NCBI RefSeq assembly: GCF_000012745.1
Contig: NC_007404.1
Location: forward strand, 992,001-1,056,000
DNA from: Thiobacillus denitrificans ATCC 25259
GTDB lineage: Bacteria; Pseudomonadota; Gammaproteobacteria; Burkholderiales; Thiobacillaceae
Direction: 5' to 3'
Length of the DNA stretch: 64,000 nt
Shown here piece by piece: positions 1-64,000 of the stretch. The first letter of the stretch is position 1; every line of letters begins with the position of its first letter. The notes beneath the pieces were generated by a model that did no database searches, was not told where the DNA came from, and saw only the letters and a list, made by a program, of their open reading frames with translations. Position numbers and translations under genes: made by a program.

Positions 1-1539
1 TCGGTGTTCGTTTCAACGGATCAAACGATCTGGCTGGTCCAGTCCAAGTACAAGGAGTCGGGCACCGGCGAGCCCGAACTCGGTGATGTATCCAAATTTC
101 GGGATGGCGTAACCGACCTTCTGCAAGGACGCTGGAATCGCTTCAATAACGCCCTGCAAAACCGCCAAGCGGCAATCACCAATGCCTTGAACAGTGGTGT
201 CTGCAGGATCAAAGTCGTGCTGGCCTATTCCGGCACGGCGGTGTCCGATGATCGGCGCGACATGTTTTCCGACTTGGAGCGCGCGTTCAATGGCGCGAAT
301 CCGGGCTTTCTTCGGTGCCATGCTTATGGGCTCACGACCCTGCACGACCTACATCTAGACGGAGTTTCGGCCCAGCCCATAGAAGCCGAAGTCGAATTGA
401 AGGACTTCGGCCACACGCAGGAACCCTACCGGGCGTTCTACGGGCGCATGGACGGCAAACGGCTCGCCGAGCTTTGGGCGGCACACGAAGAACATCTAGT
501 TGATCGTAACATTCGCCGGTTCAAGGGCACGACCACCGTCAATGCAGGGCTGACCGAGACACTCCGACAAGAAGCACAGCACTTCTTCTACTTCAATAAC
601 GGCGTCACCTTCCTCTGCGATTCCATAACGGAACAGCACCCCCGCGACCCGCATCGTCAAACTGGGACGTTTCGCATTCGCGGGTTGTCCATCATCAACG
701 GCGCGCAAACGGTTGGGGCGATCGCCCGCGAGCCACTGGCCCACTACGATGCTCATCCCACCGTAGTCATGGCGACTTTCGTTTGTCTTGAGAACGCGCC
801 TGATGGTTTTGGCGATCGAGTCACCCAATCGCGCAACCGCCAGAATGCCGTTGAGCTGGAAGATTTTGCCGCGCTTGATGAACGTCAGACCATGTGGCAG
901 CAGACCTTGCAGATGGCCGGCGTCACCTATCTGGTCAAGCAGGGGGAGGACGATCCGCCGCTATCACCAACCTGCTTCAGCGCACGTGAACTCGCACCGT
1001 TCCTGGCTTGCACCGTAACCACGAACGACTGGCAGGACTACGTGACCGCGGCCAAGGCCGACAAGAAGAAGCTGTTTGGGCGGGAGGGGCTGGTATCAGC
1101 CACCGACCCCCTACGCCAATCCTACGAACGGCTCTTCGCCGACTCGCTCACGGCAAGACAAATGTGGCGGATAGTCCAAATCGGCCGAGTGGTCGTAGAG
1201 AAGGTCCGCGCCCGTGCCACCGCCGAGGGTGATCCCGCCGGTTTGCCAGCGGGGACACTCCCCGCTCGGGAGATTCTCACTCACGGCGCCTGGTTGGTTC
1301 TCCACGTCATCTTCATCCGCCTTCAGTTGCAGAACGGACCGACGCTGGCATTGACCCAGGATGAACTGACAGCGATTTCGCGCGAGGTCGACCTTGTTTG
1401 CGAGCGCCTTGTGAGTTCTGTCCAGGGCGTGCAGTGGAACAAGCAGGCGCGCAGCGTCTTTGAGAACAAAACGGACTGTCGAACCGTGAAAGGCCGTTTG
1501 ATGGCGGCCTTGGCGCAGCAGGGTCAGGGAGGAAATTAA
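1..1539 (+). CDS. AIPR-family (abortive infection phage resistance) protein, 5'-truncated by window
   Basis: The reading frame is open from base 1 and carries no obvious start, so this is the C-terminal 512 residues of a longer protein. The first visible residues contain WLVQSKYK followed by a GEPELGDVSKF stretch, which matches the N-terminal nuclease-like part of AIPR proteins (Pfam AIPR), where the Q-x-K replaces the E-x-K of PD-(D/E)XK enzymes. Further in, HFFYFNNGVTFLCD and IRGLSIINGAQTVGA are the hallmark AIPR motifs. Family members are linked to phage resistance and often sit in restriction clusters; their biochemical activity is not well established. It ends two bases before the GHKL ATPase gene and is followed by mod and res, so it is probably part of one defence operon. 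The family call is strong; the role is inferred from neighbours. Confidence 0.85.
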   Translation, partial: SVFVSTDQTIWLVQSKYKESGTGEPELGDVSKFRDGVTDLLQGRWNRFNNALQNRQAAITNALNSGVCRIKVVLAYSGTAVSDDRRDMFSDLERAFNGANPGFLRCHAYGLTTLHDLHLDGVSAQPIEAEVELKDFGHTQEPYRAFYGRMDGKRLAELWAAHEEHLVDRNIRRFKGTTTVNAGLTETLRQEAQHFFYFNNGVTFLCDSITEQHPRDPHRQTGTFRIRGLSIINGAQTVGAIAREPLAHYDAHPTVVMATFVCLENAPDGFGDRVTQSRNRQNAVELEDFAALDERQTMWQQTLQMAGVTYLVKQGEDDPPLSPTCFSARELAPFLACTVTTNDWQDYVTAAKADKKKLFGREGLVSATDPLRQSYERLFADSLTARQMWRIVQIGRVVVEKVRARATAEGDPAGLPAGTLPAREILTHGAWLVLHVIFIRLQLQNGPTLALTQDELTAISREVDLVCERLVSSVQGVQWNKQARSVFENKTDCRTVKGRLMAALAQQGQGGN

Positions 1540-1541
1540 TA

Positions 1542-3539
1542 GTGCAAGCGAACATCAAAGGTCTGGTGGATCGGCTGGAGCTTTCCCAGGGCAAGGCAAT
1601 GATGCCTCTTTACGAGGCTATCTCGAATGCCGTCGATGCAATCGAGGAGCATCAGGACGGCTTCAGCAATCATTCGATTCGCATCCGGCTGGTGGCCTCC
1701 AACGACCTCGCCCATCAAGCTGGGGACGGGACTCTGGTCGTGGACGGCTTCGATGTCATTGATGATGGCGTTGGCTTCAACGACAAGAACCTGGCTTCGT
1801 TTCAAGAGGCGCACACGCTTTCAAAGGTCAAGGTCGGCGGCCGAGGTGTCGGGCGCTTCACTTTCCTGAAAGTCTTTTCATCCGTACACATCCGCAGTGT
1901 CTTCAAACGCGACGGCAAGGCTTTGCTGCGAGAGTTCGACTTCAGCATCCAAGATGAACTGAAAGGTGCGGACACCACGTCTGAAGTCAAAGAGGCATGT
2001 GGCACGCATACCTCTTTGCGGGGCATGGATGAAAAGTTTCGGGCTGGATGGCCTACCCAGCCCGAAACCATCGCTGAACGCATCATTGCGCACTTCCTGA
2101 TCCGGTTTGCGGCTCGCTCCTGCCCTCCTATGACTCTGGAGTCTCCGGGACACGCTTCGATTGACTTGCACGCCCTGTTTCAGTCAACAGTGCTGGCGCA
2201 CATCCAAGAACAGTTCTTCGAGGTTTCGGGGCATACATTTGCCTTGCAGGCATATCGTCACCGAGACGGACGCTCGCGCCACGAACTCAACTTGTGTGCG
2301 AACGGGCGCGAAGTCACCACGAGCAAGCTGCGAGACCTGCTTCCAGAGCTTCCCGAAAAGCTGATTGACGAAGACCAAGCGCCGTACACCTTGATCGTGC
2401 TGGTCACCGGGGAGTACCTGGACGACCATGCCAACCAAGAGCGCACGCGCATCGCCTTCCAAAGCGATGAGGAGCCCGAGCTTGAGCAGACCCTCGTCTC
2501 CCGACGCGCCCTGAACCAGGGTGTCGCAGGGGCGTTGCGGCCGCTGCTCCTGGACGATTTGAAGTCAACGAACGAAGAAAAGCGCGCCCAGATCGAGAAG
2601 TTCGTGGAGCAAGCCCCCGAGTACAGGGCGCTCACGCACCCTCGCTACAAGGAGATGATCGAGCAGAAGATTCAGCCAGGCCTGTCTGAAGACAAGCTGG
2701 ACGAAGCGCTATTGCACGTCAAACGAGAAATTGAAGATGGAGTACGCAAGGATTTGCGGCACGTTGCGGCCAACTTCGAAAGTCAGTCGTTCGAGCAGTA
2801 CGCAGAGATGTTTCAGAAGCTGGCCGAACAAGCAAATGAGCTTGGCAAAGCTGAGCTTGCAAAGTACGTCACCCATCGCCGCACCATTCTTGATCTGGTA
2901 TCGCTTAGCTTAAAAAAGAGGCGGTCAGACGATAAGTATCCGCTGGAACGCGTACTTCACAAGATGCTTTTCCCGATGGGCGTCACTTCCAAAGATATCT
3001 TCTTTGAGCAGCAGAATTTGTGGGTGATTGATGAACGGCTTTGCTATCACACACTGCTAACGTCCGATAAAAAGTTGAACTCCATAGACGGCCTTGAAGA
3101 TACGTCCGGTAAGGAGCCGGATATTTGCTCCTTTTTCTACGACACCCCGATCGGGGTGCGGGAGCAGGAAGATTCCACGGGCTCAATTGTCGTGATCGAG
3201 TTCAAGCGACCGGGGCGTGACGATTACCAAGCGGACCCTGCCCAGCAAGTCATTAAGAGATTTGTTGAAATTCAAGAGAGCAAGCTGGACGACGTTGATG
3301 GCAGGCCGATTAATGCACGCGGAATTCGCTTCTTTGGCTATTTGATAGCTGACTTGACGCCATCGCTCAAGCGGGAAATGCGAATGAACTATCACGAGTC
3401 CATTGATGGCGAAGGCTATTTCAAAACGCTCACGGGCGGAAATGGCTACGTAGAAATCATCTCTTACGACAAGCTCCTCAAAGATGCCGCGCGCAGAAAC
3501 CGCGTGCTATTTGAGAAGCTTGGCCTGCACAAGAATTAA
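1542..3539 (+). CDS. MORC-like GHKL ATPase with C-terminal nuclease-like motif
   Basis: The protein has 665 residues and starts at GTG 1542 behind a GGGAGGAAA ribosome site. The N-terminal HSP90/GHKL ATPase fold is clear: N box around residues 25-32 (E-x3-NAVD), G1 motif DDGVGF at 74-79 and G2 motif GGRGVGRF at 99-106. The middle (about 350-470) is charged and helical. Near residues 550-558 the segment VVIEFKRPG looks like the E-x-K half of a PD-(D/E)XK nuclease site, with an upstream acidic EPDI at about 525-528. GHKL/MORC-type ATPases in bacterial restriction systems are known; the pairing here with AIPR and type III genes suggests an ATP-gated effector or loader. The last 700 bases are visibly more AT-rich than the start, suggesting a mosaic gene. 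ATPase identity is confident; the nuclease reading is tentative. Confidence 0.8.
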   Translation: MQANIKGLVDRLELSQGKAMMPLYEAISNAVDAIEEHQDGFSNHSIRIRLVASNDLAHQAGDGTLVVDGFDVIDDGVGFNDKNLASFQEAHTLSKVKVGGRGVGRFTFLKVFSSVHIRSVFKRDGKALLREFDFSIQDELKGADTTSEVKEACGTHTSLRGMDEKFRAGWPTQPETIAERIIAHFLIRFAARSCPPMTLESPGHASIDLHALFQSTVLAHIQEQFFEVSGHTFALQAYRHRDGRSRHELNLCANGREVTTSKLRDLLPELPEKLIDEDQAPYTLIVLVTGEYLDDHANQERTRIAFQSDEEPELEQTLVSRRALNQGVAGALRPLLLDDLKSTNEEKRAQIEKFVEQAPEYRALTHPRYKEMIEQKIQPGLSEDKLDEALLHVKREIEDGVRKDLRHVAANFESQSFEQYAEMFQKLAEQANELGKAELAKYVTHRRTILDLVSLSLKKRRSDDKYPLERVLHKMLFPMGVTSKDIFFEQQNLWVIDERLCYHTLLTSDKKLNSIDGLEDTSGKEPDICSFFYDTPIGVREQEDSTGSIVVIEFKRPGRDDYQADPAQQVIKRFVEIQESKLDDVDGRPINARGIRFFGYLIADLTPSLKREMRMNYHESIDGEGYFKTLTGGNGYVEIISYDKLLKDAARRNRVLFEKLGLHKN

Positions 3540-3551
3540 GGCGGCACGACC

Positions 3552-5285
3552 ATGAGCAAGCAAAAACTAGAACTCACCTGGATCGGGAAGGAGAAGCGGC
3601 CCAAATTGGAGCCGCGCATCTTGCTCGAAGATCCAGAGAAGTCATATCACGCCAAGCATCGCGTGTCGGACAACGACATCTTCGACAACCGACTGATCTT
3701 CGGTGACAACCTGCTTGCGCTGAAAGCATTGGAGCAAGAGTTCTCCGGCAAAGTGAAGTGCGTGTTCATTGACCCACCGTACAACACCGGTAGCGCATTT
3801 GCACAATATGATGATGGTCTTGAGCACTCGATTTGGCTTGGCTTAGTACGGGATCGGCTAGAAATCATCAGGCGTCTGCTTTCGGACGATGGCTCGCTAT
3901 GGATTTCTATTGATGACAACGAGGCTCACTATCTTAAGGTCTTGTGCGACGAGATTTTTGGTCGCAAGTGTTTCGTTACGTCATTTATCTGGAAGAAGGT
4001 CGACAGCCCAAATGACAACAAGGGCGCCCTTTCCCCAGATCATGAATACATTCTTTGCTATGTAAAGAATCCTGACTCGATTTATTTTCGACCGAAGCAG
4101 GATGAGTCAATCCTAAATGCATACCGGCAGCCGGACGCGGAATCGGACAGGCCGTACCGTGACCGTCTCCTAAAGAAAAACGGGAAGAATAGTCTTCGGA
4201 TCGACCGCCCGTCGATGTATTTCCCGATCAAGGGGCCAGACGGCGTGGATGTTTACCCCATTCACGATGACGGCCAAGAAGCCCGATGGGCAATGGGGAA
4301 AAAGGGTGTTGATGAGCTGATAGCGAAGGGAGAGCTTGTTTGGAAGCAAAGGGAAAGCGGCGGAGTACTGCGGTGGGTTCCTTACACAAGAGAATATGCT
4401 CCCGACGCTCCTACGCGCCCTTGGCCAACAATCTGGTCAGACTTGCACACGACTCGACAAACTAAGGCTCATCAAAGATCTGTTTTGGAGGGCGTTCAAG
4501 CATTTGAAACCCCGAAGCCAGAAGACTTGGTTTCCCGTATTCTTAGTATTTCAACGAATCCAGGAGACTGGGTTCTTGACTCATTTGCGGGATCTGGCAC
4601 CACTGGAGCAGCCGCTCATAAAATGGGACGGCGCTGGATAATGGTGGAGCTTGAGGAAACTTGCCATACACACATCATTCCGCGTCTCAGGAAGGTAATT
4701 GACGGCGAAGATAAGGGCGGCGTCACAGAGGCTCTAAGTTGGCACGGCGGCGGCGGCTTCCGCTATTACCGTCTTGCCCCTAGCCTGATCGTCAACGACC
4801 GCTGGGGCAACCCGGTCATCAATCCCGAATACAACGCTGCGCAACTGGCCGAGGCGCTGGCCAAGCTGGAAGGCTTCAACTACGCGCCGTCGGAAACGCA
4901 TTGGTGGCAGCACGGCCACTCCAGCGAGCGAGACTTCATCTACGTCACCACGCAGAACCTGTCCGCTGAGCAACTGCAAGCCCTGGCCGATGAAGTCGGC
5001 CCAGAGCGGAGCCTGTTGGTGTGCTGCGCCGCTTTCCACGGAGTCACGGCGGCAAAGGCGGCGGAGCGCTGGCCGAACCTGACACTGAAGAAGATTCCGA
5101 AGATGGTGCTGGCCCGCTGCCATTGGGGCCGCGATGACTACAGCCTGAATGTGACCAACCTGCCGATGGCGGAGATTGAAAAATCCGAGCCTGCGCCCCC
5201 TGGCAATAGCTTCAAGAACACTAAAAGCAGAAAAGCGGCCCTCGCTAACGCGGGACAGGGCGGCCTGTTTGGGGAGAACGAATAA
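3552..5285 (+). CDS. Type III restriction-modification DNA methyltransferase (Mod), N6-adenine type
   Basis: This 577-residue protein methylates adenine in a specific DNA site and supplies target recognition to the type III complex. Motif IV DPPYNTGS lies at residues 74-81, and the AdoMet-binding FAGSGTTG lies much later, at about 345-352. This order defines the beta class used by type III Mod proteins. The region between the two motifs is the target recognition domain. That region (roughly 3830-4720) is clearly richer in A+T than the DNA on either side, consistent with domain swapping. The start ATG follows GGCGGCACGACC with no strong ribosome site, so translation may be coupled to the upstream gene 12 bases away. 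The stop overlaps the start of res by one base (TAATG). Confidence 0.93.
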   Translation: MSKQKLELTWIGKEKRPKLEPRILLEDPEKSYHAKHRVSDNDIFDNRLIFGDNLLALKALEQEFSGKVKCVFIDPPYNTGSAFAQYDDGLEHSIWLGLVRDRLEIIRRLLSDDGSLWISIDDNEAHYLKVLCDEIFGRKCFVTSFIWKKVDSPNDNKGALSPDHEYILCYVKNPDSIYFRPKQDESILNAYRQPDAESDRPYRDRLLKKNGKNSLRIDRPSMYFPIKGPDGVDVYPIHDDGQEARWAMGKKGVDELIAKGELVWKQRESGGVLRWVPYTREYAPDAPTRPWPTIWSDLHTTRQTKAHQRSVLEGVQAFETPKPEDLVSRILSISTNPGDWVLDSFAGSGTTGAAAHKMGRRWIMVELEETCHTHIIPRLRKVIDGEDKGGVTEALSWHGGGGFRYYRLAPSLIVNDRWGNPVINPEYNAAQLAEALAKLEGFNYAPSETHWWQHGHSSERDFIYVTTQNLSAEQLQALADEVGPERSLLVCCAAFHGVTAAKAAERWPNLTLKKIPKMVLARCHWGRDDYSLNVTNLPMAEIEKSEPAPPGNSFKNTKSRKAALANAGQGGLFGENE

Positions 5286-8020
5286 TGAACGCCCGCGTCC
5301 TGCACGCCGTCACCGGTCGTCTGTCTCTTCGTCCGCCCCAGGCGGAGTCGCTCACCAAACTGGTTCGCGCGCTTGATGCCGCGCCCGAACTATTGGGCCA
5401 CGAGCAGGATGTCTCGGCCATTTTGTCGACGCTGAAGGCTGAGTTCAGCACGCTGGAGGACTTCGAGCGCGAGTTCCCGTCGCTGTGCTTCGCGCTGGCC
5501 ACGGGCGTGGGCAAGACCCGCCTGATGGGAGCCTTCATCGCCTACCTGCATCTGGCGCACGGCATCAAGAACTTCTTCGTGCTCGCTCCCAACCTGACGA
5601 TCTACAACAAACTCATCACGGACTTCACGCGCAACACGCCAAAGTACGTGTTCAAGGGGATCGCCGAATTCGCGCAGCAACCGCCGCTGATCATCACCGG
5701 CGACAACTACGACCAGACCGGTGCGGCGGTAGACGAGCAGTCAATGGGCTTCGCTCACGACGTGCGTATCAACATCTTCAACATCTCCAAGATCAACTCC
5801 GAGGTGCGCGGCGGCAAGGAGCCGCGCATCAAGCGGATGAAGGAAGTGCTGGGCGACAGCTACTTCAACCACCTGGCTAGTCTTTCTGACCTGGTGCTGC
5901 TGATGGACGAGTCGCACCGCTACCGGGCCAGCGCCGGCGTGCGCGCCATCAACGAACTCAAGCCGCTATTCGGTCTGGAAGTGACGGCGACGCCGTTCGT
6001 CGAGTCCAGCCGTGGGCCAGTCCCGTTCAAGAACGTGGTGATGGACTACCCGCTGGCGCGCGCGATGGAGGATGGCTTCGTCAAGGAGCCTGCTGTGGTC
6101 ACCCAGCGCAACTTCGACGCCAAAGCGCACACGCCCGAGGAGATCGAGAAGACCAAGCTTGAAGACGGTGTGCGCCTGCACGAGACGACCAAGGTCGAGC
6201 TGCTCACCTATGCCCGCGAGAACGGCGTCAAGCCGGTCAAGCCCTTCATGCTCGTCATCGCTCGCGATACCACGCACGCGGGGCAACTCTTGGCACTTCT
6301 GGAGTCGGAAGCCTTCTACGAGGGGCGTTACCAGGGCAAGGTGATCCAGGTCGATTCCAGCCGTACCGGCGCGGAGGAAGAAGAGATGATCACGCGCCTG
6401 CTAGCCGTGGAGAGCGTGGACGAGCCGACCGAGATCGTGATTCACGTCAACATGCTCAAGGAGGGCTGGGACGTAACCAACCTCTATACCATCGTGCCGC
6501 TGCGCGCCGCCAATGCCCGCACGTTGATCGAACAGTCCATCGGGCGTGGCCTGCGATTGCCCTACGGCAAACGCACGGGCGTCGCGTCGGTGGATCGCTT
6601 GAACATCGTCGCGCACGACAAGTTCCAGGAGATCATCGACGAGGCCAACCGCGGCGACTCGCCGATTCGCCTGAAGCAGGTCATCCTCGATGCGCCGAGC
6701 GCCGACGACAAGAAGGTCAGCGTGCAGGTCGAGTCCGGGGCGGCGGCGCGTCTCGGTTTGACGGACGCACCGGTCGTGATCACAGGGGCTTCAGCCACTG
6801 ACAGTGGAGCGGAAGTCCCCGCGCCCAAGCCGGTGTTCACCACGGAGGCGGAGAAGCAGGCCGCGCGTGTGGTCATGGACGTCATCGGCAAGTACGAGGT
6901 CAAGCGCGATCTAGTGCCCACCAGCAGCGCGCTGCTGAAACCAGAAGTGCAGAAGGAAATCCTCGCGGAGGTGGCGGAGCGGTTGAAGCCGCTGCAAGGC
7001 GAATTGCTCGCGGGCGTGGATGAATCAGTCCCTGCACTTGACTTGTCAGCCGTGGTGGCGAAGACCACCGAGATCGTGGTGCAGCAGACCATCGACATCC
7101 CGCGCATCGCAGTGGTGCCGACTGGCGAGGTCACGACGGGCTTCCACGCCTTCAAGCTGGATGTGAGCCAGCTCCATCTCCAGCCGGGTGAGCGCGAGAT
7201 CGTCATCCATAACCTGCGCACCAACGAGCAGGATACCCTGGCCGCCGAAGTTGGGCTCAAGGAGCAGCGCCCGGAGGACTACATCGTCCACGCGCTGGTG
7301 GACTTCGACGACATCGACTACTTCACCCACGCCGATCTGCTCTACGACCTCGCGGGCCAGATGGTGCAACACCTGCGCGGCTACCTGTCCGAGGACGAAG
7401 CCATCAGCGTCCTCGATCGTGACCGCCGCCTGATCGCACGGGAAATCCACGCGCAGATGATGGCCCACTTCTGGGAAGAGGCGACCGACTACGAGGTGCA
7501 GGTCAGTCGCGGCTTCACCGAACTCAAGCCGTGCAACTACACCGCCACGGCAGGTCAGACGGCCCACCACTTCCGGGAGACCGTGACCGAGACCAGCCGC
7601 ATCAAGCAGATGCTGTTCGGCGGATTCGCGCGCTGCTTGTATCCGCTGCAGAAGTTCGATTCGGACACGGAGCGGCGCTTCGCCATCATTCTGGAGCGCG
7701 ATGCCCTGAAGTGGTTCAAGCCCGCGAAGGGGCAGTTCCAGATCTATTACAAGCTTGGCACCGAGCAGCCGGAGTACATCCCCGACTTCGTGGCCGAGAC
7801 GGACGCGACCGTCTTCATGGTTGAGACCAAGGCACGTGCCGAGGTCAACTCCCCGGAGGTTCAGGCCAAGACCGCTGCTGCAACGCGCTGGTGCAGCCAC
7901 GCTTCCGATTACGCCGCGAAGGTAGGCGCCAAACCGTGGAAGTACTTGCTGGTGCCCCACGACGAAATCAATGAGTCGAAGCGGCTCACGGATTACCTGC
8001 GCTTTGAGGGCATAACATGA
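5285..8020 (+). CDS. Type III restriction enzyme, Res subunit (helicase/endonuclease)
   Basis: The 911-residue protein is the ATP-dependent translocating and cutting subunit that partners Mod. It has a Q-type N-terminus, Walker A ATGVGKT at about residues 72-78 and a DEAH-type Walker B MDESHRY at about 206-212. The helicase core continues to the SIGRGLRLP motif VI near residue 420. The C-terminal endonuclease signature is present: PDF near residue 832 and ETK near 846, the PD-(D/E)XK pattern expected of Res. Length is normal for the family and no frameshift is visible, so the system looks intact. Its start overlaps the mod stop by one base, implying translational coupling. Nothing gene-like follows for about 1 kb. 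Confidence 0.93.
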   Translation: MNARVLHAVTGRLSLRPPQAESLTKLVRALDAAPELLGHEQDVSAILSTLKAEFSTLEDFEREFPSLCFALATGVGKTRLMGAFIAYLHLAHGIKNFFVLAPNLTIYNKLITDFTRNTPKYVFKGIAEFAQQPPLIITGDNYDQTGAAVDEQSMGFAHDVRINIFNISKINSEVRGGKEPRIKRMKEVLGDSYFNHLASLSDLVLLMDESHRYRASAGVRAINELKPLFGLEVTATPFVESSRGPVPFKNVVMDYPLARAMEDGFVKEPAVVTQRNFDAKAHTPEEIEKTKLEDGVRLHETTKVELLTYARENGVKPVKPFMLVIARDTTHAGQLLALLESEAFYEGRYQGKVIQVDSSRTGAEEEEMITRLLAVESVDEPTEIVIHVNMLKEGWDVTNLYTIVPLRAANARTLIEQSIGRGLRLPYGKRTGVASVDRLNIVAHDKFQEIIDEANRGDSPIRLKQVILDAPSADDKKVSVQVESGAAARLGLTDAPVVITGASATDSGAEVPAPKPVFTTEAEKQAARVVMDVIGKYEVKRDLVPTSSALLKPEVQKEILAEVAERLKPLQGELLAGVDESVPALDLSAVVAKTTEIVVQQTIDIPRIAVVPTGEVTTGFHAFKLDVSQLHLQPGEREIVIHNLRTNEQDTLAAEVGLKEQRPEDYIVHALVDFDDIDYFTHADLLYDLAGQMVQHLRGYLSEDEAISVLDRDRRLIAREIHAQMMAHFWEEATDYEVQVSRGFTELKPCNYTATAGQTAHHFRETVTETSRIKQMLFGGFARCLYPLQKFDSDTERRFAIILERDALKWFKPAKGQFQIYYKLGTEQPEYIPDFVAETDATVFMVETKARAEVNSPEVQAKTAAATRWCSHASDYAAKVGAKPWKYLLVPHDEINESKRLTDYLRFEGIT

Positions 8021-8353
8021 TTTGGCTGCCGTTGCCCGAACAATTGGGTTCCAATGCGCGAGTCGGATAGGCAAGTGCAGGCGAACGCTAACTCTGCTGA
8101 GATGGGGAAACATCCAGCCGATCCTCATCGGCGGCGACGTTGGGCTCACGAGATGGCGCACTCCGGCCCAGCGTGGCCCACATTGGGCCACTTCTACCCG
8201 CTGCTAGGGATTTCCGAGGTGGCTGGGCCGATACGGGCCAAACGGGGCCACTGACTTCATCGACCACCTCCGACTGCCTTAGACAACAAGGTCTTTCGCC
8301 GCGTCGCACCGGGTGATCCACTTAACGAACTCGAGGATATATATCTTGCCGGA

Positions 8354-8402
8354 GGGTGATCCTCGAAAAGACGCAAAAAATCGCCGTCTTTGCGAGTCAC
8401 CC
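8354..8402. repeat. Long imperfect inverted repeat (about 17 paired bases)
   Basis: GGGTGA, CTCG and AAAGACG on the left pair in order with CGTCTTT, CGAG and TCACCC on the right. A two-base bulge and one mismatch interrupt the stem, and the loop is A-rich (caaaaaatcgc). It is the first of a row of hairpins upstream of the recombinase gene. It could be a terminator for the res operon, but no T-run follows on the plus strand. Confidence 0.7.
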
Positions 8403-8424
8403 GAGGTCCCCAACGGCTCTAGAA

Positions 8425-8456
8425 TGAGCGCAACCTGACTGAAGTCAGTACGCTCA
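8425..8456. repeat. Two-tier inverted repeat
   Basis: The outer arms TGAGCG (8425-8430) and CGCTCA (8451-8456) enclose inner arms CTGACT and AGTCAG with a two-base loop. The inner bulges are CAAC on the left and TA on the right. The two-tier layout resembles a folded RNA or a cruciform binding site. Confidence 0.65.
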
Positions 8457-8470
8457 AAAAGCGAAACAAG

Positions 8471-8500
8471 CCGATATTTTAATAGATATCAAAATATCGG
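8471..8500. repeat. Perfect 10-bp inverted repeat, AT-rich
   Basis: CCGATATTTT at 8471-8480 is the exact reverse complement of AAAATATCGG at 8491-8500, with a ten-base spacer that itself holds the palindrome GATATC. The spacing is one helical turn between arms. That suits a dimeric DNA-binding protein or a recombinase core site as well as a hairpin. Confidence 0.75.
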
Positions 8501-8544
8501 AGTAGCAACACATCGCCGGCAACCGCGATTCCGAGCTAGGGGCC

Positions 8545-8583
8545 GCCCGTCTCTGTGCGACGATAAGGAGCACAGAGACGGGC
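8545..8583. repeat. Perfect 14-bp inverted repeat
   Basis: GCCCGTCTCTGTGC (8545-8558) and GCACAGAGACGGGC (8570-8583) are exact reverse complements separated by 11 bases. This is the longest perfect palindrome in the island part of the window. No T-run follows on either strand, which argues against a simple terminator. Confidence 0.8.
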
Positions 8584-8643
8584 TAGCGCTCTGCCGCGTA
8601 AGCCCAGTCTGCCGCGGCTCCAACGTGTTTCTTGCCACGACGA

Positions 8644-8663
8644 AAAACGACGAACGTCGTTTT
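8644..8663. repeat. Perfect 8-bp inverted repeat
   Basis: AAAACGAC and GTCGTTTT flank the four-base loop GAAC. With A-tracts on the left and T-tracts on the right, it could terminate transcription on either strand weakly. It is one member of the hairpin row at 8354-8773. Confidence 0.6.
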
Positions 8664-9039
8664 CCTCATAACAAATAACCATCGAGCAAGCACCGCTTGC
8701 AAGACAGTCAATAGGGCCGGGATGGGATTACCCGGAGGCCGAGTAACGGCCGAGGCCGGAGCGCGCAAGCGCGTGAGGATCCGATACTCCATAGCTCCCT
8801 CAGATCAAGAACTCACCCCCATAAAGTTGAGGATGCCACCTCCAAAAAAACACACGAAGGGCAAGCTTGCGAGAGCTTTAAATCTCTGCGTAACACTTAA
8901 CACGAAGTTAATCGGGCCCTCCGGGAATGGGAACATTTTTGCTGCGGTTTTACGTGGGCACTTCTACCCGCGCCGCAGCCCAACCCGAGCTACTTTCTGT
9001 CAGATCAGACAATCGTTCGGATTTTTTTTCATATAGGAC

Positions 9040-9963
9040 ATGGCCAATAATTTTGGATTGGGTTCAAGGGATATGGGAAAGGCAGGAGTGTTTGCCTGCA
9101 ATTCGGCCGCACGTTCCGGTGCCATTTCATACGGCACAGCGGCGTCGGTCGGGGAGCGTTGGCAGAAATTTACTGAGTTCGCCCGCGGTCAAGGTGTGAA
9201 AAAGCTCGAAGATGTGAGCAGGGAGTTGGTCATGGCCTACGGCAAGGAGCTCGCCGAGTCTGATTTATCCGAGTCCTATGGCCAAAACCTGGTCTCTGCA
9301 GTGAATTCGGTCATGTCCCTTGCTACAAAAGGCGCTTGGCGCGCCGTCAGTCCGACCAGAGAGTGCGGAATCGAGAAGCGGTCCGCGATCAGGGGGGCTG
9401 CGCCCGATGGGCTTGATAGGGAGCAATTTCGTCTTGTGCTACAGGAAATGCAGCGCGACGGACTTGGGCGCCAGGCAGCTATCGCCGACCTGGCAAGAAA
9501 TCTTGGCCTTCGATCAAAGGAAGCCTCTCTGCTCAATGCAAATCAGGCGCTTCGACAAGCGGAATCGACCGGAATGGTGCGGTTCATTGCCGGGACGAAG
9601 GGCGGCAGGCCACGCGTGCTGGCAATTTCGCCCGTAGGCTTGCAGTCACTCAGGTGTGCCGCAGCATTGCAGGGTAATAACCGAAACTTAGTACCCACCG
9701 GTCAAAGCTGGAAGCAGTGGCGAGAAGGTGGTTTGAGGGCCGGTCGTGACGCTCTCAAAGCCAGAGGAATTAGAGGATTGCATGAACTGAGGTCCGCCTA
9801 TGCTTGCGAGCGCTATAGCCAGATCGCAGGCTGCCCTGCCCCGGTTATTTCCGGCAAGGTGCGAGACCGCCGGGTTGACCGATTGGCGCGCGAGACCATA
9901 GCGAGGGAACTTGGGCACGGCCGGATAGATGTCGTAGCGGAGTACGTCGGGGGACGCAGGTGA
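9040..9963 (+). CDS. Tyrosine recombinase of the 'integrase domain-containing protein' type
   Basis: The 307-residue protein has an N-terminal helical core-binding part (about 1-120) and a C-terminal catalytic domain. The active-site set is complete by eye: Arg in LGLRSKEAS, the beta-hairpin Lys in TKGGRPR, H-x-x-R in LHELRSAY, His in ELGHGRID, and the nucleophile Tyr in AEYVGG near the C-terminus. The sequence resembles the short island/ICE-associated recombinases of the Pfam Integrase_1 type, not the P4 integrase at the island end. Its last bases overlap the next gene (GTGA). The hairpin-rich DNA just upstream may contain its sites. Family call is good; substrate site is unknown. Confidence 0.8.
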   Translation: MANNFGLGSRDMGKAGVFACNSAARSGAISYGTAASVGERWQKFTEFARGQGVKKLEDVSRELVMAYGKELAESDLSESYGQNLVSAVNSVMSLATKGAWRAVSPTRECGIEKRSAIRGAAPDGLDREQFRLVLQEMQRDGLGRQAAIADLARNLGLRSKEASLLNANQALRQAESTGMVRFIAGTKGGRPRVLAISPVGLQSLRCAAALQGNNRNLVPTGQSWKQWREGGLRAGRDALKARGIRGLHELRSAYACERYSQIAGCPAPVISGKVRDRRVDRLARETIARELGHGRIDVVAEYVGGRR

Positions 9964-10277
9964 GGCTTAGGGATGATCTGCAAGACGCCTTGCGCCGCCA
10001 CACCAGGAAAGGAGGGAAAACCTCTCGGCGTCGCCAGGTAGACAGAATTTATCAATTCCTCGGGTTCTGTTCCGCAAAGGGAATCCGCGCCCCCGAGCAA
10101 ATCGGGAAGAGGCACGTCCATGAGTGGTTTGAAGAGTCCCATTTTTCCGCGTCAACTTTGCGTGACAAATTTTATGCAGTGTCCTTGCTATGGGAAATCA
10201 TGGGGCGGGGACAACCACCGAACCCGGAAAACACCTTGGCTAAAACTAATCCCCCGCGACCCGACCCGCAGTCGTAG
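9960..10277 (+). CDS. Small protein resembling a recombinase core-binding (SAM-like) domain only
   Basis: The 105-residue protein starts at GTG 9960, overlapping the stop of the recombinase gene by four bases, so the two are probably translated together. The body (residues about 20-90) has the helix pattern of phage-integrase N-terminal core-binding domains: basic and aromatic positions in RRRQVDRIYQFLGFC, QIGKRHVHEW, and STLRDKFYAVSLLWE. There is no catalytic domain and the proline-rich tail ends the protein. It could be an accessory DNA-binding partner of the recombinase, or the remnant of a second integrase. I see no independent ribosome site. Confidence 0.6.
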   Translation: MRLRDDLQDALRRHTRKGGKTSRRRQVDRIYQFLGFCSAKGIRAPEQIGKRHVHEWFEESHFSASTLRDKFYAVSLLWEIMGRGQPPNPENTLAKTNPPRPDPQS

Positions 10278-10385
10278 TTTTTTCGGGGATAGCCTCTTGA
10301 TTCGCCGGTTTCCCTTGGTAGCTTGGTGGCTGATAAAGCGCACCCTGCGCCTTATCGGTCGATGGTTTGAGAAAGGGAAGGCGAT

Positions 10386-10979
10386 ATGAATGAAGAGAAC
10401 AATTTGATGATGGTCTGGGGAGCGTTGACTTCGCTGCTAGGCATCCTCGGCTTTTTGCTGTGGATGGTCACGGCGGAGGATCCTGCGGCAGAACGGCGAG
10501 CCTCACGTTGGGGCGCACTAGCCGGCGTATTTTGTGCGGGTCTCGTACTCTTTGCCGAATGGTGGCTTTACGCTTTTATAAACGCTGCAGCCGGGCTCTT
10601 CATGATGATGCCGTCCGCCCTGATCGCTATTGCCGCGATGTGGCTAGCGGGCAGGGCAGTCTACCGCGCGTTCGGCGGCGGTCAGGAAAAACAGGAGCTC
10701 AAGGTGGTGATCGACCCCGAGACTCACGAACGGCAAGGGGGAATATGGTGCCAGCTGCGGGATCTGCCCCACTTCAGGGAAACGCTGAGAGGCGATTTGA
10801 TCAACCTTGCCACTGGAGATCGCCTCTACTGGATCGTACTTGAGGGTAAGCGGTGTATCGAAATGGAACTGGCGGGAAAGACACGGCTCACGGCGTCCAG
10901 GTACGAGACCCTAACCAAATATCTGACCGTGCAACGGGGAATGGGCCGGTTGCTGGCTGTCGAGGAATCACGATTATGA
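10386..10979 (+). CDS. Hypothetical inner-membrane protein with three predicted membrane segments
   Basis: This 197-residue protein was not recognised. The first half is hydrophobic, with membrane segments at about residues 8-27, 40-60 and 65-90. The second half (about 100-197) is soluble and mixed charge, ending in a basic helical region. The ATG follows GAAAGGGAAGGCGAT, a reasonable ribosome site. The stop overlaps the next start (ATGA), so it forms a small operon with the 82-residue gene behind it. It sits within the island between the recombinase pair and the terminal integrase, so it is likely accessory cargo. No function can be assigned. Confidence 0.55.
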   Translation: MNEENNLMMVWGALTSLLGILGFLLWMVTAEDPAAERRASRWGALAGVFCAGLVLFAEWWLYAFINAAAGLFMMMPSALIAIAAMWLAGRAVYRAFGGGQEKQELKVVIDPETHERQGGIWCQLRDLPHFRETLRGDLINLATGDRLYWIVLEGKRCIEMELAGKTRLTASRYETLTKYLTVQRGMGRLLAVEESRL

Positions 10980-11221
10980 AACGTTCCACCGGGCTACCGG
11001 CTGTAGATATGGCCGGGCACTCAGCTACCCATCGGAATGGGCCCAGCAATAAATTCAAAATCATTGAAGGGAAACGCGAAGAAGGCGAGCGCGAACTGGT
11101 CGCGGCCCTATTCACCCCTTGGGAAAAACAACACTTGGGGAATTGCCTGGAGAGGCTCAAGCGAACGGGAGAACTGGTCATTGTCCATTCCTCGCATATC
11201 CCGCGCTCCAAAAGAGGCTGA
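10976..11221 (+). CDS. Hypothetical protein, 81 residues
   Basis: The start ATG at 10976 overlaps the stop of the membrane-protein gene by four bases, which is the main support for it being real. The protein is hydrophilic and basic, with a probable helical segment around EGKREEGERELVAALF and a C-terminal PRSKRG. Nothing in it matches a family I know. Its expression is probably coupled to the membrane protein. Confidence 0.45.
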   Translation: MKRSTGLPAVDMAGHSATHRNGPSNKFKIIEGKREEGERELVAALFTPWEKQHLGNCLERLKRTGELVIVHSSHIPRSKRG

Positions 11222-11249
11222 CTTCCCCAATCCACGAGAGAAGAACTAA

Positions 11250-11501
11250 ATGAAAGAAATTAAGAAAGATTTGCTAACTGTTGACGTCGTGTTTGCAACC
11301 GACACCGCCGTGTTTGTTTCAGATGCCGCTTTTCGAAAAATAATACTTTCACCGAGTTTGGTCCATTTCGATCCGGGAATGGAGGCATCCTACGTAGAGA
11401 CGACGGTCTTTGAAAAAATACTGAAAGCCCAAGTGGAAAATGGGACCGACTTTTATGACGAACTTGGATCGGCGGGATATTCGAACGTGCGACGCCAGTG
11501 A
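11250..11501 (+). CDS. Hypothetical protein, 83 residues
   Basis: A small open frame lies 28 bases behind the previous gene, with a ribosome site GAGAGAAGAAC shortly before the ATG. The predicted protein is acidic with mixed hydrophobic segments (for example TVDVVFATDTAVFV) and no membrane segment, signal peptide or known motif. It is the last gene before the convergent P4-type integrase. Toxin, antitoxin or excisionase roles cannot be supported from the sequence. Confidence 0.4.
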   Translation: MKEIKKDLLTVDVVFATDTAVFVSDAAFRKIILSPSLVHFDPGMEASYVETTVFEKILKAQVENGTDFYDELGSAGYSNVRRQ

Positions 11502-11570
11502 CCATATGGTTAGCGTGAGACCGGTGGGCAGAGTGATGGGCGGCTCGCGCAGTTCAGGCCTTAGGCTGAT

Positions 11571-12773
11571 TTATCCATAAAGCCGAATAACCGTTGCTCC
11601 AGCTTTTAGTTCATCTAAGTAGTCTGCCCAGCCCTGCATCATTTTTCGGCGCTCCGGAAGGTGGGTGGTGCGGTTATAGGCTCGCCCTAGCGGATCGCGG
11701 ACGGCGTGCGCTAACTGATGCTCGATGATGTCTGGGCGGAACCCTAGAACCTCATCAAGAAGGGTCCGCGCCATGGCGCGGAAGCCGTGCCCTGTTAGTG
11801 TTTCCTTATCGTAGCCAAGCGACCTCAGCGCAGCGTTGACAGTGTTCTCGCTCATGGGGCGGCCTTCCCCCCGGTTCGCCGGAAAAACATAGCGCTTGTG
11901 CCCTGTTAAGGGCTGCAGTTCTTCCAAGACCGAAATGGCTTGACGGCTCAAAGGGACTATGTGCTCGGTATTGGTCTTGGATACCGTATAGCGCCATTCG
12001 GCAGCCCCGAGGTCGAAGTGTGCCCATTCGGCATGTCTTAATTCGCCTGGACGAACAAAAATTAAGGGTGCCAAACGAAGTGCGCTTCGCACGACGGGGC
12101 CACCGCTGTAGCCATCTATATTGCGCAGCAGCACTCCAATTTGGACGGGGTCGGTGATGCTTTTGAAGTGGCTCTTGGCAACAGGCGGGAGGGCGCCTTT
12201 CAGGTCTTGCGAAGGGTCTCGTTCCGCGCGGCCGGTCGCTACTGAGTAGCGAAAAACTTGGCCGCAGTTCTGCATGGCGCGATGGGCGGTTTCGACCGCT
12301 CCGCGCTCCTCGATACGCCGTAGGGCTGCGAGAAGGGTTGGGGGTGTAATGTCGGCGATCGGCTTATCGCCTAACCACGGAAAAATGTCATTTTCCAAGC
12401 GCCTGATGATGCGGTCGCTATGGTTTGCGCTCCATGTCGAAGAAAACTTCGCATGCCATTCGCGAGCGACGGCTTCAAAACTGTTGCTCGCGCGGTCCTG
12501 CCGAGCCTGCTTTGTAGCCTTTCTATTTTCGGCCGGGTCTACGCCGTGGGCGAGCAGCTTTTTGGCTTCATCACGCCGCTGCCGGGCGTCTGCAAGAGAG
12601 ACCGCCGGGTAGGTTCCAAGCGACAGCAGCTTCTGCTTTCCCGTGTAACGATAAGCTAGGCGCCACCACTTTCCACCCGACGGGGATATATGAAGAAACA
12701 GGCCCTGAGAATCGGAGAGTTTCTGGACGTTGGGACCAGGTTTCGCCTGGCGCACTTTCATGTCGGTAAGCAC
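11571..12773 (-). CDS. P4-type tyrosine integrase (DUF4102 arm-binding domain)
   Basis: The 400-residue protein has an N-terminal arm-type DNA-binding domain (residues about 1-95) and a C-terminal tyrosine recombinase domain. The start GTG gives MLTDMKVRQAKPG, the usual beginning for this family; an internal ATG four codons later is the alternative. Catalytic residues are visible: Arg in VRPGELRHAEW, Lys in SKTNTEH, H-x-x-R in GHGFRAMAR, and the nucleophile Tyr in GRAYNRT after the H in HQLAHAV. The gene lies next to the 3' end of ssrA, reading away from it, which is the standard layout for islands that integrate into tmRNA genes. It marks the right end of the island. The gene appears intact. 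Confidence 0.93.
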   Translation of the reverse strand: MLTDMKVRQAKPGPNVQKLSDSQGLFLHISPSGGKWWRLAYRYTGKQKLLSLGTYPAVSLADARQRRDEAKKLLAHGVDPAENRKATKQARQDRASNSFEAVAREWHAKFSSTWSANHSDRIIRRLENDIFPWLGDKPIADITPPTLLAALRRIEERGAVETAHRAMQNCGQVFRYSVATGRAERDPSQDLKGALPPVAKSHFKSITDPVQIGVLLRNIDGYSGGPVVRSALRLAPLIFVRPGELRHAEWAHFDLGAAEWRYTVSKTNTEHIVPLSRQAISVLEELQPLTGHKRYVFPANRGEGRPMSENTVNAALRSLGYDKETLTGHGFRAMARTLLDEVLGFRPDIIEHQLAHAVRDPLGRAYNRTTHLPERRKMMQGWADYLDELKAGATVIRLYG

Positions 12774-12790
12774 GGGAATCGACCCCAGGG

Positions 12791-12843
12791 TTGTTGGTAA
12801 CAGCCCGGACGAGTCTAGCAGTTACCAACGGTGTTACCAACAA
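12791..12843. repeat. Three-part repeat upstream of the integrase gene
   Basis: TTGTTGGTAAC at 12791-12801 is the exact reverse complement of GTTACCAACAA at 12833-12843. A third half-site, GTTACCAAC, lies at 12821-12829 in the same orientation as the right copy. The set begins 17 bases upstream of the integrase start. It could be arm-type integrase sites, an operator for the integrase promoter, or both. Confidence 0.7.
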
Positions 12844-12912
12844 TCCCGCGTTATGTTGCTTTACGTTTCTTTACGTATCCTGATGAATAAGGTATTGAAT
12901 ATCATCATTTTT

Positions 12913-12939
12913 ATGTTGTTTTTCGACCAAAAACAACAT
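12913..12939. repeat. Perfect 11-bp inverted repeat just past the tmRNA 3' end
   Basis: ATGTTGTTTTT (12913-12923) and AAAAACAACAT (12929-12939) flank a five-base loop. The repeat starts five bases beyond the CCA end of ssrA, on the island side. It may be core-flanking integrase-binding DNA or an AT-rich terminator; the low GC content makes terminator function uncertain. Confidence 0.65.
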
Positions 12940-12944
12940 GAAGG

Positions 12945-13311
12945 TGGTGGAGCCGGCGGGAATCGAACCCGCGTCCGCAAGCCCTCTACAGGCAGTTCTA
13001 CATACTTAGTCCGGTGTTTTTAAGCTTTAAGCTCCATCACGCCCGCCGAACAGGCTGGATTTCGCCGAGCCGCCTTGGATTTAGCACCTGCCCAAGCGAC
13101 CCGGACAAGCGCGATTTCATGTGAATTAACTCACTGCCGGTTTGACCCGGCCTAGCCCATGAACAGGCTAGTGTGAGTCCTGGACCTTAAGCGGCCAGGG
13201 CGTAGTTTTCGTCGTTTGCGACTAAAGTTTTTCAGTTGGATTTACGAGGTGCTCTGACCCTCGGTATGCCCTACGCTGCTTTGCGACCCACGTCGAAGCC
13301 AGGTCGGCCCC
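12945..13311 (-). ncRNA. ssrA: Transfer-messenger RNA (tmRNA)
   Basis: tmRNA rescues stalled ribosomes and tags the nascent peptide for degradation. The 5' end starts GGGGCCGACCTGGCTTCGAC and the 3' end has the T-arm GGTTCGATTCCCGCC followed by GGCTCCACCA with an encoded CCA; the acceptor arms GGGGCCG and CGGCTCC pair. The tag frame is at 13187-13219 and reads ANDENYALAA followed by TAA, a typical betaproteobacterial tag. Total length is 367 bases, normal for a one-piece tmRNA. The 3' end adjoins the island integrase. The gene remains complete, as expected when an element restores the end of its target on integration. Confidence 0.96.
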
Positions 13312-13382
13312 TGTGTGCTGCTGCAACAAGTGTACCGCATAGAGAGGCCGGCGCAGCGAAAGTTCCGCGGCGCCGTACGCTT

Positions 13383-13766
13383 TCAGCGGAGGAAGGGCAA
13401 GGGATCGTGGGTGCGGGCGACGGTGACCAGGTAGCCGAACACGAGCAGTGCCAGAACCCAGGCGGCGATTCGCAGGCCGCGGGTTCGGCCGCGCTTGAGG
13501 GCGACGGTGCCGAGCAGGATGTAGGCGATCAGCGCGAAGAATTTGGCCGTGAGCCAGCCGTGCACGAGCGGGTATTGCTGCAGCAGGACGGCGAGCGCGA
13601 TTCCGCTCGCGAGCAGCAGCGAGTCGTTGACGTGGGGGGCGATGCGCACCCAGCGCGCCTGCAGCCGCTTCGACTCGGCCATCATCCAGAAGCCGCGCAA
13701 GAGGAAGAGCGCGAGCGTGATCGCGATCGTGGCGAGATGGATCTGTTTGATCAGCGTGTAGGCCAC
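13383..13766 (-). CDS. SirB2-family membrane protein
   Basis: The 127-residue protein has four hydrophobic segments (about residues 5-25, 44-62, 72-88 and 100-118) and the family-like start with YTLIKQIHL and a conserved HVNDSLLL segment. This pattern fits SirB2 proteins. They are small inner-membrane proteins of uncertain function, originally linked to invasion-gene regulation in Salmonella. It follows gph by two bases on the same strand. I infer family membership from hydrophobic layout and short motifs only. Confidence 0.75.
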   Translation of the reverse strand: MAYTLIKQIHLATIAITLALFLLRGFWMMAESKRLQARWVRIAPHVNDSLLLASGIALAVLLQQYPLVHGWLTAKFFALIAYILLGTVALKRGRTRGLRIAAWVLALLVFGYLVTVARTHDPLPFLR

Positions 13767-13768
13767 GG

Positions 13769-14449
13769 TCAGGCAGGCAGATAGTCGAGCGTGTCGAGCG
13801 GGTGGTGGATCTGCGCGTGCGCGCCCCAGGCGTGCGGCGCGTCCTCGGCGCCCAGATAGCCCCAGGCGGCGACGAGCGCGGGCATGCCCGCGGCGGTCGC
13901 GGCCTGGACGTCACGCTCGGCGTCGCCGAGGTAGAGGCATTGCGCGGGTAGCGCGTCGCAGCGCCGGGCGGCGACGAGCATGGGCGCCGGATGGGGCTTG
14001 GGCTGCGGGCAGCTGTCGCCGGAGACGATGCAGGCCGCGCGCTCGGCGAGGTCGAGCACCGACATCAGCGGTTCAGTGAAGCGCGCCGGCTTGTTGGTGA
14101 CGACACCCCATTTGTAGCCGCGCGCTTCGAGGGCGTCGAGCAGCTCGGGCACGCCGGGAAACGGGCGCGAGGCCTGACAGATGTTGTCGGCGTAGAGCTG
14201 CAGGAATTCTTCGCGCATGGCCGCGAAGCGCGGGTCGTCGGGCTTGAGGTCGAAACCGAGGGCGAGCAGCCCGCGCGCGCCGTGCGAGGCTTGCGGGCGG
14301 ATGACGTCGGCGGCAAGCGGGGCGAGGCCGTGGCGCGCGCGCTGCAGGTTGAGCGCGTTGCCGAGGTCGGGCGCCGTGTCGACCAGCGTGCCGTCGAGGT
14401 CGAACAGGACTGCGCGGATGCCGTCGAGCCGCGCGTGCTCAGGCTTCAC
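13769..14449 (-). CDS. gph: Phosphoglycolate phosphatase (HAD family)
   Basis: The 226-residue protein hydrolyses 2-phosphoglycolate, a by-product of DNA repair and oxygenase reactions. The HAD nucleophile motif [11 protein letters not shown] is at residues 15-25; the Thr motif follows in VVTNKP, and the distal Asp motif is YLGDAERD at about residue 175. A cap domain lies between. It overlaps ubiG by 11 bases, a pairing common in betaproteobacteria and other proteobacteria. Related HAD phosphatases have overlapping substrates, so the exact substrate is inferred from family and context. Confidence 0.88.
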
Positions 14450-15137
14450 GGCGGGTCGCCATCAGGTAGTTGACGTCGGTGTCGGCTTCGAGCCGGTAAA
14501 CCTTGGTCAGCGGGTTGTAGGTCATGCCGGTCAGCTCCTCGGTTTCGAGCCCGGCTTCGCGCGCCATCCGCGCGAGTTCGGCGGGCTTGATGAACTTGGC
14601 GTAGTCGTGGGTGCCGCGCGGCAGCAGCTTGAGAATGTATTCGGCGCCGACCACGGCGAGCAGGTAGCTCTTGGCGTTGCGGTTGAGCGTCGAGAAGAAC
14701 ACCCAGCCGCCCGGTTTGACGAGGCGCGCGCAGGCGGCGACGACCGAGGCGGGGTCGGGAACGTGTTCGAGCATTTCCATGCAGGTCACGACGTCGAATT
14801 CGCCGGGGTGGGCGGCGGCGTAGTCTTCGGCCGAGACGAGTTCGTAGTCGACGCTCTTGCCGGATTCGTAGAGATGGAGGCGGGCAACCTTGAGCGCCTT
14901 CTCGGAGAGGTCGATTCCGCTCACGGTCGCGCCGACACCGGCCATCGCTTCGGCGAGGATGCCGCCGCCGCAGCCGACGTCGAGCACTTTCTTGCCGGCG
15001 AGCGGCGCGCGCGTGTCGACCCATCTCAGGCGCAGCGGGTTGATTTCGTGCAGCGGCTTGAATTCGGAGTTCGGGTCCCACCAGCGGTGGGCAAGCTCGG
15101 AAAACTTGGCGATTTCGGCAGCGTCGACGTTGCTCAT
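14439..15137 (-). CDS. ubiG: Ubiquinone biosynthesis O-methyltransferase UbiG
   Basis: UbiG performs both O-methylation steps in ubiquinone synthesis, using S-adenosylmethionine. The protein has 232 residues, the usual length. The N-terminal region contains the family hallmark [11 protein letters not shown] and [11 protein letters not shown], and the AdoMet site is [13 protein letters not shown] at about residues 51-63. The post-motif segment [12 protein letters not shown] is also typical. It overlaps the deaminase gene upstream by four bases and gph downstream, forming a three- or four-gene operon. Confidence 0.95.
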
Positions 15138-16459
15138 GACTGTCCTTCTGCGGTGAGTTTGGTGCGCCAGTAGACGGCGCGGGCGGCGAGGTCGTCGGCG
15201 TCGAGCCCGACCAGGCTGCGTTCCCTGAGTTTGGGCTTGCCGTCGACCCAGACGTGGGTGACGTCTTCGCGCCCCGCAACGTAAACCAGGTGCGAAGCCG
15301 GGTCAAACACGGGCTGCCGCGATACGCCGTGCAGGTTCACGGCGACGAGGTCGGCCCGCTTGCCGGCAGCGATGCTGCCGATCTCGCTATCGAGGTTGAG
15401 CGCGCGTGCGCCGTCGAGCGTGGCCGCTTTCAGCGCCGCGGCCGCGGGCAGCGCGGCGGCGTCGCCGCTCATGCCCTTGGCGAGCAGCGCGGCCAGCCGC
15501 ATTTCGGCGAAGAGGTCGAGGCGGTTGCTGCTCGCGGCGCCATCGGTACCGAGGCCGACGCCGACGCCGGCGCGCGCGAACTCGGCCACGGGCGCGACGC
15601 CCGATGCGAGCTTGAGGTTGGAAGTCGGGCAATGGGCGATGTGGCAGCCGTGCTCGGCCAGCAACTCCGTTTCGGCCTCGGTCATGTGCACGGCGTGCAC
15701 GCCGATGAAGTTCGGCCCGAGCAGGCCGAGCCGGGCGAGCCGCTCGAGCGGACGCACGCCATGCTCCTTGAGGCTGTCGGCGATCTCGTCCCGGGTTTCG
15801 TGGATGTGGGTGTGGATCGGCAGGCCGAGCTGGTCGGCCAAGGTGTGGATACGGCTGAAGCTTGTGTCCGAGACCGTGTACGGCGCGTGCGGCGCGAAGG
15901 CGAAGCCGAGCAGCGGCTCGCCCCTGAATTCGTCGCGCAGCGCGAGCCCCTTGGACAGATAGCCGTCGGCGTCCGCGGCGTAGGCGGTCGGGAATTCGAG
16001 CACGATCATGCCGACGACCGCGCGCATGCCGGCCTGCAGGAAGGCTTCGCTCGCCGCCCGCGGGAAGAAGTACATGTCGTTGCAGGTGGTGATGCCGCCG
16101 GCGAGCATCTCGGCCGCCGCGAGCAGGGTGCCATCGCGCACGAAGGTCTCGGAGACGTGCTTCTTCTCGGCCGGCCAGATGTGCCCGGTCAGCCAGGCCA
16201 TCAGCGGGCGGTCGTCGGCGAAGCCGCGAAACAGCGACATCGCGGCGTGGCCATGCAGGTTGACCAGGCCCGGGATCAGGGCCTCGCCCGGCAGCGCGAC
16301 CGTCTTGGCAGCGGCGTAGCGGGCGCGCGCCACCTCGGCCGGCAGAACGTCGACGATGCGTCCGTCCGCGACGACGACGGCGTGGTCGGTCAGCACCCCT
16401 TCCGGGTCGACAGGGACCACCCACTGCGGCAGGAGAAGAAGGTCGGCGGAGGCTTTCAT
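15134..16459 (-). CDS. mtaD: Amidohydrolase-family deaminase (methylthioadenosine/S-adenosylhomocysteine deaminase-like)
   Basis: The 441-residue protein belongs to the TRZ/ATZ amidohydrolases. The metal site is visible as HGHAAM near residue 70, with later His in [10 protein letters not shown] and HAVHMTEAE, and the catalytic Asp in [15 protein letters not shown]. Homologues deaminate S-adenosylhomocysteine, methylthioadenosine or guanine-type substrates. Placement immediately upstream of ubiG, an AdoMet-dependent methyltransferase that produces S-adenosylhomocysteine, favours the first assignment. The genes overlap by four bases (ATGA). Substrate choice is inference; guanine deaminase or other ring hydrolases are possible. 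Confidence 0.8.
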
Positions 16460-16561
16460 GGTGGCCGCATTCTCACTGTTTGCCTGCCGTTTGGCAAAGG
16501 CGGGCGGGGCAGGCGGCCATGCTAAAATCGCCCTCTTTGAAGCTTGGGTATAAAGCCGGTT

Positions 16562-19111
<2,550 letters not shown>

Positions 19112-19123
19112 GAGGGTAACCGC

Positions 19124-20203
19124 ATGACCATTTACAACTTCAGCGCCGGCCCGGCCGTGCTTCCCAAGGATGTGCTGCAGCAGGTGCAAGCCGAGCTCGT
19201 CGACTGGCACGGCAGCGGCATGTCGGTCATGGAAATGAGTCACCGCGGCAAGGAGTTCATGGGCATCGCGGCCGAGGCCGAAGCCGACCTGCGCGAGCTC
19301 ATGGCGATTCCGGCGAATTACAAGGTCCTGTTCCTGCAGGGCGGGGCGTCGTCGCAGTTCGCGATGGTGCCGATGAACCTGCTGCGCGGAAAAGCCTCGG
19401 CCGACTATCTCAACACCGGCGAGTGGTCGAAGAAGGCGATCAAGGAGGCGAAGAAGTACGCGGCCGTCAACGTCGTCGCGTCGAGCGAAGACCGGAACTT
19501 CAGCTATGCGCCGACGCAGGACCGGTGGAAGCTCGACCCGAACGCGGCCTACGTCCACTACACGCCGAACGAGACGATCGGCGGGGTCGAGATCTTCTGG
19601 ACGCCCGAGGCCGGCGATGTCCCGATCGCCGCCGACATGTCGTCGACGATCCTCTCGCGTCCGATCGACGTCTCGAAGTACGGCGTGATCTACGCCGGCG
19701 CGCAGAAGAACATCGGCCCGGCCGGGCTCACGATCGTGATCGTGCGCGAGGACCTGATGGGCGAAACCGTCGCCGGCACGCCGACGATGTTCGACTACAA
19801 GATCCACGCCGACAACGAATCGATGTACAACACCCCGGCGACCTTTGCCATGTATACCGCTGGGCTCGTCTTCAAGTGGCTGAAGGCGCGCGGCGGCCTG
19901 GCCGGCATGGAGAAGATCAACCGCGAGAAGGCGGCGCTGCTCTACGAAGCGCTCGACGCGACCGACTTCTACGCGTCGCCCGTGGCGAAGGACAACCGCT
20001 CGCTGATGAACGTGCCGTTCACCCTGAAGGACGCCGCGCTCGACGAGGCCTTCCTCAAGGGCGCCAAGGAGCGCGGCCTGCTGCAACTGAAGGGCCACCG
20101 TTCGGTCGGCGGCATGCGCGCCTCGATCTACAACGCGATGCCGACCGAGGGGGTGAAGGCGCTCGTCGACTACCTCCACGCGTTCGAGAAGAATCATGGC
20201 TGA
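19124..20203 (+). CDS. serC: Phosphoserine aminotransferase
   Basis: SerC converts 3-phosphohydroxypyruvate to phosphoserine and also serves vitamin B6 synthesis. The 359-residue protein begins with the family signature [12 protein letters not shown]. The PLP-binding lysine lies in [11 protein letters not shown] at about residue 195, and the GGASSQFAM loop binds phosphate. It lies 12 bases behind gyrA and overlaps the next gene, a phosphoglycerate dehydrogenase, by eight bases. The two give consecutive steps of serine synthesis, in reverse gene order. Confidence 0.96.
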
Positions 20204-21371
20204 GGCCCGCAAGATCCTCACGCTCAACGCGATTTCGGCGCGCGGTCTCGCGCGTCTGCCCGAGCACTACGTCGTCGGCGGCGACCTCGCCGACCCCGAC
20301 GCGATCCTCGTGCGCTCGGCGAACATGCACGAGATGGAGATTCCGACTTCCGTCTGCGCCATTGGGCGGGCCGGTGCGGGGACCAACAACATCCCGGTCA
20401 AGAAGATGTCCGAGCGCGGCCTGCCGGTCTTCAACGCGCCGGGTGCGAACGCGAACGCGGTCAAGGAGCTCGTGATCGCCGGCATGCTCATGGGCGCGCG
20501 CAACCTCGTGCCGGCGCTCAAGTTCGTCGAGAGTCTTGACGGAACGGACGAGGCGATGCACAAGGCGACCGAAGCCGGCAAGAAGCAGTTCGCCGGCATG
20601 GAGCTGCCGGGCCGCACGCTCGGCGTGATCGGGCTCGGCGCGATCGGCTCGCACATCGCCGAAGCCGCGATCCGCCTCGGCATGAACGTCGTCGGCTACG
20701 ACCCGGCGATCACCGTCGACGCGGCCTGGCGCCTGCCTTCGCAGGTCAAGCGCGCCGAGAACGTCGACGACGTGCTGCGCACGGCGGACTTCGTCACGCT
20801 GCATGTACCGCTGCTCGACGCCACCCGCAACCTGATCAACGCGCAGCGCCTGAGCCTGATGCGTTCGGGCGCCGTGCTGCTGAACTTTGCGCGCGAGGGT
20901 GTCGTCGACAACGCCGCCGTGATCGAGGCGCTCGACGCCGGCAAGCTGCACGCCTACATCTGCGATTTCCCGGCGAACGCGCTCAAGGGCCACCCGAAGG
21001 TCGTGGCCCTGCCGCATCTCGGCGCGAGCACCGAGGAGGCCGAGGAGAACTGCGCCGTGATGGTCGCCGAGCAGCTCACCGACTATCTCGAGAACGGCAA
21101 CATCCTCAATTCGGTCAATTTCCCCAGTGTCGCGATGCCTCGCGAGTCGGCCTTCCGCCTCGCGATCGCCAACGCCAACGTGCCGAACATGGTCGGGCAG
21201 ATCTCGTCGGTGCTCGCCGCCGCCGGCCTCAACATCCACAACATGGTCAACAAGTCGAAGGGCGACATGGCCTACACGCTCGTCGACGTCGACAGCGCGG
21301 TGGCGGGATCGGTCATCGCGCAGCTCAACGCGATCGGCGGCGTGCTCGGCGTGCGCTATCTGCCCGCATGA
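20196..21371 (+). CDS. serA: D-3-phosphoglycerate dehydrogenase
   Basis: This 391-residue NAD-dependent dehydrogenase starts serine synthesis by oxidising 3-phosphoglycerate. The nucleotide-binding motif [13 protein letters not shown] is near residue 146. The substrate Arg/Glu/His set is seen in [18 protein letters not shown] and [10 protein letters not shown]-terminal ACT-type regulatory domain (about 320-391) is present, suggesting serine feedback. It is the compact form without the intervening domain of longer SerA proteins. Overlaps serC and pheA by eight and four bases. Confidence 0.92.
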
Positions 21372-22465
21372 AGGACCAGGCAGGGACTAGGCCCGACGTG
21401 TCGGCGGAACTCGGTGCGCTGCGCGCGCGTATTGACAGCATCGACGACACGCTCCTTGCGCTGATTTCGGAGCGCGCCGCGCTCGCGCAGCAGGTCGGGC
21501 ACGCGAAGCAGGGTGAGCGCATCTATCGGCCCGAGCGCGAAGCGCAGATCGTACGCAGGCTGCGTGAGTCGAATCCCGGCCCGCTGTCGGGCGAGACCGT
21601 CGAGCGCCTGATCCGCGAAATCATGTCGGCCTGCCGCGCGGTCGAGGAAGTGACGCGGGTTGCCTATCTCGGCCCGGCCGGAACGTTCAGCGAGCAGGCC
21701 GTGCACAAGCAGTTCGGCCATGAAGTCGACGCGCTCGCCGAGGCCGACATCGACGCGTGCTTCCATGCCGTCGAGACCGGCCGCGCCGATTTTGCCGTGG
21801 TGCCGGTCGAGAACTCGACCGACGGCGCGGTCGGGCGCACGCTCGACCTCGTCGTGGCAAGCCCGCTCAGCATCTGCGGCGAAGTCATGCTGCCGATCCA
21901 TCAGACCTTGATGCGCAAACACGGCGATCTCGACGGCATCCGCCGCGTCTACGGTCACGCGCAATCGCTCGCCCAGTGCCAGCACTGGCTGAGCCGCCAC
22001 CTGCCCGACGCCGAGCGCGTCAGCGTCGTCAGCAACAGCGAGGGCGCGCGCCGCGCCGCGGCAGAGCCGGTAGCGGCGACGCTCGGCAGCGAAGCGGCCG
22101 CTGCGCTTTACGGACTTTCCGTGGTCGCCGCGCGGGTCGAGGACGAGGCGAGCAACACGACGCGCTTTCTGGTTCTCGGCGCGCACGACGCGGCACCGTC
22201 GGGGCGCGACAAGACCTCGCTCGTGATGGGCGCGAAGAACCAGCCGGGCGCCGTGGTCAAGCTGCTGCAGCCGCTCGCCGACGCGGGCGTGTCGATGAGC
22301 AAGTTCGAGTCGCGACCGGCCCGCTCGGGCACCTGGGAATACCTGTTCTTCGTCGTCTGCGAAGGTCACCGCAAGGACGCACGGCTCGCCGCGGCGCTCG
22401 CCGAAATCGATTCGCGGGCGGCCTTCCTCAAGATCCTCGGCTCCTACCCTGCGGCGTCGGCATGA
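21368..22465 (+). CDS. pheA: Bifunctional chorismate mutase/prephenate dehydratase (P-protein)
   Basis: The 365-residue enzyme turns chorismate into prephenate and then phenylpyruvate, committing flux to phenylalanine. The N-terminal mutase covers about residues 15-95 (RIDSIDDTLLALISERA). The dehydratase begins with YLGPAGTFSEQA at about 99 and has VPVENSTDGAVG. The C-terminal ACT domain contains the ESRP motif for phenylalanine feedback. ATGA overlaps join it to serA upstream and hisC downstream. No attenuator-like leader is visible, consistent with expression as part of the run. Confidence 0.95.
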   Translation: MKDQAGTRPDVSAELGALRARIDSIDDTLLALISERAALAQQVGHAKQGERIYRPEREAQIVRRLRESNPGPLSGETVERLIREIMSACRAVEEVTRVAYLGPAGTFSEQAVHKQFGHEVDALAEADIDACFHAVETGRADFAVVPVENSTDGAVGRTLDLVVASPLSICGEVMLPIHQTLMRKHGDLDGIRRVYGHAQSLAQCQHWLSRHLPDAERVSVVSNSEGARRAAAEPVAATLGSEAAAALYGLSVVAARVEDEASNTTRFLVLGAHDAAPSGRDKTSLVMGAKNQPGAVVKLLQPLADAGVSMSKFESRPARSGTWEYLFFVVCEGHRKDARLAAALAEIDSRAAFLKILGSYPAASA

Positions 22466-23616
22466 GCGGCTGCGATTCGATCTGCGCTGCAACCGCGCCG
22501 CCCCACGTGCGCGCGATCGCTCCGTATCAGCCCGGCAAGCCGATTTCCGAGCTTGCACGCGAACTGGGCCTGGCCGAAGCCGATATCGTCAAGCTCGCTT
22601 CGAACGAAAATCCGCTCGGTCCGAGCCCGTTCGCGCTTGCCGCGGCCCAGGACGCGCTCCTGGACATGGCCTTGTATCCGGACGGTGCGGGCTACGCGCT
22701 GAAGGCGAAGCTCTCGGCCAGGCTCGGCGTCGACGCGGCGCAGATCGTGCTCGGCAATGGTTCCAACGACGTGCTCGACATGGTCGCGCGCGCCTATCTC
22801 GCGCCGGGGACCTCGGCCGTCTATGCGCAGTACGCGTTCGCGGTCTACCCGATCGCCACGCATACGGTCGGTGCCCACGGGATCGCGGTCGCGGCGCGGG
22901 ACTTCGGCCACGACCTCGAACGCATGCGCGCCGCGATCCGTGACGACACCCGGGTGGTGTGGATCGCGAATCCCAACAACCCGACCGGCACTTTCCTGCC
23001 GTGGAACGAGATCGAGGCCTTCCTCGAGACCGTGCCGCCCCGCGTGCTGGTCGTCCTCGACGAGGCCTACGGCGAATACCTCGCGCCCGCGTCGCGCTGC
23101 GACACGGCGGCCTGGGTGGTGCGTTTCCCCAATCTCTTGATCAGCCGCACCTTTTCCAAGGCCTACGGTCTGGCCGGGCTACGGGTCGGCTACGGGATCG
23201 GGCACGCCGACGTCGTCGACCTGCTGAACCGGGTCCGCCATCCGTTCAACGTCAACGCCTCGGCGCTCGCCGCGGCGGAGGCCGCGCTCGACGACGACGC
23301 CTTTCTCGCGCGAAGCTATGCGCTCAACGCGGCGGGCATGCAGCAACTCTTAGGCGGGCTCGCGGCCCTGGACATCGAGACCGTCCCGTCGAAGGGCAAT
23401 TTCGTCCTCGCGCGGGTCGGCGATGCGGCGCGCATCAACACCGAGCTACTCAAGCGCGGCGTGATCGTACGACCGGTCGCAGCCTACGGGCTGCCCGAAT
23501 TCCTGCGCGTGTCTGTCGGTCTTGCCGGCCAGAATGCGCGCTTTCTCGACGCCCTGGGCGAGGTTCTCGCGGCGGCGCCCGGCCGGCACCCCGACAGCCG
23601 GAAAGCCCTGCCGTGA
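22462..23616 (+). CDS. hisC: Histidinol-phosphate aminotransferase family, likely also aromatic aminotransferase
   Basis: The 384-residue PLP enzyme has the HisC-type N-terminus [13 protein letters not shown] and [13 protein letters not shown], the PLP lysine in [14 protein letters not shown] and a C-terminal arginine region FLRVSVG. The start ATG at 22462 overlaps the pheA stop. Its place between pheA and tyrA, rather than in a his operon, suggests it transaminates phenylpyruvate and hydroxyphenylpyruvate, a known side activity of HisC-like proteins. Whether a second hisC exists elsewhere cannot be seen. Confidence 0.88.
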
Positions 23617-24479
23617 TCGTCGAGCGCCTCGCAGTCATTGGCGTCGGCCTGATCGGTGGATCGTTTGCGCTCGCCCTGAAGCAGGCCGGCGCGGTTGGCG
23701 AGGTGGTCGGTGTCGGCAGGAAGCCGGCCAGCGTCGAACAGGCGCGCGCGCGCGGCCTGATCGACCGGGCCGGCGACTGGAGCGAGGCGGGACAGGCGGA
23801 CTGCGTTCTTCTGGCGATGCCGGTCGGCGAGACCGAAACGGTGCTGCGCGCGCTCGAGCCGCACCTGACGGCGCGCACGATCGTCACCGACGCGGGCAGC
23901 ACCAAATCCGGGGTCGTCGCGACGGCGCGCGCGGCGCTGGGGGCGAAATGGCGCAACTTCGTGCCCGGGCATCCGATCGCCGGCTCCGAGCAGAGCGGGC
24001 CCGATGCGGCGCGCGCCGACCTCTACCGCGGCAGGAAGGTCGTCCTGACCCCCGACGCGGATACCGATCCGCACGCGCTGGCGATCGTCAAGGCGCTGTG
24101 GCAGGCCGTCGGCGCCGAGCCCGAGCTGCTCGACGCGGCGACGCACGACCGCGTTTTCGCCGCGGTCAGCCACCTGCCGCACCTCGCCGCCTATGCCTTG
24201 GTCGACGAATTGGCGCAGCGTGCCGATCGCGACACCTTTTTCCGCTTCGCCGCGAGCGGCTTTCGCGACTTCACGCGTATCGCCGGCAGCAGCCCCGAGA
24301 TGTGGCGCGACATCGCGCTCGCGAACCGCGACGCGCTACTCGGCGAACTGAACGCCTACGTCGCGGCCCTGCAAACGCTGAGCACCGCCGTCGCGGCCGC
24401 AGACGGCACCGCGCTGCTCGAGATTTTTTCGCGTGCGCGGGATGCCCGCGCGGGCTGGATCGACACTCAGGACCTGTAA
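23613..24479 (+). CDS. tyrA: Prephenate dehydrogenase
   Basis: The 288-residue enzyme oxidatively decarboxylates prephenate toward tyrosine. The NAD(P) motif [13 protein letters not shown] is at residues 9-21, and the substrate loop [12 protein letters not shown] is near residue 118. There is no fused chorismate mutase and no ACT domain, so it depends on PheA or another mutase for prephenate. The start GTG overlaps the hisC stop by four bases. The stop overlaps aroA by one base. Confidence 0.92.
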
Positions 24480-25765
24480 TGGAATTTCTCGATTTGCCCG
24501 GACGCAGCCGGGCCAGCGGCACCGTGCGCTTGCCGGGTTCGAAAAGCATTTCCAACCGCGTACTGCTGCTCGCCGCGCTGGCCGAGGGCGTGACCGACGT
24601 TTACGACGTGCTCGATTCGGACGACACGCGCTACATGCTGGCGGCGCTGCAGGCGCTCGGTGTCGGCGTCGAGGATCGCGGCGACAACCACTGGCGGGTC
24701 ACCGGCGTCGCCGGGGCGTTTCCGGCGCGCCAGGCCGAGCTCTTCCTCGGTAACGCCGGCACCGCGTTCCGGCCGCTGACGGCCGTGCTCGCGCTGTCGG
24801 GCGGCGACTACGTCCTCGACGGCGTCGCACGCATGCACGAGCGCCCGATCGGTGACCTCGTCGACGCGTTGCGCCAGTTGGGTGGGCGGATCGATTATCG
24901 CGGCACGCTCGGCTTCCCACCGCTGCATGTCCATCCCCCGCAGGCCGGGGCGGACGTGGCCCACATCCGCGGAAACGTCTCGAGCCAGTTTCTGACCGGC
25001 CTTCTCATGGCCTTGCCGCTCAGGCGGCTTCGCACACGCGTCGAGGTCGTCGGCGAGCTGATCTCCAAGCCCTACATCGAAATCACGCTCGCGATGCTGC
25101 GCCGCTTCGGCGTCGAGGTGGCGCGCGACGGCTGGCAGGCCTTTTCGGTCGCCGCGGACGCCTGCTATCGCAGTCCGCGCGAAATCTACGTCGAGGGCGA
25201 CGCCTCGTCGGCATCGTACTTTTTGGCCGCTGGCGCGATCGGCGGCGGTCCGGTCCGCGTCGAGGGCGTGGGGCGCGACAGCGTCCAGGGTGACGTCGGT
25301 TTCGCCGACGCACTGGCTGCGATGGGCGCGCGGATCGCGATGGGACCGAACTGGATCGAAGCCTGCGCGCCAGCGCAGGGGCGTCTCAAGGCGATCGACC
25401 TCGATTGCAACGCGATCCCAGACGCCGCGATGACGCTCGCCGTCGCGGCCTTGTTCGCCGACGGCACGACGACGCTGCGAAACATCGCAAGCTGGCGCGT
25501 CAAGGAGACCGACCGCATCGCGGCGATGGCGACCGAACTGCGCAAGGTCGGCGCGACGGTCGAGGAGGGTGACGACTTCCTGCGCGTCACGCCGCCGGAA
25601 ACCCTGCGCGCGGGCGCCGTTATCGACACCTACGACGACCATCGCATGGCGATGTGCCTGTCGCTCGTGTCGCTCGGCGGTGTCGCCGTCCGCATCAACG
25701 ACCCGGGCTGCGTCGCCAAGACCTTCCCCGGTTACTTCAACGCCTTTGCGGAGATCGCGCGATGA
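24479..25765 (+). CDS. aroA: 3-phosphoshikimate 1-carboxyvinyltransferase (EPSP synthase)
   Basis: AroA transfers enolpyruvate from PEP to shikimate-3-phosphate, the penultimate step to chorismate. The 428-residue protein has the N-terminal [10 protein letters not shown] motif and the [13 protein letters not shown] segment (class I type NAGTA), and the C-terminal DDHRMAMC active site region. Class I enzymes are usually inhibited by glyphosate. The start overlaps the tyrA stop (TAATG) and the stop overlaps cmk (ATGA). Confidence 0.96.
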
Positions 25766-26439
25766 GACCGTCCGATTCCTTGGCCCCGGTCCTGACCGTC
25801 GACGGCCCCTCGGCCTCGGGCAAGGGCACGGTCGCCGAACGCGTCGCGGCCGCGCTTGGCTTCCACTTCCTCGACAGCGGTGCCCTGTACCGGCTGACCG
25901 CGCTCATGGCCATGAAGCGCGGCGTCGCGCTCGACGACGAAGCGCGGGTCGCCGAACTCGCGGCGCAACTGCCGGCGAGTTTCGGCGGCGGCGCGGTCCG
26001 TCTCGACGGCGAAGACGTCAGCGACGCGATCCGTGCCGAAGCGGTCGGCGAGGGCGCGTCGAAAGTCGCCGCCTTGCCCGCCGTGCGCGCGGCCTTGCTC
26101 GACCGTCAGCGCGCGTACCGCGAGGCGCCGGGGCTGGTCGCCGACGGGCGCGACATGGGCACGGTCGTGTTCGCCGACGCGGTGGCCAAGGTTTTCCTCA
26201 CTGCGAGCGCCGAAGCGCGGGCGGAACGACGCTATAAGCAGTTGATCGAAAAGGGGATGTCTGCTAGTCTACCGGCCCTTGTTGCGGATATGCAGGCCCG
26301 CGACGCACGCGATAGCGCGCGTGCCGTCGCCCCGCTGAAACCCGCCGCCGACGCCCTGGTTCTCGATACCACCGACATGGACGTCGTCGCAGCGGTCGAT
26401 GCGGTGCTCGCCCACTACCGCGACAAGTCTGGCAAGTAA
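25762..26439 (+). CDS. cmk: Cytidylate kinase
   Basis: Cmk phosphorylates CMP and dCMP, recycling nucleotides for RNA, DNA and CMP-sugar synthesis. The 225-residue protein has the P-loop GPSASGKGT at residues 14-22 and the [10 protein letters not shown] substrate motif at about 131-140. The start ATG overlaps the aroA stop by four bases. The order aroA-cmk-rpsA is widely conserved in proteobacteria. Confidence 0.95.
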
Positions 26440-26523
26440 GTTTTTATTCCGTGTCGGTCGTGCGCCCTGCCGGCTGACGATGTGCAACGAACCCCGTCCT
26501 CGCCGACGGACTGAAGGTTTTTA

Positions 26524-28245
<1,722 letters not shown>

Positions 28246-28247
28246 CC

Positions 28248-28532
28248 ATGACCAAGTCCGAGCTGATTGCTCAACTGGCGGGGCGGCATTCGCAGTTTTC
28301 GATCGCGGATATCGAAATGGCGGTGAAAACGATCCTCGACGCGCTGGCGAAGAACCTGTCGCGCGGGGAGCGCATCGAGATCCGCGGTTTCGGCAGCTTC
28401 AGCCTGAGCTTTCGACCCGCGCGTCTCGGTCGCAACCCCAAGTCGGGCGAGCGCGTGCAGGTGCCGGCGAAGTATGTGCCGCACTTCAAGGCCGGCAAGG
28501 AACTGCGCGACCGCGTCGATTTCCCGCTGTAG
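28248..28532 (+). CDS. ihfB: Integration host factor subunit beta
   Basis: The 94-residue DNA-bending protein pairs with IHF alpha. The family segments are clear: [10 protein letters not shown] at the start, [13 protein letters not shown] in the beta arm region and [13 protein letters not shown] at the DNA-intercalating arm. It follows rpsA as in many proteobacteria and is closed by a strong terminator. IHF is also used by many tyrosine integrases, so it may serve the island integrase. Confidence 0.96.
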
Positions 28533-28590
28533 TCGCTTCCGCCCGCCTCGCGGGCGGGTCGGCGGGCACGGCCTCGCTTGGAAAGGACTG

Positions 28591-28621
28591 GAAAACGGCG
28601 CGCAAGCGCCGTTTTCTTTTT
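28591..28621 (+). terminator. Rho-independent terminator after ihfB
   Basis: GAAAACGGCGC and GCGCCGTTTTC form an 11-bp perfect stem with a GCAA tetraloop (28602-28605). The stem's closing C is followed by a run of five T. This should end the gyrA-to-ihfB transcript before lapA. Confidence 0.9.
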
Positions 28622-28685
28622 CCGGTGCGCGCTTTTTGAAGCCGGTGCGCAAAGGTAGAATGGCGCCAACCCGACGCGACATACC

Positions 28686-28976
28686 ATGAAAAATCTCACC
28701 CGTTATCTGGGACTGGCGGCGAAAGTCGCGCTGTTCCTGCTGGTTCTGGGGTTTGCGCTGAAGAACAGCCACACCGCGACCTTCTATTCCTATCTCGGTT
28801 ACGTGTGGCAGGTGCCGCTGATCGTGTTGCTCGGTCTCGCTTTCCTGCTCGGTGCCTTGACCGGCGTGGTCGCGCTCCTGCCGACGCTCTTCCGCCTGCG
28901 GCGCGAGCTTGCGCGCAAGCCGCGCCTGCCCGAGCCGGATACGACGACGATTCCGACCGATCTGCCGGGCGTGTGA
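28686..28976 (+). CDS. lapA: LapA-family inner-membrane protein (DUF1049)
   Basis: The 96-residue protein has two membrane helices, about residues 9-27 and 37-60, and a short charged cytoplasmic tail. This is the layout of lipopolysaccharide assembly protein A, which acts with LapB in controlling LpxC turnover and LPS export. Placement six bases before lapB supports the call. The start follows the ihfB terminator, so a promoter should lie in 28622-28685. Confidence 0.85.
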   Translation: MKNLTRYLGLAAKVALFLLVLGFALKNSHTATFYSYLGYVWQVPLIVLLGLAFLLGALTGVVALLPTLFRLRRELARKPRLPEPDTTTIPTDLPGV

Positions 28977-28982
28977 CCGCGG

Positions 28983-30167
28983 ATGGAATTCGAATTCTGG
29001 TGGCTGCTCGCGTTTCCGCTCTTTTTCGCCCTCGGCTGGATCGCGGCCCGGGTCGACATCCGGCAGGTCGTCACCGAATCGCGGGCGCTGCCCAACTCGT
29101 ATTTCCGCGGCCTCAATTTCCTGCTCAATGAGCAGCCGGACAAGGCCATCGAGGCGTTTCTGGAAGTCGTCAAGCTCGAGCCCGAGACCATCGATTTGCA
29201 TTTTGCGCTGGGCGGACTGTTCCGGCGCCGCGGCGAATTCGACCGCGCCATCCGCATGCACGAGCACCTGCTCGAGCGCGAATATCCTCAGGGTCACAAA
29301 GGGCTCGCCGAGGAGCAGCGCCTGCGGGCGATGAGCGAGCTGGGCCAGGACTACCTCAAGGCCGGCCTGCTCGATCGCGCCGAGCAGGTGTTCGGCAAGC
29401 TGCTCGAGACCTCCCAGCACGGGCAGGCGCGCACGCATCTGCTCGAAATCTACGTGCAGGAAAAGGACTGGCAGAAAGCGATCGACGCGGCGCGCCTGCT
29501 CGAGCGCGACACGAGCAAGCCGCTGAACGCGGATATCGCGCACTTTTATTGCGAGCTCGCCCTGCTCGAGTCAGCCAAGGGCAATTCGGACGCCGCAGCA
29601 GCGCAGCTGCAGCAGGCGCTCGCCGCGAACCGCCAGTCGGTGCGCGCGAACCTGATGACGGGCGACCTGCACGCCGCGGCCGGGCGGCACGAAGCGGCGA
29701 TCGCGGCGTGGCGTCTGGTCGAGACCCAGAGCGCGGGTCACATGGCGCTCGTCGTCGACCGCGTGCTCGGGAGCTATCGCCAGCTTGGGCGCGTCGGCGA
29801 GGGCGTGCAGTGGCTCCGCGCCTTCTATGCGCGGCAGCCTTCGCACGATGTTTTCAACGCCTTGTATCTGGCGGTGTCCGAGACCGAAGGGGCGGCGGCC
29901 GCGCGCCAACTCGCACGAGAGGAACTGCGCCGCAACCCGAGCCTGCGCACGCTCGATCGCCTGCTCGAGGCCGAAATCGTCACGGCAGACCCCGAGCAGC
30001 GTGAGCTGTTGCAGGTGGAAAAGAGCCTCGTCGCCTCGTACAGCCAGCGCATGATGCGCTACCAGTGCGGCAGCTGCGGCTTCAAGGCCAAGCAATTCTT
30101 CTGGCGTTGTCCGGCGTGCGGGCGCTGGGACAGCTTCGATCCCGAGCGCGGCGAAGGCGAGAGCTAG
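28983..30167 (+). CDS. lapB: Lipopolysaccharide assembly protein LapB (TPR, rubredoxin-like)
   Basis: The 394-residue protein has one N-terminal membrane anchor (residues 5-20), a long set of tetratricopeptide repeats and a C-terminal metal-binding module with paired cysteines, YQCGSCG and WRCPACGRW. These features define LapB/YciM, the adaptor that links FtsH to LpxC and balances LPS with phospholipid synthesis. All four zinc-ligand cysteines are present, so it should be functional. Confidence 0.94.
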
Positions 30168-30196
30168 AGGCACGATCCAGGGGGCAGGGAAGAAGA

Positions 30197-30934
30197 ATGA
30201 CGCACAAGATTATCGTCGCGCTGGATTTTCCGGCGGGTGCCCCGGCGCTGGCACTGGCGGATCGGCTCGATCCCGCACGATGCCGGCTCAAGGTCGGCAA
30301 GGAGTTGTTCACGGCAGCCGGACCCGATCTCGTGCGCGCGCTGGTCGCGCGCGGCTTCGAGGTCTTTCTCGATCTCAAGTTTCACGATATCCCGAATACC
30401 GTCGCCGCCGCGTGCCGCGCGGCCGCGGGACTCGGCGTGTGGATGCTCAACGTCCACGCCGCGGGCGGTCGGCGCATGATGGACGCCGCCCGCGAGGCGC
30501 TCGAATCCCTGCCCCCGGGGGATGGCGCCGCGGATACGCCGCAACGCCCTTTGCTGATCGCGGTCACTGTGTTGACGAGCATGAGCGCCGGCGACCTCGC
30601 CGAGACCGGCGTCGCCGACACGCCGGCCGAGCAGGTGATGCGGCTCGCCCGCCTCGCACACGCCTGCGCGCTCGACGGCGTCGTCTGCTCCGCGCAGGAG
30701 GCCGCAGGTCTGCGTGCCGCGCTCGGCGCGGACTTCCGTCTGGTCACCCCGGGGATTCGCCCGGCGGGCGCCGCAGCGGCGGACCAGCGCCGCGTGATGA
30801 CGCCGGTCGAGGCGCTGCGCGCCGGAGCCACCGATCTGGTGATCGGCCGCCCCATCACCGGCGCGGGCGATCCGCTCGCGGCGCTCGCGGCGATTCAAGC
30901 GGACATTGAAGAAAATCTAGGGAGAGCGTTTTGA
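30197..30934 (+). CDS. pyrF: Orotidine 5'-phosphate decarboxylase
   Basis: PyrF makes UMP, the last step of pyrimidine synthesis. The start at ATG 30197 gives [10 protein letters not shown] and a normal length of 245 residues, behind AGGGAAGAAG. The catalytic Lys/Asp tetrad is seen in [11 protein letters not shown] at about 62-72, with LKVGKELF upstream and VIGRPIT near the C-terminus. It ends overlapping ugd (TTGA). UMP feeds UDP-sugars made by its neighbour. Confidence 0.95.
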
Positions 30935-32253
30935 AAATCACTGTGATCGGCACGGGCTACGTCGGCCTGGTGACCGGAACCTGCCTGGCCGAGGTCGGCA
31001 ACGACGTGCTGTGCCTCGATCTCGATCCGAAGAAGATCGAAACGTTGAAAGCCGGCGGCATCCCGATCTACGAACCCGGGCTCGAAGACATGGTGCAGCG
31101 CAATGTCGCCGCGGGCCGCCTGCACTTCACGACCGACATCGAGGAATCGGTGGCCTTCGGCCAGATCCAGTTCATCGCCGTCGGCACGCCGCCTGACGAG
31201 GACGGCTCGGCCGACCTGCAGTACGTCGTCGCGGCCGCGCGCAATATCGGGCGGCACATGGACGACTACAAGCTCGTCGTCGACAAGTCGACCGTGCCCG
31301 TGGGCACCGCCGACAAGGTCAGGGCGGCACTTGCCGAGGAACTGGCGAGGCGCGGCGCGGCGATCGAATTCAACGTCGCCTCCAACCCCGAATTCCTGAA
31401 AGAAGGTGCGGCGGTCGAGGATTTCATGAAGCCCGACCGCATCGTGATCGGCACCGACAGCGAGCGCGCCACACAGCTTCTGCGCCAGCTCTACGCGCCC
31501 TTCCAGCGCAACCACGAGCGCCTGCGCGTGATGGACGTCAGGAGCGCCGAATTGACCAAGTACGCCGCCAACGCGATGCTGGCGACGCGCATCTCCTTCA
31601 TGAACGAACTCGCGGTCCTCGCGGAAAAGCTCGGCGCCGACATCGAGCAGGTGCGCCACGGCATCGGCTCCGACCCGCGCATCGGTTACGACTTCCTGTA
31701 TGCCGGCTGCGGCTATGGCGGGTCGTGCTTCCCCAAGGATGTGCAGGCCCTGCGCCGTACCGGCCAGGAAAACGGCGTGCCCCTGCGCGTGCTCGACGCG
31801 GTCGAGGAGGCCAACGACGCGCAGAAGCAGATTCTCGTGAACAAGCTCGTCGCGCGCTTCGGCAACGACCTCGAAGGCAGGCGCTTCGCGATGTGGGGGC
31901 TCGCGTTCAAGCCGAATACCGACGACATGCGCGAGGCGCCGAGCCGCACGATGCTCGACGCGCTCTGGGCGATGGGTGCGAGCGTTTCCGCCTACGACCC
32001 GGCGGCGATGGACGAGACCCGCCGTATCTACGGCGAGCGGGCTGACCTGCAACTCGTCGACAGCCCGATGGACGCCTTGAAGGGCGCCGACGCGCTGCTC
32101 ATCGTGACCGAATGGAAGGTGTTTCGCAGCCCCAACTTCGACACCCTTAAATCGCTGCTGAAGGCGCCGTTGATCTTCGACGGCCGCAACCTCTACGAGC
32201 CGCGCGCGATGCGCGAAATGGGCTTCGACTATTTCCCGATCGGGCGCCCGTGA
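30931..32253 (+). CDS. ugd: UDP-glucose 6-dehydrogenase
   Basis: The 440-residue enzyme oxidises UDP-glucose to UDP-glucuronate for polysaccharide or LPS modification. It starts at the unusual codon TTG, which overlaps the pyrF stop; a GGGAGAG ribosome site lies just upstream. The NAD motif is [10 protein letters not shown] at residues 6-15 and the catalytic cysteine is in [11 protein letters not shown] at about 261. Length and motifs are complete. Confidence 0.95.
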
Positions 32254-33203
32254 CGCCGTTGCGTGACGCGATCGCGCGCACCCGCATCCTCGTCGCGGGT
32301 GACGTGATGCTCGACCGCTACTGGTTCGGCGAGGTTTCGCGCATTTCGCCCGAAGCGCCGGTGCCGGTCGTGCATGTCACGCGCAACGAGGATCGCATCG
32401 GCGGCGCAGGCAACGTCGCACGCAACGCCGCGGCGCTCGGTGCGCAGGTAACCCTGCTGTCGGTGGCGGGGCGCGACGAAGCCGGATTGGCCTTGCGCCG
32501 CCTGCTCGACGCCGAGCCGTTCGCCGTGCAGTTGCACGAGGACCCGGCGTATTCGACGATCACCAAGCTGCGTGTCATCGGCCGGCAGCAGCAACTCCTG
32601 CGCGTCGATTTCGAAACCCAGCCCGGCCATGAAGTGCTCGCCGCCAAGCTCGAAGCCTTCGCTCGGCTTCTCGCGGAGTGCGACGTGGTGATTCTCTCCG
32701 ACTACGGCAAGGGCGGGCTGACGCACGTCGGCCGCATGATCGAATTGGCGCGCGACGCGAAGAAGCCTATTCTGGTCGATCCCAAGGGTGACGACTGGGC
32801 GCGTTACGCCGGTGCGACGCTGATCACGCCGAACCGCAGCGAATTCCGCGAGATCGCGGGCGGCTGGAAATCGGAGCGCGAGCTCGCCGACAAGGCAGCG
32901 GAGGTACGTCGCAAATTCCGCTTCGACGCCCTGCTCGTGACACGCAGCGAGGAGGGCATGAGTCTCTTCGACGCCGAGGGCGCGCACCACGAAGCGACGC
33001 GCGCGCAGGAGGTGTTCGACGTCTCGGGCGCCGGCGATACCGTCATCGCTGCCCTCGCGGTTGCGTTGGGTGCGGGGGCGAGCAGCGTCGAGGCGATGCG
33101 GCTGGCGAACCGCGCCGCAGGCATCGTCGTCGGCAAGTTCGGCACCGCGGTCGCGACGGCGGACGAGGTTTTTGCAAACAGCTCAACCGGAGGACAGCCA
33201 TGA
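32250..33203 (+). CDS. rfaE1: D-glycero-beta-D-manno-heptose-7-phosphate kinase (RfaE1/HldE N-domain)
   Basis: The 317-residue PfkB-family kinase phosphorylates heptose-7-phosphate for inner-core [14 protein letters not shown] near residue 15 and the C-terminal [14 protein letters not shown] motif (catalytic Asp) are both visible. It stands alone: the adenylyltransferase half found in fused HldE is absent and must be encoded elsewhere. The start GTG overlaps ugd and the stop overlaps hldD, four bases each. Confidence 0.93.
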
Positions 33204-34198
33204 GCCAGTACACCGTGGTCACCGGCGCCGCCGGTTTCATCGGCGCCAACATCGTCAAGGCGCTGAACGAGCGCGGCGAGACGAACATCATCGCAGTCGA
33301 CAACCTCACCAAGGCCGACAAGTTCAAGAACCTGACCGACTGTGAAATCGCCGACTATCTCGACAAGACCGAATTTCTCAGCGTGGTCGAAGAGGGTGTG
33401 CTCGACGGCAGCGTCGCGGCGATCTTCCACGAGGGCGCCTGCTCCGACACAATGGAGACCGACGGCCGCTACATGATGGACAACAACTACCGCTATTCGG
33501 GCGCGTTGCTGAAGTTCTGCCAGGATGAAGGCGCGCAGTTCCTGTACGCCTCGTCGGCGAGCGTCTACGGCAGCGGGCGGGTGTTTTCCGAATCGCGCGA
33601 GTGCGAGTCGCCGCTCAACGTCTACGGCTACTCGAAGTTCCTGTTCGACCAGAGCGTGCGCCGGCTGTGGGCAGAGCGCACGGCGCAGATCGCGGGCTTC
33701 CGCTACTTCAACGTCTACGGGCCGCGCGAGCAGCACAAGGGCCGCATGGCCTCGGTCGCCTTCCACTTCTTCAACCAGTACCGTGCCGAGGGCCGGGTGA
33801 AGCTGTTCGAGGGGTGCGACGGCTATCCGAACGGCGAGCAGCGCCGCGACTTCGTCTCGGTCGAGGACGTCGTGCGGGTCAACATGTGGTTCCTCGACCA
33901 TCCCGAGGTGTCGGGCATCTTCAACGTCGGAACCGGGCGCTGCCAGAGCTTCAACGACGTCGCCGTTGCCACGGTCAACGCCTGCCGCGCGGCCGAGGGC
34001 CAGGATGCGTTGACGCTCGACGAGATGCAGGCTCAGGGGCTCATCGGCTACGTAGCCTTCCCCGAGGCGCTCAAGGGCAAGTACCAGAGCTATACCGAAG
34101 CGGATACGGCGGCCCTGCGTCGCGCCGGCTACGACGGCTCGTTCTACAGTGTCGAAGAGGGAACTGCACGCTACATCGAGCGTCTGCTGCAGTCATGA
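33200..34198 (+). CDS. hldD: ADP-L-glycero-D-manno-heptose 6-epimerase
   Basis: HldD epimerises ADP-heptose, the last step before LPS core assembly. The 332-residue short-chain dehydrogenase-type protein has the N-terminal motif [11 protein letters not shown], the catalytic Ser/Tyr/Lys set in ASSASVYG and NVYGYSKFL, and the family segment [14 protein letters not shown]. It is coupled to rfaE1 upstream and cysM downstream by four-base overlaps. Confidence 0.96.
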
Positions 34199-35088
34199 GC
34201 ACTTACAAGACCATCGAGGATACGGTCGGCAATACGCCGCTGGTGCGTCTCAAGCGTCTGCCCGGCGAGACGTCGAACATCGTGCTGGTCAAGCTCGAAG
34301 GCAACAATCCGGCCGGTTCGGTGAAGGACCGCCCCGCGCTGTCGATGATCGAGCAGGCCGAGGCGCGCGGCGAGATCCGGCCCGGTGACACGCTGATCGA
34401 GGCGACCAGCGGCAACACGGGCATCGCGCTCGCGATGGCGGCGGCGATGCGTGGCTACAAGATGGTGCTCATCATGCCCGAGCATCTGTCGATCGAGCGG
34501 CGCCAGACCATGCGTGCCTTCGGCGCGGAGTTGCGGCTCGTCAGCCGGGAGGCGGGCATGGAGGGGGCGCGCGATCTGGCGATCGAACTCGAGAAACAGG
34601 GCGTCGGCCGCGTCCTCGACCAGTTCACCAACCCCGACAATCCGGCCGCGCATTACCGCAGCACCGGCCCGGAGATCTGGCGCGACACCGAAGGCCGGAT
34701 CAGCCATTTCGTCTCGAGCATGGGCACGACCGGCACGATCATGGGCTGCTCGCGCTACCTCAAGGAGCAGAACCCCGCGATCCAGATCGTCGGCGTGCAG
34801 CCGACCGAAGGCGCGCAGATTCCCGGCATCCGTAAGTGGCCGGCCGAATACGTGCCGAAGATCTGCGACCCGAGCCGCGTCGACCGCATGATCTACGTCG
34901 GCCAGCAGGACGCCGAGGAGACGACCCGGCGCCTCGCGCGCGAGGAAGGCATCTTCGCCGGCATCTCTTCGGGCGGCGCGCTGTGGGCCGCGCTGCAACT
35001 GTCGAAGGAAGTCGAGAACGCGACCATCGTCTCGATCGTCTGCGACCGCGGCGACCGCTATCTGTCGACCGGCGTGTTCCCCGCGTAA
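34195..35088 (+). CDS. cysM: Cysteine synthase B (O-acetylserine sulfhydrylase)
   Basis: The 297-residue PLP enzyme makes cysteine from O-acetylserine and sulfide, or thiosulfate for the B isozyme. The PLP lysine is in [11 protein letters not shown] at about residue 41; the substrate loop [10 protein letters not shown] at about 69 and the [10 protein letters not shown] phosphate site are present. Its short length and the KDRPA form fit CysM better than CysK. Start overlaps hldD by four bases. Confidence 0.92.
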
Positions 35089-35096
35089 GCGGCGTC

Positions 35097-36449
35097 ATGG
35101 CGAAGGCCAAAACGGTTTACACCTGCACCGAGTGCGGCGGCAGCTCGCCCAAATGGCAGGGCCAGTGCCCGGCGTGCAACGCCTGGAACACGCTGGTCGA
35201 GACGATCGCCGAGACGGCAAAGCCCCGCTTCGCCGCGCTCGCGGCGACGAGTCAGGTACAGCTGCTGCACGAGGTCGAGGCCTCGGAGGAAAGCCGCATC
35301 GCGACAGGGATCGGCGAACTCGACCGCGTCCTGGGCGGCGGCCTCGTCCCGGGCGGCGTCACGCTGATCGGCGGCGACCCGGGCATCGGAAAATCGACGC
35401 TGCTGCTGCAGGCGCTCGCCGGGCTGGCGGAGCGCATGGGGACGCTCTACGTCAGCGGCGAGGAATCGGCACGTCAGGTCGCCTTGCGCGCCCGGCGTCT
35501 TGCCCTGCCCGAAACGCGGCTGCCGGTTTTGCCCGAGATTCGGCTCGAGGCGATCCTCGCGCAGCTCGCGGCGACCTCGCCCGAGGTCGCCGTCGTCGAC
35601 TCGATCCAGACCGTTTATTCGGAGGCCCTGACCTCGGCGCCGGGATCGGTCGCGCAGGTGCGCGAGTGCGCGGCGCAGCTCACCCGCCACGCCAAGCAGA
35701 GCGGCACCGCGGTCATCCTGGTCGGGCACGTCACCAAGGAAGGCGCGATCGCCGGGCCGCGCGTGCTCGAGCACATTGTCGACACCGTGTTGTACTTCGA
35801 GGGGGACACGGGCTCGAGCTACCGCCTCGTGCGCGCGTTCAAGAACCGCTTCGGGGCGGTCAACGAGATCGGCGTGTTCGCGATGACCGAAAAGGGCCTG
35901 AAGGGCGTTTCGAACCCCTCGGCAATCTTTCTCTCGCGTCACGGCGAGCCCGTGCCGGGTTCGTGCGTGCTCGTGACGCAGGAAGGAACGCGCCCGCTCC
36001 TCGTCGAGATCCAGGCGCTCGTCGACACGAGTCACGCGCCCAATCCACGCCGTCTGAGTGTCGGCCTCGAGCAGAACCGTCTCGCGATGCTACTCGCCGT
36101 CTTGCATCGCCACGCCGGCATCGCCTGTTTCGATCAGGACGTCTTCGTCAACGCGGTCGGCGGGGTGAAGATCAGCGAGCCGGCGGCCGACCTCGCCGTC
36201 CTGGCCGCGATCGTGTCGTCGCTTAGGAGCCAGCCGCTGCCCGACAAGCTCGTGATGTTCGGCGAAGTGGGGCTCGCCGGCGAGATCCGTCCGGTGCAGC
36301 GCGGACAGGAGCGCCTGAAGGAAGCGGCCAAGCTCGGCTTCACCCAGGCCATCGTGCCGGCCGCGAACCAGCCCAAGCAGAAAATCGCCGGCATGACGGT
36401 GCACGCGGTGCAGCGTCTCGACGACGCGATCAGCCTGTTCCGCGGCTAG
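35097..36449 (+). CDS. radA: DNA repair protein RadA
   Basis: RadA is a DnaB-like helicase that extends branches during homologous recombination. The start ATG 35097 gives the usual zinc finger (CTECG and CPACNAW, four Cys). The 450-residue protein has Walker A GGDPGIGKST near residue 94, the RadA-specific KNRFG motif in FKNRFGAVNE and a C-terminal Lon-like domain. It lies eight bases behind cysM. Confidence 0.96.
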   Translation: MAKAKTVYTCTECGGSSPKWQGQCPACNAWNTLVETIAETAKPRFAALAATSQVQLLHEVEASEESRIATGIGELDRVLGGGLVPGGVTLIGGDPGIGKSTLLLQALAGLAERMGTLYVSGEESARQVALRARRLALPETRLPVLPEIRLEAILAQLAATSPEVAVVDSIQTVYSEALTSAPGSVAQVRECAAQLTRHAKQSGTAVILVGHVTKEGAIAGPRVLEHIVDTVLYFEGDTGSSYRLVRAFKNRFGAVNEIGVFAMTEKGLKGVSNPSAIFLSRHGEPVPGSCVLVTQEGTRPLLVEIQALVDTSHAPNPRRLSVGLEQNRLAMLLAVLHRHAGIACFDQDVFVNAVGGVKISEPAADLAVLAAIVSSLRSQPLPDKLVMFGEVGLAGEIRPVQRGQERLKEAAKLGFTQAIVPAANQPKQKIAGMTVHAVQRLDDAISLFRG

Positions 36450-36530
36450 CGGTCATGCCTGCGCGGAGCGTTTCGGCCCGCAGCCGCTGGCTATACTTCG
36501 AAGGCGAATCAAACGCGTACGGAGGCTGTC

Positions 36531-37034
36531 ATGAAGAGATGCGGAAAGGTATTCGTCACGGCCGCTCTGCTCGGCACCGTTTTCCCGGCGTATCCGGCCG
36601 AGGCGCAGCAGGCCGACGACACGGCGCCCGCCGCCCAGTCGCCCAGCGACGCGCCTTCCGCGGCGGAAGTCCGGCAGAAGCTCGGCAGCGCGGCCGACGC
36701 GATCAAGCGCTACAGTGCGGACAAGCGCGACGAAGCCGCGCAGAAAGCCAAGGTCGCGCTCGACCTGCTCGACCGCCGCATGGACGCGCTCGAGACCGAC
36801 ATCGACCGGAACTGGGAGCGCATGGATGCCGCGGCGCGCGCGCGTTCCCGCGAGGCCATGCGTGCCTTGCAGGACGAGCGCGTTGAGGTTGCCGAGTGGT
36901 ACGGCAGCCTCAAGAGCAGCACGGCGAGCGCCTGGGAGGAAACCCGGCAGGGCTTCGTCCGAGCGTATCAGGCGCTCCAGCGCGACTGGGAAAACGCCGA
37001 GCGCCAACAGGCGGACGACGCAAGCGGGAAGTAG
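36531..37034 (+). CDS. Hypothetical secreted helical protein
   Basis: The 167-residue protein starts with a clear signal peptide (MKRCGKVFV then a hydrophobic stretch to AEAQQ at about residue 27). The mature part is almost all charged helix, with periodic Arg/Asp/Glu (for example KRYSADKRDEAAQKAK), and may form a coiled coil. A ribosome site ACGGAGGCTGTC precedes the ATG. It is separated from radA by 81 bases and followed by a terminator, so it is probably a single-gene unit. I do not recognise a family. Confidence 0.7.
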   Translation: MKRCGKVFVTAALLGTVFPAYPAEAQQADDTAPAAQSPSDAPSAAEVRQKLGSAADAIKRYSADKRDEAAQKAKVALDLLDRRMDALETDIDRNWERMDAAARARSREAMRALQDERVEVAEWYGSLKSSTASAWEETRQGFVRAYQALQRDWENAERQQADDASGK

Positions 37035-37073
37035 CGCGGGTCGCGCGGCGCTTTTCACCGGAAGATTTTCCTG

Positions 37074-37104
37074 AAAGACCGGCATCCATCAGCCGGCCTT
37101 TTTT
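37074..37104 (+). terminator. Probable terminator after the secreted helical protein
   Basis: CCGGC (37079-37083) and GCCGG (37092-37096) form the core stem, extended by AAAG/CTTT around one mismatch. It is followed by a run of six T at 37099-37104. It separates the plus-strand gene from the convergent YihY-family gene. Confidence 0.7.
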
Positions 37105-37121
37105 GGCGTGCGACCGCCCGC

Positions 37122-38024
37122 TTAGCCTTTTGCGGCGACGACCGGCGCGGCGGCCCTTGAGGCGCTCTGCCCGTGCTTCAGCGAACCGTGTTCGTCGGCG
37201 TATACCTTCGTGAACTCGGCACCGAGCAGGAAGATCTGCGAGGCATAGTAGACCCAGGCCAGCAGCACCACCAGCGAGCCGGCCGCGGCGAAGGATTCGG
37301 AGAGCGCGCTTTTGCCGAGGTAGAGCCCGATCAGCAGCTTTCCGAGCTCGAAGAGGACCGCGGTCACCGCCGCGCCTATCCACACGTCGCGCCATGCGAC
37401 GTCGGCGGACGGCATGAGCTTGAAGATCATCGCGAAAAGCAGGGTCGTGATCGACAGCGATATCGCCATGTTGACGCACTGCAGCACGACTTCCCATCCC
37501 GGCATGAGCGCGCCGGTCCATCGGCCGAACACCGCGATCGCCGTGCTTACGATCAGCGACACCATGAGCAGGAAGGCGAGGCCCAGGATCAGGCCGAAGG
37601 ACAGCAGGCGTGCGCGCAGCAGCGCCCAGATGCCCGATGGCCTCTCGGATTTCGGCACCTTCCAGATGCGATCGAGCGCGCGCTGCAGTTCGGCAAAGAC
37701 GGTCGTCGCACCGAGTGCCAGGACGCCGCCGCTGACGAGGCCGGCGACCAGCCCTTTTTCCGTGTCGCTCGCGCTGCGCACGAGACGTTCCACGAGGATG
37801 GCGCCCTCCTGCCCGATCAGTCCGCCGATCTGCGCGACGATCTGACCCTGGATGGCATCGCGGCCGAACACGGCGCCGGCGACCGCGATCACGATCACCA
37901 GAAGCGGGGCGAGCGAGAACGCGCTGTAATAGGCGATGGCGGCGCCCATGCTCGGTGCGTAGTCCGCGATGTAGGCGGACACCACCTTGCGGGCGAGGAC
38001 GAACAGACTGCGAACACTCAGCAT
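37122..38024 (-). CDS. YihY/BrkB-family inner-membrane protein
   Basis: The 300-residue protein has about six membrane helices and the family segments YIADYAPSMGAAIAYYSAFSLAPLL and WKVPK, which mark the YihY/UPF0761 (formerly 'ribonuclease BN') family. Family members are membrane proteins of uncertain transport function; the RNase label is known to be wrong for this family. It is convergent with the preceding gene. A short basic C-terminal tail follows the last helix. Confidence 0.85.
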   Translation of the reverse strand: MLSVRSLFVLARKVVSAYIADYAPSMGAAIAYYSAFSLAPLLVIVIAVAGAVFGRDAIQGQIVAQIGGLIGQEGAILVERLVRSASDTEKGLVAGLVSGGVLALGATTVFAELQRALDRIWKVPKSERPSGIWALLRARLLSFGLILGLAFLLMVSLIVSTAIAVFGRWTGALMPGWEVVLQCVNMAISLSITTLLFAMIFKLMPSADVAWRDVWIGAAVTAVLFELGKLLIGLYLGKSALSESFAAAGSLVVLLAWVYYASQIFLLGAEFTKVYADEHGSLKHGQSASRAAAPVVAAKG

Positions 38025-38199
38025 TGCACGGCTCCTTCGTTGCCGCCGGGAGGCCCCCGCGGCGAGAGCTCTTGGTATAGCAAAGGCGCCGCGGCACGCG
38101 TGTCACGAAGCGCGCCGCTTGCGTTACCGCGCGATCACCGCGACCGCGCGATCCTCAGGCGTGTTCTTCAACGGCCGCGCCGCATACGGAACGTGCGAC

Positions 38200-39831
38200 T
38201 CAAGTCAGGAGCTGTCCGTGCTCGCGCGTGTCGTGGAACGCGACCTTGGGCCAACGTTCCTGGGCGAGGGTGAGGTTCACGCGCGTGTCGGCCAGATACA
38301 CGAGATTGCCGTCGACGTCCTTGGCGAGCCGCAGCGAATTGGCCTTGGTGAATTCGGCGAGGTGCTGGGCGTCGGGGCAGGTGACCCACCGCGCCGTGTG
38401 AATCCCCGCGTTCTCGAAGCTCGCGTCGACGCCGTATTCGGTCTTCAATCGGTGCGCGACGATCTCGAACTGCAGCGGGCCGACTGCGCCGATCAAGAGC
38501 GTGTTGTCGGCGAAGGGCTCGAACACCTGCACCGCGCCTTCCTCGCCGAGTTCGAGCAGGCCCTTGTTGAGCTGCTTGGCGCGCAAGGGATCGCGGAGCC
38601 GCGGCTTGGAGAACAATTCGGGCGCGAAGTAGGGGATGCCCTTGAACTGCAGCGCCTCGCCTTCGGTCAGCGTGTCGCCGATCTGCAGCTGGCCGTGGTT
38701 GTGGATGCCGATGATGTCGCCCGCGACGGCGTCGTCCGAGCGCTGCCGCTCGTTGGCCATGAACACGACCGCGTTGGCGATCTTCATGTCCTTGCCGGTG
38801 CGCCGGTGGCGCACCTTCATACCCGGCGAATAGCGGCCAGAGCAGACGCGGAAAAACGCGATGCGGTCGCGGTGCTGCGGGTCCATGTTGGCCTGAATCT
38901 TGAAGACGAAACCGGTGAACTTCGGTTCGGTCGGCTCGACCGTGCGCTCGACCGCATCGCGCGGCAGTGGCGAGGGCGCCCAGTCCGACAGTGCGCGCAG
39001 CACCTCGCGCACGCCGAAGTTGTTGATGCCGGAGCCGAAGAACACGGGCGTCTGGCGGCCAGCGAGAAAGTCTGCCAGGTCGAAGGCCGCGCCGGCCCCG
39101 CGAACGAGTTCGATCTCGGACAGCAGCGCGTCGGCCTCGAGCGGAAAGAGCTCGCGCAGCTTCGCGTCGCCGAGGCCCTGCAGCGACTCGAACTGCTGGC
39201 CCGCGTTTTCCTCGCCTGCCTTGAACCGCAGGATCTCGTCGTGGATCAGGTGATACACGCCCTGGAAGCGCTTGCCCATGCCGATCGGCCAGGTCACTGG
39301 CGCGCAGTGGATCTTCAGGATCGACTCGATCTCGTCCAACAGCTCGAGCGGCTCGCGCACCTCGCGGTCCAGCTTGTTGATGAAGGTGATGATCGGCGTG
39401 TCGCGCAGTCGGCAGACTTCGAGCAGCTTGATCGTCTGTTCTTCGACGCCCTTCGCGGCGTCGACGACCATGATCGCCGCGTCGACCGCGGTCAGCACGC
39501 GATAGGTGTCTTCCGAGAAGTCCTTGTGGCCCGGCGTGTCGAGCAGGTTGAACACGCAGTCGCCGTAGGAGAACTGCATGACCGACGAGGCGACCGAGAT
39601 GCCGCGCTCCTGTTCGACCGCCATCCAGTCCGAGGTGGCGAACTTGCCGCTCTTCTTCGCCTTGACCGTGCCGGCCATCTGGATCGCGCCGCCGAACAGC
39701 AGCAGCTTTTCGGTCAGCGTCGTCTTGCCGGCGTCCGGGTGGGAGATGATCGCGAACGTGCGGCGCTTCTTGACGTCGCGCGCAAGGGCCGGGTCGCCGG
39801 CCTGGGCCGGTGCGGGGGAAGCGGATTCCAT
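38200..39831 (-). CDS. prfC: Peptide chain release factor 3
   Basis: RF3 is a translational GTPase that recycles RF1 and RF2. I start at ATG 39831, giving 543 residues; an in-frame TTG at 39861 would add ten. G-domain motifs are complete: HPDAGKTTL (G1), the switch region [11 protein letters not shown] with [15 protein letters not shown] (G3) and NKLDRE (G4). Length is normal. The downstream gap to YihY (38025-38199) shows no gene. Confidence 0.95.
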
Positions 39832-39980
39832 CGGGGTGTTCTGATACTGAGGCAGGCGCAATTTTAAGCGATTCCGCGTGCTTCCCTACGGCGTGGATGA
39901 CGATATCGCAGGGTGCGGGGTTGCCGTCACGCAGGCCGTTTGCATGCGACGCCGAAAAGCCGGACCGGCGATCTGCGATA

Positions 39981-40013
39981 AGAAAAAAAAGTCCGGTCGG
40001 ATGACCGGACTTT
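39981..40013 (-). terminator. Terminator of the tRNA transcript
   Basis: On the minus strand, AAAGTCCGGT and ACCGGACTTT form a perfect 10-bp stem with a six-base loop. The stem is followed by a run of T (eight A on the plus strand at 39983-39990). It lies just past the tRNA-Arg 3' end. Confidence 0.9.
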
Positions 40014-40020
40014 CGATGTT

Positions 40021-40097
40021 TGGCGCGCCCGAAGAGATTCGAACTCCTGACCCCTTGGTTCGTAGCCAAGTACTCTATCCAGCTGAGCTACGGGCGC
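40021..40097 (-). tRNA. tRNA-Arg (anticodon ACG)
   Basis: The 77-base gene starts GCGCCCG and ends with the pairing CGGGCGC followed by an encoded CCA. The anticodon loop CTACGAA gives ACG, which is edited to ICG and reads CGU, CGC and CGA. The D and T arms are standard, with GTTCGAATC in the T loop. It lies 56 bases behind tRNA-Ser on the same strand. Confidence 0.97.
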
Positions 40098-40153
40098 TTT
40101 GAAGGATGCGCATTATACGCGGTTTTCGCGCTGCGACGCAAACTTGTTCGGAT

Positions 40154-40247
40154 TGGCGGAGACGGAGGGATTCGAACCCTCGATACAGGTTTAAGCCCGT
40201 ATGCTCCCTTAGCAGGGGAGTACCTTCAACCACTCGGCCACGTCTCC
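40154..40247 (-). tRNA. tRNA-Ser (anticodon GCT)
   Basis: The 94-base gene has the long variable arm of serine tRNAs. The acceptor GGAGACG pairs with CGTCTCC, CCA is encoded, and the anticodon loop CTGCTAA gives GCT, reading AGU and AGC. It is upstream of tRNA-Arg in the same direction and they probably share a transcript. Confidence 0.97.
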
Positions 40248-40290
40248 GAACCGCCGCGCATTGTAGCGGAATGCGCGGCGGAAAGCCACT

Positions 40291-41520
40291 TCAGGCCGTC
40301 GCCTTGTCCAGTTCGAAGGCCTGGTGCAGCGCGCGCACGGCGAGTTCGAGGTACTTGTCCTCGACCACGACCGAGATCTTGATCTCGGAGGTCGAGATCA
40401 TCTGCAGGTTGATGTTTTCCTTCGACAGCGTCTCGAACATCTTTTTCGCGATGCCGACGTGCGAGCGCATGCCGACACCGACGATCGACACCTTGGCGAT
40501 CTTGTCGTCACCGGTGACTTCGCGTGCGCCGACCGTCGCGGCGGTCGCCTTGACGAGGCTCATCGCCTTGGCGAAGTCGTTGCGGTGCACGGTGAAGGTG
40601 AAGTCGGTGGTGTTGGCGTGACCGACGTTCTGCACGATCATGTCGACGTCGACGTTGGCGTCGGCGACGGGGCCAAGAATCTGATAGGCGATGCCCGGAT
40701 GGTCCGGCACGCCGACGACAGTGATCTTCGCTTCGTCACGGCTGAAGGCGATGCCCGAGATGATGGCCTGTTCCATGTTGTCGTTTTCCTCGAATGTGAT
40801 GAGCGTGCCGTCGCCTTCGTCCTGAAAGCTCGACAGCACGCGCAGTTTGACCTTGTACTTGCCTGCGAACTCGACCGAGCGGATCTGCAGCACCTTGGAG
40901 CCGAGGCTCGCCATTTCGAGCATTTCCTCGAACGTCACGGTCTTCAGCCGCCGTGCTTCGGGGACGATGCGTGGGTCGGTCGTATAGACGCCGTCGACGT
41001 CGGTATAGATCTGGCATTCGTCGGCCTTGAGCGCGGCCGCGAGCGCGACGCCGGTGGTGTCAGAGCCGCCCCGTCCCAAGGTCGTGATGTTGCCGCCCTC
41101 GTCGACGCCTTGGAAGCCCGCGACGACGACGACGTGACCCGAGTCGAGGTCGCGCCGCATCTTGGCCTCGTCGATGCTGAGAATGCGGGCCTTGGTGAAG
41201 GCGTCGTCTGTGAGGATGCGCACCTGGGCGCCGGTGTAGCTCTTCGCCTTGAGGCCGAGATCCTTGAGCGCCATCGCGAGCAGCGCGATCGTGACCTGCT
41301 CGCCAGTCGACACCATCATGTCGAGCTCGCGCGGGTCGGGTTCGGCCTGGATCTGTTTGGCGAGGCCGATCAGGCGGTTGGTTTCGCCCGACATCGCCGA
41401 GAGCACGACCACGACCTGGTGGCCGAGCATTTTGAACTTGGCGACGCGTTCGGCCACGGCGCGGATGCGTTCGACGTTGGCGACCGAGGTGCCGCCGTAC
41501 TTTTGTACGATGAGTGCCAT
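40291..41520 (-). CDS. lysC: Aspartate kinase
   Basis: The 409-residue enzyme phosphorylates aspartate, committing it to lysine, threonine and methionine. The N-terminal KYGGTSVANVERIR signature and the GRGGSDTTGVALAA segment form the kinase site. Two ACT domains at the C-terminus (about 265-400) indicate feedback control, probably by lysine and/or threonine. It is a stand-alone kinase, not fused to homoserine dehydrogenase. The tRNA-Ser gene follows 43 bases downstream. Confidence 0.96.
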   Translation of the reverse strand: MALIVQKYGGTSVANVERIRAVAERVAKFKMLGHQVVVVLSAMSGETNRLIGLAKQIQAEPDPRELDMMVSTGEQVTIALLAMALKDLGLKAKSYTGAQVRILTDDAFTKARILSIDEAKMRRDLDSGHVVVVAGFQGVDEGGNITTLGRGGSDTTGVALAAALKADECQIYTDVDGVYTTDPRIVPEARRLKTVTFEEMLEMASLGSKVLQIRSVEFAGKYKVKLRVLSSFQDEGDGTLITFEENDNMEQAIISGIAFSRDEAKITVVGVPDHPGIAYQILGPVADANVDVDMIVQNVGHANTTDFTFTVHRNDFAKAMSLVKATAATVGAREVTGDDKIAKVSIVGVGMRSHVGIAKKMFETLSKENINLQMISTSEIKISVVVEDKYLELAVRALHQAFELDKATA

Positions 41521-41580
41521 TTCTGGGGGCTGGGATCCAGGAGTTAGGGGCTGGGGGCGAAAAAAACGGATTCTAAGGGA

Positions 41581-42879
41581 TTAGCGCTCGAATAGCGCGA
41601 TCGATTCGACGTGCGCGGTGTGAGGGAACATGTTGGCGACGCCGGCCGCTTCCAGCCGGTAGCCCTTGACGTGGACGAGCACCTCGGCATCGCGTGCGAG
41701 CGTCGCTGGATCGCAGGAAACGTAGACGATGCGGCGGGGCGCGCCGGCCTCCGGCAGCGACTTCACGACCTCGATCGCGCCCGAGCGCGGGGGGTCGATC
41801 AACAGCTTGTCGAAGGGCCCGAGCGCGGCGAATTTTTCCGGCGTCATCTCGAACAGGTTGTCGACCTCGAATCGCGCGTGGGGCAGGGCGTTGCGCAGGG
41901 CGTTTTCGCGCGCCCGGGCGACGAGCTCCGTGCTGCCCTCGATGCCGAGGACGTCGGCGCCGCGGTGCGCGATCGGCAGCGTGAAGTTGCCGAGGCCGCA
42001 GAACAGGTCGGCGATGCGTTCGCCTGGCCGCGGGTCGAGCAGGCGCAGCGCGCGGCTCACGAGCGCGCGGTTGATCGCACTGTTGACTTGGGTGAACTCG
42101 GTCGGCCGGAAAGGCATTACCAGCCCGAATTCGGGCAGGCCGTAGCTCAATTCCGGCGCGATGTCGGGCCAGAACGGGCGCGCGGTCTCCGGACCCTTGC
42201 GCTGCTCCCAGACCTGCACGTGGTGCGCGTCGGCGAATGCGCGAACGTGCGCCGCATCGTCGTCGTTCCAGGGTTCGAGCAGGCGGAACACCAGCACGAT
42301 GACGTGTTCGCCGGCGGCGACTTCGATCTGCGGGATGCGGTCGGCGTTCGACAGGCGGCCGATCAGCTCGCGCAGCGGCTGGATCAGGGCCGACACGCCG
42401 GGGGCGAGCACCTCGCAGCTGGCCATGTCGGCGATGAAGCTCGAGCGCTTCTCGTGAAAGCCCACCAGCACGCCGCCTTTCTTCTCGACGCGGCGCACCG
42501 AGAGGCGCGCGCGGCCGCGGTAGCCCCAGCTCGGGCCGTGCAGCGCCGGCAGCAGGACACTGGGGCGGACCTTGCCGATGCGGGCGAGGTTTTCCTCGAG
42601 CACGCGTTGCTTGGCCGCGACCTGGGCGCTCGGCTCGAGATGCTGCATCGAGCAGCCGCCGCAGCGGCCGAAATAGCGGCAACGCGGTTCTGCGCGCTGC
42701 GCGCTGGGCGCGAGAATCGCGACCGCATTGGCCGAGTTGTACTTGGCGTGCTTGCGAAAGATCGCGATTTCCGCGCGCTCGCCGGCCAGCGCGCCGTCGA
42801 CGAAGGTGACCTTGCCGTCGAGGCGTGCGACGCCGTGGCCCTCGTGATCGAGGGAAAGGATGTCGACGACCGGATTCAT
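41581..42879 (-). CDS. rlmD: 23S rRNA (uracil-1939-C5)-methyltransferase
   Basis: RlmD (RumA) methylates U1939 of 23S rRNA with AdoMet. The 432-residue protein has an N-terminal TRAM domain ([15 protein letters not shown]), iron-sulfur cysteines in [14 protein letters not shown], the AdoMet motif [12 protein letters not shown], and the catalytic cysteine in [11 protein letters not shown]. Length is normal. It overlaps the upstream exonuclease gene by four bases. Confidence 0.93.
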
Positions 42880-43652
42880 GCCCAGGCCGCGAGAAACTCC
42901 CGCCAGTGCGCCGCGGGATGCGCCTCGACGGTGGCGCGCGCAAGCGCGATTTCAGCGAGGTAGGCGGCTTCGGAAAGCGTGCCGCGTATCTTCTGGAAAC
43001 GCAGATAGACGAGCCAGGTGTTCATGACGTCGGTCTCGCAGTAGTTGCGGATCGACTCGATGTCGCCGTTTTGAAACGTTTCGAGCACCTTGGAGCCATC
43101 CATCCCGAGCTTGCCGGGGAAGCCACACAGCTTCGCCATCTGGTCGAGCGGCGCGCTCGCGCGCGGCTGGTACATCGCAAGCACGTCCATCAGGTCGAGG
43201 TGACGCGTGTGGTAGCGGCCGAGGTAGTTGTTCCACTTGAATTCCTTGTCGTCGTCGCCCCAGTCCCAGTAGCGCGGCGCCGCCACCCCATGGCTGAGGC
43301 TGCGGTAGTGGAGAACGGGAAGGTCGAAGCCGCCGCCGTTCCACGAGACGAGTTGCGGCGTGTAACGTTCGATTCCGTCGTAGAAGCGATGAATCAGTTC
43401 GGCCTCGCCGCTGTCGTTCTCCCCGAGCGACCAGACACGCAACTGATCGCCGCTGCGCAGCACGCAGGAAATCGCGACGATGCGGTGCAAGTGATGCGGC
43501 ATGAAGTCGCTGCCGGTCTTCTGTCGGCGCGCGAGCAATGCCATTTCCGCGAGTTCGGCTTGCGGCAGCGCCGACTCGTCTATCCCGTGGACCGCGGCGA
43601 AGCCGGCCAGGTCGGGAATGGTCTCAATGTCGAATACGAGGGTCGGGTGCAT
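42876..43652 (-). CDS. Predicted 3'-5' exonuclease (PolB-like exonuclease domain)
   Basis: I start at the ATG giving [15 protein letters not shown]; another in-frame ATG nine codons upstream (43679) is possible, and neither has a clear ribosome site. The DEDD exonuclease motifs are visible: FDIET at the start, [12 protein letters not shown] in the middle, and the late [10 protein letters not shown]. Family members of the DNA_pol_B_exo2 type are stand-alone; their physiological substrate is unclear. About 258 residues long. It overlaps rlmD. Confidence 0.85.
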
Positions 43653-43688
43653 GGGCTGGCGATGCGCAAAAGCCGCCATTTTACGCCG

Positions 43689-45008
43689 TCAATGCAGCGC
43701 GACATCGAGGGCCGACGCGGCGATCAGCGCGTCGAGATAGGCGACCGATATCTGGTGCAGCGGAACGCCGAGCTGCTGGGCAAAGCGCGCCAGGGTCTCG
43801 GCATCGTTGCTCTCGCAGGCGTAAGTCAACTGCAGCAGCCTGCCCTCGGCGGAAGGGTGGGCGCTCAAGGCGCGCGCGCTCGTCGCCGACAGGCCGAGCC
43901 TGCGTATCAGACTCTCCACCGGCAGGGAAAGGGCATAGGTGGCGGTCGACAGCAGGCCGATCTCGAACGCGGCCGCCGCGCTCTCGGCCGGTGCGCCGAG
44001 CCGGGTGATCTTGCCCATGAACAGCGCACGCGTGAGTGCGGTCACGGCATAGTGGCGGCTCGCATCGCCCGGCGCCCCGCCGGCGAGCGCAAGCAAGGCG
44101 GCCACGCGACGTGCGCGCGGCCCGCCGAGCATGACGAGTGCGTGGGCCGCCGACTCGGCGGGCCGGCTCAGCCCGCCCACCGGCGAGTTGGCGATCGCGA
44201 GGAAACGCTGGGCCATGTTCGGGTTGAGGCGAAAGAACTGCGCGAGTGTGTCGACGGGCTCGCGCAGCGCGATCGCCAGCAGGTCGAGCTGCATGGCCAA
44301 CTCGTGGCTGCTCGCTACGGGTTGGGTGTCGCCGGAAAAGAAGCTGCCGCGGAACCACGCGTCGACGGGCCAGCGCGCGAGGGCCGGCGCGTTGCGAATC
44401 CCTTCGACGATCAGGCGGGCACTCGTCCTCGGCCGCACGTCGTCAGCATGGCAGGCGAGATAGGGCCAGGCCGACGCGCTGTCCTGCACGACGGCGTCGC
44501 CGCGGTCGAGCGTCGGACAGAAATTGAGGCCGGCGTCCTGCAGGGCCAGTGCCCGCGCGAGATCGCGGGAACTGGAAAGACGCACGCACCAGATCAGCTG
44601 GCGCTGGTTGATCTCGCGCGGGATCTCGCTGAACAGCACGCCTGTACTGATTCGGACCAGCAGCGGCAACGCTTCGGAAAGGCCGTCCTGCGTCAACGAA
44701 TACAGGCCCGTCAACAGCATGTCCTCGTCCATCTGCCGGAGTTCCGGCGCAGCGTCCGGGGCGGCGGTGCGGCCGCGCAAGACGAGTTCGTGGGCGACCA
44801 GCCGGGACGTCGCGTCGAACAGAGGGTCGAAGGACAAGAACCGTTCGCGCAGCGCTTCTTCACGCACGGGCGCGCTGCTGGCGGCGCCGAGCATCTGGGT
44901 CACGGCGACGGGTTGCTCCGAGTCGCCGGTATTGATGCCTCCGCCGACGATGTGGGACGGAGGGGATGCGTCTGAGGTCATGGCGTTCGCTGCGGGTTTG
45001 CCCGGCAT
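43689..45008 (-). CDS. HDOD-domain signalling protein with degenerate EAL domain
   Basis: The 439-residue protein has an N-terminal EAL-like half (about 40-225) and a C-terminal HDOD half (about 235-420), the YuxH arrangement. The EAL start motif is AHELVLRGR, but the DDFGTG-type metal site of active phosphodiesterases is missing, so it probably binds rather than cleaves cyclic di-GMP, or does neither. The HDOD part has NPNMAQRFLAIANSP and the region AAHALVMLG. Start may be ATG 45008 or the ATG at 44981. It diverges from the DUF4139 gene. Confidence 0.82.
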   Translation of the reverse strand: MPGKPAANAMTSDASPPSHIVGGGINTGDSEQPVAVTQMLGAASSAPVREEALRERFLSFDPLFDATSRLVAHELVLRGRTAAPDAAPELRQMDEDMLLTGLYSLTQDGLSEALPLLVRISTGVLFSEIPREINQRQLIWCVRLSSSRDLARALALQDAGLNFCPTLDRGDAVVQDSASAWPYLACHADDVRPRTSARLIVEGIRNAPALARWPVDAWFRGSFFSGDTQPVASSHELAMQLDLLAIALREPVDTLAQFFRLNPNMAQRFLAIANSPVGGLSRPAESAAHALVMLGGPRARRVAALLALAGGAPGDASRHYAVTALTRALFMGKITRLGAPAESAAAAFEIGLLSTATYALSLPVESLIRRLGLSATSARALSAHPSAEGRLLQLTYACESNDAETLARFAQQLGVPLHQISVAYLDALIAASALDVALH

Positions 45009-45076
45009 TCTAGCGCCGCGCGGCAGTTTCGCCGATATCGTGCATCATGGGCGCTACGCTGCAAGGAGGAAAAACC

Positions 45077-46534
45077 ATGTTCCGTAACACGAGGCTGCTC
45101 GGCACGGCGATCGCCGGCCTGGCCGTGGCGGGCCTGTCCGCAGGCGCGTCCGCCACGAACGATATCGTCAGCCGGGTCGCCGACCGCGAGAGCGTCGCAC
45201 TCACGCTCTACGCCGACGATCTCGCCCTGATCAAGGACGTCCGCCGCGTCCGCCTGGGTCCCGACATGAACCGCCTGAGTTGGCTCGACGTCGCCGCGCA
45301 GCTTCGCCCGGAGACGGTGCGCTTGCGCAATCTGTCCGATCCCGCCGGCTTTCGGGTCAGCGAGCAGGCCTTCGATTTCGACCTGCTGACGCCAGAAAGA
45401 CTGATCGAGCACTACGTCGGGCGCGAAGTCGGTGTCATCCGAACACATCCGGGCACGGGCGCCGAAAGCCGCGAGAAGGCGACGCTGCTGACGAGCCGCG
45501 GCGGCGTCGTGCTGCAGTTCCCCGACCGCGTCGAAACAGGAATGCCGGCCCGGCTCGCATTTCCCGCCGTGCCCGACGCGCTCCACACGGCGCCCGCACT
45601 CGTCTTTTCGCTCGCCGACGCGCGGGCGGGCGCGCAGCGGCTCGAGCTTTCGTATCTGACGACGGGCCTCTCGTGGCGCGCGGATTACGTCGTGGAACTC
45701 CGCGACGATGGGGCGCATCTGGATCTCGACGGTTGGGTGACGCTGGTCAACCAGAGTGGCGCCGCCTATCGCGACGCCCGGCTGCAGTTCGTCGCCGGCA
45801 CGCTCAACCGCGTCCGCGACGGGGCGCAGCCGCTGGCGCGCGAGTCGATGTCGCTCGGCGCGAAGTCCGCGGGTGGCGCGTATCTGCAGCCCGAGCCGCT
45901 GGCCGGCCATCATCTCTATACGCTGCCGCAGCCGACGAGCCTCGCGGAAAACCAGACCAAGCAGGTCGCACTCCTGCGCGCGGCGCGCGTGCCGGTCAGG
46001 AAGGAACTCGTGCTGCAGGGCGTCGGCCACATCTATACGGGCCGCTATCCGGCCCCGTCGCAGCCGGCGCACGTCGGCATGTTCCTCGAATTTGAAAACC
46101 GGGGCGCCGGCCTCGGGCTGCCCTTGCCTGCGGGCGTCGTGCGCGTCTACGAGCAGGATGCCCGTGGCAGCAGCCAGTTCGTCGGCGAGGACCGGATCGG
46201 CCACACGCCGAGGAACGAATCGCTCCGGCTGACGCTCGGCGAAGCCTTCGACCACACCGCCGAACGCAGGCAGACGGCTTTCGAGCAACGGCCCGGCACG
46301 CAGCGTGACGCCGCCGTCTACGAGTCGGCGCATGAAATCGTGTTGAAGAACGCAGGGAAGGAAACGGCGACCGTCACGGTCCGCGAGCCGATCCCCGGCG
46401 ACTGGGAGATACTTTCCGAGTCGCGGCCGCACGCGCGACCCGACGCCGGCACCGCCGAGTGGAAGCTGCGCGTGCCGGGCGGCGGCAAAGCGACGCTCGT
46501 TTATCGCGTGCGCGTCAAGGGCCTGATGCAGTAG
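45077..46534 (+). CDS. DUF4139-domain secreted protein
   Basis: The start at ATG 45077 follows the strong ribosome site AAGGAGGA; an upstream ATG at 45047 lies before that site and is rejected. The 485-residue protein has a signal peptide to about residue 27 (ending ASA-TND). The rest is beta-rich, with LSYLTTGLSWRADYVVEL and a C-terminal segment AGKETATVTVREPIPGDWEI typical of DUF4139 proteins. Family function is unknown; proteins of this type are exported. It stands alone between divergent and convergent neighbours. Confidence 0.8.
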   Translation: MFRNTRLLGTAIAGLAVAGLSAGASATNDIVSRVADRESVALTLYADDLALIKDVRRVRLGPDMNRLSWLDVAAQLRPETVRLRNLSDPAGFRVSEQAFDFDLLTPERLIEHYVGREVGVIRTHPGTGAESREKATLLTSRGGVVLQFPDRVETGMPARLAFPAVPDALHTAPALVFSLADARAGAQRLELSYLTTGLSWRADYVVELRDDGAHLDLDGWVTLVNQSGAAYRDARLQFVAGTLNRVRDGAQPLARESMSLGAKSAGGAYLQPEPLAGHHLYTLPQPTSLAENQTKQVALLRAARVPVRKELVLQGVGHIYTGRYPAPSQPAHVGMFLEFENRGAGLGLPLPAGVVRVYEQDARGSSQFVGEDRIGHTPRNESLRLTLGEAFDHTAERRQTAFEQRPGTQRDAAVYESAHEIVLKNAGKETATVTVREPIPGDWEILSESRPHARPDAGTAEWKLRVPGGGKATLVYRVRVKGLMQ

Positions 46535-46581
46535 GGCTCGCCGCGTGGAATGGCGGCGGCGCGACGGCGTCGGGGCGTGCG

Positions 46582-48234
46582 TTAGGTACTGAGGCCGCGG
46601 CGCCGCCGGATGTCGGCGATGAGGCCCTGGGTCGAGCCGTCGTGTTCGCCGATCACGCGTACCGAACTGAGCGCCGCGCGAATCGGCGGTGCGAGCTGCT
46701 TGCCGAGCTCGACGCCCCACTGGTCGAAACTGTTGATCTGCCAGATCACGCCCTGCACGAAGACCTTGTGCTCGTAGAGCGCGATCAGCATGCCGAGCGT
46801 GTGCGGGTCGAGCTTCTGGTAGAGCAGCGTGTTGCTCGGACGGTTGCCCGGAAAAACCTTGTGCGGAGCGAGCGCGCGGGCGTCGTCGCGGGTCATCCCC
46901 TGTGCGATCAGTTCGGCTTCGATGACCGCGCGCGACTTGCCTTTCAACAGCGCCTCGGTCTGTGCGAGACAGTTGGCGAGCAGCCATTCGTGCTGGTCGG
47001 CCAGCGGCGTGAGGTTGACGGCGGCGACCAGGAAGTCGGTCGGAATCAGCCGCGTCCCCTGATGCACGAGTTCGAAGAAGGCGTGCTGGCCGTTGGTGCC
47101 GGGCGCGCCCCACACGATCGGCCCGGTGTTGTAATTGACGAGCTTGTTGGCGCGGTTGACGTTCTTGCCGTTCGACTCCATGTCGAGCTGCTGCAGGAAC
47201 GGCACGAGCAGGCGCAGACGCTGGTCGTAGGGAAAGACGCCGTAGGTGTCGGTGCCCCAGAAGTTCGCGTACCAGATGCCGAGCATGCCCAGAATGACCG
47301 GCATGTTGGCCTCGAGCGGTGCCTCCTTGAAGTGGACGTCCATTGCGTGCGCACCGGCGAGCAGGGCCTGGAAGTTGCCCCAGCCGATCTGCAGCGCGAT
47401 CGACAGCCCGATCGCCGACCACAGTGAATAACGGCCGCCGACCCAGTCCCAGAAGATGAACATGTTCTCCGGATCGATGCCGAAGGCTTCGACCGCCTGC
47501 GCGTTGGTCGACAAGGCGACGAAGTGGCGCGCCACGGCTTCGGGTGCCCGCAGCGCTGCAAGCAGCCAGGCCTTGGCCGAGTTGGCGTTGGCGAGCGTCT
47601 CGAGGGTGGTGAAGGTTTTCGAGGCGACGATGAACAGCGTCGTCTCGGGATCGAGCTGGGCGAGCGTTCCGGCAAGATGCGACGGATCGAGGTTGGAAAC
47701 AAAATGCACGCGCACGTTTTCGACGGCGTAGTGGTCGAGCGCGTGGCACACCATCGCGGGACCGAGGTCCGAGCCGCCGATTCCGATGTTGACGACATTG
47801 CGGATCGGCTTGCCGGTGTGGCCGCGCCAGCTGCCGTTGTGGACCGATTCGACGAAGCGCTGCATGCGGTGCAGCACCTTGGCGATCTCGCGTTCGACGT
47901 CGACGCCTTCGACCATCAGGGCGGGTCGTACCGGCGCACGCAGGGCCACGTGCAGCACGGCACGCTTCTCGGTGAAGTTGATGCGCTCGCCCGTGCACAT
48001 GGCGTTGCGCATCTCCTCGAGCTCGGATTCGCGCGCCAGTTGCGCGAGATGCCGCATCGTCTCCTGCGTCACGCGATTCTTCGAGTAGTCGAGCAGCAGA
48101 TTTCCGCAACGCAGCGACAGGGTCTCGAAACGTGCGGCGTCCTCGCGGAAGGCCGCGCGCATGTCGAAGTTGCGCATGCTCTTGAAGTGCTGCTCGAGCG
48201 CTTTCCAGGCGGGGAGGGTCTTGAGTGGTTTCAT
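46582..48234 (-). CDS. pgi: Glucose-6-phosphate isomerase
   Basis: Pgi interconverts glucose-6-phosphate and fructose-6-phosphate. The 550-residue protein has [14 protein letters not shown] in the sugar-phosphate site, [11 protein letters not shown], the family segment [13 protein letters not shown], and the C-terminal [14 protein letters not shown] signature. The catalytic Glu and His are in FFELVHQGT and nearby segments. Length is normal. The ATG is preceded by a region rich in G/A; no neighbour is coupled to it. Confidence 0.96.
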
Positions 48235-48335
48235 GGACGTGCGATCAGTCGGCCGGGCTTCGAAGGTATCATAAGCAGCGGCAGCGTCGCCGCCGGGGCG
48301 TGCGCCTTTCTTTCGACGGTTCAGGATGAGACAGC

Positions 48336-48821
48336 ATGGTCACCGTGACACGGAACAAACTCGTATACATCACCTATTCCATCCTCGACGCGCGCGGAAT
48401 GGTCGTCGAGCAGCACGATCTGCCGGTCGGCTACGTCCAGGGCGCGCACAGCGGCATCCTTCCCGCAATCGAGACGGCCGTGGCGGGGCGCAAGATCGGC
48501 GACCGCGTCGAGATCCAGTTGTCGCCCGAGGAGGGGTACGGACTGCGTGACGAGAGCCTGGTCTTCGTCGACGAGATCGAGAACGTTCCGCCCGAGTTCC
48601 GGCGCACCGGCGCCGAAGTCATGTTCGAAAACGAGTCGGGTGAGACGAAGGTTTTTTACGTCACCTCGGTCGAAAACGGCAAGGTCACGCTCGATGGCAA
48701 CCCGTCTCTGGCCGGACAAAGCGTGACCTGCCTCATCAACGTCGTCGACGTTCGCGACGCGACGCCCGAGGAAATCCGCAACGGCCGCCCGCTCGACGCC
48801 GCGGGCGGAACCGTCCATTAG
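48336..48821 (+). CDS. FKBP-type peptidyl-prolyl isomerase (SlyD-like)
   Basis: The 161-residue protein has the SlyD layout: an FKBP core interrupted by an insert-in-flap chaperone domain (about residues 70-125). Motifs include [15 protein letters not shown] at the start and the [18 protein letters not shown] binding segment, and [10 protein letters not shown]. It lacks the histidine-rich metal tail of E. coli SlyD. It is presumably a cytoplasmic folding helper. It ends in a clear shared terminator. Confidence 0.88.
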
Positions 48822-48851
48822 GCCCGATCCTTTCGGCAGGTCCTGACGCAA

Positions 48852-48877
48852 GAAAGCCGGGATTTCTCCCGGCTTTC
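48852..48877. terminator. Bidirectional terminator between convergent genes
   Basis: GAAAGCCGGG and CCCGGCTTTC form a perfect 10-bp stem with the loop ATTTCT. It lies between the plus-strand isomerase and the minus-strand SCP2-like gene. The flanking A and T tracts are short, so efficiency is uncertain. Confidence 0.8.
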
Positions 48878-48895
48878 CGTTTCAGCCGCGCGTTT

Positions 48896-49405
48896 TTACT
48901 TGGCCGGGCAGGCTTTGTCGCCGGGGATTTTCCCGGGCAGACGCAGGAAGGCTTCGAACGGGCCCATCACGCTCATCGCCTCCATCTTCGGTCCGGCGAA
49001 CTTCAGGCGGCCGAACATCATGGCCTTCATGGGGCCGTATTCGCCAGCGCCCATTTCGTCCCAGCGGTCGGTCGTCGCATGCATCGTGTAGTCGACGGCG
49101 TGATCCATTTTCGGGTTCTGCACGGCGCCGCCGTAGACGCACATCGCCTTGCCGTCCTTGGCCGAGATCTTCATTTCGGTCTGCGTCGGCTCGCCGCAGT
49201 CGGTGCGGTAGAGGTGGATGATCTTGTAGCCGCGGCCCTTGTCGTTCTTGACCCATTTTTCGGCCAGACCGTTGGTGAGTGCCGCGTCCTTGTTCCAGGC
49301 GTCGCAAGCCTGTGCGGTCCACTCCGCGGACATCATTGCGGGTGCGGCCTGCGCGGCGCTTGCGAATGCGGCCACAAGGGCCAGTGCGACGGATGCGTAT
49401 TTCAT
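48896..49405 (-). CDS. Secreted protein with SCP2-like C-terminus
   Basis: The 169-residue protein has a signal peptide (about 1-20, ending AQAAP) and a strong ribosome site AAGGAGGAGG before the ATG. The C-terminal half, with GPMKAMMFGRLKFAGPKMEAM and GPFEAFLRL, resembles SCP2 sterol-carrier-like domains that bind lipids. Three cysteines in the mature part may form a disulfide. If the reading is right, it is a periplasmic lipid-binding protein, and lies near an Mla-like operon, but it is not linked to it. Confidence 0.65.
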   Translation of the reverse strand: MKYASVALALVAAFASAAQAAPAMMSAEWTAQACDAWNKDAALTNGLAEKWVKNDKGRGYKIIHLYRTDCGEPTQTEMKISAKDGKAMCVYGGAVQNPKMDHAVDYTMHATTDRWDEMGAGEYGPMKAMMFGRLKFAGPKMEAMSVMGPFEAFLRLPGKIPGDKACPAK

Positions 49406-49653
49406 GGGTACCTCCTCCTTTTATTGAATATTTGGCTTGCAGCCCGACTCGGATACAGCTTGTTGTTACTGCTGAAGAACCGCATTCTCCGAGGCTGCAC
49501 GGTAATCATAGGTCGCGGCCTTGTCAATGCGGCGAACGGTTTTTCTGGATGCCGCGCGGGCCGGGCTTTGGCGCCGGTTCCGCGGCGCGTGCACCGACAC
49601 GCGCATGGCGTCGAGCATCGGCCGGCGCAGCAGCCCGCAGGGCGTTAAACCGG

Positions 49654-50331
49654 TCAGGGTGAGGCCGCGATATTTTCCTCGACGAGACGAATGCGTCGTG
49701 CCAGGCGCGCCTCGGTTGCGTGATCGCCGCGGCTGGCGGCCTGCGCTTGCTCGAGTTTGAGATAGGTCAACAGCGGGTGGCGCCAGCCGTTCGACGAGGC
49801 GGTTTCCGTCGCGAGCGACAGCGTGGCGGGTCCGGCTTCGCCGCGCATGAGCAGCAGGCTCGCGTCGAGCAAACGCGCGAGCGGATGGTCGATCGCGGCG
49901 AGGGCCTCGTGCCGGCGCGCGGCCTCGGCGCGGAGCAGCGCGCGATGCTGCCGGGGCAGCAGGCTCGGATCGAGATCCTGCCAGCGCAGGGTGACGAAGC
50001 GGAAGTAGGCCGCGTCCTCGGCATCGGGCTTGGCCTCGGTCGCGGCGAGTTCCGCATATTCGGCGCATGAATCGTCGATCAGCATCGCGCGACGGGTGGC
50101 GCAACGCACAAGCCACAGGCGCGCGGTCTCGCGGACTCGGCCGGCGCCTCCGGTCGCGGCGACGGCCTGCTGGAAGTAGCGCTCGGCGAGCGTGTTTTCG
50201 CCGCGCAGCGCGTGCTTCTGATAACGCGCGACCAGATCGGCCGAATCGGTCTTCCAGTCGGGCGGCGGCGGGCCTCCGCTGCCGCAGGCCGCGAGCAGAA
50301 GCGGGAAGGCAAGCACGATCAGACGCTTCAT
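49654..50331 (-). CDS. Predicted lipoprotein, last gene of the MCE-like operon
   Basis: The start ATG overlaps the MCE gene stop by four bases. The N-terminus KRLIVLAFPLLLAACGSG is a lipoprotein signal with lipobox LAAC, so Cys16 should be lipidated. The mature protein is mainly helical (225 residues in all) with two Cys, and resembles TPR-like helical repeats; it does not look like PqiC or MlaA. As the last gene of the operon it may be the outer-membrane partner of the transporter, which is inference only. Confidence 0.65.
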   Translation of the reverse strand: MKRLIVLAFPLLLAACGSGGPPPPDWKTDSADLVARYQKHALRGENTLAERYFQQAVAATGGAGRVRETARLWLVRCATRRAMLIDDSCAEYAELAATEAKPDAEDAAYFRFVTLRWQDLDPSLLPRQHRALLRAEAARRHEALAAIDHPLARLLDASLLLMRGEAGPATLSLATETASSNGWRHPLLTYLKLEQAQAASRGDHATEARLARRIRLVEENIAASP

Positions 50332-51254
50332 GGCAGCTTCACCTCTGGGTCGCGCGCAAACGGCCACTTCTTGTTGATCTCGTTGACGAGCGCGTTGGCC
50401 TTGCGCACGGCGTCGTCGATTTCGCTGCGCAGGGCGGCGATGTCCTGCGTGCCCTGCTTGACGTCGGCCGAAATGTCGACGGCGTTCGCCATCACCGCAT
50501 CGGCCTTCTTCAGGCTCGCCTGCGCGTCGTTCAGCATCAGCCTGACCTGGGCGAGCGAGGCCCGTGTCTCCTCGGCGACGCCGTCGGGCGCGAACAGCCA
50601 GCGGTCGGTTTTCAGCGCGATGCCGTCGAGTTTGGTGATCAGGGCGCGGGTCTTGTCGAGCGAATCGGTGACTGCGCGCGCCTTCTCCGCGCTGCCGAGC
50701 AGGCCTTCGAGCATGCCGTATTCGCCGGTCATGCGCCCGGTGAGCTTCTCGACGTTGGCGAGCGTCGCGTTGACTTCGCCGTCCTTGCGCGTCAGATGTT
50801 CGACGTTGGCGAGGATGGCCTTGACGCGCTCGACGAGCGCGGGGATTTCCTTGCTGACGTCGGAACTGAGCAGCAGGACCGTCGAGCCGTCGGCCAGCGT
50901 GGGCGCGTCGAGGTCGGGTGAATCGACGCGTATCTTCGCCCCGCCGACCAGCGGCTTGTCGAGCGTGAAGGTGCTGGTTTCGCGCAGCCATTTGGCATTG
51001 CGCTCGAGAAACTCGGCGCGGATCACGATGCCGCCGTCGTCGTTGAGGCCCAGCGTGCTGACGCGGCCGATTTCGATGCCGGAGAACACGACCGGGACGC
51101 CGGGCGCCACGCCGTCGGCGCTCGCCGCCGCGAGTCGCAGCTCGAAGATGTCTTCGAAAAAGCCGCGCGCGTGCAGCAGATAGACGACGAACACCGCGGC
51201 GAGAAAGAGCGACGTCGCGGCAAAAAGCCCGACCTTGAAATGCAGTTTGTTCAT
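50328..51254 (-). CDS. MCE-family lipid transport protein (MlaD-like)
   Basis: The 308-residue protein has one N-terminal membrane helix (about 8-27) and an MCE domain (about 38-115) with GVAPGVPVVFSGIEIGRVSTL. The remainder is long helix, as in periplasm-spanning MCE proteins. MCE proteins form hexameric tubes moving phospholipids between membranes. The gene is flanked by MlaE-like permease and a short ABC-like protein in the same operon, with four-base overlaps on both sides. Confidence 0.88.
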   Translation of the reverse strand: MNKLHFKVGLFAATSLFLAAVFVVYLLHARGFFEDIFELRLAAASADGVAPGVPVVFSGIEIGRVSTLGLNDDGGIVIRAEFLERNAKWLRETSTFTLDKPLVGGAKIRVDSPDLDAPTLADGSTVLLLSSDVSKEIPALVERVKAILANVEHLTRKDGEVNATLANVEKLTGRMTGEYGMLEGLLGSAEKARAVTDSLDKTRALITKLDGIALKTDRWLFAPDGVAEETRASLAQVRLMLNDAQASLKKADAVMANAVDISADVKQGTQDIAALRSEIDDAVRKANALVNEINKKWPFARDPEVKLP

Positions 51255-51655
51255 TCCGAATGCGTGGCGGGCGCGTAGAGCACCCGGTTCCAGTCGAAGT
51301 CGTAGATATCCCAGGTCCCGCCGGTTTCGGCGGTCGCCGCTAGCTGGCGGATGAAATCCGGGTAGGGAACATCGTAAAGCATGGCCCCCGGGCGGTCGAT
51401 CAGGAGCCGCGGGCGCTTGAGTATGAGCGCGCGCGCGAGCTGGGTGATGAAGCGCTGCGCCGGCGTCATGTCCGGGTCGCGCAGCGACGCGATCTCGCCG
51501 TGGCCGAGGCGTTCGAGCAGCTGCCGCGCCTGCCGGGTGGACTCGGCGACGTCGTGATGACGCTGGTAGATCGGGATCAGCGCGATGTTGTCGAGCGCCG
51601 AGAGATTGGCCCGCAGCGGCAGCTCGAGCGCGACGCGCGCCACCTGGTCCGACAA
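51251..51655 (-). CDS. Degenerate ABC ATPase-like protein lacking Walker A (MlaF-related)
   Basis: The position between MlaE-like and MlaD-like genes is where the ATPase MlaF is expected, but only 134 residues (TTG start) are encoded. The Q-loop-like region ANLSALDNIALIP, a decayed signature around DMTPAQRFITQLARAL and a Walker B-like segment RPRLLIDRPG are visible, while the P-loop half is absent. Translation may begin earlier at CTG 51703, which is in frame and overlaps the mlaE stop, adding 16 residues. No P-loop appears even then. The protein may be a regulatory subunit or a decayed ATPase. Confidence 0.7.
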   Translation of the reverse strand: MSDQVARVALELPLRANLSALDNIALIPIYQRHHDVAESTRQARQLLERLGHGEIASLRDPDMTPAQRFITQLARALILKRPRLLIDRPGAMLYDVPYPDFIRQLAATAETGGTWDIYDFDWNRVLYAPATHSE

Positions 51656-51699
51656 TGCAGCGACCGCGGCGCGCAGGCTGTCGCGGTCGGCGAACGTGG

Positions 51700-52494
51700 T
51701 CAGATGTATTTGAGCGCTAATGACACCACCTCGATCGCCACAATGGCGAAGAATACGCGCATCATGCCGCGCAGCACCGACACCGGCACCATGAAGAGCT
51801 TCTTAGGCGTCTCGAGACCGGCGGTCACCGGGATTAGCGTGACCGCCAGGCCGAAGAGCGCGGACTTCACGACCAGGCCGGCGAGGATGCCGAAGTCGAA
51901 GATCTTGGCGATGGTCTGCGTGTAGGGCTCGAAGCCGGCCGTTCCGGCGCCGTAGATCGCGAGATAGCCGAGCAGCAGCGCGAGCAGCCCGGCGAGCCCG
52001 GCGAGCGTGACGACCGACACCACGCCGCCGATCAGGCGCGGCAGGAACTCGAATTGCATCGGTGGAACCTTGCAGTGCGCGAGCGCATCCAATTCGTTGT
52101 TCACCTGCATCAACGCGACTTCGGTGTTGATCGCGCTGCCCGAACGCAGGGCGACGAACAGGGCCGTGAGGAAGGGCAGCAGTTCGAGAACGAGCACGCG
52201 GATCGTCATTTCGCTCGCGAAGGCGGTCAGGCCGAAGTCACGCGCGGTCGACAGAATGATCGTTATGATCAGCCACGAAATGACCAGGGCGTAGCCGAGA
52301 AAAACGTGCAGAATCTGTACGGCGGTGAAGTAGACCTGCTTCACGACGACGTCGAAGGTGGCGCGGTTCCAGGTCTCGCGCTCGAGCAGCAGCAGGCCTG
52401 CCTTGCCGAGGAACGAGAACATCGCGTAGCCGACCGTGAACCAGCCGACGACCTTGGCGCCGAGCGATTCGAGGGAGGCCGCAATGGAATTCAT
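51700..52494 (-). CDS. MlaE-family ABC transporter permease
   Basis: The 264-residue membrane protein has about five helices and MlaE-type segments: MTIRVLVLELLPFLTALFVALRSGSAI in the conserved first half (read in parts), and the EVALMQVNNELDAL coupling region. MlaE permeases work with MlaF ATPase and MlaD MCE protein in phospholipid transport. It is the first gene of a four-gene overlapping operon. Confidence 0.88.
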   Translation of the reverse strand: MNSIAASLESLGAKVVGWFTVGYAMFSFLGKAGLLLLERETWNRATFDVVVKQVYFTAVQILHVFLGYALVISWLIITIILSTARDFGLTAFASEMTIRVLVLELLPFLTALFVALRSGSAINTEVALMQVNNELDALAHCKVPPMQFEFLPRLIGGVVSVVTLAGLAGLLALLLGYLAIYGAGTAGFEPYTQTIAKIFDFGILAGLVVKSALFGLAVTLIPVTAGLETPKKLFMVPVSVLRGMMRVFFAIVAIEVVSLALKYI

Positions 52495-52608
52495 CGCGGC
52501 ATCTTAACGTCATCGCCGAGGCTTGCGCCATTGTTCGAAAGGACGGCCGCGCGTGCTTGCGCACGCGTCGGTCACGACATACAGTTTTGCAGTCACACGG
52601 AGACCGGC

Positions 52609-53142
52609 ATGAAAAAAACATTTCTGATCAAGGGGCTCGCACTGCTGCTGGCGATGGGCGCGATGCCTGCGCTCGCTGCGCAGGGCACGGTATTGCGTAA
52701 CGAAAAGCTCTACAGCCAGCCGAGCGCGACGTCGAAGGTGACGGCGACTGCGGCGAAAGGGGCGAGCGTCACGATCCTCGCCAAACGCGGCGGCTGGTTG
52801 CAGGTGAAGTCGGGCAGCTCGAGCGGCTGGATCCGGCTGCTGTCGGTTCGCGCGGGCGCCGGAGGTCTCGGCGGCGCGGGGCTCGGTGATGTGGTCGGCG
52901 CCGCGACGACGCGCTCCGACCCGAGCCGGGTCGTCGCGGTGGCCGGCCTGCGCGGACTCGACGACGAGGATCTCAAGCAGGCCAAGTTCGACGGCGCGGA
53001 GCTGGCGCGGATGGACGCGTGGGACGCCAGCGCCGCGCAGGCGCGCAGCTTCGCGGCGCGCGGCGGTCTTGCCGCCGCCAACATCGCTGCGCTGCCTGAA
53101 CCGCGGCCCGCGCAGCAGCCTTCGACCTGGGAGGCCAACTGA
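52609..53142 (+). CDS. Secreted SH3-like domain protein
   Basis: The start ATG 52609 gives a signal peptide (KKTFLIKGLALLLAMG to ALAA at about residue 24) and 177 residues in all. Residues about 27-75 fit a bacterial SH3 (SH3_3) domain, with VLRNEKLYSQPSATSKV and GGWLQVKSG-SSGWIR. The rest is Gly/Ala-rich and low in structure. Bacterial SH3 domains often bind peptidoglycan or peptides. The stop overlaps the M48 gene by one base (TGATG). Confidence 0.8.
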   Translation: MKKTFLIKGLALLLAMGAMPALAAQGTVLRNEKLYSQPSATSKVTATAAKGASVTILAKRGGWLQVKSGSSSGWIRLLSVRAGAGGLGGAGLGDVVGAATTRSDPSRVVAVAGLRGLDDEDLKQAKFDGAELARMDAWDASAAQARSFAARGGLAAANIAALPEPRPAQQPSTWEAN

Positions 53143-54080
53143 TGAAAACCCGTGCGATGCAAATCAAGGCCCTCGTCCTCGCGGTCGCCCTCGGCCTGAG
53201 CGGGGGTGCGAGCGCGATCGATTTCGGCAAGCTGCTCGAAGAGCGCCTCAACCAGGAATTGAACAAGAACAAGCAGCCGCCCGCCGAGCAGACGGCTCCG
53301 CCCGCGGCGCAGAGCGCGGCCGCGTCGCCGCCTCCCGAGAACCAGAAAATCGACGCGCGCCAGCTCGGTTTTGCCCTGTTCGGCGACTACTCGCCCGAAG
53401 AGGAGGCGCGCATCGGCCGCCAGATTTCCGGAAACCTTCTCGGTGCCGTGCCGCTCGTACCTGACGACAAGCTGCAGAATTACGTCAACCTCGTCGGCAA
53501 CTGGGTCGCCGCGCAGAGCGGGCGCAGCGACGTCAAGTGGCGTTTCGGCGTACTCGACACCGAGGACATCAATGCTTTCGCGGCACCGGGTGGCTACGTG
53601 TTCATCACCAAGGGGCTTTATCGGCGGCTTGGCAACGAAGCGCAGCTCGCCGGTGTCCTCGGCCACGAAATCGCTCATGTCACCAAGAAACATCACCTCA
53701 AGGTGCTCAAGCAGTCGAGCCTGATCGGCGCACTCGGCCAAGCCGCCAGCAAGAAGGCGAAGGACAGCGATCAGGTGGTGCAGAACCTGATCGGCAACGG
53801 GGCCGAAATCATGGCGCGCGGGCTCGACAAGAACGCCGAGTTCGAGGCGGACCGCGTCGGCATCGTGTTCGCGGCGCGCGCCGGCTACGAGCCGTGGGGG
53901 CTTCCCGACGTTTTGCAGGATCTCGCCGGCCTGCCGGCCAAGGACGCGCGCACCGGACTGCTGTTCAAGACCCACCCGCACCCGGCCGACCGGCTGGCGG
54001 CGTTGGGCGAGGCGGTCGATGGCCGCCTCGACGCCGTGCAGGGCAAGACGCTCGCCGACCGCTTCTACCGCATCAAGTGA
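53142..54080 (+). CDS. M48-family metallopeptidase
   Basis: The 312-residue protein has a signal peptide (about 1-25), then the zinc motif HEIAH at about residues 175-179 in GVLGHEIAHVTKKHH, with the third ligand Glu in AEFEADRVG. It resembles periplasmic M48B peptidases such as those linked to outer-membrane quality control (BepA-like), but without the TPR tail. It is overlapped by the SH3 gene and by the adenylate cyclase gene (GTGA), pointing to one operon concerned with the envelope. Confidence 0.88.
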   Translation: MKTRAMQIKALVLAVALGLSGGASAIDFGKLLEERLNQELNKNKQPPAEQTAPPAAQSAAASPPPENQKIDARQLGFALFGDYSPEEEARIGRQISGNLLGAVPLVPDDKLQNYVNLVGNWVAAQSGRSDVKWRFGVLDTEDINAFAAPGGYVFITKGLYRRLGNEAQLAGVLGHEIAHVTKKHHLKVLKQSSLIGALGQAASKKAKDSDQVVQNLIGNGAEIMARGLDKNAEFEADRVGIVFAARAGYEPWGLPDVLQDLAGLPAKDARTGLLFKTHPHPADRLAALGEAVDGRLDAVQGKTLADRFYRIK

Positions 54081-56290
54081 CGCGGGTCTCGTCGAGGCTG
54101 CTTCAGGCGGGGCTGTCGGCGCTGTTCGTGCTGCTGATCGCGGCGCACGTCGGCGGCGCGCTCCATTTCGATCCGATCGAGCGCGTCGAGGCTTGGCTTT
54201 ACGACGCGTGGCTCAAGCGCACCGCGCCGACCGGGGCGGACGATCGCATCGCGATTCTCGACATCGACGAGGCGAGCCTGAAGAGCGTGGGCCGCTGGCC
54301 ATGGAGCCGGGACACGATGACCGCGCTGGTCGAGCGCCTGTTCGACCATTACGGCGTCGCAGCGGTCGGCTTCGACGTCGTCTTCGCCGAAGCCGACCGC
54401 AGTTCCGGGCTCGATACCTTGAAGGCGCTCTCGCAGGGCGAGCTCGCAGGCGAGCGCGCGTTCGCTGCGGCGCTGCAGAAGATCGCGCCGCGCCTCGACT
54501 ACGACGCGCGGTTTGCCGAGGCGCTCGCGGAGCGGCCGGTGTCGCTCGGCTATTACTTCGTCCCCGAGGGATACCGTGCGACGCGCACCGGTACGTTGCC
54601 CCCGTGGTCCCTGCCGCCCGAGGTGTTCGGCGCGCTGAAGCCGGGCAGGCCGGCGGCCGGGTATGGCGCCAATCTCGCGCCCTTCCAGGACGCGGCACAG
54701 GGTGCGGGCTTCTTCAACATGCTCGCCGACGACGACGGCACGGCCCGGCAGATGTCGCTCGTTCTCCCTTACGGCGAGGGCTATTACCTTGCGCTCTCGG
54801 CGTCGACCCTGCGCATCGCGTTCGGGGGCGACGCCGCGAGCGCCGGGGTCGAGCAAAGCGAACTGCTCGGGCGCAACTACCTCGCGCCGTGGCTCGAGGT
54901 CGGCGGCATTCGCGTGCCGCTCGGCGCCGACGGCACCGTGCACGTGCCCTACCGGGCGGGCTCGCCGTTTCCCTACATCTCGGCGGCCGACGTGCTGGCT
55001 GGCAAAGCGCCGGTCGGGCAACTCGAGAATCGCATCGTGCTCGTCGGCTCGACCGCGCCGGGGCTCGCCGATCTGCGCGTCACCCCGTTCTCCAGCACCT
55101 TTCCGGGCGTGGAGATCCACGCCCACCTGATCGCGGGCATGCTCGACGGCACGACGCGGGTGACGCCGCCGTGGGCGCGCGACGCGAGGCTGGCGGCGGT
55201 ATTGCTGCTGGGCGCCGTGCTGATCGTGGTGCTGCTGCGCTTCGGCCCGGCGCTCGGCCTCGCCGCGACGCTCGCGTTGCTCGGCCTTCTGCTCGCCGCC
55301 TACGGCGCCGCGTGGGCGCGCTTCCAGGTGGTGCCGATGGCGGCGCCGATGCTCGCGGTGGCGGGGCTGTATGCGCTCAACACCGCGTACGGCCTTTTCG
55401 CCGCGACGCGCAGCAAGCGCCAGATCACGCGGCTCTTCGGCCAATACGTGCCACCCGAACTCGCCGCCGAGATGAGCCGCGATCCCGCGCACTACACGAT
55501 GGAAGGGCAGTCGCGCGACATGAGCGTCCTGTTCTCCGACATTCGCGGCTTCACCAATTTTTCCGAAAAGCTGAGCCCGACCGAGCTTTCCGAGGTGCTC
55601 AACGCCTATCTTTCGACGATGACGCGCATCGTGCAGCAGCATCAGGGCACGATCGACAAGTACATCGGCGACGCCATCATGGCGTTCTGGAATGCGCCGG
55701 TCGATCTCGCGGACCATGCCGCGCGCGCGGTCCGCACAGCGCTCGAGATGCAGGCGGCGCTGCCGCAGCTCAACGACGAGTTCGCCGCGCGCGGCTGGCC
55801 GGCGGTGAAGATCGGCGTCGGCGTCAACACCGGGCGCATGAGCGTGGGCAACATGGGCTCGGAATTCCGCATGGCCTACACCGTGATGGGGGACGCGGTG
55901 AACCTCGGATCGCGCCTCGAGGGCATCACCAAGCAGTACGGCGTCGGCATCCTCGTCACCCAGTCGACGGTCGACGCCGACCCGGTTCACGCCTACATGA
56001 AGGTCGACGAAGTCCGCGTCAAGGGCAAGGAGACGCCGGTCGCGATCTATGAGCCGCTCGGGGCAAAAGACCGCCTCGCCGACGACGTGCGCAGCGCCGC
56101 CGCCGCCTTCGACGCCGCCTTCGCCGCGTATCAGAAGCAGGACTGGGACGCTGCCGAGACGGCCCTGCGCGCGCTTGACGCGAAGTCGCCGCGCGCGTTG
56201 TACGATGTCTATCTTGAGCGCATCGCGCAGTTCCGCGCCGCGCCTCCGCCGCAAGGCTGGGACGGCGTCTACGTCTACACAACGAAATAA
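54077..56290 (+). CDS. CHASE2-domain adenylate/guanylate cyclase
   Basis: The start GTG overlaps the M48 stop by four bases and gives 737 residues. An N-terminal helix anchors a periplasmic CHASE2 sensor (about 30-350), followed by three membrane helices (about 370-445). The class III cyclase domain starts at about 480 with SVLFSDIRGFTNFSE; metal Asp residues are in FSDIRGF and YIGDAIMAFW. The substrate-specifying Lys is in KYIGDA, favouring ATP. Product cAMP would be removed by the phosphodiesterase encoded next. Confidence 0.9.
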   Translation: MTRVSSRLLQAGLSALFVLLIAAHVGGALHFDPIERVEAWLYDAWLKRTAPTGADDRIAILDIDEASLKSVGRWPWSRDTMTALVERLFDHYGVAAVGFDVVFAEADRSSGLDTLKALSQGELAGERAFAAALQKIAPRLDYDARFAEALAERPVSLGYYFVPEGYRATRTGTLPPWSLPPEVFGALKPGRPAAGYGANLAPFQDAAQGAGFFNMLADDDGTARQMSLVLPYGEGYYLALSASTLRIAFGGDAASAGVEQSELLGRNYLAPWLEVGGIRVPLGADGTVHVPYRAGSPFPYISAADVLAGKAPVGQLENRIVLVGSTAPGLADLRVTPFSSTFPGVEIHAHLIAGMLDGTTRVTPPWARDARLAAVLLLGAVLIVVLLRFGPALGLAATLALLGLLLAAYGAAWARFQVVPMAAPMLAVAGLYALNTAYGLFAATRSKRQITRLFGQYVPPELAAEMSRDPAHYTMEGQSRDMSVLFSDIRGFTNFSEKLSPTELSEVLNAYLSTMTRIVQQHQGTIDKYIGDAIMAFWNAPVDLADHAARAVRTALEMQAALPQLNDEFAARGWPAVKIGVGVNTGRMSVGNMGSEFRMAYTVMGDAVNLGSRLEGITKQYGVGILVTQSTVDADPVHAYMKVDEVRVKGKETPVAIYEPLGAKDRLADDVRSAAAAFDAAFAAYQKQDWDAAETALRALDAKSPRALYDVYLERIAQFRAAPPPQGWDGVYVYTTK

Positions 56291-56292
56291 CG

Positions 56293-57057
56293 ATGAAACT
56301 CACCGTATTGGGCTGCAGCGGCGGGATCGGCAGCGGCCGCCACACGACCGGCCTGCTCGTCGACGACGACATCCTGATCGACGCCGGCACGGGCATCACG
56401 ACGCTCGACTTCGAGCAATTGCAGGCGATCGACCACGTGTTCCTGACCCACGCGCACCTCGATCATGTGCTCGGCCTGCCACTCCTGCTCGACAGCGTCG
56501 GCGACCTGCGCGAGGCCCCGCTCATCGTGCACGCGCTGCCCGAAGTCCTGCAGGTGCTGTCGGATCATCTGTTCAACTGGCAGCTGTGGCCGGACTTCCG
56601 GAAAATTCCGAGCGAGGACGCGCCGTGGCTGCGTTTCGAACCGCTCGGATTCGGCGAGGTCTGCACCGTCGACGGGCGCAGCTTCCGGCCGCTGCCCGCG
56701 AACCATGTCGTCCCCGCCTGCGGCCTGCACGTTTTTGCGGAAGCCGGCGGAATCGTCTTCAGCGGCGACACGACCCATAGCGAGGCATTCGTCGCCGCGC
56801 TCAACGCGATTCCCGACCTGCGCCACCTCATCATCGAGACCTCGTTCGAGAATGCACTGGCCGCCATCGCCGAGGTGTCGAAGCATCACTGGCCCGATTC
56901 GCTGGCAGCGGAATTGAACGGGGTCAAGATCGCGCCAGCGGTCTGGATCACCCATCTCAAGCCCGGCAACGAGTCGGCGATCATGAACGAGTTGCGCGAG
57001 GCCGCGCCCGCGTGGCGAATCGAAGCCCTGATGCAGGGGCAGGTGATCGAAATCTGA
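56293..57057 (+). CDS. Metallo-beta-lactamase-fold class II cyclic-nucleotide phosphodiesterase
   Basis: The 254-residue protein starts two bases after the cyclase stop. It has the metal motif THAHLDH at about residues 52-58, a later His in PANHVVPACG and Asp in FSGDTTHSE, all expected for metallo-beta-lactamase-fold hydrolases. The overall match is to PDE class II (cAMP phosphodiesterase, yeast PDE1 type), supported by the neighbouring cyclase. Other MBL hydrolases such as RNase Z-like enzymes share the motif, so the substrate is partly inferred. Confidence 0.8.
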   Translation: MKLTVLGCSGGIGSGRHTTGLLVDDDILIDAGTGITTLDFEQLQAIDHVFLTHAHLDHVLGLPLLLDSVGDLREAPLIVHALPEVLQVLSDHLFNWQLWPDFRKIPSEDAPWLRFEPLGFGEVCTVDGRSFRPLPANHVVPACGLHVFAEAGGIVFSGDTTHSEAFVAALNAIPDLRHLIIETSFENALAAIAEVSKHHWPDSLAAELNGVKIAPAVWITHLKPGNESAIMNELREAAPAWRIEALMQGQVIEI

Positions 57058-57081
57058 TCCGTTCGGCGCGCGTGCGCCGCT

Positions 57082-58113
57082 TCACACCGCAAAAAGCGCC
57101 AACTCGTCGGCGAAGCCGGCCGCGCTGAAACCTTCGTAATCCTCACGGCTGAAGCGCGTGACCGCGCCGGCCATTTCGCTCCATCCGTAGCCGCGGACGC
57201 GCGCATTCAAGGCCGGCGCATCCTGGGGGGCGCGGGCGACGAGATGCATGCATCCCTGGCTGTAGACGAGGTTGTAGGGGGTGTCGCGGCGATGCAGCCG
57301 CTCGAGCGCGTGCCAGGCCTCGGCGCGATCGGCAAAGCGCAGGCAGGCGAGCGGATAGGGCGCCGCGCCGCCATTGTGGACGAAGCGCGCGTCCTGTATC
57401 GGCAGCGGCGTCGCCTGCACGAAGCTCTGGAAATGCAGGTGGTTCACCGAAGCACCCGCGCCGTTGCTGTTGTAGCCGAGGCAGAGCCCGGGCACCGCCG
57501 CCGTCGCGCAGACCTCCCAGGCCCAGGCGTGCGATTCCGAAGTCAGGAACTGCGGCGCTTCGCGCAGCGGCTCCGGCACGAGCAGGCCGTGGAGGCGGGC
57601 GAACGGAAACTTGTTGTACAGCATGCGCACGTGCATGCCGGCGAGGTCGCCTTCCCACAGCACTTCCTTCATCAGGAAGGGCTTGTTGAAATGAAAGCCC
57701 CCTCCGTCGAACGGGCGCAGCAGCGCGCCGAATGCCGTGCCGCTGATGCGCGGCGGGCGCAGGGCGCGGACCGGGTTGAACGCGACCTGCCAAGGCCCCG
57801 CGCGCCGGCTCTCCATCAGCCCGACGCGGCCGAAGCCGATCGCATCGAGCTTGAGGAAGACCAAAACGTCGTCGTCCGGTTCGTCGATCTGTCGGCCCTC
57901 GCGCAGCGCGTTCCGGAGCGCCGTCGCGAGTTCGTCGTGGCGAACTGCAAGTGGCGGCGAGAGGCGTTCCCACAGTCGCGGATCGTAAGCCGCGTTCGCA
58001 AGAACGAGGACGAAGACGCCAAGGCCGCGATGCTTTTCGAGCATCGCGAGCAGGCCGTCGGCGAAGTCTTGCTCAAGCGCGGGAAGCGAGCGGAACGGGG
58101 AGGAAGCTGTCAT
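57082..58113 (-). CDS. HIT-like superfamily protein (GalT/Ap4A phosphorylase-related)
   Basis: The 343-residue protein has the histidine-triad-like motif NHLHFQSF (H-x-H-x-Q) at about residue 218, as in GalT, Ap4A phosphorylase and GDP-galactose phosphorylase types. Preceding segments such as LYNKFPFARLHGLLVP match the substrate-binding strands of the superfamily. No zinc motif of GalT is apparent. It may be a nucleotidyl transferase or phosphorylase for nucleoside-diphosphate sugars or dinucleotides. It is convergent with the phosphodiesterase. Confidence 0.65.
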   Translation of the reverse strand: MTASSPFRSLPALEQDFADGLLAMLEKHRGLGVFVLVLANAAYDPRLWERLSPPLAVRHDELATALRNALREGRQIDEPDDDVLVFLKLDAIGFGRVGLMESRRAGPWQVAFNPVRALRPPRISGTAFGALLRPFDGGGFHFNKPFLMKEVLWEGDLAGMHVRMLYNKFPFARLHGLLVPEPLREAPQFLTSESHAWAWEVCATAAVPGLCLGYNSNGAGASVNHLHFQSFVQATPLPIQDARFVHNGGAAPYPLACLRFADRAEAWHALERLHRRDTPYNLVYSQGCMHLVARAPQDAPALNARVRGYGWSEMAGAVTRFSREDYEGFSAAGFADELALFAV

Positions 58114-58224
58114 GGCGGGTGGCGGGATTTGCGGTCGCGTGAAGAATACCGAAGAACTGCGTGCGCGCTGCGTGGTGTGAAGCGCTGCGCAGGCCGCTTG
58201 TCGCCCCGTGCCCCGTCGGTGCGG

Positions 58225-58935
58225 TCAGAGCTCGCCGTTGGCGCCCGCGCGCATGACGCTGTCGAGTTTTTCGCGGACGACGCGCGCGCCTTCGCGCAGT
58301 TCGGGCGTGATCCCGGCTTGCTTGCCGGCCTGGTCGAGCCAGATCAGATCCCAGTCGAGCGTCATGACCCAGATGTTCTTGTCGGCGTCCTCCATGACCG
58401 CGATGCGGCAGGGCAGGAATACCGCCATTTCCGGAATCAGCCGCAGCAGATCGCGGCCGACGGCGATATCGCAGAAGCTGAAGACCTCGATCCGCGGCGC
58501 GGTCTCGTCGTTCAGCACCGAGCGGAACTCCTTCCAGATCAGATTGCTGCCGACGAACTTGAGGTTGACCTGATTCGCGCGCAGCATCATCGACTCGACG
58601 ACCTCGTCGAACGAAACGCCGGGCTTGGCCTTGTATTTCGCGGCGAAATAATTCATCGCCTCGCGCGCATCCATCTGCATCATGTGCGCGATGACCGGCA
58701 TCGTCAGTTCGCGCCAGCGCTGTTTTTCCTCCGGCGTCAGCACCCGGTTCATCTGGTAGTCGCGATACGGCGGCGGCGCGGCCTGCTGCCTCATCAGCGG
58801 GCCATAGGGTGTCGGCGTCACGTCGATCCAAGGCGTGCTCTGCGGGTGCGCCTCGGCCGGCGCCTCGGCAGGCGGGGCGGCGAGCGCGACGCTGGCGAAA
58901 AGCGCGGCGAGGGTGAACAGGGCAGGGCGCATCAT
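58225..58935 (-). CDS. Secreted DUF302-domain protein
   Basis: I start at ATG 58935 behind GGGAGA; the next ATG one codon later is equivalent. The 236-residue protein has a signal peptide to about residue 20. The mature part includes a proline-rich linker and a DUF302 domain at about residues 110-200, with FCDIAVGRDLLRLIPEMAVFLPCRIAVME. DUF302 proteins have no settled function. It follows the hybrid kinase gene by 38 bases on the same strand, so may be co-transcribed. Confidence 0.75.
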   Translation of the reverse strand: MMRPALFTLAALFASVALAAPPAEAPAEAHPQSTPWIDVTPTPYGPLMRQQAAPPPYRDYQMNRVLTPEEKQRWRELTMPVIAHMMQMDAREAMNYFAAKYKAKPGVSFDEVVESMMLRANQVNLKFVGSNLIWKEFRSVLNDETAPRIEVFSFCDIAVGRDLLRLIPEMAVFLPCRIAVMEDADKNIWVMTLDWDLIWLDQAGKQAGITPELREGARVVREKLDSVMRAGANGEL

Positions 58936-58973
58936 GTTCGGTCTCCCGGACGGTAACAACTTCATCCTATGCA

Positions 58974-61514
58974 TCACAGTGCGGGCGTCAATGCGTAGGC
59001 CGCGACGAGCGCTTCGAGCACGGCGAGTTCGGCCGCCGCACCGCCAAAATCCGCGTTTTGCACGCACGCCTCGATGCGCGCCGCGGCATCTTGCACGGCG
59101 ACGGCCATCACGCTCGCCGCCGCGCCTTTCAGTGCGTGGGCTTCCTTGCGGCAGGCCGCTTGATTCCGCGCGGCAATCGCCTGTTTCAGGGTCGCGAGGC
59201 TCGTCTTGGTCGTGGCGATGAAGAGCCGCTCCAGCTCGCCGACGAGTTCGGGATTTCCCGGGTAGCGGGCATCGAGCGCCGCGCGGTCGAGCAGGCTGCC
59301 CTTGACCTCGGCCGTCGCGCTCGCAGGCGCCGGCAGCCATTGCATGAGCAGCGCAACCAGGGCGGCCTCGGTGTAGGGCTTGCTGAGGTAATCGTTGGCG
59401 CCCGCGGCGAGGCAAGCCTCGCGAAAGCCGACACTGGCGTTCGCGGTAAGCGCGACGACCGGGGTACGGCCCGCCCGCCCGGGGAGCTGGCGAATACGCC
59501 GCGTCGCTTCGAGGCCGTCCATTTCGGGCATCTGCCAGTCCATCAGCACAAGATCGAAGTCGGCGCTGCCGAGGCGCTCCAGCGCTTCGCGTCCGCTGGC
59601 AGCGAGTGTGTACTGCAGGCCCATTGCACGTAGTTGGTGCGCGAGCACCTTCTGGTTGACCGGGTGGTCTTCGACGACCAGGATGCGCCCCTGCAGTTCG
59701 ACGCTGCTCGGCGCCGGCAGTTCGGCCAGCGGGAGATCGGTCGTCGGGAGCCGGACGGAAAGCGTGAAGCGGCTGCCGCGGCCGGGCGCACTCTCGACCG
59801 TCAGCTCGCCGCCCATCAAGGCGGCGAGCTGGCTGCTGATGGCGAGTCCGAGGCCGGTACCGCCGTAGCGCCGCGTGGTCGACGAGTCGGCCTGCGAGAA
59901 CGCCTGGAACAGGCCGGCCTGGGTCTCGGCGCTCATGCCGATGCCGCTGTCGGTCACGCTGAAGCGGCATGCGACCTCGTCGCCCAGGGTTTCGAAGCTG
60001 CCCGAGAGTTCGACATGGTCGCGATCGGTGAACTTGATCGCGTTGTCGACGAGGTTGAGCAGGATCTGGCGGATGCGCGTGGGATCGCCGAGCAGGGCCG
60101 GAGGAGGCGACTCGTGGAGCGCGAGGGTCAGTTGCAGGTTCTTCTCGAGCGCCCGCGCCTGGAAGAGCGCGACCACTCCCTGCATCAGCGCGACCGGCGA
60201 GAACGCGACCGCTTCGATCGCGAGCTTGCCCGCCTCGATCTTCGAGAAATCGAGAATGTCGTTGATGATCTTGAGCAGGCTTTCCGCCGAGCTCTTGAGC
60301 GTCGAGACGTATTCGCGCTGCCGCCCGTCGAGCGGGGTTTTGAGCAGCAGGCTGCTCATGCCGAGAATGCCGTGCATCGGCGTGCGGATCTCGTGGCTGA
60401 CGTTGGCGACGAATTCCGACTTCGCGCGCGCCATCTGGAGGGCCGCTTCGCGCGCGGCTTCCTTGGCGGCCTCGGCGGCACGGCGTTCCGATACGTCGCG
60501 CATGATCGCCTGGATCACCGGCCGGCCTTCGAGCTGCATGGCATGCAGAGCGATCTCGGCAAAAAAAGTCGTGCCGTCGGCGCGGCGTCCCTGCCAGTCC
60601 ATGACCGCGTGACCCGTGCTGCGCGCCGTTGCGATGGTCTGGCGCGCGTGATCGGAGGCGCTCACGCCGTTGGCCTGCATCGGCGTGCCAAGCCGGGGAA
60701 TCGGGGTGTTGACGAAGTCGGCGACGGAGTCGATGCCGAACATCGACAAGGTCGCCGGGTTGCAGTCGGTGAAGCCGTGGTCGTCGAGGATGACGACCGC
60801 GTCGGAATTGGTTTCGAAGAGCGTCCGGTACTTCTGCCGTTCGGTCTCGAGCTGACGCGTCTGCGTCAGCATGCGCCGGCTTACGAGCACCGCGACGAGC
60901 GTCGCCAAAAGCGTCGCGAAGATGCCGAGCACGAGCATCAGCGTCCGCGTCGCCTGATAGGCGTCGAAGGTCTTGCCGAGCGCGACCTCGTTGGCCTTGC
61001 GCTGCAGGTTGGTCATGTTGTCGAGCGCCTCGACCAGGCGGTTCTGCAACGGGATCGCCTCGCGCTGCAGCTGGGTCAGTGCGCCGTAGTTGTTCTCGTC
61101 GAGCGCGGCTTCGACCACCGCGAACATCACCGGCTGGTTGGCGAAGGTGATCGCGTCGAGCTCGGCCATCAGCCGCTTTTCCTCGGGCGTCGCGAGCATC
61201 GCCGCGAGCTGGCCGCGGTCCTTGGCGTACTGCTCGCCGTAGCGCTGGAAGCGCAGGAACAGGGCGTCCTTCTCCCACGGGTCGATCGACACGACGATGT
61301 TGTGCATGATGACGGCGCGGTCGCGCAGGGCGTCGCGCATCTGCGACGCGAGGCGCGTCTTGACGTTGTTCACCGACACGACGCGTTCGAGTTCGGCGTT
61401 GAGCTGCGCCATCTGCGTGACGCCGAGTCCGATCACCGCGAGCATCAACAGCAGGGCGGCGGTGAATCCGAGTCCGACGTTGAAGATCAGGCCGCGCAGT
61501 GGGGACGGCAGCAT
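58974..61514 (-). CDS. Hybrid sensor histidine kinase (PAS, REC, HPt)
   Basis: The 846-residue protein starts at ATG 61514. It has an N-terminal membrane helix, a periplasmic four-helix sensor (about 40-185), a second helix at about 190-212, then PAS (about 225-350). HisKA has phospho-His at 374 (VSHEIRTP), then HATPase (N box [18 protein letters not shown]), REC with Asp659 in [11 protein letters not shown], and HPt with His793 in EAHALKGAA. It lies 14 bases behind the iron-type ABC ATPase gene. No response regulator gene is seen in this window. Confidence 0.93.
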
Positions 61515-61528
61515 GGGCGTCAGGAGAC

Positions 61529-62596
61529 CTACTCGCGACGGAAGGCCACGACGTGATCGACCGCGAGCTTGATGCCGATCTTCTCGCCGATGGCGTGATT
61601 GTGGTGCGAGGGCACGAGCGACAGGGCCCGCTGGCCGCTCGGCAGCTTGAGCGTATAGAGGAATTCGGCGCCGCGGAAAGCCTTGTTCTCGACTTCGGCG
61701 AGCAGCAGGCTGTCGTCGTCGTGCACGATGTCGTCGGGCCGTAGCAGCACGTCGACCTTGCAGCTGCGCACGCATTCCGCGCAGCCGCTGGCGTCGCACT
61801 CGACCGGAATCTGGCCCTTCAGGACCCCGAGTTCGATCTCGACGAGGTGATCGTTGATGACCTCACCGGTCACCAGGGCGCCCTGGCCGACGAAGTCGGC
61901 GACGAAGCGGTTGGCCGGTTCGTGATACAGGTTGTAGGGGGTGTCCCACTGCTGGATGCGCCCCTCGTGCATGACCCCGACCCAGTCGGCGAGCGCGAAG
62001 GCTTCGTGCTGGTCGTGGGTGACGATCAGCGCCGTCGTCGCCTCGCGCTTGAGGATGTCGCGCACCTCGAGCGACAGGCGCTCGCGCAGCTCGACGTCGA
62101 GGTTGGAGAAGGGCTCGTCCATGAGGATCAGGCGCGGGCGCGGCGCCAGCGCGCGCGCGAGCGCGACGCGCTGCTGCTGCCCGCCCGAGAGCTGGTGCGG
62201 GAACTGCTCGGCGTGGCCTGCGAGCCCGACGAGCCGCAACAATCCCGCGACGCGAGCGGCGCGGGCGTCCCTCGATTCGTCGCGCAGCCCGAAGCCGACG
62301 TTGGCGGCGACGCTCAGATGCGGAAACAGCGCGTAGTCCTGGAACACCATGCCGACGCGGCGTTTTTCCGCGGGGAGCATCCACCCCGGTCGGCTGACGA
62401 CCTCGCCGCCGATGCGGATCTCGCCGCTCTGTATCGGCTCGAAGCCTGAAATGCAGCGAAGCGCGGTCGTCTTGCCGCAGCCCGAGGGGCCGAGCAGACA
62501 GCCGATCGAACCTTCGGGCAGGGTGAAAGTGAGGTCCGCGATGATTTGCCGGGCGGCATACGACTGCGAGACCGAGTCGAGGATCAGTTCAGCCAT
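61529..62596 (-). CDS. fbpC: Iron(III)-type ABC transporter ATP-binding protein (FbpC-like) with Cys cluster
   Basis: The 355-residue ATPase has Walker [10 protein letters not shown], signature [15 protein letters not shown], Walker [13 protein letters not shown] and the switch His in VTHDQHEAF. It pairs with the permease six bases upstream for ferric or similar uptake across the inner membrane. The regulatory C-terminal domain contains Cys267, Cys272, Cys275 and Cys279 in the segment from CDASGC to RSCKV, spacing C-x4-C-x2-C-x3-C. That cluster is not part of the usual ABC fold and may bind metal. Sulfate or putrescine ATPases have similar cores. Confidence 0.85.
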
Positions 62597-62601
62597 GGGG
62601 C

Positions 62602-64000
62602 TTAGCCGTGCGCGCGCGTTCCGCGCCAGGTCAGGAGAATAACCGGGATGATACCGGCGATGACGATCGCCAGCGACGGCAGCGCCGCGCGCTCCCATTC
62701 GCCCTCCGAGGTCATCTCGAACACGCGTACCGCAAGCGTGTCCCAGCCGAAGGGCCGCGTCATGAGCGTGATCGGCATTTCTTTCATGATGTCGACGAAG
62801 GCGAGCGCTGCCGCGGTCAGCAGGCTTGCGCGCAGCATCGGCAGATGGACGCGCGCGAGCAGGCCGGCCGTGCCGGTGCCGAGGTTGCGCGCGGCCTCGT
62901 CGACGTTGCGCGTGATGCGATGCAGGCCGCTGTCGACGGGGCCGAAGCCGACGGCGAGAAAGCGCACGAGGTAGGCGAGCAGCATGACGACGAGCGTGCC
63001 CTTGAGGATCTCCGAGCCTTCGAAACCGAACCAGGCGTGGCCGGCCTCGATGATCTGGTTGTCGAGCCAGGCGACGGGGATGAAAAGGCCGACCGCTAGG
63101 ACCGCGCCCGGGAAGGCGTAGCCCAGGGTCGCGAGGCGCTGCAGCCAGGCCATGCCCGAGCCCGGCCGCTGCCGCCCGGCGTAGGCGAGCAGCAGCGCGA
63201 TCGTGACGACCATCGCCGCACCGATTCCCGACAGCAGCACCGAATGCCAGGCGAAGCCCCAGTAGCGGTTGTCGAGATCGCTGGCGACGACGTCGCGCGT
63301 CCACAGCGCCAGCTGCGTCACCGGAATCACGAAGGCGATCGCGAGCACGATGCCCGCGTAGGCGAAGGCGAGCGTGGCGAGCAGCGGCGAGAGCCGGATG
63401 CGGCGTGACGCGGCGCCGCGTCCGACCGCGCCGTAGCGCATGCGCGCGCGTGAACGCTGTTCGAACACGACGGCGACCAGCACGAAAAGAATCAGGATCG
63501 ATGCCAGCTGCGCTGCGGCCGAGAGCGAAAACAGGCTGTACCACGCCTTGTAGATCGCGGTGGTGAAGGTGTCGTAGTTGAAGATCGCCATGGTGCCGAA
63601 GTCGGCGAGCGTTTCCATGAGCGCGAGCATCATGCCGGCCGCGATCCACGGGCGCGCCATCGGCAGCGCGACACGAAAGAAACCGCGCGTGCGCGACAAG
63701 CCGAGCGACTGCGCCGCTTCGAGCGCGATCGCGCCTTGGGTCGCGAAGGCATTCCGCGCGATCAGGTAGACGTAGGGATAGAGCGCGAGCGACATCACGA
63801 GAATGACGCCGCCGCGCGAGCGGATTTCCGGCAGGCCGGTAAGGTTCCAGGTATCGCGCAGCCAGGTCTGCAGCGGCCCGGTGAAATCGAGCAGCCCGAT
63901 CGCGACGAAGGCCGTGACGTAGGCCGGCAAGGCGAGCGGCAGCAGGAGGGCCCAGTCGAACACGCGGCGGCCCGGGAATTCGCACATTGCGGTGAGCCAG
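62602..64000 (-). CDS. fbpB: Iron(III)-type ABC transporter permease (FbpB-like), N-terminus beyond window
   Basis: The frame stays open to the window edge: the codons before ATG 63987 read WLTA, and the context WLTA-MCEFPGRR-FDWALLLPLALPAYV matches the middle of FbpB-type double permeases. So the ATG is internal, and the N-terminal portion is missing. At least 466 residues with about ten helices and two EAA-loop regions (EAAQSLGLSRTRGF and DEAARNLGTG) are seen. It is the first visible gene of a run that includes the ATPase and the hybrid kinase. Confidence 0.88.
   Translation of the reverse strand, partial: WLTAMCEFPGRRVFDWALLLPLALPAYVTAFVAIGLLDFTGPLQTWLRDTWNLTGLPEIRSRGGVILVMSLALYPYVYLIARNAFATQGAIALEAAQSLGLSRTRGFFRVALPMARPWIAAGMMLALMETLADFGTMAIFNYDTFTTAIYKAWYSLFSLSAAAQLASILILFVLVAVVFEQRSRARMRYGAVGRGAASRRIRLSPLLATLAFAYAGIVLAIAFVIPVTQLALWTRDVVASDLDNRYWGFAWHSVLLSGIGAAMVVTIALLLAYAGRQRPGSGMAWLQRLATLGYAFPGAVLAVGLFIPVAWLDNQIIEAGHAWFGFEGSEILKGTLVVMLLAYLVRFLAVGFGPVDSGLHRITRNVDEAARNLGTGTAGLLARVHLPMLRASLLTAAALAFVDIMKEMPITLMTRPFGWDTLAVRVFEMTSEGEWERAALPSLAIVIAGIIPVILLTWRGTRAHG

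What the first reader, a model, noticed from the sequence alone, without database searches (positions are those of the whole stretch)
8354..8773. Row of at least nine hairpins in a gene-free stretch next to a recombinase
Within 420 bases there are inverted repeats with arms of 17 (imperfect), 12 (two-tier), 10, 14, 8, 6, 5, 5 and 5 bases, several perfect. Such density is far above background and no frame across it looks coding. The site lies between the restriction operon and a tyrosine recombinase. It could be a structured RNA, a replication or transfer origin, or an array of folded recombination sites, as in integron attC elements, though the sequences differ from attC.
Basis: partly seen in the sequence, partly recalled or inferred. 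Interest (0 to 1): 0.7.

Follow-up and report, generated by a model that had tools for sequence, protein, structure and literature searches.

The report
Hairpin site beside a plasmid recombinase
The hairpins belong to a conserved, structured non-coding element that travels with a two-gene DNA-recombinase module on plasmids across the Pseudomonadota, probably as the control or recombination site of that enzyme, and the copy here sits in a plasmid-like element that has inserted into the chromosome.

Summary
The hairpin cluster is real and far above background. It is part of something larger: a gene-free region (8021-9039) upstream of an active-looking tyrosine recombinase (PF12835, 9040-9963) and an overlapping 105-residue partner ORF. 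Plasmids of other Pseudomonadota carry the same layout although the non-coding DNA no longer aligns by blastn. Three parts recur in order: hairpin A (CCGTCTCTGT..ACAGAGACGG, window 8545-8583), a tandem CGWGAAAA repeat B (8637-8656), and bulged hairpin C (8868-8890) followed directly by core ACACTYAMC (8893-8901). Paired positions covary in A (0/500 shuffles) and C (0/5000). A covariance model found strong hits only next to this recombinase subfamily; no Rfam family matches. Best reading: a cis-acting DNA site (recombination, possibly multimer resolution, and/or regulation) of a plasmid recombinase module, brought in by a 19.75-kb TrfA-bearing element inserted at the tmRNA gene. A + strand structured RNA remains a serious rival. 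It is not an integron attC site. I found no published description of this element.

The parts
8021..9039 (+). gene-free 5' region of the recombinase module
   Evidence: same layout (about 0.8-1.7 kb gene-free, then integrase, then small ORF) in plasmid relatives; in close relative pairs it is conserved about as well as the integrase gene
8545..8583 (+). hairpin A: GCCCGTCTCTGTGC - 11-nt loop - GCACAGAGACGGGC
   Evidence: same hairpin with covarying inner pairs and variable loop upstream of the relatives; covariation 0/500 shuffles
8637..8656 (+). tandem repeat B: ACGACGAAAAACGACGAACG (consensus CGWGAAAAnCGWGAAAA)
   Evidence: 43-57 nt after the right arm of A in 22 of 24 loci, 65 and 88 in the other two; aligned
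8868..8890 (+). hairpin C: TGC-GAGA-gctttaaa-TCTC-T(bulge)-GCG
   Evidence: same architecture with different stem sequences in 12 loci; 91 of 94 cells pair, 0 of 5000 shuffles reach that; single-locus p 0.04 in the window
8893..8901 (+). core motif ACACTTAAC (consensus ACACTYAMC), candidate recombinase core
   Evidence: recognisable a short distance after hairpin C in all 26 loci examined by eye
9040..9963 (+). tyrosine recombinase, Integrase_1 (PF12835); catalytic R158, K187, H248, R251, H293, Y302 kept
   Evidence: Pfam hit 9.4e-13; invariant columns in the 13-sequence alignment A1
9960..10277 (+). partner ORF, 105 aa, overlaps the recombinase stop; weakly like a recombinase core-binding domain
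   Evidence: conserved small ORF at this place in 17 aligned loci; weak Phage_int_SAM_6 hit to a homologue, E 0.089
8362..8396 (.). hairpin with 12-nt arms; no counterpart found in relatives
   Evidence: not among motifs shared by the relatives
8471..8500 (.). A/T-rich hairpin with 14-nt arms; no counterpart found in relatives
   Evidence: terminator-like on the minus strand
8644..8663 (.). perfect 9-bp hairpin overlapping repeat B
11571..12773 (-). separate integrase (Arm-DNA-bind_3 / Phage_integrase) beside the tmRNA gene, candidate integrase of the island
   Evidence: tmRNA at 12945-13311; 24-nt copy of the tmRNA 3' end with 2 mismatches at G000:C1:985196

Best explanation
The region is the cis-acting DNA site of a self-contained plasmid recombinase module (non-coding element + Integrase_1 recombinase + small partner protein). 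Proposed working: the recombinase, helped by the partner, acts at the core ACACTYAMC, which is marked on its 5' side by bulged hairpin C; hairpin A (above all its right arm ACAGAGACGG) and tandem repeat B are accessory sites or structures that build a regulated complex. The most likely job is plasmid upkeep, such as resolving plasmid multimers or fusions, and/or control of the recombinase gene. Shown: conservation, covariation, fixed order and orientation, linkage to the recombinase, presence on small plasmids with unrelated replication genes, and an active site that looks intact. Inferred: binding, strand exchange at the core, multimer resolution, and that the hairpins act as DNA. The window copy was carried in by an integrated TrfA-bearing element.
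For: Parts A, B and C recur in one order and orientation upstream of the recombinase in relatives whose non-coding DNA does not align (blastn of the window region against plasmids: no match). The right arm of A is the most shared 9-mer (17 of 19 loci within one mismatch; shuffles reach 11). Model R1 (A to B) over 398 genomes: all six full-length hits with E <= 4.3e-8 lie beside this recombinase, one of them beside a copy truncated after about 30 codons; 25 loci of more distant Integrase_1 proteins have no hit below E 0.8. Covariation in A and C. The variable upper stem of C has no G-T pair in 57 cells and hairpin A has 4 G-T in 235 pairs, fewer than I would expect of RNA helices. Spacing from A's right arm to B steps by about one helical turn (43-44, 54-57, 65; 88 once). 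The non-coding 520 bp is as conserved as, or more than, the integrase in 4 of 5 close pairs. The module makes up most of plasmid-like contigs of about 3.4 kb (RepL) and 4.5 kb.
Against: No crossover was seen exactly at the core. The right half of the core is poorly conserved. The left arm of A is missing in L002, L004, L006, L007 and L039. Some Aeromonas carriers also have a dif-like site, so a resolution role would be redundant there. Part of the evidence favours a + strand molecule. A 1-kb site is long for a resolution site. The scarcity of G-T pairs could also reflect template-switch correction of palindromes.
Confidence: 0.48

Rival explanations
1. A structured RNA transcribed on the + strand upstream of the recombinase gene, acting as a leader that controls its expression or as a separate non-coding RNA; hairpins A and C are RNA helices and B and the core are single-stranded recognition motifs.
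For: Folding z-scores are lower on the + strand in most of 17 loci (mean -4.4 against -2.9). The outer pair of C is T-G in six loci and C-A in two. Loop lengths and the B-to-C distance vary freely. Terminator-like hairpins with T runs lie between core and integrase in L040, L041, L042 and L073 (read by eye).
Against: Hardly any G-T pairs inside strongly covarying stems. No sigma-70-like promoter in 8000-9100. No Rfam match. The left arm of A is lost in five loci.
Confidence: 0.33
2. Replication- or transfer-related origin (single-strand initiation site, oriT) that happens to be carried with the recombinase.
For: A hairpin with a bulge followed at once by a conserved single-stranded motif resembles nick sites (inference); hosts are plasmids.
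Against: Constant linkage to the recombinase and partner; carriers have different replication genes; most plasmids are typed non-mobilizable and the mobilizable Halomonas ones encode their relaxase elsewhere.
Confidence: 0.1
3. Integron-like system: the core is an attI-like site and the large imperfect inverted repeats that begin at the core in about ten loci are attC-like.
For: Imperfect inverted repeats with unpaired spacers begin at the core, for example in L005, L040, L042, L060 and L063 (read by eye). In L050 a 1.7-kb YfjI-hypothetical pair lies between core and integrase and is absent from L061.
Against: No integron-integrase family hit; no array of repeated sites; the L050 insert overlaps the integrase start instead of ending in a site; the window has no such repeat.
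Confidence: 0.06

Closest known systems
Tyrosine-recombinase resolution systems with core plus accessory sites (Tn4430 TnpI-IRS, Tn4651 TnpS/TnpT-rst, XerCD at cer/psi)
   Same: tyrosine recombinase with intact catalytic residues, site in cis next to the gene, candidate core plus direct repeats, found on plasmids
   Different: site about 0.4-1 kb long with covarying hairpins; recombinase of the Integrase_1 family with its own small partner; no dif-like sequence at the window core (best 16 of 28)
Integron IntI / attI / attC
   Same: tyrosine recombinase beside non-coding DNA that can fold; imperfect inverted repeats at the core in some relatives
   Different: no integron-integrase family hit, no cassette array, no attC boxes; the conserved hairpins differ in sequence and build
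IS110-family recombinase with bridge RNA
   Same: recombinase gene next to a structured non-coding stretch of a few hundred bases
   Different: unrelated enzyme class; no element ends matched to RNA loops were looked for or found, and transcription is unknown
Large structured RNAs of phages and plasmids (GOLLD, ROOL, int-alpA and similar Rfam families)
   Same: several hairpins in a mobile element, near an integrase in some cases
   Different: no match of the element at gathering thresholds in the window or 16 relative loci

Membership tests
Tyrosine recombinase, Integrase_1 (PF12835) | Pfam match above the curated cut-off | tested here: met
   48.8 bits against cut-off 23
Tyrosine recombinase, Integrase_1 (PF12835) | catalytic R, K, H-x-x-R, H and Y present | tested here: met
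   R158, K187, H248, R251, H293, Y302 invariant in alignment A1
Integron (IntI/attI/attC) | integrase matches the integron-integrase family | tested here: not met
   NCBIfam gives only weak XerD/PRK00283 hits, none for integron integrase
Integron (IntI/attI/attC) | array of attC sites with RYYYAAC/GTTRRRY boxes | tested here: not met
   window hairpins lack the boxes; the core is not arrayed in the plasmids scanned
Xer/dif resolution | dif-like 28-bp XerCD site at the element | tested here: not met
   best match in the window core 16 of 28; dif-like sites (21-23 of 28) lie elsewhere on some Aeromonas carriers
Plasmid multimer-resolution system | converts multimers to monomers by recombination at the site | not testable with these tools
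   needs a bench assay
Plasmid multimer-resolution system | one site per replicon, in cis with its recombinase | tested here: met
   one core next to the recombinase in the complete Halomonas plasmids and pAeme4; a second match, without hairpin C, in pOCEGK01
Known Rfam RNA family | covariance-model score at or above gathering threshold | tested here: not met
Transfer origin (oriT) | relaxase nick site with a cognate relaxase | not tested
   no relaxase next to the module in the window; no nick-site search was run

The most novel reading that the evidence does not exclude
A tyrosine recombinase that works with its own folded nucleic-acid partner, either an RNA made from this region or a single-stranded DNA fold, so that target choice or regulation depends on structure: a parallel, in a different enzyme class, to bridge-RNA recombinases or to integron attC sites.
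Probability: 0.12. Interest if true: 0.9.

Novelty: new variant of a known kind. Interest (0 to 1): 0.55.

Why it matters
It defines a module (structured non-coding element, Integrase_1 recombinase, small partner) that occurs on many plasmids, some of them tiny or carrying resistance genes, and that databases list only as 'integrase domain-containing protein' plus 'hypothetical protein'. If the element is the enzyme's site, it gives a handle on how these plasmids are maintained or fused. If it is an RNA or a folded single-stranded DNA, it would be an unusual nucleic-acid partner for a tyrosine recombinase. The covariation makes direct tests possible: compensatory mutations in hairpins A and C.

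Tried and rejected
(1) Nucleotide search for the region in plasmids and in 100 related genomes: only the window itself. (2) Rfam at gathering and relaxed thresholds: nothing for the element. (3) Exact hairpin-A pattern in viral contigs: none; in 369 genomes of the class: five genomes, of which only the window's own and G598 have recombinase motifs nearby, the other three looking like chance. (4) Regular-expression patterns for A plus B: too strict, replaced by a covariance model. (5) Strict inverted binding sites around a fixed crossover spacer at hairpin A: rejected, the distance between the conserved cores varies from about 7 to 23 nt. (6) Module exchange through the core: in Aeromonas and Halomonas the breakpoints lie elsewhere, after the partner gene or near +1650, so not supported. 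(7) XerCD/dif as the window site: rejected. (8) Strand choice from RNAalifold on close pairs gave no clear answer. (9) Literature searches found no description of this element; the library is open-access only.

Full report
WHAT WAS CHECKED. The strong ones are real: 8362-8396, 8471-8500, 8545-8583 (14 bp, perfect) and 8644-8663. The stretch holds four stems of score at least 9 in 420 nt, against 0.56 per kb in the whole window, and 8320-8800 folds far below shuffled sequence on both strands (z -6.3 and -7.3). Arms of five or six bases carry no weight on their own.

SETTING. The gene-free stretch runs from 8021 to 9039. It is followed by a 307-aa tyrosine recombinase (Integrase_1, PF12835, 9.4e-13) whose catalytic residues R158, K187, H248, R251, H293 and Y302 are invariant in an alignment of relatives, and by an overlapping 105-aa ORF. 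The whole lies in an island. A second integrase (11571-12773) sits beside the tmRNA gene (12945-13311), and a copy of the tmRNA 3' end with two mismatches lies at C1:985196, 19.75 kb away. Just inside that end is a TrfA plasmid replication protein (1.5e-21). The island is therefore best read as an integrated plasmid-like element; besides the module it carries restriction and defence genes.

RELATIVES. The non-coding DNA has no blastn match in plasmids or in 100 related genomes. The recombinase does: 35 plasmid records match over at least 80% of its length. Plasmids of Halomonas, Oceanimonas, Pseudomonas, Paenalcaligenes, Acidithiobacillus, Aeromonas and others share the layout of a gene-free stretch, the recombinase, and a small overlapping or adjacent ORF. 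That small ORF was found at this place in nearly all loci examined and is weakly like a recombinase core-binding domain (E 0.089).

THE ELEMENT. Three parts recur in the same order and orientation. Hairpin A: CCGTCTCTGT-loop-ACAGAGACGG. Its inner base pairs differ between loci but stay complementary (GTGC/GCAC, TTTT/AAAA, TTGCC/GGCAA, AAAT/ATTT); formal counts give 92.7% paired against 78.1% in shuffles, 0 of 500 reaching it, and sliding the partner destroys it. The right arm is the most shared 9-mer of the upstream regions (17 of 19 loci within one mismatch; 11 at most in shuffles); the left arm is missing in five loci. Repeat B: a tandem CGWGAAAA motif that starts 43-44, 54-57, 65 or 88 nt after the right arm, steps close to whole turns of DNA. 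Hairpin C: TGC, 4-5 variable base pairs, loop of 5-8, one bulged base, GCR, followed directly by the core ACACTYAMC. Twelve loci keep this build with different stem sequences: 91 of 94 cells pair, shuffled mean 65.1, none of 5000 reaching it. A separate search for the best such hairpin upstream of each of 23 cores gave Fisher chi-squared 101.7 on 46 degrees of freedom; some loci (L005, L039, L046) do not fit the build.

LINKAGE. A covariance model of A to B, run over the same 398 genomes that had been searched with the recombinase profile, gave full-length hits at E 4.3e-8 or better only beside this recombinase: the window, G1066, G924 (twice) and G930 (twice). Several of these loci also helped to build the model, so they match it by construction; the second G930 copy did not. 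That copy sits beside a recombinase cut off after about 30 codons, in an island with a type I restriction system. Twenty-five loci of more distant Integrase_1 proteins had no hit below E 0.8. An exact-pattern search independent of the protein also led to a recombinase-like frame in G598.

CONSTRAINT AND CARRIERS. In close relative pairs the unit conserved is about 2.2 kb, from roughly 1 kb upstream of the recombinase to the end of the partner gene, with unrelated flanks. Its proximal 520 non-coding bases are as conserved as, or more conserved than, the recombinase gene in four of five pairs. The module makes up most of a RepL plasmid-like contig of about 3.4 kb and of a 4.5-kb tandemly assembled contig. 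Carriers use different replication genes (TrfA, RepL, ColE1-like with RNAI, others), so it is unlikely to be the replication origin.

DNA OR RNA. For DNA: hardly any G-T pairs in stems that vary a great deal (4 of 235 pairs in A, none in 57 cells of the upper stem of C), the near-helical A-to-B steps, no sigma-70-like promoter, and the tie to a recombinase. For RNA (or a folded + strand): lower z-scores on the + strand in most of 17 loci (mean -4.4 against -2.9), T-G rather than C-A at the outer pair of C (6 against 2), variable loops and B-to-C distances, and terminator-like hairpins between core and gene in some relatives (read by eye). The perfect pairing could also come from template-switch correction of palindromes. 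I put a DNA site at 0.48 and an RNA at 0.33.

MECHANISM. Shown: conservation, covariation, order, linkage, intact catalytic residues. Inferred: that the recombinase and partner bind here, that strand exchange occurs at the core, and that the outcome is plasmid multimer or fusion resolution. Against this, some Aeromonas carriers also hold a dif-like site, and no crossover at the core was seen.

NOT AN INTEGRON. No integron-integrase family hit, no cassette array, no attC boxes. Some relatives do have large imperfect inverted repeats starting at the core (L005, L040-L042, L060, L063, L073; read by eye), and one has a gene pair lodged between core and recombinase (L050 against L061). These stay unexplained.

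CAVEATS. Motifs B and the core, and several hairpins, were first picked by eye and then tested; the covariation counts rest on hand-made or MAFFT alignments of 12-18 loci without a tree. Relatives came from plasmid records and sampled genomes. The literature library holds open-access papers only, so a description in a subscription journal could have been missed.

Noticed in passing
window 8189-8201 and 8959-8971: A 13-bp direct repeat (CACTTCTACCCGC) lies on both sides of the conserved element; the first copy is among TGGCCC-type repeats that might be the end of an old insertion sequence.
   Followed up: no
G000:C1:985196-1004946 (window -6805 to 12945): 19.75-kb island at the tmRNA gene with TrfA, AIPR, an HSP90-like ATPase, a methylase, a ResIII helicase and SNF2 helicase genes: an integrated plasmid-like element loaded with restriction and defence genes.
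   Followed up: partly
L050 2227-3970 against L061: A YfjI-type gene and a hypothetical gene sit exactly between core and recombinase in one Pseudomonas plasmid and are absent from its relative; the non-coding part is 84% identical but the recombinase genes only 66%.
   Followed up: partly
L034 and L036 (Halomonas plasmids): A toxin-antitoxin pair lies upstream of the module in one plasmid and downstream in the other; an inverted repeat CTCTACTT..AAGTAGAG lies at the right-hand junction.
   Followed up: partly
L048 357, L104 5022, L105 374, L106 4540: Dif-like XerCD sites (21-23 of 28 matches) about 1.35-1.46 kb upstream of the recombinase in Aeromonas plasmids.
   Followed up: no
L078 and L095, about 880 bp upstream of the recombinase: The left end of the homologous block is a perfect 16-17 bp palindrome whose arms differ between the two copies by fully compensatory changes.
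   Followed up: no
L105, L106 and other Aeromonas plasmids, about +1650 from the recombinase start: Many plasmid pairs lose similarity at the same place, after CCTCGCCAAGATCCTCT: a recurrent breakpoint downstream of a small RepB gene.
   Followed up: no
L061 3030-3162: radC RNA (RF01754) just upstream of the module in the G930 genome.
   Followed up: no
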